From Nocardioides sp. (GTDB lineage: Bacteria; Actinomycetota; Actinomycetes; Propionibacteriales; Nocardioidaceae), in NCBI GenBank assembly GCA_025936915.1, contig JAICSK010000005.1, forward strand, positions 1-37,958: a stretch of DNA of 37,958 nucleotides. The letters are read 5' to 3'. Every line of letters starts with the position of its first letter. The first letter of the stretch is position 1. Positions 1 to 37,958 of this stretch are shown here, in pieces. The notes under the pieces are model-generated. The model was not told the origin of the DNA. It worked only from the letters and a program-made list of their open reading frames with translations, and did no database searches. A program made the position numbers and the translations under genes.

Positions 1-1
1 C

Positions 2-121
2 CATCAAGCACTCCGCACCCTGTCCAACCGCCTCGTCGGCATCCTCGACGGCTGCCTACGCCACCGTGTCACCTACGACGAAGCCATCGCCTGGGCGCAC
101 CGCATCTCCGCAGCCGCTTGA
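2..121 (+). mobile_element. C-terminal end of an IS110-family-like transposase (5' truncated by window edge)
   Basis: Open frame from base 2 reads HQALRTLSNRLVGILDGCLRHRVTYDEAIAWAHRISAAA*, resembling IS110-type transposase C-termini. Confidence 0.7.
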
Positions 122-211
122 CTGCTGACGCCCCTGGGATAACCAGGCGGCCCTTCCTCGGCGCGGGTCGCCGAGGCGGAGACCTCCGGGCTGCGCACCT
201 ACCATGAGCCC

Positions 212-1621
212 GTGACTCTCCGGCTCCACGACACGGCGACCCGTGACGTCCGCGACTTCGTCCCCCTCGAGGCGGGCAAGGCGGGGATCTACGTCTGCGG
301 CCTGACCGTGCAGAGCGAGCCGCACGTCGGACACGTCCGGTCGGCGGTGAACTTCGACGTCCTGCGGCGGTGGCTGACGGCGTCGGGGTACGACGTGACG
401 TTCATCCGCAACGTCACCGACATCGACGACAAGATCCTGGCCAAGGGTGAGGCCCAGGGCAGGCCGTGGTTCGAGATCGCCTACCTGATGGGCCGTGAGC
501 TGGACAAGGCGCTCGACGCGATCAACGTGCTGCCGCCGACCTACGAGCCGGCGGCGACCGGGCACGTGCCGGAGATCCTGGAGCTGATCGGCCAGCTGGT
601 GAGCCGGGGCCACGCCTATCCGGCCGAGGACGGTTCCGGGGACGTCTACTTCGACGTGCGATCCTGGCCGTCGTACGGCGAGCTCACCCGGCAGAGGGTC
701 GAGGACATGGAGCCCGCCGAGGACGCGGATCCGCGCGGCAAGCGCGATCCCCGGGACTTCGCGCTCTGGAAGGGCTGGAAGAAGGCGCTCGAGCCCGAGA
801 CCGCGGCCTGGCCTTCGCCGTACGGGCCCGGACGACCGGGTTGGCACATCGAGTGCTCGGCGATGGCGGCGAAGTACCTCGGTCCGGCGTTCGACATCCA
901 CGGCGGTGGCGTGGACCTGCGGTTCCCCCACCACGAGAACGAGCTGGCGCAGTCGCGGGCGGCCGGCCAGCAGTTCGCGGCGTACTGGCTGCACAACGCC
1001 TGGATCACGACCGCGGGCGAGAAGATGTCGAAGTCGTTGGGGAACTCGCTGTTGATCCCGGAGGTGCTCAAGCGGGTGCGCGGCATCGAGCTGCGCTACT
1101 ACATGGTCTCGGCGCACTACCGCTCGCACGTGGAGTTCTCCTTCGACGCGCTGGACGACGCGGCGGCGGCGTTCCGGAGGATCGAGTCGTTCCTCGAGCG
1201 GAGCGACGCCGCCCACATGGCGGCGGAGCTCCCGGCGGCGTTCGTGGCGGCGATGGACGACGACCTCGGTACCCCGGCCGCGATCGCGGTCATCCACGAG
1301 CACGTCCGCGACGGCAACCGGCTCCTGGCGGCGGGCGAGTCGGCAGATGACATCGCCTCCCTCGTCGTGGCGATGCTCGACGTGCTGGGGCTCGACCCCG
1401 GCGACCCTAAGTGGGGCCCGTCCGGTGGGTCGGACGACGAGCGGTTGTCCGCAGCCGTCGACGTCCTGGTGGCGGGGATGCTGGAGGAGCGGGCTTCCGC
1501 GCGCGCCGAGAAGGACTGGGCGCGGGCCGACGCGATCCGCGACCGGATCGCGGCAGCGGGCATCGCCGTCGAGGACACCCCCGACGGTCCGACGTGGTCG
1601 CTGGCGGAGGGAGACGCCTGA
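212..1621 (+). CDS. cysS: Cysteine--tRNA ligase
   Basis: [17 protein letters not shown] (HIGH region), [21 protein letters not shown] motif; ATGA overlap with rlmB as in other actinobacteria. Confidence 0.95.
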
Positions 1622-2571
1622 TGCCGGGCAACAGCCAGCGCAAGGGCGCGATCCGGAAGTCGTCGAAGCGTCCGACCGCCGGTTCGGGCGGCCGCGTCCG
1701 GCGCGGTCTCGAGGGCAAAGGGCCGACGCCGAAGGCGGCGGACCGTCCCCACCACAAGGCGCACAAGCTCAAGGCGAAGACCGAGCGCGAGGCGGCGCGA
1801 CGCCCGCGCAAGCGGCCCGGGGGCGAGGACGAGTGGATCGCCGGTCGCAACGCGGTCGTCGAGGCGCTGCGTGCTCACGTACCGGTGAGCGGTCTGTACG
1901 TCGCCGAGGGTGCGGAGCGCGACGGACGGCTGCGCGAGGCGTTCAAGACAGCCGCCGAGCGGGGCATCTCGCTGCTCGAGGTCACTCGCGGCGAGCTCGA
2001 TCGTCGTACCGACGGAGCCGTCCACCAGGGCCTCGCCGCGCGCATCCCGGCGTACGAGTACGTCCAGCCCGAAGACCTGCTCCGCGCCGCGGCCGAGCGC
2101 GAGGAGGCGCCGTTGATCGTGGCGCTCGACTCGGTCACCGACCCGCGCAACCTCGGGGCGGTCGTGCGGTCGGCGTCGGGATTCGGCGCGCACGGGGTCG
2201 TCATCCCCGAGCGCCGGGCCGCCCGGATGACGGCGGCGGCGTGGAAGACGTCCGCCGGCGCCGCGGCTCGGATCCCGATCGCGCAGGCGACAAACCTGGT
2301 GCGCTCGCTCAAGGAGTTCCAGGACGCGGGCTGCCAGGTGGTCGGCCTCGCAGCGACTGGCGACCTGTCCCTGCCCGACCTCCTCGCCGACCCCGACCTC
2401 GCCTCCGGGCCGCTCGTCGTCGTGGTCGGCGCCGAGGGTGACGGCCTCGGCCGGCTGGTCGGCGAGACCTGCGACCGACTGGTCTCGATCCCGATGTCCT
2501 CCTCGTTGGAGTCCCTCAACGCCGGTGTCGCCGCGTCGATCGTCCTCTACGCCCTCTCCGTCCACCGCTGA
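1621..2571 (+). CDS. rlmB: 23S rRNA (guanosine-2'-O-)-methyltransferase, SpoU/TrmH family
   Basis: Basic N-terminal tail, then [60 protein letters not shown]. Confidence 0.93.
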
Positions 2572-2600
2572 CATGGACGCCGACACCCCGGGCCCGGGCG

Positions 2601-2638
2601 TGTGACGGGTTGGTGCCGGCTGGGGGCAAACCGTCACA
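2601..2638. repeat. Hairpin TGTGACGG...CCGTCACA between rlmB and the acyl-CoA dehydrogenase
   Basis: Perfect 8-bp inverted repeat (2601-2608 / 2631-2638), extended by TT/AA after one mismatch; no T-tract. Confidence 0.55.
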
Positions 2639-2657
2639 GGGTGGCATCATCGAGCGC

Positions 2658-3839
2658 GTGGGTACGACGGTCGAACGGTTGCTGCCGGCTGACGACGACG
2701 GGGTCGCCGAAGCCCTGCTCGAGCTGACCCGCGAGATCGCCACCAAGGAGCTCGCACCCCAGGTGCACGAGGCCGAGGAGCGGGGGGAGTTCCCGGAGGC
2801 GGCGTACCGACTGCTCGGGAAGTCGGGTCTGCTGAGCCTGCCCTTCCCCGAGGAGTTCGGCGGTGGCGGGCAGCCGTACGAGGTGTACCTCCAGGTCGTC
2901 GAGGAGATCGCGACGGCGTGGCCCAGTGTCGGCGTCGGTGTCAGCGTCCACGGACTCACCGCCAACGTCGTCGCCACCAACGGCAGTACCGACGTCATGC
3001 AGGAGTGGCTGCCGCGGATGCTCAGCGGCGACTGGCTGGGCGCCTACTGCCTGTCGGAGCCCCAGGCAGGCTCCGACGTCAGCGGCATCCGCACCCGCGC
3101 GGTCCGCGAGGGCGACCAGTACGTCGCGACCGGCACCAAGCAGTGGATCAGCAACGGTTCGTGCGCCGACTACTACATCCTCTTCGCCCGCACGTCCGAC
3201 GACCCCAAGCGCGGGCTGTCGGCGTTCGTGGTGCCGGCCGACACCGACGGGATGACCTTCGGGGCGCCGGAGAAGAAGATGGGTCTGGCCTGCGACGTCA
3301 CCACCCAGGTCGTCTTCCAGGGCGCCCGCATCCCGGCGGCGCAGCTCGTCGGCGACGAGGGCGCGGGCATGCACATCGCCCTCTCGGCGCTCGACGCCGG
3401 CCGCCTCGGCATCGCCGCGGTCGCGACGGGGATCGCCCAGGCGGCGCTGGCGCACGCGGTCGCGTACGCCGGCGAGCGGCGGCAGTTCGGCAGGACCATC
3501 GGCGAGCAGCAGGGGCTGCAGTTCCTCCTCGCCGAGATGGCGGCGGACGTCGAGCGCGCCCGCGCGACGTACCTCCATGCGGCGCGGCTCAAGGACGCCG
3601 GCCGCCCGTTCAGCCGTCAGGCCAGCGTCGCCAAGCTGACCGCGTCCGACGCGGCGATGCGGGTCACCACGGATGCCATCCAGGTGCTCGGAGGCAACGG
3701 CTACACCCGGGAGTACCCGGTCGAGCGGCTGTTCCGCGACGCCAAGGTCACCCAGATCTTCGAGGGCACCAACCAGATCCAGCGGATGGTGATCGGGCGC
3801 GACCTGCTGCGTGACACTTCTGCCGGGTCGGCGTCGTAG
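2658..3839 (+). CDS. Acyl-CoA dehydrogenase
   Basis: [85 protein letters not shown] start at 2658 likely. Confidence 0.93.
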
Positions 3840-3869
3840 GGCGGGACACTTATGCCGGGTCGGCGTCGT
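3813..3869. repeat. 25-bp direct repeat (32-bp period, 1 mismatch) across the 3' ends of two convergent genes
   Basis: GACACTT[C/A]TGCCGGGTCGGCGTCGT at 3813-3837 and 3845-3869. Confidence 0.9.
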
Positions 3870-5067
3870 CGGTGGTGACCAGCTCGTCGGGCTTGGCGGC
3901 GAGGACGGAGTCGATGTAGTCGCGGGCGGTCTCGAAGATGTTCACCTCGTGCCCGGCACGCTCGGAGAGGTACCAGCGGTGCACGAGGATCTCGTGGAAG
4001 ATCTCGGCCGGCTCCAGCTTGCCGCGGGCCTCCGCCGGAACCAGCGCCATGATCGGCTCGAAGATCTCGGTCAGCCAGCGGTTGGCGGCGATGCCGCGGT
4101 CCTCACGGCCGAGGTCGTAGTAGGCGATGAAGCGGGCCACGTCGTTGAGCAGGCGCTGCGCCTGGGCGTCCTCGACGTCGAGACCGGTCAGCGCCTGCAG
4201 CTCACGCCGGTGGTGCCCGAGCTCGACGGCCTTCGGCTGGATCCGGACGCGGTCGCCGTCGAAGTCCGTGACGATGTCGAGCTCCTCGACGTCGAAGCCG
4301 AGGTCGTTGAGCCGGGCGATCCGCCGCTCGATCCGCCACATCTCATCGGTGGAGAACTCCTCCTCCCCGGTGAGCTCGTTCCAGAGGTCGTCGTACCGCT
4401 TCCGGATCAGGGTGACGATCTCGTGCCCCTGGACGCTCGGGCTGATCCGGCCCCACGCCTGGAGGTCGAGCAGCTCGGCGAAGACGTTCTCGCAGCCGAC
4501 CTCGACGTCGTACTCACGCATCTGCCGTGACAGCGACGGCCGCAGCTCGCCGGTCTCCGCGTCGACGAGGTACGCCGCGAACCCGCCGGCGCTGCGCCGG
4601 AAAAGTACATTGGAGAGCGAGACGTCACCCCAGTAGAAGTCCGCGAGATGCAGCCGGACGAGCAGCACGACCAGCGCGTCGATCACCGAGGGCAGGCTGT
4701 CTGCCGACATCCCGTGCGCGAAGAGCGCGCGATACGGGAGCGAGAACGCGAGGTGCTCGGTGAGCAGCGCGCACGGGAGCTCGTCGCCGTCGGCCTCGCG
4801 ACCGGTCACGACGCCGACCGGCCTGACCGCCGGGAGTCCGATCCGCTGGAGGTCGCGGAGCAGGCGGTACTCGCGGAACGCGATCGCCTCCTGGGTCTCC
4901 TTGACCGCGTACATCCGGTCTCCGAGCCGGACGATCCGGACGATGTGGCGGCTGAGCCCGCGTGGGAGAGGCACGACGTACTCGTCCGACCAGTCCGCGA
5001 GTGGCGTCGACCACGGCAGGCGCACCAGGGCCGGATCGGGCCGGCTGGCCACGAGATGCAGCGCCAT
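3850..5067 (-). CDS. DUF4032 domain-containing protein (kinase-like N-terminus)
   Basis: MALHLVASRPDPALVRLPWSTPLADWSDEYVVPLPRGLSRHIVR..., AVKETQEAIAFREYRLL, FYWGDVSLSNVLFRR. Confidence 0.75.
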   Translation of the reverse strand: MALHLVASRPDPALVRLPWSTPLADWSDEYVVPLPRGLSRHIVRIVRLGDRMYAVKETQEAIAFREYRLLRDLQRIGLPAVRPVGVVTGREADGDELPCALLTEHLAFSLPYRALFAHGMSADSLPSVIDALVVLLVRLHLADFYWGDVSLSNVLFRRSAGGFAAYLVDAETGELRPSLSRQMREYDVEVGCENVFAELLDLQAWGRISPSVQGHEIVTLIRKRYDDLWNELTGEEEFSTDEMWRIERRIARLNDLGFDVEELDIVTDFDGDRVRIQPKAVELGHHRRELQALTGLDVEDAQAQRLLNDVARFIAYYDLGREDRGIAANRWLTEIFEPIMALVPAEARGKLEPAEIFHEILVHRWYLSERAGHEVNIFETARDYIDSVLAAKPDELVTTDDADPA

Positions 5068-5090
5068 GCCGTTCAGGCTAGCGAGACGCC

Positions 5091-5525
5091 TCAGCGCCCC
5101 TCGAGGAACACCGGACCCGGCCCGCGCTCGGCCGCGACATCGTCGGGGTTGCTCAGGCTGCACCGCCGCAGGCTCAGGCAACCGCAGCCGATGCAGGAGT
5201 CGAGGGTGTCGCGCAGTCGCTCGAGCTGGGCGATCTGGGCGTCGAGACGTGGGCGCCAGCCGCGGCTGAGGCGCGACCAGTCGGCCTTGGTGGGGGTGCG
5301 GTTGCTGGGCAGGGTCGCGAGCGCGTCCTCGATCTCCTCCAGGGAGAGCCCGACGCGCTGCGCGGTGCGGATGAACGCGAGGCGGCGCAGCATCGGACGT
5401 TCGTAGCGGCGCTGGTTGCCCGTCGTACGACGTGACGTGACCAGCCCGCGGTCCTCGTAGTAGCGGATCGCGCTGGTCGCGATGCCGGATCGGTCCGCCA
5501 GCTCTCCGATGGTGAGCTCGGTCAT
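5091..5525 (-). CDS. soxR: Redox-sensitive MerR-family transcriptional activator SoxR
   Basis: LTIGELADRSGIATSAIRYYEDRGLV HTH plus CIGCGCLSLRRC (C-x2-C-x-C-x5-C [2Fe-2S] motif). Confidence 0.92.
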   Translation of the reverse strand: MTELTIGELADRSGIATSAIRYYEDRGLVTSRRTTGNQRRYERPMLRRLAFIRTAQRVGLSLEEIEDALATLPSNRTPTKADWSRLSRGWRPRLDAQIAQLERLRDTLDSCIGCGCLSLRRCSLSNPDDVAAERGPGPVFLEGR

Positions 5526-5544
5526 GAGGCCAGCATGCCTTGAC

Positions 5545-5560
5545 TTAAAGTTCACTTCAA
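5545..5560. promoter_or_regulatory. Candidate SoxR operator TTAAAGT-TC-ACTTCAA
   Basis: 6/7 inverted repeat with 2-nt centre between divergent soxR and transketolase genes; core AAGTTCACTT resembles the enteric SoxR box core AAGTTAACTT. Confidence 0.65.
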
Positions 5561-5576
5561 CTTGTGAAATGTCCGT

Positions 5577-6254
5577 GTGGACAACATCCAGCGACTGCTC
5601 ACCCTCATGACCGGGGACGAGAAGCACGACCTCGCGTCGTACTCCACCCTCGACGTCCTCCGCGTGCTCTACGAGCGCGTCCTCGACGTCGCTCCCGGGA
5701 ACCTCGACGACCCACATCGCGACCGGTTCCTGCTTTCGAAGGGACACGGGCCGGCGGCGTACTACGCTGTGCTCAGCGACCGGGGCTTCTTCCCCGAGTC
5801 GTGGCTGCGCGACTGGGGAACGTTCGACTCGCCGCTCGGCTACCACCCCGACCGCAACCTGGTCCCGGGCGTCGAGATCTCCAGCGGGTCGCTCGGGCAC
5901 GGGCTGCCCCTCGCGGTCGGTACCGCGCTCGGCCTGCGTGCCCAGGGCGTCGACGCGCGCGTCGTCGTGCTCGTCGGTGACGCCGAGCTCGACGAAGGGT
6001 CCAACCACGAGGCGCTGGAGCTCGCCGCGGCGCTCGGTCTCGACCGGCTGACGGTGGTCGTCGTCGACAACCGCAGCACGTCGTACGCCGTCCCGGGCAG
6101 GATCGCGGAGCGCTTCGCGACCGAGGGCTGGCAGGTCGCCACCGTCGACGGCCGCGATCACGCCGCTCTCGAGGCGGCACTCACCGAACGGCCGACCGGC
6201 GTCCCCAACGCCGTCGTCGCGACCGTGCTCGACCGCGAGGAGGTCGCCGCATGA
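5577..6254 (+). CDS. Transketolase, N-terminal (TPP-binding) subunit
   Basis: LLSKGHGPAAYYAVL, GSLGHGLPLAVGTALG, VLVGDAELDEGSNHEALELAA. Confidence 0.88.
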   Translation: MDNIQRLLTLMTGDEKHDLASYSTLDVLRVLYERVLDVAPGNLDDPHRDRFLLSKGHGPAAYYAVLSDRGFFPESWLRDWGTFDSPLGYHPDRNLVPGVEISSGSLGHGLPLAVGTALGLRAQGVDARVVVLVGDAELDEGSNHEALELAAALGLDRLTVVVVDNRSTSYAVPGRIAERFATEGWQVATVDGRDHAALEAALTERPTGVPNAVVATVLDREEVAA

Positions 6255-7180
6255 CCACCGTGACCTCCGCCCGCCGGCTGGTGCGGGACCCACGCGCGCA
6301 GTTCGGACGCACCGTCACCGACATCCTGGACGAGGACCTCTCGACGGCCCTGGTCTGGGCCGAGATCTCGGGACGCTTCTTCGGCGGGGCGGTGCGCCGA
6401 CATCCCGACCGCGTGGTGAACGTCGGCATCCGTGAGCAGCTCCTGGTCAACGTGGGCGCCGGCTTCGCACTGACCGGGATGCGGCCGATCGTGCACACCT
6501 TCGGGACGTTCCTGGTCGAGCGCGGCTTCGAGCAGATCAAGCTCGGCTTCGGTCACCAGGGCCTCGGTGGCGTCCTGGTCGGCGGCGGCGGGTCGTTCGA
6601 CGCCTCGCGTGGCGGTCGCACCCACCAGGCGCCGGGTGACGTCGCGCTGATGGACACCCTGCCCGACGTCGCCATCCATGCCCCGGGGACCGCCGCCGAG
6701 GCCGACGCGGTGCTGCGCCGGGCGGTCGCCGCCGACGGGCTCCACTACGTGCGGATCGTCGAGCAGACCAACACCGAGTCGTTCGAGGACCCCGGCCTGC
6801 ACGTCGTACGACGTGGGTCGGGCGCGACCGTCGTGGCGTTCGGGCCGCTCCTCGACGAGGTCTTGGAGGCGACGGTCGACCGGGACGTGACCGTGCTCTA
6901 TGCCCACAGCGTGCGGCCGTTCGACGCCGGGACGTTCCGGGCGGTGCTGACCACGCCGGATGTCGTCCTGGTCGAGCCCTGGCTGGCCGGCACCTCGGCC
7001 CGGGTCGTGTCCGACGCCCTGCGCGACGTACCCCACCGGCTGCTCTCGCTCGGCACGCGGCGGATGGAGCTGCGCCACTACGGCACGCCCGCCGACCACC
7101 AGCGCGCCCACGGCCTCGACGCCGCCGGGATCCGGCGCTCGTTGGAGTCGTTCCTGGACGGTCGGCGCCCCGGGCGGTGA
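6251..7180 (+). CDS. Transketolase, C-terminal subunit
   Basis: RVVNVGIREQLLVNVGAGFALTGMRPIVHTFGTFLVERGFEQIKLGFGHQ; ATGA overlap with the N-terminal subunit. Confidence 0.85.
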   Translation: MTTVTSARRLVRDPRAQFGRTVTDILDEDLSTALVWAEISGRFFGGAVRRHPDRVVNVGIREQLLVNVGAGFALTGMRPIVHTFGTFLVERGFEQIKLGFGHQGLGGVLVGGGGSFDASRGGRTHQAPGDVALMDTLPDVAIHAPGTAAEADAVLRRAVAADGLHYVRIVEQTNTESFEDPGLHVVRRGSGATVVAFGPLLDEVLEATVDRDVTVLYAHSVRPFDAGTFRAVLTTPDVVLVEPWLAGTSARVVSDALRDVPHRLLSLGTRRMELRHYGTPADHQRAHGLDAAGIRRSLESFLDGRRPGR

Positions 7181-7303
7181 CGTTTCCACCGAACCGACCG
7201 GCGAGACGGTGGCACACCCACCGCTCGAGCAGTCCTCGATGGGACCGTGCGCCGAGGCCGTCGTTAGGCTGACCCGGCCGCTCGGTGCCACGGCGGGCGG
7301 CGC

Positions 7304-7376
7304 GCCGGTGTAGCTCAGACGGTAGAGCGCCTGCCTTGTAAGCAGGATGTCGCGGGTTCGATTCCTGTCACCGGCT
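7304..7376 (+). tRNA. tRNA-Thr (anticodon UGU)
   Basis: 73-nt cloverleaf: acceptor GCCGGTG/CACCGGC, D-arm GCTC..GAGC, anticodon stem-loop CCTGC-CTTGTAA-GCAGG, T-loop TTCGATT; CCA not encoded. Confidence 0.95.
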
Positions 7377-7416
7377 CGGCTGTGCTTGGGGCGCAGGGAA
7401 ACACGTGAGCCGGTGC

Positions 7417-8268
7417 TCAGCGCAGCTGCTCGACCTCGAACTCCCCCGCCGGCGAGGCGATGGCGTCCTGGCCGAGCACGATCTGGAGCTCTCGTTCACC
7501 CGAGGCGATCGTCGCCTCCAGGACGCCGGCCACCGACGACGCGGTGAGGCCGAGCGCCTCGGCGGGGGAGCCGGTGGTGTGCAGGTGAGCGGTGAAGAGG
7601 GCGGCCGTCAGGTCGCCCGAGCCGTTCGCCTTGATCGGCAGCTGTGGGGTGCGCACGATCCAGGCGCCGTCACCGGTCACGGCCATCATCTCGATGGTGT
7701 CCTCCGGTCGGTCGGGCCGGAGCACCGACGTCACCAGCACGGTCGAGGGCCCCAGGGCCATCGCCGCGTCGGCCGACTCGAGGGTCGACTCCAGCGAGTC
7801 CGGCTCGGTCCCGGTGAGGAAACCGAGCTCGAACTGGTTGGGCGTGATCACATCCGCATGCGGCACGACCAGCTCGCGGATGATCGGCGGGATCGCCGGG
7901 TCGACGAAGCAGCCGCTGGTGGCGTTCCCCATCACCGGGTCGCAGGTGTACGTCGCCTCGGGGTTGGCCTTCTTCACCCGCTCGACCGCGTCGACCACCA
8001 CCTCACAGATGCCGGGTCCACCGAGATAGCCGGACAACACCGCGTCGCAGGTGGGCAGGACCCCGCGTTCCTCGATCCCGGTCACCACCGCCCGCACGTC
8101 GTCAGGAGGCAACAGCGGACCACGCCACTCGCCGTACCCTGTGTGGTTGGAGAACACGACGGTGAGCACCGGCCACACCTCGTGCCCGAGCCGCTGCAGC
8201 GGGAAGGTGGCGGCGGAGTTGCCGACGTGGCCGTACGCGACGAACGACTGGATCGACAGGAAGCGCAT
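7417..8268 (-). CDS. pdxY: Pyridoxal kinase PdxY
   Basis: MRFLSIQSFVAYGHVGNSAATFPLQRLGHEVWPV, SGYLGG, CDPVMGN, ITPNQFELGFLTG, KANGSGDLTAALF. Confidence 0.92.
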   Translation of the reverse strand: MRFLSIQSFVAYGHVGNSAATFPLQRLGHEVWPVLTVVFSNHTGYGEWRGPLLPPDDVRAVVTGIEERGVLPTCDAVLSGYLGGPGICEVVVDAVERVKKANPEATYTCDPVMGNATSGCFVDPAIPPIIRELVVPHADVITPNQFELGFLTGTEPDSLESTLESADAAMALGPSTVLVTSVLRPDRPEDTIEMMAVTGDGAWIVRTPQLPIKANGSGDLTAALFTAHLHTTGSPAEALGLTASSVAGVLEATIASGERELQIVLGQDAIASPAGEFEVEQLR

Positions 8269-8435
8269 CTCCTCATCCTGACAGCGACGGGTGTCGCGGT
8301 GGCGTGCACGCCCGTGCTTGCTGTCCGCCACCGTGACCTGGCGACGCGGAGTGATCGACCTCGCCGGCTGCTTCGAGCGTGTGGGACGGCTTCCTCGCTG
8401 ACCCTCCGTCGGTGCGACCGCCTACTGTCCCGACC

Positions 8436-9155
8436 ATGGAACGCTTCGTCGACCAGGACCTGACCGAGGCCGAGTTCCGGGAGTGCGTCCTCGACCGCGC
8501 CCGGCTGATCGGCGTGATGATGCAGGACGCCGAGATCGACGGGCTGGTGACCAACCTCGTGGTCAACGGCGTCGAGGTGACGACCTACGTCGAGGCCGAG
8601 CTCGACCGGCGCTATCCCGTGCGGCTGCTCCTGCGCTCCGACGAGCCCGACGAGCTGAGGGAGGCCTGGCGCCAGCTGACCGCGGCATGGGCCGCCACGA
8701 TCGACCAGATCCGACAGACGCCGGGCATCGAGCATCGCAGCGTGAACCACGAGTGGTCGGCGGTCGAGACGTTGCGCCACCTGGTGTTCGTCCATGACTC
8801 CTGGTTCCGCCGGTGCTGCCTCGGTTTCGCCGACCTGTTCACGCCGATGGGGCTCGGGATCGAGGGAGTCCCCGATCGGCAGGCGCAGGGGCTCGATCCC
8901 GCAGCCTCACCGACCCTCGACGAGGTGGTCGCCGTGCGCGACGCCCAGGCGGCCGAGCTCGCGGCCTGGCTCGACACCGTCACCCCCGAGCGGCTCCAGG
9001 AGCCCGCGCCGATCCCCGACAACGACATGTGGCCGCCGTACGCCCGCGGGCGTACGGTGCGGCAGTGCCTCGGCACGGTCCTCAACGAGACCCACGAGCA
9101 CCACACGTTCTGCGTGCGCGACCTCGCGCTGATCGAGGGCGCGGCCGCTGGGTAG
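8436..9155 (+). CDS. DinB-family protein (DinB_2-like)
   Basis: N-terminal EFRECVLDRARLIGV, then NHEWSAVETLRHLVFVHDSWFRR and NETHEHHTFCVRDL four-helix metal-site histidines. Confidence 0.7.
   Translation: MERFVDQDLTEAEFRECVLDRARLIGVMMQDAEIDGLVTNLVVNGVEVTTYVEAELDRRYPVRLLLRSDEPDELREAWRQLTAAWAATIDQIRQTPGIEHRSVNHEWSAVETLRHLVFVHDSWFRRCCLGFADLFTPMGLGIEGVPDRQAQGLDPAASPTLDEVVAVRDAQAAELAAWLDTVTPERLQEPAPIPDNDMWPPYARGRTVRQCLGTVLNETHEHHTFCVRDLALIEGAAAG
9036..9057. repeat. Perfect 22-bp palindrome inside the DinB-like CDS
   Basis: CCGTACGCCCGCGGGCGTACGG equals its own reverse complement. Confidence 0.95.
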
Positions 9156-9165
9156 GGTCGATCGG

Positions 9166-10110
9166 GTGGAGATGACCTACCGTCCCCTGGGCGACTCCGG
9201 GCTGATGGTGAGTGCGGTCGGTGTCGGCTGCAACGCCTTCGGGCGCCGGATCGGTCTCGACGCCGTCCGCGGCATCGTCGACGTCGCCGACGAGACGGGC
9301 GTGACGTTCCTCGACACCTCCGACTCCTACAGCATCGGGCAGAGCGAGGAGATGATCGGGATCGTCCTCGACGGACGGCGCGATCGCTTCGTCGTGGCGA
9401 CCAAGTTCGGCAGTGACATGCGAGGCACCAACGGCCCCGATCATGGTGCCCGCGGCGCCCGGCGCTACGTACGACGTGCCGTCGAGGCCTCGCTGCGGCG
9501 CCTGCGCACCGACCGGATCGACCTCTACCAGTTCCACTTCCCCGACCCGATCACCCCGATCGAGGAGACCCTCTCCGTCCTCACCGATCTGGTCCGCGAG
9601 GGCAAGGTCCGCTACGTCGGCTGCTCCAACGTCGCGGGGTGGCAGGTGGCCGACTGGGACTGGATCGCCCGCTCGGCGGGCTTCGAGCGGTTCGTCTCCG
9701 TGCAGAACCGCTACTCCCTCCTCGACCGCACGATCGAGGACGAGGTCGTCCCCGCCGCTCAGCGGTTCGGCCTCGGCGTGCTGCCCTACTTCCCGCTCGA
9801 GTACGGCCTGCTCACCGGCAAGTACCACCGCGGCCAGGAAGCGCCCTACGGGTCACGGGCCCGCTCCGGCCCGTCGCCGTGGCTCGACAACGCCGACTGG
9901 GACCGGATCGAGGCCCTGCAGAAGTACGCCGAGGCTCGGGGTGTCTCGATCCTCGACGTCGCGATCGCCGGGCTGGCGGCCCAGCCGGCCGTGGTGTGCG
10001 TGATCTCGGGTGCCACCTCGGGCGACCAGGTGCGTGCGAACGCCGCGGCCCTGCGCTGGCAGCCGACGGCCGACGACCTCTCCGAGCTGGACGCCGTCAC
10101 GCGAGGCTGA
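9166..10110 (+). CDS. Aldo/keto reductase
   Basis: MTYRPLGDSGLMVSAVGVGCNAFG, FLDTSDSYSIGQSEEMIG, VVATKFG, RIDLYQFHFPDP, GKVRYVGCSNVAGW. Confidence 0.92.
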   Translation: MEMTYRPLGDSGLMVSAVGVGCNAFGRRIGLDAVRGIVDVADETGVTFLDTSDSYSIGQSEEMIGIVLDGRRDRFVVATKFGSDMRGTNGPDHGARGARRYVRRAVEASLRRLRTDRIDLYQFHFPDPITPIEETLSVLTDLVREGKVRYVGCSNVAGWQVADWDWIARSAGFERFVSVQNRYSLLDRTIEDEVVPAAQRFGLGVLPYFPLEYGLLTGKYHRGQEAPYGSRARSGPSPWLDNADWDRIEALQKYAEARGVSILDVAIAGLAAQPAVVCVISGATSGDQVRANAAALRWQPTADDLSELDAVTRG

Positions 10111-10137
10111 CCTGAGAGCGACGTGAGCGGCTCAGGT
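10110..10137. terminator. Candidate bidirectional hairpin between convergent genes
   Basis: ACCTGAG (10110-10116) / CTCAGGT (10131-10137), 7-bp perfect stem at the junction of two convergent stops; no U-tract. Confidence 0.4.
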
Positions 10138-10521
10138 GCCCGGCAGCCGGGCGTCGTCGTCGAGGGTGCCCGCATCGAACTCGAGCAGGGTGTGCTTGGC
10201 GGTGATCGAGTGGAGGTCGTAGGTCATCGGGGAGTCGCGGATCTCGGTCAGCACCGGACGCGCCGAGTCGTGGTCCCAGAAGAGCACGGCCGCCGCGGAC
10301 CACAGGCGCACAGCGGGCCTGGGGTCGTCCATGAGGACGGCGACGGCCGCTCGCCCGTCGTCCGTCCGGGCCAGGAGTCGGCGATCGGCCCGCCACTGCT
10401 CGACCAGCCGGTTCCACCTGCGCGGGTTGTCGTGGTGGCCTCGGTCGCCGACGAGGTCGGCCATCTCCTCGAGGGTCTCCCGGTACCGCTCGGCGGCGTT
10501 GGTCGTCGCGCTCTCGCTCAC
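10132..10521 (-). CDS. Hypothetical protein (HEAT-like/DUF2019-like helical repeat)
   Basis: MSESATTNAAERYRETLEEMADLVGDRGHHDNPRRWNRLVEQW...AVLMDDPRPAVRLWSAAAVLFWD; GTG start. Confidence 0.6.
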   Translation of the reverse strand: MSESATTNAAERYRETLEEMADLVGDRGHHDNPRRWNRLVEQWRADRRLLARTDDGRAAVAVLMDDPRPAVRLWSAAAVLFWDHDSARPVLTEIRDSPMTYDLHSITAKHTLLEFDAGTLDDDARLPGT

Positions 10522-10580
10522 GCGCCGATGATGGCAGACCGGCGAGCGGCCGGGCAGGGCGCCGGATGCGGGGTACGGCG

Positions 10581-11354
10581 TCAGGCCACCTGGAGCGAAC
10601 GCTTCGAGAGGCCCATCCAGAACCCCTCGAACAGCTGCTCGCCGGGCTCCTCCGGATCGGTCGCGGAGCCGAGCGTGACGAACAGCGGCGTGTAGTGCTC
10701 GACCGTCGGATGGGCGTAGGGCATCCCGGGCGCCTGCGACCGGTACGACGCGAGCGCGTCGACGTCGCCGCGGGCCAGGGCCTCGCCGGCCCACGCGTCG
10801 AAGTCCTTCGACCAGCCCGGCGCGGCCGCGTCGATCCGGAACTCGGTCAGGTACGGCAGCCCGTGGGTCAGGAAGCCGGAGCCGATGATGAGGACGCCCT
10901 CGTCGCGCAGGGGGCGCAGGCGCTCGCCCAGCCGGAGCAGCCGCGCGGGGTCCTGGGTGGGCAGCGACATCTGCAGCACCGGGATGTCTGCCTCGGGGTA
11001 CATGATCTTCAACGGCACCCACGCGCCGTGGTCGAGCCCGCGACTGGCGTGCTGGTGCACCGGCTCGTCGGCGGGCATCATCGCCGCGATCCGCTGGGCC
11101 AGCGCGGTAGCCGTCGGGGTCTGGTAGGTCATCCGGTAGTACTTCTCGGCGAACCCACCGAAGTCGTAGACCAGGGGAGCGCCGTCGGCGCTGAGCATCA
11201 CCGGTGCCGACTCCCAGTGGGCGCTCACGATCAGCACCGCACTCGGGCGAGGGAGGTCCGCGGCGAGCCCGGCCAGCTGGCTCGACCACAACGGGTCGTC
11301 GAGCAGGGGCGGAGCGCCGTGGCCGATGTAGAGGGCGGGCATCCGGTCGTTCAT
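10581..11354 (-). CDS. DODA-type extradiol aromatic ring-opening dioxygenase (LigB/YgiD family)
   Basis: MPALYIGHGAPPLLDD, VLIVSAHWES, YDFGGFAEKYY, DHGAWVPLKIMYP, GSGFLTH. Confidence 0.9.
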   Translation of the reverse strand: MNDRMPALYIGHGAPPLLDDPLWSSQLAGLAADLPRPSAVLIVSAHWESAPVMLSADGAPLVYDFGGFAEKYYRMTYQTPTATALAQRIAAMMPADEPVHQHASRGLDHGAWVPLKIMYPEADIPVLQMSLPTQDPARLLRLGERLRPLRDEGVLIIGSGFLTHGLPYLTEFRIDAAAPGWSKDFDAWAGEALARGDVDALASYRSQAPGMPYAHPTVEHYTPLFVTLGSATDPEEPGEQLFEGFWMGLSKRSLQVA

Positions 11355-11366
11355 GTCTGCTCCAAT

Positions 11367-11382
11367 AGTTTCACATTCAACT
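11367..11382. promoter_or_regulatory. Candidate operator upstream of the LigB-type dioxygenase
   Basis: AGTTTCACATTCAACT (AGTT..A..T..AACT dyad) in an AT-rich pocket 13 bp upstream of the start codon. Confidence 0.4.
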
Positions 11383-12093
11383 TTATTCCGCCAGGGGTGC
11401 TTCTGCGGACGGCAGCGACCAGTCGACCGGCTGGCCTCCCTGGTCGACGAGGAGGGTGTTCACCTTCGAGAACGGACGGGAGCCGAAGAAGCCCTTGTAC
11501 GCCGACAGCGGCGACGGGTGGACCGACGCGACCCACGGGATCGGCCCGAGCGCGGGCTTCAACGACTGGGCGTTGCTGCCCCACAGGATCGCGGCGGCCG
11601 GACCACCGCGTCGGGCCAGCGCGGCGATCGCGCAGTCGGTGACCTCCTCCCAGCCACGGCCGCGGTGCGAGTTGGGGTCACGGGGTCGCACCGTGAGCAC
11701 CCGGTTGAGCAGCATGACCCCCCGATCGGCCCAGGCGGTCAGGTCGCCGTGGGGGCACGGCGCGATGCCCATGTCGGTCGAGAGCTCCTGGTAGATGTTG
11801 CGCAGCGACCCCGGCAGAGGGCGTACCTCGGGCGCCACGGCGAAGGACAGGCCGATCGGGTGCCCCGGCGTCGGATAGGGGTCCTGGCCCACGATCAGCA
11901 CCCGGACGTCGGCGAGCGGCCGTCGGAACGCCTTGAAGACGTCGTCGCCGGCGGGAAGGTACGGGCGCCCTGCGGCGAGCTCGGCGCGCAGGAACTGTCC
12001 CATCGCGGTGATCCGCTCGTCGACGGGGGCGAGAGCCTCGGCCCAGTCCGGTGCCATCAGGCCCCGGTCGACGAGTCCGGACAGGGCACCCAC
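11383..12093 (-). CDS. ung: Uracil-DNA glycosylase (family 1)
   Basis: [68 protein letters not shown] start at 12093. Confidence 0.92.
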
Positions 12094-12125
12094 GCAGGCG
12101 ACCCTAGCCTCCGGGCGGCGCCGGA

Positions 12126-13646
12126 TCAGCCGGCCAGGACCTCGGCGGCTGCGCGCTCGCCGGCCCGGACGGCGCCGTCCATGTAGCCGGTCCAGTACGT
12201 CGACGTCTCGGTTCCGGCCCAGTGGACGCGGTGGAACGGCGTCCGGATCGTGTGGCCGACCGACGTCATCACCTCGGGTGCATAGACCGCCACCGGCCCG
12301 CCGGTCGTCCATCGCTCGTGGGTCCAGTCGTGCTCGACGTAGTCCACCGGGTGCAGGGCGCGGTCGCCGAACATCGCGGCGAACCCCCGTAGCACGGCCT
12401 TGCGGCGCCTCGCCCGCGTCATCAGTCCGTAGCGACGCCACGTGCTGCCGCCCACGAACGCCAGCAGCACCCCGGGGTCGCCGTCCTGCGGGCAGTTGTC
12501 GAACGCCGCGCGCACCGCGCCGGAGTCGGCGATGCCGAAGCCGTTGAGCCCGTCCTTGCGCCAGAACGGCGCGCGGTAGACCGCGTCGCACTTCATCAGC
12601 TCGCCCATGTCGAGATGGCGCATCAGGGCGCGCCGTCCCGCTGGGAGGTGCGGATGCCAGTCGATGCGCAGCACCATCGGCGGTGGTACGGCGACGACCA
12701 CCTTGCGGGCGCGGACCGGTCCGCGACCGGTGACGACCACGGCATGGTCGTGCCGCTGCTCGATCAGATGCACCGGGGCCTGCAGGGCGACCATGTCGCC
12801 GAGGCGCCCGGCCAGCCGCAGCGGGACCAGCTGCGACCCTCCGACGAAGCGCTTCTGCTGAGCGCCGTGGGCCGTGTCGCTGTTCCGCTCGAACGTGCCG
12901 GCGTGGATCCGGTCACCCGAGCACGCGCAGTACCACACGACGTACAGGAAGGAGAGCTCCTCGGGGTCGGCGCCGAAACCGGGCTGGGTCCAGCAGCGGA
13001 TGACCCGGTTGATGCCGTCGGCGTTGACGCAGTTCTGCTGGATGTACTGGGCCAGGGTCATCCGGTCCCACGTGGCGGCCATCGGGTGCGCCCAGGGAGC
13101 GGCGACGTCGAGCTCGCTCGCGTACTGGTCGATCCGCGTCTGCAGGAGGGCGGCGTCGGGCAGGATCGTCGGGTCGGGAGGCACCGTGCCCTGGTAGGTC
13201 ATCCGGCCGAGGGTGGAGGAGACGTAGACGCTCTGGCCGTCGACGTACTCGTCGAACGTGCGTACGCCGAGGCTCTTCGCGAGGCTCGCGATGTGCGTCT
13301 GGGTCGGGCCGATGAACGCGCCCCCGGACTCCACGACCGTGCCGTGGGCGAGGCGGTGGTTGAGGACCCGGCCGCCGACCCGGTCGCGCGCCTCCACCAC
13401 GAGGACGTCGCGGCCATGACGGGCGAGCCTCTCGGCCGCCACCAGGCCGGAGATCCCGGCCCCGACCACCACGACGTCGACCGTGCCGGGAAGACCGCCC
13501 TGGCGCCCGGAGGCCTCGGCGAGGTCGGGCAGCGCGCCCGCGGCGTACGAGGTGCCGCCCGGCGCCAGACCACCCCGCGACCTACCACCCAGCGCCAGAC
13601 CGCCCAGGGTGAGGCCGCCGAGCAGGCTCCGTCTCGAGAGGTCCAT
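12126..13646 (-). CDS. Flavin monoamine oxidase-like FAD-dependent oxidoreductase with Tat-like signal
   Basis: SRRSLLGG leader; [38 protein letters not shown]-terminal [27 protein letters not shown]. Confidence 0.9.
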
Positions 13647-13848
13647 ACGACGTCCAACGACCCCGCGGCGAGAACGGCACGGGGGATGTGCCCGCCCGTG
13701 ACGTCACCCCGCCCACGGAGCCTCGAGCCGTCGGGCTACCATCACCGTCGCGGCGTCGGGACCCCGTCCTCTGCGCCGCGCGTCCCGGGGCCTGCCCCCC
13801 GGCTTCGTGGCCTCGGGACGCTCCCATCGACCTCGGATCAGGGAACGG

Positions 13849-14091
13849 ATGTACGGCGTCGCCTCGGAGACCACGACGGTCGCGCGCTCGCGATCGCGCG
13901 CACCCGGCCAGGGCATCGGCCCGCGCCGGATCGCGAAGGCCCCCGGGCCGATGACGCATGCGCTGGACGCGGACGGGTTCGCCCTGTGCGGTGCCGACGT
14001 CGCCGGCCTGATCGTCTGGCCCGGCCTCGACTTCGCCGACGTCGCGACGCCCGTGCGATGTCCCCGGTGCCAGAGCCTGGTCGCCGCCTGA
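13849..14091 (+). CDS. Small hypothetical protein with C-terminal CPxC-type motif
   Basis: ...GPMTHALDADGFALCGADVAGLIVWPGLDFADVATPVRCPRCQSLVAA*; internal ATG at 13951 is an alternative start. Confidence 0.55.
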   Translation: MYGVASETTTVARSRSRAPGQGIGPRRIAKAPGPMTHALDADGFALCGADVAGLIVWPGLDFADVATPVRCPRCQSLVAA

Positions 14092-14143
14092 CCGATTCCT
14101 CCGATCCGGCCACGTCCTCGGGCTCGGCGGCCACAATGGCCGC

Positions 14144-14920
14144 ATGGCGAGGTTCTACCGGTCGGACCCGGTCGAGATGCGGGTACTCGCGGGACTGACG
14201 GCCGGGCCGGCAAGTGCCGGCGACCTGGCCGCGCAGGTGGGACAGCCCCCCGACGTGGTGACCCGGGTCCTCGAGCAGGCGGTGGCGGCGGGGTCGGTGG
14301 CCGTGAGCGACCTCGCGGCGACGCCGTCGTACTCCCTCACGGCCGAGGGGTTGGAGGCCGTCGGCCTCTACCAGGGTGTGCAGGGTGCCGTGGACGACTC
14401 GGGCCACGTCGACTACGGGGCGGCGACCCGGCTGGTGATGGAGCAGTACCAGGCGTCCAAGGACGTTGCCACGGAGGAGGCGGTCCGCGAGCAGGCGGCC
14501 CGGGCTGCCGACGACGCCACGCGGGACCGGGTGTCGGCCGCCCTGAACGACGCCTACGCCCGCGGGGCGATCACCCGCGAGCAGCTCGACGACCGGACCG
14601 GCCGCGTCCTGAGCGCGACCACGATGGGCGAGCTCCGCGAGCTCGGCCAGGGCGTGATCGACCTTCCGCCCGTGCTGCCGTCCGGGATCAGCGGGGTCAC
14701 CGTCGGTGGCCAGGGTCGACAGGTCCAGCTCAACCCGGCCCTCCGGGACGTCCGCTGGCGCCTCGTCGGGTACGCCGCGGCGCTGGTGCTGCTGGGGTTC
14801 TTCCTGCTGGTCCTCCAGCCGCTGGTCGGGCTTGCGGTCGTCGTGGTGGGGCTTGTCCTCGGTGGCGTCGGCCTCAAGCCGCTCCTCCGCACGGGCAGGG
14901 TCAGGGTCACGAACCGTTGA
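14144..14920 (+). CDS. DUF1707/SHOCT-like protein with N-terminal winged-helix-like region and C-terminal TM segments
   Basis: Central DRVSAALNDAYARGAITREQLDDRTGRVLSATTMGELREL; C-terminal hydrophobic LVGYAAALVLLGFFLLVLQPLVGLAVVVVGLVLGGVGL. Confidence 0.7.
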   Translation: MARFYRSDPVEMRVLAGLTAGPASAGDLAAQVGQPPDVVTRVLEQAVAAGSVAVSDLAATPSYSLTAEGLEAVGLYQGVQGAVDDSGHVDYGAATRLVMEQYQASKDVATEEAVREQAARAADDATRDRVSAALNDAYARGAITREQLDDRTGRVLSATTMGELRELGQGVIDLPPVLPSGISGVTVGGQGRQVQLNPALRDVRWRLVGYAAALVLLGFFLLVLQPLVGLAVVVVGLVLGGVGLKPLLRTGRVRVTNR

Positions 14921-16130
14921 GCAGCCGTTCGCGGCGCTCGCGCAGCAGCCGCCGTTCGGGACCCGTGGGCGCCTGCTCGACGGCCGTCGCCAGCGCAGCA
15001 GCGGCCTCGGCGGTGCGACCGAGCCGGGCGTAGAGGTCGGCGAGGGTCGCGGCATACAGGTAGTAGTCGGCCAACGGCTCGGCGAGCGCCTCGACGAGCG
15101 GCAGCGCGTCCTGCGGACCACGAGCCATCGAGACCGCGACCGCGCGGTTGAGCTCGATCACCGGCGTGACCGGCAGGTGGGTGTACAGCTCGGCGATCGC
15201 CGCCCAGTCGGTGTCCTCCGGCCGGGCCGCGACGTCGTGGCACAGGGCGATCCGCGCCTGGACGGCGTACGGACCCCACGGCGGCGAGCCCTCCAGGAGC
15301 CGCGCGCCCTCCGTGACCCGGTCGATGTCCCACAGCGAGCGGTCCTGCTCGGCCAGTGGTACGACGCTTCCGCCGCGCACCCGGGCCGGCCGGCGGGCGT
15401 CGGTCAACAGCATCAGCGCGAGCAGCCCGCGCACCTCGGGCTCACCGGGCACCAGGCCGACCAGCGCCCGGGTCAGCCGGATCGCCTCGGCGGAGACGTC
15501 GACGCGCAGCAGCGAGTCGCCCGACGACGCGGCGTAGCCCTCGTTGAACATCAGGTACAGCACGCCCAGCACACCCTCGACCCGCTCCGACCAGATCTCG
15601 GGCGGCGGAACGCGGTAGGGGATGCCGGCGTGCTTGATCTTGGCGCGGGCCCGGACCAGCCGCTTCTCCATGGTCGGCTCGGTGACCAGGAAGGCCCGCC
15701 CGATCTCCGCCGGCGTCAGGCCGCCCAGGGTGCGGAGCGTGAGCGCGACGCGCGCGGGCATCGGCAGTGCCGGGTGGCAGCAGGTGAAGATCAGCCGCAG
15801 CCGCTCGTCGGGGATGTCGTCGTCGGTCTCCGACACGTCCGCGACAATCGAGCCGGTCACGATGTCGTCGGCGGCGGCCAGGGCCAGCTTCGCGCCCTCG
15901 GTGGTACGACGTCTCATCCGGTCGCGGGCCCGGTTACGGGCGACGGTGGTCAGCCAGGCCAGGGGGGAGTCGGGCACGCCCGACCGCTCCCACGCGGGAA
16001 GGGCCTGGGCGAACGCCTCTGCCGCACACTCCTCGGCCAGGTCCCAGTCCCCGCACCAGCCGATCATTCCGGCGACGAGTCGCCCCCACTCCTCCCGGAA
16101 GGTGCGGGCGACTGCGTCGTCGGACCTCAT
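14907..16130 (-). CDS. ECF-type RNA polymerase sigma factor with C-terminal extension (ECF42-like)
   Basis: DLAEECAAEAFAQALPAWERSGVPDSPLAWLTTVARNRARDRMRR, LRLIFTCCHPAL, ALTLRTLGGLTPAEIGRAFLV; long TPR-like C-terminus; ATGA overlap with YCII gene. Confidence 0.9.
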   Translation of the reverse strand: MRSDDAVARTFREEWGRLVAGMIGWCGDWDLAEECAAEAFAQALPAWERSGVPDSPLAWLTTVARNRARDRMRRRTTEGAKLALAAADDIVTGSIVADVSETDDDIPDERLRLIFTCCHPALPMPARVALTLRTLGGLTPAEIGRAFLVTEPTMEKRLVRARAKIKHAGIPYRVPPPEIWSERVEGVLGVLYLMFNEGYAASSGDSLLRVDVSAEAIRLTRALVGLVPGEPEVRGLLALMLLTDARRPARVRGGSVVPLAEQDRSLWDIDRVTEGARLLEGSPPWGPYAVQARIALCHDVAARPEDTDWAAIAELYTHLPVTPVIELNRAVAVSMARGPQDALPLVEALAEPLADYYLYAATLADLYARLGRTAEAAAALATAVEQAPTGPERRLLRERRERLLNGS

Positions 16131-16885
16131 CAGTCCGCCACAGGCCGGATCTCGATCGCGCCACCGGCGGCGACCGGGTGGGTCCCCGCGGCGTCCAGGG
16201 CCTCGTCGAGGTCGCGGCACTCCAGCAGGTCGTATCCCGCGACCTGCTCCTTGGTCTCCGCGAACGGGCCGTCGGTCGTCACGACTCGGCCGTCGACCCG
16301 GCGGACCGTGACCGCGGTGTCGGGGAAGGCCAGCGGCCAGCCGTAGACGCGCCGGTCGGAGACGCGGTCGACCCAGGCGTCGATGCCGTTCGGGTCGTCG
16401 GCCGACTCCGGCTCCGGTGGGTCCCACAGGTCGGGCGACGCATCGGTCACGGCGGCCGCGTCGGCCATGGCCCGGCGCATGTCGGCGCAGACCAGCATCA
16501 GGTAGCGCCGCTTGCCCGCCGTGACGGTGTCGGGCACCTCCGGCCGCGGCATGCCGTCCTCGAAGGCCCGCACCTCGATCGCGCCGATGTGCACCGTGGG
16601 GTGGGCCGACGCGACCGCGATCGCGGTGTCGAGGTCGGGGCAGTCGATCACGTCGTACCCGGCGATCTGCTCCTTGGTCTCCGCGAACGGGCCGTCGGTC
16701 ACGTGCACGGAACCGTCCACGGTCCGCACCGTCGTCGCGTGGGCGGTCGAGTGCAGCCGTGCCCCGTCCAGCTCGATGCCGCGGCCGACCATCTCCTCGA
16801 CCCACGCCGCGAGCTCGCTCTCGGCCTGCGGGGGCAGGTCCTTCAGCCGCGCCTCGTCGACGGCGTGGATCAGCATGTACTTCAT
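16130..16885 (-). CDS. YCII/DGPF-domain protein, two tandem domains
   Basis: MKYMLIHAVDE...TDGPFAETKEQIAGYDVIDCPDLDTAIAVA...TDGPFAETKEQVAGYDLLECRDLDEALDAA. Confidence 0.88.
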   Translation of the reverse strand: MKYMLIHAVDEARLKDLPPQAESELAAWVEEMVGRGIELDGARLHSTAHATTVRTVDGSVHVTDGPFAETKEQIAGYDVIDCPDLDTAIAVASAHPTVHIGAIEVRAFEDGMPRPEVPDTVTAGKRRYLMLVCADMRRAMADAAAVTDASPDLWDPPEPESADDPNGIDAWVDRVSDRRVYGWPLAFPDTAVTVRRVDGRVVTTDGPFAETKEQVAGYDLLECRDLDEALDAAGTHPVAAGGAIEIRPVAD

Positions 16886-16934
16886 CGGGTCCTCCTCTGC
16901 TCGTCGCGGCGTCGGGTGGCGCCGTCACGGAGGG

Positions 16935-16962
16935 GACGAACGGCGGGGCACCAGGCAGGACA
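16935..16962 (-). promoter_or_regulatory. Weak candidate ECF promoter TGTCCT-N18-CGTC
   Basis: -10-like CGTC lies 50 bp upstream of the YCII start; -35 differs from TGTCGA at two bases. Confidence 0.3.
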
Positions 16963-16988
16963 CGTGGGCCGAAGCAGGTCCGCCCGGC

Positions 16989-18131
16989 TCATCGCCGCAA
17001 CGCCCGCGAGCCCGCGGAGCGATAGCGGCGGGTCGGGTTCGCACCGATGGCCGGGTCGTCGGGGCGTTGGGTCCACTCGGCCACCCAGGCGTCGATCACC
17101 GGCCAGGTACCGCTGCGTGCCCGGCGACCGGTCAGCATCCCGAGGTGGCCGCCCGGGACGATCTCGAAGCGCACGTCCGGCGATCCGGTCAGGAGCGGTA
17201 CGACGGCCTTCACCGAACCGGCCGGTGCGATCCCGTCGTCGGCGCCGGCGACGACCAGCACCGGGACCCTGATGTGGGCGACCGAGACCGTGCGGTCGCC
17301 CAGGTCGAAGGTCCCCTCCACGAGCGCGTTGCCCTTGAGCAGCCGGTGGTAGAGCTGCCCGAACGTCCGGCCGGGGTAGGCGATCATGTGGGCGGTGAAC
17401 CGGTCGACGGCCTGGATCTGGGCGAGGTAGTCGGCGTCGTCGAGGTTGCGGGCCAGCGCGAGCGGCTTGGTGACCAGCTTCTGGAACGACGAGAGCTGGA
17501 ACGCCCACCGCACCAGCGGCTGGGGTGCCCCGCCCGCTGCCTGGTAGATCCGCGTGATCAGGCCTCGGCCGTCGGTGAGGTGGAGGAGTGGCCGTAGCGG
17601 CGCCACCAGTGGCACCTGCCGGACGTCGAACGGCGAGCCGAGCACGGTGATCGAGCCGATCGGCAGCGACGCGTCGGCGGCCGCGCTCAGCAGGGCGAAC
17701 GTGCCTCCGAGCGACCAGCCGACCAGATGCACCGGCCGGCCACCGGCGTGCGCCGAGACCTCGCGGACCGCCGTCGGCACGACCTCCTCGATCCAGTGCT
17801 CCATGCCGAGGTCGCGGTCGCGGAACGAGACGGCGCCGTACTCCACGAGGTACGTCGGGCGACCCGTCCCCACCAGATGCTCGACCAGCGAGCAGCCACG
17901 GCGCAGGTCGTAGCAGAGGGCCGGTGCCGCGAGCGGGGTCACGAGGAGGACCGGGTCGCCGGACTCGCGGGCGTGCGCCGCGGGTCGGTAGTGGTGGACC
18001 TCGCGCAGCGTGCCCTCGTCGATCAGGGTGCGCGGCATCGGCCGCAGGTCCGCCAGGCCGCCGTACACCAGGGTGTGCGCGACGTTCGAGGCGGCGGAGA
18101 CCACCTGATCGGGCTTGGGGACCAGGTCCAC
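16989..18131 (-). CDS. Alpha/beta-hydrolase, PhaC-like
   Basis: PVLLVTPLAAPALCYDLRRGCSLVEHLVGTGRPTYLVEYGAVSFRDRDLGMEHW, HLVGWSLGGTFALL, VLVVAGADDGIAP, PGGHLGMLTG; GTG start. Confidence 0.85.
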   Translation of the reverse strand: MDLVPKPDQVVSAASNVAHTLVYGGLADLRPMPRTLIDEGTLREVHHYRPAAHARESGDPVLLVTPLAAPALCYDLRRGCSLVEHLVGTGRPTYLVEYGAVSFRDRDLGMEHWIEEVVPTAVREVSAHAGGRPVHLVGWSLGGTFALLSAAADASLPIGSITVLGSPFDVRQVPLVAPLRPLLHLTDGRGLITRIYQAAGGAPQPLVRWAFQLSSFQKLVTKPLALARNLDDADYLAQIQAVDRFTAHMIAYPGRTFGQLYHRLLKGNALVEGTFDLGDRTVSVAHIRVPVLVVAGADDGIAPAGSVKAVVPLLTGSPDVRFEIVPGGHLGMLTGRRARSGTWPVIDAWVAEWTQRPDDPAIGANPTRRYRSAGSRALRR

Positions 18132-18210
18132 GATCCCGAAACTACCCGAGCGTCGCGGCGCGCCCGGAGACTGCTCGACAAGACCCGGGCCGAGGACTAC
18201 ACACGCCTGC

Positions 18211-19749
18211 ATGAAGTGGTCGCGCGTTGCCGGAGCCGGGCTCACCGCGCTGGCGGGGGTCGCGGCGTACGACGTCGTCCAGCGGCCGCACGCGATCCTG
18301 CGCACCTACCCCGTCGTGGGTCATCTCCGGTTCCTGCTGGAGAAGTTCGGGCCCGAGCTGCGGCAGTACATCGTGACCTCCAACGACGAGGAGCGGCCGT
18401 TCAGCCGCGACCAGCGCAGCTGGATCTACCAGTCGTCGAAGCTGGTCAACAACTATGTCGGCTTCGGCACGGACAACAACGTCGAGGAGACCGACGGCTG
18501 GCCGATCATCAAGCACCGCACGTTCGCCCGCACCGGCCTCGACTCCGGCCGCCACGTCGGCGAGGGTCTGCCGCTCCCGGCGGCGAAGGTGCTGGGCGGT
18601 GCTCGCGGGCGACGGCTCGCCTTCCGGCCGCCCTCGGTGGTGAACATCTCGGGCATGAGCTTCGGGTCGCTGTCGGGCAACGCGATCAGCGCCCTCAACG
18701 AGGGCGCCCAGCTCGCGGGGTGCCTGCACAACACCGGCGAGGGCGGCCTCTCGCCGTACCACCGCCGGGGCGGGGAGCTGGTCTTCCAGATCGGCACGGC
18801 GTACTTCGGCTGCCGCGACGCCGAGGGCCGGTTCGACCTCGCCCGGCTCACCGACCTGGTCGCGTCCGCACCGGTCCGGGCGATCGAGATCAAGCTGTCC
18901 CAGGGCGCGAAGCCGGGGCTGGGCGGGATGCTGCCCGCCGCGAAGGTGTCCGCCGAGATCGCGCAGATCCGCGGCATCCCGGCCGGGGTCGACTGCGCCT
19001 CGCCGAGCCGGCACACGGCGTTCACCGACGTGGACTCGATGCTCGACTTCGTCGAGCTCGTCGCCGACGAGACCGGGTTGCCCGTCGGCATCAAGTCGGC
19101 GGTCGGCCACGCCGACTTCTGGGACGAGCTGGTCGAGCAGATGTCGACGCGCACCCGTGGGGTCGACTTCGTCACCGTCGACGGCGGCGAGGGCGGCACG
19201 GGCGCCGCCCCGCTGATCTTCTCCGACGCGGTGGCCTATCCGTTCCGGGTCGGCTTCAGCCAGGTCTACCGCCGCTTCGCCCGGGCCGGGCTGACCGACG
19301 ACGTCGTCTTCATCGGAGCCGGCAAGCTCGGCGTCCCGGAGAACGCCGTGATCGCGTTCGCCCTCGGCGCCGACATGGTCAACGTCGCCCGCGAGGCGAT
19401 GATGGCGATCGGCTGCATCCAGTCACAACGCTGCCACACCGACCGCTGCCCGACGGGCGTGGCCACCCAGAATCCCTGGCTCTCCCGCGGGCTCGACCCC
19501 CAGCTGAAGGCGGTTCGTGCCGGCAACTACGTGGTGTCGCTGCGCCGCGACCTGTTCAAGGTCTCCGAGGCCGTCGGCGTGATGCACCCGGCCCTGATCA
19601 CACCGGACGACGTCGACGTGATGGACGGCGTCCAGGGGTCCCGGTCCCTCCGCGAGGTGTACGGCTACGAGCCGGACTGGGGTGACCTGGGCCCCGACCT
19701 GTGCGACACCCTGCGCGGCCTGCTCGTCTCCCCCGAACAGGCGTCCTGA
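18211..19749 (+). CDS. FMN-binding glutamate synthase family protein
   Basis: FRPPSVVNISGMSFGSLSGNAISALNEGAQLAGCLHNTGEGGLSPYH, VDGGEGGTGAAP, CHTDRCPTGVATQ. Confidence 0.92.
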   Translation: MKWSRVAGAGLTALAGVAAYDVVQRPHAILRTYPVVGHLRFLLEKFGPELRQYIVTSNDEERPFSRDQRSWIYQSSKLVNNYVGFGTDNNVEETDGWPIIKHRTFARTGLDSGRHVGEGLPLPAAKVLGGARGRRLAFRPPSVVNISGMSFGSLSGNAISALNEGAQLAGCLHNTGEGGLSPYHRRGGELVFQIGTAYFGCRDAEGRFDLARLTDLVASAPVRAIEIKLSQGAKPGLGGMLPAAKVSAEIAQIRGIPAGVDCASPSRHTAFTDVDSMLDFVELVADETGLPVGIKSAVGHADFWDELVEQMSTRTRGVDFVTVDGGEGGTGAAPLIFSDAVAYPFRVGFSQVYRRFARAGLTDDVVFIGAGKLGVPENAVIAFALGADMVNVAREAMMAIGCIQSQRCHTDRCPTGVATQNPWLSRGLDPQLKAVRAGNYVVSLRRDLFKVSEAVGVMHPALITPDDVDVMDGVQGSRSLREVYGYEPDWGDLGPDLCDTLRGLLVSPEQAS

Positions 19750-19756
19750 CGCTGAC

Positions 19757-19795
19757 GAGCCGGCGCGGAGAAGATGCCCCGACCCGCGCCGGCTC
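19757..19795. terminator. Strong bidirectional hairpin terminator between convergent genes
   Basis: GAGCCGGCGCGG (19757-19768) / CCGCGCCGGCTC (19784-19795), perfect 12-bp stem, 15-nt loop; no U-tract. Confidence 0.65.
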
Positions 19796-19846
19796 TCGTG
19801 ACGTTCGCGCGCCACTGAGGGTTCCAACGACCCGGAACGGCCGCGG

Positions 19847-20950
19847 TTACGCGCGGGACGGATGTGACGATCCCAGGTCGGCCACCACGCATGCGGCCTC
19901 CGCGCCCGCATCGGGATCGCGGAAGGCCGCAGCGGCCGCGGCGTACGACGGGTCGGTGAGCACGGCGTCGAGGGCGTCGGTCACGCCGGCCACGTCGGTG
20001 TCGATCCCGACACCGGTGGCCGCCACCCGTTCGGCGTTGTGCCCCTGGTCCCGGCCCTGTGGGAGGCACACGAGCGGCACGCCGTACGCCAGTCCGGTGG
20101 AGATCCCGGTCAGGCCGCCGTGGGACACGAAGGCGCTGACGTGGGGGAGGACGAGCTCGTGGGGGACGAACGCCCGGAGCTCGACGTTGGGTGGGCCACT
20201 CATCGTGGAGGGGTCGACGGCCCCGCCGAGGGTGAGCACGAACCGCGCCGGCACCGCGCCCAGTCGGGCGAGGAGGTCGGGGAGCATCTCGGGCTGGTTC
20301 TGCAGCGTGGTGCTCAGGCTCGCGAGCACCCACGGCCGCGAGCGGTCGCCGAGCATCTCGAGTCCGCAGTGGGCCAGCGCGGCGGCCGACGTGTCGACGT
20401 CCGGCCGCAGGATCGGGCCGACGTAGGAGAGGCAGTCGTGTCCTCCCTCCGCGTCCAGCTCCCGCCTGGTGAGGGCCAGCACGCGGTCGGCGGTGCCGAG
20501 CAGCTCGATCGTCGGACGGCCCATCACCAGCTCGCCCCACGGACCGCTGAACAACGACCCCAGCAGGTGGCACAGCACCACGGTCGGCAGACCGGAGCGC
20601 TCGGCCGCGTCGTACGCCGCGGCCATCATCGCGTCGATGACCAGCACGTCGGGACGCTGCCGCGAGATCGCGTCCTCGATCTCCATCCGCGTCCGGGACG
20701 AGGTGAGGTACTCGAAGATCTGCTCGACCCCGGCGTCCTGCGAGACCCCCCGCGGCCACGGCGGCACCGACGGGAACGCCGAGAAGGCGAGCCCCGCCTC
20801 GTCCGCCGTCGCCGCCTGGTCGACCCAGCCCAGCAGATGGGGCTCGTGCCCGGCGCGCGCGAGCCGGCGCGCCAGGTTGAAGGCCGGCAGCGCGGCACCC
20901 CCGCCGTCCCAGGTCACGATCAGGGCCCGGCAACCGATCGTGCTGGTCAC
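19847..20950 (-). CDS. Glycosyltransferase, MGT/UGT (GT1-like) family
   Basis: GGGAALPAFNLARRLARAGHEPHLLG; C-terminal FVSHGGLTGISTGLAYGVPLVCLPQGRDQGHNAERV. Confidence 0.88.
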   Translation of the reverse strand: MTSTIGCRALIVTWDGGGAALPAFNLARRLARAGHEPHLLGWVDQAATADEAGLAFSAFPSVPPWPRGVSQDAGVEQIFEYLTSSRTRMEIEDAISRQRPDVLVIDAMMAAAYDAAERSGLPTVVLCHLLGSLFSGPWGELVMGRPTIELLGTADRVLALTRRELDAEGGHDCLSYVGPILRPDVDTSAAALAHCGLEMLGDRSRPWVLASLSTTLQNQPEMLPDLLARLGAVPARFVLTLGGAVDPSTMSGPPNVELRAFVPHELVLPHVSAFVSHGGLTGISTGLAYGVPLVCLPQGRDQGHNAERVAATGVGIDTDVAGVTDALDAVLTDPSYAAAAAAFRDPDAGAEAACVVADLGSSHPSRA

Positions 20951-20998
20951 GACGACGATGATGGCGCCGCTGCCCGGTCGGGCGGAAGCCCTGGTGCC

Positions 20999-22438
20999 CT
21001 AGGAGCCCGGGGTCGGCTTCAGCTTCTTCCCGTGCGGTGGCCGGACATCGTCGAGCTCGTCGAGGAACGCGGTCGCCCAGGCGGCCACGTCGGCCTGCTT
21101 CACGGTTTTGCGCATCGCCCGCATCCGCCGCTGCCGGTCGCGCGGCTGGGCCCGTGCGGCGTCGAGCAGCGCGGCCTTCATCCCGTTCAGGTCGTAGGGG
21201 TTGACCTGCCAGGCCTGCCGGAGCTCGGCGGCGCTGCCGGCGAACTCCGAGAGCACCAGCGCGCCGTCCTCGTCGTACCGGCAGGCGACGTACTCCTTGG
21301 CGACGAGGTTCATCCCGTCGCGGTACGGCGTCACCACCATCACGTCGGCCGCCCGGTACAGCGCCGCCATCTCCTCGCGGGGGTACGACGAGTGCAGGTA
21401 GCTGATCGCCGGCCGCCCGATCCGGCCGAGGTCTCCGTTGATGTGGCCCACGAGCCGGTCGATCTCGTCGCGCAGCGCCCGGTACTCCTCGACCTTCTCC
21501 CGCGACGGCGTCGCGACCTGCACGAACACCGAGGTGTCGACGTCGAGCTCGCCGTCGCTGATGAGCTCGGCGAACGCCCGTAGCCGGGCGTGGATGCCCT
21601 TGGTGTAGTCGAGCCGGTCGATGCCGAGGAAGACCCGAGCGGGGTCGCCGAGCGCCTTGCGGATCGTGGTCGCCCGCTCCTGCACCGGCTCGGAGCGGGC
21701 GAGCTCCTCGAAGCCCTGGTAGTCGATCGAGATCGGGAACGCCTCGGCCCGGACCGTGCGGCCGTCGGGGAGGTAGACCAGGTCGCGGTGGGTCTTGTGG
21801 CCCACCCGCTGGCGGACGAGCCGCACGAAGTTCGCCGCCCCGCCCGGCAGCTGGAAGCCCACGAGGTCGGCGCCGAGCAGGCCCTCGAGGAGCTGTCGCC
21901 GCCAGGGCAGCTGCTGGAACAGCTCGGCCGGCGGGAACGGGATGTGCAGGAAGAAGCCGATCCGCAGGTCGGGCCGGAGCTCACGCAGCAGCTGCGGCAC
22001 GAGCTGCAGCTGGTAGTCCTGGATCCAGACCGTGGCGTTCTTCGCGGCGCGGGCCGCCGCGCGCTCGGCGAACCGGCGGTTGACGTCGACGTAGCTGTCC
22101 CACCACTCGCGGTGGAACTCCGGCTTGGCGACCAGGTCGTGGTAGAGCGGCCAGATCGTCGAGTTGCTGAACCCCTCGTAGAACCGCTCGATCTCCTCGG
22201 CCGACAGCGCGATCGGGTCGAGCGTCATCCCGTCGTGCTCGAACGGCGTGACGTCGACGTCGGTGCCCCCGGGCCAGCCGATCCAGAGCCCCTCGTTGGC
22301 ACGCATGATCGGTTCGAGCGCGGTCACCAGCCCGCCGGGGGAGACCCGCCACTCGACGCTGCCGTCGGCCCGGGTCACCCGGTCGACCGGAAGGCGGTTG
22401 GCCACGATCACGAGCTCGGCCGAACCGTTCAGGGACAC
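20999..22438 (-). CDS. otsA: Alpha,alpha-trehalose-phosphate synthase
   Basis: [74 protein letters not shown]. Confidence 0.96.
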
Positions 22439-22492
22439 GGTCCGACCCTATCCAGGGCATTCCGGGCGGACATCACCCGCGGGTGGGGCCTC

Positions 22493-23500
22493 TCAACGAT
22501 CGGCTGCGTACCTCACGCCGAGCTGGCTGCGCAGGTCGTCCATGACGCCGAGCAGTTCGAGGGTCTGAGTGTGGGGCACCAGCGGACTCTCGGTGAGCCC
22601 GTCGCGCAGGCAGTCCTGCACGTGCGCGGCCTCGTTGCCCAGGCCGGTCCCGTACACCTCCGAGGGCGGGTCGATCCGCTGCGGCTCACCGCCCGCCGGC
22701 GTCCACACGGCGTACGACGGGTGGTGGAAGTCGGCGGGCACCTCGAGCAGGCCCTCGTCGGTCGCGACCGACGCCGAGCGGGGGCTGGCCGAGGTCATCG
22801 AGGTCGTCAACGCGGAGACCGCACCGCTCTCGTGCCGTGCGGAGATGGCGACGTCGACGTCGATGCCCGATTCGGCCAGAACGCCGGCGGCCATCACCGC
22901 GGCGTACGGGCCGAGCATCAGCCGGGCGAAGGTGAGCGGGTAGATCCCCATGTCGAGCAGCGCACCCGCTCCGAGAGCGGGGTCCCACATCCGCGCAGTG
23001 GCGTCGTCCCCGACCACGAAGCCGAGGTCGGCGTGCACCTGTCGTGGGGTGCCGAACTCGCCGGCCGCCATCCGGGTGCGCAGGTCGCGGACCAGCGGGT
23101 GGCAGGCCATCCACATGGCTTCCATGCAGAACAGGTCGCCGGCGCCGGCGAACAGTGCCTCGCCGTCGTCGCGGGTCAGCGTGAGCGGCTTCTCGCAGAG
23201 CACGGGCTTGCCGGCGGCGAAGGCGAGTCGGGTGTGCTCCAGGTGATGGGAGTGCGGGCTCGCGACGTAGACGACGTCGACGTCCGGGTCGGCGACCAGC
23301 TCGTCGTAGGACCCGTGGACGTGGGTGCCCTCGTCACCGATGTCGTGGACGAACGCCGCGGCGGACTCGCGCGACCTCGAGCCCACCGCCGCGATCACGG
23401 CGCCCGGCGTGGCGTGCAGGTCCCTGGCGAACGAACGTGCGATCTTGCCGGTGGCGAGGATGCCCCAGCGGGTGGCGCTCTGGCGGGTCGAGATCGTCAT
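22493..23500 (-). CDS. Gfo/Idh/MocA-family oxidoreductase
   Basis: RWGILATGKIARSFARDLHATPGAVIAAVGSRS, VASPHSHHLEHTRLAFAAGKPVLCEKPLTLT, EAMWMACHPLV. Confidence 0.92.
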   Translation of the reverse strand: MTISTRQSATRWGILATGKIARSFARDLHATPGAVIAAVGSRSRESAAAFVHDIGDEGTHVHGSYDELVADPDVDVVYVASPHSHHLEHTRLAFAAGKPVLCEKPLTLTRDDGEALFAGAGDLFCMEAMWMACHPLVRDLRTRMAAGEFGTPRQVHADLGFVVGDDATARMWDPALGAGALLDMGIYPLTFARLMLGPYAAVMAAGVLAESGIDVDVAISARHESGAVSALTTSMTSASPRSASVATDEGLLEVPADFHHPSYAVWTPAGGEPQRIDPPSEVYGTGLGNEAAHVQDCLRDGLTESPLVPHTQTLELLGVMDDLRSQLGVRYAADR

Positions 23501-23539
23501 GACGGCCATCAGATACGGATCGCGCGACGCGCCGCAACT

Positions 23540-23569
23540 GAATGACATCGTTGTGATTCCTCGCGTAGA
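23540..23569 (+). promoter_or_regulatory. Candidate sigma70-type promoter ATGACA-N18-TAGACT
   Basis: -35 ATGACA 23540-23545, -10 TAGACT 23564-23569, upstream of the DUF3263 gene. Confidence 0.45.
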
Positions 23570-23624
23570 CTCTCGCCTCGAACGGAGGTCGAGCACCCCC
23601 GGACGACGCTCACGAGGGAGAGAG

Positions 23625-23915
23625 ATGGACGCCGCAGCCGCACAGCCGAGGCCCGAAACCGGTGCCGGGCTGGGCGAGCGCGACGCCGAGATCCTCGAGT
23701 TCGAGCGGCAGTGGTGGAAGTACGCCGGCGCGAAGGAGACCGCGATCCGCGAGTCCTTCGACATGTCGGCGACCCGCTACTACCAGGTGCTCAACGCCCT
23801 GATCGACCGTCCGGAGGCCCTGGCCGCCGACCCGCTGCTGGTCCGCCGCCTGCGCCGGATGCGGGCCGAACGTCAGCGGGCCCGCTCGGCACGTCGTCTC
23901 GGCTTCGAGGTCTAG
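23625..23915 (+). CDS. DUF3263 domain-containing protein
   Basis: ILEFERQWWKYAGAKETAIRESFDMSATRYYQVLNALIDRPEALAADPLLVRRLRR; strong purine-rich RBS. Confidence 0.9.
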   Translation: MDAAAAQPRPETGAGLGERDAEILEFERQWWKYAGAKETAIRESFDMSATRYYQVLNALIDRPEALAADPLLVRRLRRMRAERQRARSARRLGFEV

Positions 23916-23918
23916 CCG

Positions 23919-24419
23919 ATGCAGCGCGTGCGCGACCAGCGAGGGGTCGTGTTCCCCTCGCCGGTGATGATCCTCAGCATCGTCGCGGTGGCCATGGCCG
24001 GGGTCGCCTGGGTCGCGACCCGGCACCACGAGCCCACCGAGCGGCTCGTCACGCCGACCTCGCAGCACGCACCGACCAGTCACCCCTCGACGTTCACCCC
24101 GCCGAAGCACCAGCACCGGACCAACAAGCCCACCTTCGACCGGTCGAAGGTCGTGGTCGAGGTCTTCAACAACTCCGCCGTCACCGGACTGGCCGGACGG
24201 GTCGCGACCCGGACGGCCCACCTGGGCTGGCAGGTCGTCGGGTCGGACAACTGGTACGGCACGATCCCGGCCTCGACGGTCTACTACCCGCCGCGGCTGG
24301 CGAAGGCGGGCCACCAGCTCGCCCTCGACCTCGGCATCCACCGCACCATGCCGGCGGTGAGCCCGATGCGGCTCGACCGGCTCACGGTGATCCTGACCGG
24401 ACCGCTCGCGACCCACTGA
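23919..24419 (+). CDS. LytR C-terminal domain-containing membrane-anchored protein
   Basis: N-terminal TM VMILSIVAVAMAGVAWVA; VVVEVFNNSAVTGLAGRVATRTAHLGWQVVGSDNWYGTIPASTVYY. Confidence 0.85.
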   Translation: MQRVRDQRGVVFPSPVMILSIVAVAMAGVAWVATRHHEPTERLVTPTSQHAPTSHPSTFTPPKHQHRTNKPTFDRSKVVVEVFNNSAVTGLAGRVATRTAHLGWQVVGSDNWYGTIPASTVYYPPRLAKAGHQLALDLGIHRTMPAVSPMRLDRLTVILTGPLATH

Positions 24420-24446
24420 CGCCGGCGGCTCGCGCGGCGTGACAGG

Positions 24447-25298
24447 GTGACCCGCGTGCGTGTCACGTCTGCCGACGCCGAGCGGCGGTACGCCGAGCTG
24501 GTGGCGACCGCGGCCTCGAGCGTGGTGGGGCTCGACTTCGACGGCACCCTGGCGCCGATCGTCGACGACCCGGAGTCCGCGCACATCCATCCCGACGCTC
24601 CCGGCGTACTCCTGGAGCTCACCGAGGTCGTGCGAGCGGTCGCGGTGGTCACCGGCCGGCCCGCTCGCAAGGTGCTGGCTCTCGGCGGCCTCGACGAGGT
24701 CGGCCGGGCGATCGGGGAGAGCGGGCGCGAGCTGTTCGTCTTCGGGCAGTACGGCTTCGAGCGCTGGAGCTCGGCCGAGCGGCGCGTGGTCTCGCCGCGG
24801 CCCCCGCAGGGTCTGTCCGGCTTCCTGCGCGACCTGCCGCGCGCGCTCCGCGAGGCCGACGCGGCCGACGCCTACGTCGAGGACAAGGGCCTCGCGATCG
24901 CCGTACACACCCGTCGGCTGGACGACCCGTCGGCGGCCTTCGACCGCCTCGAACCGCGGCTCCGGGAGCTCGCTGACCGGCACTCGATGGTCCTCGAGCC
25001 CGGCCGCCAGGTGATCGAGGCCCGTTCGCCGGGGTCGGACAAGGGTGCCGTCGTCCGCACGCTGGCCGAGGAGACCGAGGCCCGTGGCTTCCTCTTCGCC
25101 GGCGACGACCTCGGGGACGTCGAGGCCTTCGAGGCGGTCGCCCAGCTGCGCGAGGAGGGCCTCGCGACGCTCCTGGTCTGCTCGGCCTCGGACGAGGAGG
25201 GCGCCCTGGTGGAGCGTTCTGACGTCGTCGTCCACGGACCGGAGGGTGTCCTCGACCTCCTCCGCCGCTTCATCTCCGACGTCCGCGATGTCAGATAG
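24447..25298 (+). CDS. otsB: Trehalose-phosphatase
   Basis: VVGLDFDGTLAPIVDDPESAHIHPDA, VVTGRPARKV, FLFAGDDLGDVEAFEAV. Confidence 0.93.
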   Translation: MTRVRVTSADAERRYAELVATAASSVVGLDFDGTLAPIVDDPESAHIHPDAPGVLLELTEVVRAVAVVTGRPARKVLALGGLDEVGRAIGESGRELFVFGQYGFERWSSAERRVVSPRPPQGLSGFLRDLPRALREADAADAYVEDKGLAIAVHTRRLDDPSAAFDRLEPRLRELADRHSMVLEPGRQVIEARSPGSDKGAVVRTLAEETEARGFLFAGDDLGDVEAFEAVAQLREEGLATLLVCSASDEEGALVERSDVVVHGPEGVLDLLRRFISDVRDVR

Positions 25299-25426
25299 TC
25301 GCGGGGTCCTGGCAGCCGGCACGCAGGGACTGGCTGTCAGCGTGCGTCTCTTCATATGAGACGTCTGTCCAGCATGTAGACACGGCGTACGGCGTTCCGG
25401 GTGGCCGCTCCTAGGGTGGGCACCAG

Positions 25427-25567
25427 CTCATCGAGAGGGACTGAGGGAACGGCCCGTCGACGTCCCGGCAACCACCACGAGCCTCCCGTCGTCCACATCG
25501 TCTGCGGCGGTTCGTGGGATCTGGTGCCAATTCCGTCCCGTGGCGAGGGTCGCCCGGGGAAGATGAG
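25427..25567 (+). promoter_or_regulatory. SAM-I (S-box) riboswitch
   Basis: CTCATC-gAGAGGgactGAGGGAacgGCCCgtcGAcgtCCCGGCAACC ... GGTGCCAATTCC...gGGGAAGATGAG; P1 CTCATC (25427-25432) / GATGAG (25562-25567). Confidence 0.92.
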
Positions 25568-25580
25568 AGGGAGGTACTCC

Positions 25581-26924
25581 ATGAGCGCGCTGGTCTCCGA
25601 GACCGATGCCGGCACGTCCGGCCCACAGGGAGCCCCAGCACCCTCTCGGGCACCTTCTCGGGCACCCTCTCGGGCGGACGACCCGAGGTTCCGGGAGGGC
25701 GCGTTCGGCCATGCCCGCGCCCTGGTGTGCCGCGAGTGCGGGCACGAGGTCGCGCTGGGTCCGCACTACGCGTGTCCGGAGTGCTTCGGGCCGCTCGAGG
25801 TCGCCTACGACTTCCCGGCAGTGACCCGTGAGCAGATCGCGGCCGGGCCGCGCAACATCTGGCGCTACCAGCCGCTGCTGCCGGTGCCGACCGACATCAC
25901 CGAGAGCCCCAACACCGAGCCCGGCTTCACCCGTCTGCTCAGGGCCGACAACCTCGCCCGCGAGCTGGGCCTGGAGAGGCTCTGGGTGAAGGACGACTCG
26001 ACCAACCCCACCAACTCGTTCAAGGACCGGGTGGTCGCCTGTGCGCTCAGCGCGGCCCGCGAGCTCGGCGCGAAGGTCTTCGCGTGCCCCAGCACCGGCA
26101 ACCTCGCGAACGCGGTCGCCGCAGCCGGCGCAAGGGCCGGCATCAAGACCGTCGTGTTCATCCCCGCGGACCTCGAGCGCCCCAAGCAGGTCAACAGCGC
26201 CGTCTACACCGAGAACCTGGTCGCCGTGAACGGCACGTACGACGACGTCAACCGGCTCGCCTCCGAGATCGCCGGCGAGGAGGAGGGCTGGGCGTTCGTC
26301 AACGTCAACGTCCGGCCGTTCTACGCCGAGGGCTCCAAGACGCTCGGCTTCGAGATCGCCGAGCAGCTCGGCTGGCGGCTGCCCGACCAGATCGTGATCC
26401 CGGTGGCGTCGGGCTCGCAGCTGACCAAGGTCGACAAGGCGTTCCGGGAGCTGATCGCGCTCGGCCTGGTCGAGGACAAGCCCTATCGGGTGTACGGCGC
26501 GCAGGCCACCGGCTGCTCGCCGGTCAGCATCGCCTACAAGACCCAGGCGCCGGCGATCCGCCCGGTGAAGCCCGACACCATCGCCAAGAGCCTGGCGATC
26601 GGCAACCCGGCCGACGGCATCTACGTGCTGGACATCTGCCGGCGTAGCGGCGGAGCGGTCGAGGACGTCACCGACCACCAGATCCGCGCGGGCATCCTGC
26701 TGCTGGCCCGTACCGAGGGCATCTTCACCGAGACCGCGGGCGGCACCACCGTCGCCTGTCTGAAGAAGCTGGTCGAGACCGGCCAGCTGGATCCGGCCCT
26801 GGAGACCGTCGTGATCAACACCGGGATGGGCCTGAAGACCCTCGACGCCGTCGGCGACTCGGTGGGTGCTGCCGCCACGATCGACCCGTCGTACGCTGCC
26901 TTCACCGCCACCGGCATCGCCTGA
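25581..26924 (+). CDS. Threonine-synthase-family PLP enzyme (zinc-ribbon N-terminus); possible O-phosphohomoserine-dependent homocysteine synthase
   Basis: CRECGHEVALGPHYACPECFGPLEVAYDF, STNPTNSFKDRVV (PLP lysine), CPSTGNLANAVAAAGARAG, NTGMGLKTLD; RBS GGGAGG. thrC-like; substrate specificity inferred from context only. Confidence 0.92.
   Translation: MSALVSETDAGTSGPQGAPAPSRAPSRAPSRADDPRFREGAFGHARALVCRECGHEVALGPHYACPECFGPLEVAYDFPAVTREQIAAGPRNIWRYQPLLPVPTDITESPNTEPGFTRLLRADNLARELGLERLWVKDDSTNPTNSFKDRVVACALSAARELGAKVFACPSTGNLANAVAAAGARAGIKTVVFIPADLERPKQVNSAVYTENLVAVNGTYDDVNRLASEIAGEEEGWAFVNVNVRPFYAEGSKTLGFEIAEQLGWRLPDQIVIPVASGSQLTKVDKAFRELIALGLVEDKPYRVYGAQATGCSPVSIAYKTQAPAIRPVKPDTIAKSLAIGNPADGIYVLDICRRSGGAVEDVTDHQIRAGILLLARTEGIFTETAGGTTVACLKKLVETGQLDPALETVVINTGMGLKTLDAVGDSVGAAATIDPSYAAFTATGIA
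25638..25673 (+). repeat. Three tandem 12-bp units encoding (APSR)3
   Basis: gcaccctctcgg / gcaccttctcgg / gcaccctctcgg. Confidence 0.95.
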
Positions 26925-26937
26925 GACCTCGAGTGTC

Positions 26938-27004
26938 GGGATAGTCCGTGACGAAACGGTCCTCGATCCACCGATTTTGGGGCCGTTTCGTCACGGACTA
27001 TCCC
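26938..27004. repeat. Perfect 22-bp inverted repeat (extendable by 4 G-C/G-U pairs)
   Basis: GGGATAGTCCGTGACGAAACGG (26938-26959) / CCGTTTCGTCACGGACTATCCC (26983-27004). Confidence 0.97.
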
Positions 27005-27028
27005 CAATGTCGCCGACAAGGAGAACCC

Positions 27029-27307
27029 ATGAGTGTGTCCGTCCGCATCCCGACGATCCTGCGCACCTACACGGGCGGCGAGTCGGAGGTCACCGCGAAC
27101 GGCGAGACCCTGGCCGCGGTCCTCGACGACCTCGACAGCAACTATTCCGGGATCAAGGGCCGGATCGTCGACGAGCAGGGTGAGCTCCGCAGGTTCGTCA
27201 ACGTGTACGTCGGCAACGACGACGTCCGCTTTCTCGACAGCCTGGCCACCGCCACACCCGAAGGCACCCAGATCTCGGTCATCCCGGCCGTCGCCGGCGG
27301 ATGCTAG
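27029..27307 (+). CDS. MoaD/ThiS-family sulfur carrier protein, CysO-like
   Basis: MSVSVRIPTILRTYTGGESEVTANGETLAAVLDDLDSNYSGIKGRI...RRFVNVYVGNDDVRF...ISVIPAVAGGC*; AAGGAG RBS. Confidence 0.93.
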   Translation: MSVSVRIPTILRTYTGGESEVTANGETLAAVLDDLDSNYSGIKGRIVDEQGELRRFVNVYVGNDDVRFLDSLATATPEGTQISVIPAVAGGC

Positions 27308-27338
27308 GTCCGCCAGCGGCGAGCCCGAGGACCGCAGG

Positions 27339-29157
<1,819 letters not shown>

Positions 29158-29171
<14 letters not shown>

Positions 29172-30993
29172 GGACGACCTCCTCCCCGTGCTCGTCGACC
29201 TCGCGCTCCTCGGTGAAGCGACTCGCCTGGAGGTCGTACATCGTGAAGTAGCGCCCGCGTTGTGCCATCAGCTCCTCGTGGCTGCCGAGCTCGATCGCCC
29301 GGCCGTGCTCGACGACGCAGATCAGCGCGGCCTGCCGGACCGTGGAGAAGCGGTGGGACACCAGGATCGTGGTCGCCTCGGAGGTCGCGGCCAGCACGCG
29401 ACGGAAGATCTCGGACTCCCCGCGTACGTCGAGCATCGCGGTGGGCTCGTCGAGCAGGACCGCGTAGGCGCCCGTGCGGACCTTCGCGATCGCCCGGGCC
29501 AGCGCGACCCGCTGCCACTGGCCGCCCGACAGGTCGACCCCACCGGCGTATCCCTTGGCCATCGGCGTGTCCAGCTCCGCCAGGTCGAGGGCTCCCGCCT
29601 GGTCGAGGGCGTGTCGGACCACGTCGTCGGCGGCACCGAGCGGCGCGACGTTGTCGCGCAGGGTGAGCTCGTAGCGGACGAAGTCCTGGAAGACGGCGGC
29701 CAGGCGGCTCCGCCAGGCTGTCAGGTCGATGTCGCGGAGGTCGACGCCGTCGATCTCGATCGCGCCGGAGTCGGGGTCGTACAGTCGGCAGAGCAGCTTG
29801 GCGATGGTCGTCTTGCCGGCGCCGTTCTGACCGACGATCGCCAGGGAGGCTCCGGCGGGGATCGTCAGGTCGAAGTGCTCGAGCACCGGCCGGCTTCCCG
29901 TGGGGTAGGTGAACGTGACGTCGCGGAACCGGATCTCGGGCGCCCGGCTCGAGGGTGCGGTCACACCACCGGCCCGAGCGAGAGCACCGGCCGCTCCCAT
30001 CTCCACCTCGAGCCGCTCGATGGCGACCACGGGAGCCGCGGCACCGTCGAGCGCCCAGCTCAGCCCGCCGAAGGCGATCGCGCTCGCGCCGAACGCCGCG
30101 CCCGCATAGGTGACGACCGCCCGCAGGTCGAGGGTGCCGGCGGATCCGCGTCGGGCGAGGACGACGAACAGCACGGCATTGGCGACGAGCACGATCAGCA
30201 GAGCGCCGGTCAGGGACTTCTCCCGGAGCCGGGTGGCGTCGTACTGGAGCTGGTGGAGGTGGAGCCGGTGACGGGTGAACCGGTCGAGCAGCCACGGGGC
30301 GAGCCCGAAGAGCCGGACCTCCTTGGCGGCGGCTGGCTCGGTGGCGAGGTCGTAGGCGTAGTTGGTGTGGCGTCTGGCGGTCTTGACCTCGTCGGTGTTG
30401 CGGTCGCGCCAGACACCGCTCTCGCGGAGCAACCAGTGGGTCGAGCCCCACGCTCCGAGGAGGAGGAGCGGAGCCCACCAGGTGAAGCCGACGAGGACGA
30501 GGGCAGAGGCGATGCCGCCGAGGAGCATGGTCAGTCCCTGGGCGATGAAGTCCATGTTCATGAACATCGGCGGGCCGGTCCAACCGAGGTCGAAGTCGCG
30601 GGCCGTCGTCAGGTCGTTGGTGAGGTCGCCGCGCTCGAGATGCCCCACGCCCTCGGGGCCGAGGGTGATCCTCATCAGCCGGTCGTTGAGGACCGAGCTG
30701 ACGTGGTCGCCGAGCAGCGTGCCCACCACCTGGTGGATCGGTGGGCTGATCTGCGACAGCACGAAGACGACGGCGAACGCCGTCAGCGGCCCCGCGAGCG
30801 CGCCGCCGTCCTGCACGCGACCGACCAGCACACCCGTGGCGATCGCCAGCCCGGGCGGGACGAGTGCCCGGACCAGGAGCAGCACCCACCACGCCACCGC
30901 GAACCCGGGGACGTCGCGGGTGATGGTGACGAAGAAGCGTGTGGCCGGCCGAGACCGCAGGTCGGCGAGCATCCGAGCCGGCGAGAGGACCAC
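29158..30993 (-). CDS. ABC transporter ATP-binding/permease protein (half-transporter B)
   Basis: Walker A GQNGAGKTT, signature LSGGQWQR, Walker B VLLDEPTAMLD; 14-bp overlap with half-transporter A. Confidence 0.92.
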
Positions 30994-31102
30994 CCGGTCA
31001 CCCTAGGGCCGGGAGCCGACAGCCTCTCGACGGTGCTCTCGAACCTCATGCCCCGATCCCGTCGTCGCGCGCGGGTCGGGTACGCCTCGTAGGGTGCCGG
31101 GC

Positions 31103-31462
31103 ATGCGAGGCGCGACGCCGGTCAGCCCGGTGAACAGCTACGCGGTCCGCCTGGGGGACCGGGTCGACGTCGTGCTGGCCGACCCCGTGGCGCCGCTGGA
31201 CGCTGGGCGTGCGTCGGTCGTCCTGAGGCGTGGTGACCAGCGGATGCGAGCCGCCGCGAGCCTGGTCGACGGCGGCGGCCGGGGACGCCGGCTGGTCGCG
31301 ACCTTCGCCGCCGGCGATCTGACGGACGGGCAGTACCTCCTCCTCGTGCGCGGGGGCGGCTCCCGGGTGAAGCCGGGTGTCCGGCTCCTGGTACAGGGCG
31401 ATCTCCCGCTGGTGCTGCGGTGGGGCGACCGGGTGTCGACGGTCGAGGACCGGGTCAGCTGA
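31103..31462 (+). CDS. Hypothetical protein
   Basis: MRGATPVSPVNSYAVRLGDRVDVVLADPVAPLDAGRASVVLRRGDQRMRAAASLV...; isolated + strand ORF between minus-strand genes, no recognised family. Confidence 0.5.
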   Translation: MRGATPVSPVNSYAVRLGDRVDVVLADPVAPLDAGRASVVLRRGDQRMRAAASLVDGGGRGRRLVATFAAGDLTDGQYLLLVRGGGSRVKPGVRLLVQGDLPLVLRWGDRVSTVEDRVS

Positions 31463-32684
31463 AGGACGCCAGGAGGTCGGCGAGATGTGCCCGTTCGGGC
31501 TCGTTGTCGCACAGCTCGACCGCCCGGACGAGCTCGGTCCGGGCCTCGTCCGTGCGGCCGACCCGCGCGAGGAGCTGCCCGCGGACCCCGGGCAGACGGT
31601 GACCGGGCAGCTCGAGCCCGTCGAGGGCCCGCAGACCGGCCAGGGGGCCGTCTGCCTCCGCCACCGCGACGGCCCGGTTGAGCCGGACGACCGGCGTGTC
31701 CTCGAGAGCGACCAGCTCGTCGTACCGCTCGACGATGCGCGGCCAGTCGGTAGCGTCGGGGTGCGGGGCGATCGCGTGCTCGGCGGCGATCAGTGCCTGC
31801 AGGAGGTACGGCGTGCCGGGAGCGGTCACGTGCGGGGTCAGCACGTCGAGGGCCTCGGTGATCTCCTCGGCGTGCCACAGCGCGCGATCCTGGTCCGGCA
31901 GCAGGACGAGCCGTCCGTCGCGCAGCCGCGCGTCCCGGCGCGAGTGCTGGAGAAGCATCAGGCCGAGCAGCCCGTCGAGGTCCGTCCGACCCGGCAGCAG
32001 CTCGCGGAGCAGTCGCCCGAGCCGGATCGCCTCGGACGCCAGGTCGGTGCGCACCAGCTCGGTGCCGGACGGCGGCGTGTACCCGGCCGTGAAGGCGAGG
32101 TAGGTGACGTCGGCTGCTCGGCCGACACGGACCTTGAGCTCCGGGCCGACCGGCACCTCGAACCGCTCGCCGGCCAGGCTCTTGCGCGCCCGGGTGAGCC
32201 GCGCCGCCATCGTGGCGGTGGGCATCAAGAAGAGCCGGGCGATGTCGGCCGTCGACACTCCCATGACCATCCGCAGCGTGAGCGCCGCGGCGTTCTCGCG
32301 GGACAGGGCGGGGTGGGCGCAGAGGAGCACGAGACGCAACCGCTCGTCGCGCACCGGCTCGCCGGCGTCGGCCATCACGCGCTGCGCCTCCTCCTGGAGC
32401 TCGGCCTCGACCGAGAGCAGCGGCAGCCGCCTGGCAGCGACCGCCTCGGCCCGCAGCCGGTCGAGGATGCGGCGCCTGGCGCTGGTGAGCAGCCAGGCCG
32501 GTGGGTTCGCCGGTACGCCGTCGCGCGGCCACGTGCGCGCGGCGGCCTCGAAGGCGTCGGCCAGCCCGTCCTCGGCCAGGTCGAGGCGCCGGAACTGGGC
32601 GACCAGCAGCGCCGTCAGACGGCCCCACTGGTCGCGCCATGCCGACCCGAGCGCCGACTCGGGTGCGGTCTCCTCAGCCGTCAT
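31455..32684 (-). CDS. ECF-type RNA polymerase sigma factor with C-terminal extension (ECF42-like)
   Basis: DLAEDGLADAFEAAARTWPRDGVPANPPAWLLTSARRRILDRLR, LRLVLLCAHPALSRENAAALTLRMVMGVSTADIARLFLM; overlaps upstream YCII gene. Confidence 0.9.
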   Translation of the reverse strand: MTAEETAPESALGSAWRDQWGRLTALLVAQFRRLDLAEDGLADAFEAAARTWPRDGVPANPPAWLLTSARRRILDRLRAEAVAARRLPLLSVEAELQEEAQRVMADAGEPVRDERLRLVLLCAHPALSRENAAALTLRMVMGVSTADIARLFLMPTATMAARLTRARKSLAGERFEVPVGPELKVRVGRAADVTYLAFTAGYTPPSGTELVRTDLASEAIRLGRLLRELLPGRTDLDGLLGLMLLQHSRRDARLRDGRLVLLPDQDRALWHAEEITEALDVLTPHVTAPGTPYLLQALIAAEHAIAPHPDATDWPRIVERYDELVALEDTPVVRLNRAVAVAEADGPLAGLRALDGLELPGHRLPGVRGQLLARVGRTDEARTELVRAVELCDNEPERAHLADLLASFS

Positions 32685-33036
32685 GACCGCCGATGGGGAT
32701 GGCGGGCCGGATCTCGACCGTGTACGCCTCGGGGAGCAGCCTGACGAGATCGATCGCGGTGTCCCTCGAGTCGACGTCGATCAGGTAGAAGCCGCCCAGC
32801 TGCTCCGTGGACTCGACGTACGACCCCTCGGTCACCAGGCGGTCGCGTCCCGTCCCGGGCCGCACGGTCACCCCCTCCGTCGGCAACGCGAGCGCCTCGC
32901 CGGCGACCATGTCGCCGCGCTCGCGCACCGCCGCGTCGAACGACCGATGGCGCTCGAACACCTCGTCGCGGTAGTCCGGCGTCGCGGCGTCCCAGGCCTC
33001 GGGGTCCTCCTCGGCCATCAGGACCAGGAACTTCAC
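32674..33036 (-). CDS. YCII/DGPF-family protein
   Basis: VKFLVLMAEEDPEAWDAATPDYRDEVFERHRSFDAAVRERGDMVAGEAL...VTEGSYVESTEQLGGFYLIDVDSRDTAIDL; GTG start overlapping upstream TGA. Confidence 0.85.
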   Translation of the reverse strand: MKFLVLMAEEDPEAWDAATPDYRDEVFERHRSFDAAVRERGDMVAGEALALPTEGVTVRPGTGRDRLVTEGSYVESTEQLGGFYLIDVDSRDTAIDLVRLLPEAYTVEIRPAIPIGGHDG

Positions 33037-33395
33037 GAGGGGCCGCCACCCCGGCACTCACGGATCTCGATCGCGCCCTCGCCCCGGCCGAGGACCTTGC
33101 AGACCTCGATGAGGTCGTCGAGATCCGCGGTCTCGATCACGTAGAAGCCGGTGAGCTGCTCGGCGGTCTCGGCGTACGGTCCCTCGGTGACGGTGTGCTC
33201 GCCGGTGCCGGAGGTGCGCAGCACGCGCGCCTCGCTGCTCGGCGCGAGCTCGGCTCCGCCGGTCACCTTGTGCCCGCGCTCGGCCAGTCGCCTGGCGAAC
33301 TCCGCGTGCACGGCGTACATCTCCTGCTTCTGTGCGTCGGGCGTGGTCGCCCACGCGGCCTCGTCGCCGGGCAGGAGTACGACGTAGCTGGTCAT
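33033..33395 (-). CDS. YCII/DGPF-family protein
   Basis: MTSYVVLLPGDEAAWATTPDAQKQEMYAVHAEFARRLAERGHKVTGGAEL...VTEGPYAETAEQLTGFYVIETADLDDLIEV. Confidence 0.87.
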   Translation of the reverse strand: MTSYVVLLPGDEAAWATTPDAQKQEMYAVHAEFARRLAERGHKVTGGAELAPSSEARVLRTSGTGEHTVTEGPYAETAEQLTGFYVIETADLDDLIEVCKVLGRGEGAIEIRECRGGGPS

Positions 33396-33442
33396 GGCTG
33401 GTCCTCTCGGGTCGTGGGGACGAGTGTTCCCCTCATCCCGAT

Positions 33443-33469
33443 GACGCGCGAGAGGTCGCCGGATCGACA
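33443..33469 (-). promoter_or_regulatory. Candidate ECF promoter TGTCGA-N17-CGTC
   Basis: Minus-strand TGTCGA (33464-33469), 17-nt spacer, CGTC (33443-33446), 48 bp upstream of the YCII start at 33395. Confidence 0.5.
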
Positions 33470-33475
33470 GCTCCG

Positions 33476-34501
33476 TCAGAGCCAGTCGAGGACGATCTTT
33501 CCGCACTCGCCGCGCGCGACGAGGTCGAACGCCTCGTCGTACCGATCAGCCGGCAGACGGTGGGTGACGACCGCGCTCACGTCCAGTCCGCTCTGCAGCA
33601 TCGCCGCCATCTTGTACCAGGTCTCGAAGATGCGGCGACCGTAGATGCCCTGGATCTCGAGGCCCTTGAAGATCAGGGCGTTGACGTCCAGCGTGATCGG
33701 CCCGGCCGGGATGCCGAGGACCGCGATCCGACCGCCGTGGTTCATCGACTCCAGCATGTGGTTGAACGCGGCCTCGGCGCCGCTCATCTCCAGGCCCACG
33801 TCGAAGCCTTCGGTCATGCCCAGGTCGGCCATCACGGACTCGAGATTCTCGGTGCGTACGTCGACCACACGGGTCGCGCCGTGCTCGGCGGCCATCGACA
33901 GCCGGTAGGGATTCACGTCGGTGACGACGACGTGACGCGCCCCGATGTGCCGCACGATCGCGGCCGCCATCACACCGATCGGACCGGCGCCGGTGATCAC
34001 GACGTCCTCGCCGACCACGTCGAACCGCAGGGCGGTGTGGGTCGCGTTGCCCAACGGATCCAGCACGGCGGCGACGTCGGGCGTGATGTGGTCGGGTACG
34101 ACGAACACGTTCTGCGAGGGGATGACGACGAAGTCGGCGAACGCACCCGGGCGGGTGACGCCGACGCCGGTGTGGAAGTGGCAGAACTCGCGTCGGCCGC
34201 CCTTGCAGTTGCGGCAGTGACCGCAGGTGACGTGACCCTCGCCGGCGACGCGCTGTCCGACCTCGAGACCGCGCACACCGGTGCCCATCGCGGCTATCTC
34301 GCCGGTGAACTCGTGACCGACCACCAAGGGGACCGGGATCGTCGCCTGAGCCCACGGGTCCCAGTTGAGGATGTGCAGATCGGTGCCGCAGATCGAGGTC
34401 TTGTGCACGCGGATCAGCACGTCTCCGTCACCCGGCTCGGGCAGCGGCACGTCCTGCATCCACAGGCCCGGCTCGGCCTTGGCCTTCACCAGCGCTCTCA
34501 T
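33476..34501 (-). CDS. tdh: L-threonine 3-dehydrogenase
   Basis: [69 protein letters not shown]; Zn-MDR dehydrogenase. Confidence 0.95.
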
Positions 34502-35691
34502 CGCGGGACGCCACCCATCTCGGCCGCAACCTCCGTGAACGCCGCCACCGCGCGATCGATGTCCTCGTCGCTGTGGGCCGCGGACATCTGGGTGCGGATG
34601 CGCGCCTTGCCCTGAGGGACGACCGGGAAGCTGAAGGCGATCACGTAGATGCCCTTGGCCAGCAGGCGGTCGGCCATGTCGCCGGCGATCTTGGCCTCGC
34701 CGATCATCACCGGGATGATCGGGTGGCCGGCACCCGCGAGCGTGAAGCCGGCCGCCTCCATGCCGGCGCGGAACCTCGACGCGTTGCGCTCGAGCTGCCG
34801 CTGGAGGTCGTCGCCCGACCGCAGCATCTCCAGCACGCCCATCGTCGTGGCGGCGATCGTGGGCGCCAGCGAGTTGCTGAACAGGTAGGGCCGCGAGCGC
34901 TGCCGCAGCCAGTCGACGATCTCCTGCCGGCCACTGGTGTAACCGCCGCTCGCGCCGCCCAGCGCCTTGCCCAGCGTCCCGGTGACGATGTCCACCCGGT
35001 CGGCCACGCCGCAGTACGTCGGTGTGCCGCGGCCGCCCTCACCCACGAAGCCGACCGCGTGCGAGTCGTCCACCATGACCAGCGCGTCGTACTCCTCGGC
35101 GAGGTCGCAGATGGTGCCCAGGTCGGCGATGACACCGTCCATCGAGAACACCCCGTCGGTCGCGATCAGTCGGTAGCGAGCATCCGCGGCGTCACGCAGG
35201 CGCTGCTCCAGCTGCGCCATGTCGTTGTTGTCGTAGCGCATGCGCCGGGCCTTGCAGAGCCGGATGCCGTCGATGATCGACGCGTGGTTGAGCGCGTCGG
35301 AGATGACGCAGTCCTGCTCGTCGAGGAGCGTCTCGAAAAGGCCGCCGTTCGCGTCGAAGCACGACGAGTAGAGGATCGTGTCGTCCGTGCCGAGGAAGTC
35401 GCTGACGGCCGCCTCGAGTGCCGTGTGGACCGTCTGCGTGCCGCAGATGAAGCGCACCGACGCCATCCCGTAGCCGTAGGTGTCGAGCGCCTCGCGCGCC
35501 GCCTGCAGCAGCTGCGGATGGTCGGCGAGCCCGAGGTAGTTGTTGGCGCAGAGGTTGAGGACCTCGCTGCCGTCGGCCAGCCTGATGTGCGCGCTCTGCG
35601 GCGACGCGATCACCCGCTCCGCCTTGAACAGTCCATCGTCCCGGAGGCCGTCCGTGCGCTGGGCGAGGTCGGCGAGAATCGCGGTTCGCAT
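34498..35691 (-). CDS. kbl: Glycine C-acetyltransferase (2-amino-3-ketobutyrate CoA ligase)
   Basis: [69 protein letters not shown] overlap with tdh. Confidence 0.95.
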
Positions 35692-35711
35692 GGAGCGACC
35701 TTACGGTCAGG

Positions 35712-36068
35712 TCAGGACTCCTCGACCAGCCGGATCTCCACCGCCGGGTGGGCCTCGACCAGGACCTCGGCGGCCTCGAGGAGTCCCTCCTCGTCGTCGC
35801 AGGTGACGAGGTAGAAGCCGGACAGCTGCTCGGCCGACTCGGTGTACGGCCCGCTGGTGACCAGGGCGGTTCCGTTCGGGCCCCGTCGTACGACGTGGGC
35901 GTGCCGCGAGGCCGCGAGCTCGCGGCCACCCGTGACCTCGCCGCCGCGCTTCTCGAGCAGGCGGGCGAACTGCATGTCGGTGTCGTAGACGGCCTGGTGG
36001 TCGGCCTGGGTGCCGGCGTCCCACTCGGCCTCGTTGTCGGCGGGGAACATGACGACGTAACGGCTCAT
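35712..36068 (-). CDS. YCII/DGPF-family protein
   Basis: MSRYVVMFPADNEAEWDAGTQADHQAVYDTDMQFARLLEKRGGEVTGGREL...VTSGPYTESAEQLSGFYLVTCDDEEGLLEAAEVL. Confidence 0.87.
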   Translation of the reverse strand: MSRYVVMFPADNEAEWDAGTQADHQAVYDTDMQFARLLEKRGGEVTGGRELAASRHAHVVRRGPNGTALVTSGPYTESAEQLSGFYLVTCDDEEGLLEAAEVLVEAHPAVEIRLVEES

Positions 36069-36109
36069 GGGTGAGTCCTCTCTCGGTCGTGTGAGTCTGT
36101 CACCGCGGT

Positions 36110-36136
36110 GACGACCGGTGTCCGGTCAGATCGACG
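36110..36136 (-). promoter_or_regulatory. Candidate ECF promoter CGTCGA-N17-CGTC
   Basis: Minus-strand CGTCGA (36131-36136), 17-nt spacer, CGTC (36110-36113), 42 bp upstream of the YCII start at 36068. Confidence 0.45.
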
Positions 36137-36794
36137 TTCGGGTCGCAACGGGTGCCGGGAAGAGCCTGATGAACCGTCGTGCGACCGATCGGAGGCCACC
36201 CACCGAGACGTTGCCGTCCGACTCGGCGTCGGCGAGGGAACGTCCCCGCCAGAGCACCGCGCGGAGCCCCGCGACGGATCCCTCGATCCGGGCATCGGGC
36301 TGGTCGGCCACGCCCCGGCGCAGCTCGAGCGTGCGGTCGTGCACCTCGACCACCAGAGGCTCGCCGTCGACGACCAGGGCGAGCGTGGTGTCGAGCCCGT
36401 CGGCCCGGCCCGGGTCGAAGACGGTGGAGAGTGCGACCGCGAACGCGTCGACGGTCATCTCGTGGGTCACCGCCTGGAAGCCCTCCTGGCTGCCCCACCG
36501 GCCCAACGCGTGCAGCACCGGCTCGAGGTCGCGGCCACGGCCGGTGAGCTCGTAGGCCCGGCCGGATCCGGGGGCCGTCAACGTGGTGGCCCGCAGCACG
36601 CCCGCCTGCTCGAGCTGCCTGAGTCGTTGGGACAGCACGTCGGTCGCGATGCCCGGGAGATGGGCTCGCAGATCGGTGAACCGCTTCGGGCCGAGCACCA
36701 GCTCGCGGACCACCAGGAGCGCCCACCGCTCGCCGATCACGTCCAGCGCGCGGGCGATACCGCACGGGTCTCCATAGGAACGTTTGCCCGCCAT
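36126..36794 (-). CDS. HxlR-family winged-helix transcriptional regulator with C-terminal SCP2-like extension
   Basis: MAGKRSYGDPCGIARALDVIGERWALLVVRELVLGPKRFTDLRAHLPGIATDVLSQRLRQLEQAGVLR. Confidence 0.9.
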   Translation of the reverse strand: MAGKRSYGDPCGIARALDVIGERWALLVVRELVLGPKRFTDLRAHLPGIATDVLSQRLRQLEQAGVLRATTLTAPGSGRAYELTGRGRDLEPVLHALGRWGSQEGFQAVTHEMTVDAFAVALSTVFDPGRADGLDTTLALVVDGEPLVVEVHDRTLELRRGVADQPDARIEGSVAGLRAVLWRGRSLADAESDGNVSVGGLRSVARRFIRLFPAPVATRTSI

Positions 36795-36824
36795 GCGGAA
36801 GAGGTTAGGCGAGGTAGACGGGTT

Positions 36825-36867
36825 TTCCAACTAATTACTTGGAATTTCCAACTAAAGGGTCTACGGT
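36825..36867. promoter_or_regulatory. HxlR-type operator array overlapping a candidate + strand promoter
   Basis: TTCCAACTAATTACTTGGAA (18/20 palindrome, 36825-36844), second half-site TTCCAACTAA at 36846-36855; TTGGAA(36839)-N17-TACGGT(36862) promoter-like. Confidence 0.65.
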
Positions 36868-36902
36868 GCTGGGACACGACGACACGAGCGATGGAGGTTC
36901 CG

Positions 36903-37685
36903 ATGAGTGAGCGCGACACCTACCCGGCCGGAGTCCCGTGCTGGGTGACCAACCTGCAGCACGACGTACCGGCAGCGACCTCCTTCTACCAGGAGCTGTT
37001 CGGCTGGGAGACCGAGAGCGGCCCCGGCGACGTGGCGCCGTACGCCCTGGGCCGGGTTCGCGGCCGAGACGTCGCCGGCATCGGCACGATGCCCGACCCC
37101 GTGGCCGCGCCGACGTGGGTGATGGAGGTGCGTGTCGACGACCTGGCCGTCACCGTGGACGCCGTGCGCCGGGCCGGTGGCACCGTCCTGCAGGAGGAGG
37201 TCGACTACATGCCCGTCGGCAAGCTGGGCGTCTTCGTCGATCCCGTGGGCGCGACCTTCTGTGCCTGGGAAGCCGGCGACCGCGAGGGCGCCCAGCTGGT
37301 CAACGAGCCGAGTGCGTGGTCGATGAGCGCCTTGCAGACCGCACATACCGACCGGGCCGCGCAGTTCTACGGCGAGGTGTTCGGCTGGGAGACCGAGGCG
37401 TTCGGGCCGGCCACGATGTTCCGGCTGCCCGGGTACGTCGGCGGCGAGCCCTCCCAGCCGGTCCCGCGCGACGTGGTGGCGGTGATGGTGCCGGCCGCTC
37501 CCGACGCGCCTTCCGCCTGGGGAGTGGACTTCTGGATCGACGACGTCGAGCGCGCCGTAGCCGAGGTACGGCGACTCGGCGGCTCCGTCCTGGCGGGGCC
37601 GTACGACGCGCCGCCGTCGTTCTCCCAGGCCGTCGTCGCCGACCCGGGTGGTGCCGTGCTGAGCCTGAGCCAGCTCAAGCGCTGA
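36903..37685 (+). CDS. VOC/glyoxalase-family protein, two tandem domains
   Basis: GVPCWVTNLQHDVPAATSFYQELFGWETESGPGD and LQTAHTDRAAQFYGEVFGWETEAFGPA; C-terminal VADPGGAVLSLSQLKR. Confidence 0.9.
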   Translation: MSERDTYPAGVPCWVTNLQHDVPAATSFYQELFGWETESGPGDVAPYALGRVRGRDVAGIGTMPDPVAAPTWVMEVRVDDLAVTVDAVRRAGGTVLQEEVDYMPVGKLGVFVDPVGATFCAWEAGDREGAQLVNEPSAWSMSALQTAHTDRAAQFYGEVFGWETEAFGPATMFRLPGYVGGEPSQPVPRDVVAVMVPAAPDAPSAWGVDFWIDDVERAVAEVRRLGGSVLAGPYDAPPSFSQAVVADPGGAVLSLSQLKR

Positions 37686-37733
37686 TCGTCGGGGCCCGGC
37701 GGTCAGGTGCTGAGCTGTCGGGTGCCCGCGCGG

Positions 37734-37958
37734 TCAGCCGCCGAGCGCCCGGACCGAGGGCGGCACCTCGATGCCGTCGCGCAGGTCGGGCGCCGCCTGG
37801 GGGGCGTCGTACACCTCACGCACGGGGACGACGCCCGCCCAGGCAGGTCCGGCGATGTCGTCGTCGGTGTCCTCGGGCCAGCCGGCCGAGATCTTCAACG
37901 ACCAGTCCTCGATCGGGAGGGCGAGCACCAGGGTGGCGGCGAGCTCGGCCTTGGTGGG
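37734..37958 (-). CDS. C-terminal part of a pyridoxamine 5'-phosphate oxidase-family (FMN-binding) protein, truncated by window end
   Basis: PTKAELAATLVLALPIEDWSLKISAGWPEDTDDDIAGPAWAGVVPVREVYDAPQAAPDL... Confidence 0.65.
   Translation of the reverse strand, partial: PTKAELAATLVLALPIEDWSLKISAGWPEDTDDDIAGPAWAGVVPVREVYDAPQAAPDLRDGIEVPPSVRALGG

Follow-up and report, generated by a model that had tools for sequence, protein, structure and literature searches.

In Wolinella, the HcyS/HcyD system produces homocysteine from a carrier thiocarboxylate and trims an extra C-terminal residue, but it pairs an acylhomoserine with a MetY-type enzyme and not O-phosphohomoserine with a ThrC-type one. In Streptomyces, thiocarboxylated MetO reportedly serves as sulfur donor, and the MetM/MetO pair is said to be widespread. 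MetM was presented there as a novel homocysteine synthase that acts on O-phosphohomoserine (Hasebe et al. 2024, doi 10.1128/aem.01247-24, as cited in PMC12172450). The passages of PMC12172450 that deal with S. albulus describe a SAM riboswitch upstream of metM, a carrier gene metO, and methionine auxotrophy that is prevented by MetM. In vitro, a Microcystis homologue that shares 52% identity with S. albulus MetM showed chiefly threonine synthase/deaminase activity (PMC12172450). A protein thiocarboxylate pathway is mentioned in PMC5764234. The CysO-CysM-Mec pathway belongs to Mycobacterium tuberculosis (PMC3227635).

The window analysed here, a stretch of 37,958 nucleotides from Nocardioides sp., corresponds to contig C202 in a draft genome of 3.44 Mb (286 contigs, 94.2% complete, 3.6% contaminated). 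Judged from its sequence, it very probably carries an operon for homocysteine synthesis of the MetM/MetO type, with feedback by SAM. With the S. albulus system, as far as PMC12172450 describes it, the window shares a ThrC-like enzyme, a neighbouring metO and an upstream SAM riboswitch; it differs in genus, in a carrier ending GGC and in a palindrome inserted between the two genes. Streptomyces loci encode an enzyme 66-68% identical to that of the window, with a MetO carrier downstream. The preliminary description of this DNA had mentioned a report of a ThrC-like homocysteine synthase in Streptomyces, and such a report exists (Hasebe et al. 2024, as cited in PMC12172450). Because the system has already been described there, we regard the window as its further member and propose no new mechanism. 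To the mycobacterial pathway the likeness lies in the carrier fold, the MoeZ activation and the JAMM peptidase logic, but CysM uses O-phosphoserine and yields cysteine, and the window's genome has its own mec-cysO-cysM elsewhere.

The metM gene (25581 to 26924, plus strand; ATG 25581, stop 26924) was delimited by its open reading frame, profile matches and motifs, and encodes a threonine-synthase-like PLP enzyme of 447 amino acids. Its nearest named relatives by gene sequence are from Nocardioides. The protein has the PALP fold (Pfam, 228 bits), reaches 254.9 bits against the NCBIfam thrC model TIGR00260 (cut-off 167.1) and, with 285.7 bits, stays just under the PRK08197 cut-off of 303. Since MetM passes the cut-off of the threonine synthase model, the two activities cannot be told apart by family models. 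The PLP-lysine motif reads PTNSFKDRVV in the window, where it is accompanied by an N-terminal CxxC...CxxC pair; PT[NH]SFKDRVV and the same cysteine pair recur in every complete MetM of the relatives' loci. Canonical ThrCs (solved structures 2d1f, 1uim and 2zsj) resemble MetM in fold, PLP lysine and probably substrate, but they and the genome's own ThrC (PTGSFKDRGM) carry PTGSFKDRG at this place, and the latter has neither the N-terminal cysteine pair nor a SAM riboswitch. We suggest that the N/H and V positions beside the PLP lysine are candidate specificity residues. The metM product is very probably an O-phosphohomoserine-dependent homocysteine synthase. A third ThrC-like protein of the genome (contig C22, L047:4179-5390, minus strand; PRK08197, 616.8 bits) has PTGTFKARG instead of PTGSFKDRG.

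Upstream of metM, on the plus strand, positions 25425 to 25569 hold a SAM-I (S-box) riboswitch aptamer (Rfam RF00162, 67.9 bits, E 6.2e-14). The covariance match covers model positions 1-108, that is the full length, and lies well above the gathering score of 44.4. The preliminary description had placed an S-box leader directly before a thrC-family gene and had named RF00162 as the check; aptamer and gene family both hold, but the leader starts at 25425 and not at 25427. At 25562 to 25575 (plus strand, read from the sequence), the 3´ strand of the closing helix P1 (GAUGAGAG) runs directly into the ribosome-binding site GGGAGG, which likely makes a translational OFF switch. In the 60 relatives, as in the window, this strand (typically GAUGAG) adjoins a purine-rich ribosome-binding stretch, and the distance from P1 to the start codon is 6-18 nt in 59 of them, the last one being a start-site call of 0. 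As so small a gap leaves too little room for a separate terminator/anti-terminator, closing of P1 over or beside the ribosome-binding site would be the simplest off-switch. Pairing of the start codon with the 5´ strand of P1 was dropped as a mechanism, because the P1-to-start spacing varies. At one relative's locus, a c-di-AMP riboswitch (RF00379, 61.6 bits; L129:2789-2939, minus strand) lies on the opposite strand, several hundred bases downstream of the metM-metO pair.

The second gene, metO (27029 to 27307, plus strand; ATG 27029, stop 27307), encodes a ThiS/MoaD-type sulfur carrier of 92 amino acids (PF02597, 49 bits) with the C-terminus ...IPAVAGGC. Its best solved relatives are 3dwg chain C, a 9.5 kDa culture filtrate antigen of mycobacterial origin (E 1e-28), and the ThiS/MoaD protein 4n6e. 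The 9.5 kDa protein is CysO. The earlier view of a CysO-like MoaD/ThiS carrier is thus borne out by family and nearest structure, but not in its ending: one Cys follows the GG, whereas the CysO of the same genome ends in GG. Identity with CysO itself was rejected, because the genome's CysO sits on another contig (C10) with mec and cysM, genes to which the window's carrier is not linked.

Genes that such a pathway would need occur in the rest of the genome. Contig C155 reads argS-lysA-hom-thrC-thrB-rho, so that the hom-thrC-thrB context belongs to a canonical ThrC and not to MetM, to which this ThrC is 36% identical; the search for a second thrC, set by the preliminary description as a check, thus had a positive outcome. 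Hom and ThrB, recognized by sequence and gene order, would supply O-phosphohomoserine. On contig C10, the gene for a 94-aa carrier with a GG end stands between a JAMM/Mec-like and a CysM-like gene; apart from those scored by profiles, gene names on C155 and C10 were read from translations. One MoeZ-like protein (ThiF + rhodanese) is encoded on C152 and a B12-dependent methionine synthase (MetH) on C159. The suggested search for metX gave only partial matches in this 94%-complete draft, the best at 30.8 bits, where true MetX in relatives reaches about 400-450 bits, and MetA had no match in the same draft. Lack of these other homocysteine routes is expected if MetM is the route, though not strictly defining, and in a draft of 286 contigs the MetX absence could be a gap. 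PF01053 finds a single full-length protein in the genome, nearest to cystathionine gamma-lyase and under that model's cut-off. With no acylated homoserine, O-phosphohomoserine would be the only activated homoserine left. The second ThrC, the missing MetX and MetA and the presence of MoeZ-like, Mec-like and MetH genes support, at the level of sequence, the original proposal that this enzyme makes homocysteine from O-phosphohomoserine.

We searched 296 genomes of the class, all at least 95% complete except the window's own, for MetM and for MetX. MetM scores are bimodal; MetX presence was decided by the score gap (about 400-450 versus about 30 bits), because no control meets the TIGR01392 cut-off of 500 bits. 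After omission of ambiguous genomes (7 for MetX, 2 for MetM), 287 were scored, the lists having been copied manually out of the two tables. MetX alone is present in 108 genomes, MetM alone in 92, both in 84 and neither in 3 (Fisher P 2e-21, kinship ignored). MetX is therefore found in all but 3 of the genomes without MetM, and the two enzymes together account for nearly every genome in the sampled class. The only MetM-less genome in the sample of the window's own genus, G054, does have MetX, and its sole carrier is of the CysO type, beside mec and cysM. For want of MetX, and with metM annotated "threonine synthase", many actinobacteria give the appearance of methionine auxotrophs; the constant SAM riboswitch link together with PT[NH]SFKDRVV offers a simple means to re-annotate it. 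The near-complete genomes with neither enzyme are G178 and G335 (one genus, f27 g69) and G129; these are possibly auxotrophs or use another homocysteine route.

The pathway that we favour would run as follows. Hom and ThrB would provide O-phosphohomoserine. The extra Cys would be trimmed from MetO, probably by the Mec-like JAMM peptidase, whereupon the MoeZ-like enzyme would adenylate the exposed GG end and load it with sulfur. O-phosphohomoserine bound to the PLP of MetM would then expel its phosphate and accept the sulfur of the MetO thiocarboxylate at the gamma carbon; the resulting homocysteine might leave the carrier directly or through Mec-type hydrolysis, and MetH would methylate it to methionine. 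When SAM is high, P1 would close and, as it runs into the ribosome-binding site, translation would be blocked. Threonine would be made from the same substrate by the canonical ThrC on C155.

The enzyme might instead be a second threonine synthase, with SAM control balancing threonine against methionine and with an unrelated carrier. The NCBIfam score above the threonine synthase cut-off and the in vitro activity of the Microcystis homologue (PMC12172450) speak in its favour, yet the genome already has a canonical ThrC, MetX accompanies the loss of MetM, and SAM control of threonine synthesis would leave the homocysteine step unfilled. We consider this very improbable; the separate hom-thrC-thrB cluster and the complementarity with MetX led us to reject a role as second ThrC only. 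A fortuitous or degenerate riboswitch with no regulatory role is scarcely credible. The plain minimum-energy fold of the window's leader is, admittedly, no better than that of shuffled sequence (z 0.2), which is a weak test for a GC-rich leader without ligand; since plain folding gave no signal, we rely on the covariance model and on conservation. Besides the full-length match in the window, a SAM-I aptamer (61-89 bits) lies upstream of metM at all 60 loci sampled across the class, those from families far from the window's included, and this constant placement argues against chance. No SAM-I riboswitch was found in the control stretches of the same genome, namely those of hom-thrC-thrB, mec-cysO-cysM, the third ThrC-like gene, the PF01053 gene, metH and moeZ.

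Assuming that MetM does make homocysteine, its sulfur might still come as free sulfide or from CysO, the adjacent carrier being a helper or serving another purpose. In the same 60-locus sample, the roughly 1.5 kb downstream of metM hold no carrier at 5 loci, and in the genomes concerned a CysO-type carrier forms part of a mec-cysO-cysM arrangement (directly observed in 4, judged by its neighbours in 1), further carriers being weak matches at most. Loss of the carrier takes at least three changes on well-supported branches (quick tree from the relatives' rows, window row excluded). On the other hand, a carrier follows metM at the remaining 55 loci, often overlapping it by 4 nt, and G054 has lost MetM and MetO together. 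We thus hold this source of sulfur to be unlikely and prefer donation by MetO, although MetM in the orphan genomes, with their CysO-type carrier, may use CysO or free sulfide. Orphan MetM occurs in Lentzea, Saccharothrix, Actinokineospora, Nakamurella and others, and such lineages make the carrier dependence testable. Loci that have metM but no nearby carrier gene are L097, L100, L102, L103 and L104, and also L209, L215, L217, L222 and L233.

The tail of MetO deserves separate attention. Following the carrier's GG, the 60 loci show no further residue in 36 cases, C in 17, A in 1 and AG in 1, the adjacent carrier being absent in 5; CysO-type carriers of other genomes are tailed as well (SH, SR, A), beside a JAMM gene. 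Since a tail must go before thiocarboxylation, a Mec-type peptidase is its likely trimmer. Precedents for tail trimming are QbsE/QbsD and HcyS/HcyD. As a tentative idea, which we hold with low confidence, MetO would be a pro-carrier whose GGC, chemically the same end as in the CysO-cysteine product, needs trimming by the Mec peptidase of the cysteine pathway, and the MetM of several lineages would have dropped MetO in favour of sulfur from CysO or free sulfide. If this were true, the cysteine and methionine branches would share one carrier-processing system.

The 104-nt gap between metM and metO holds a perfect 22-bp inverted repeat (26938 to 27004, no strand assigned; the stem is longer when folded), which half-site counts and RNA folding mark as a copy of a dispersed palindromic element. 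With at most 3 mismatches allowed, its half-site turns up 25 times in the genome and the reversed control 0 times; an offset of 44-46 nt is common to 9 head-to-head pairs. Among the loci searched, an exact 14-base core of the repeat is confined to this genome. The whole is a dispersed REP/MITE-like element of about 67 bp with at least 9 head-to-head copies in the genome, one of them inserted between metM and metO and others on C27, C66, C103 (two), C138, C178, C189 and C251. As RNA, the copy in the window folds into a hairpin of very high stability (-60.2 kcal/mol, z -6.2), which could affect the metM:metO ratio.
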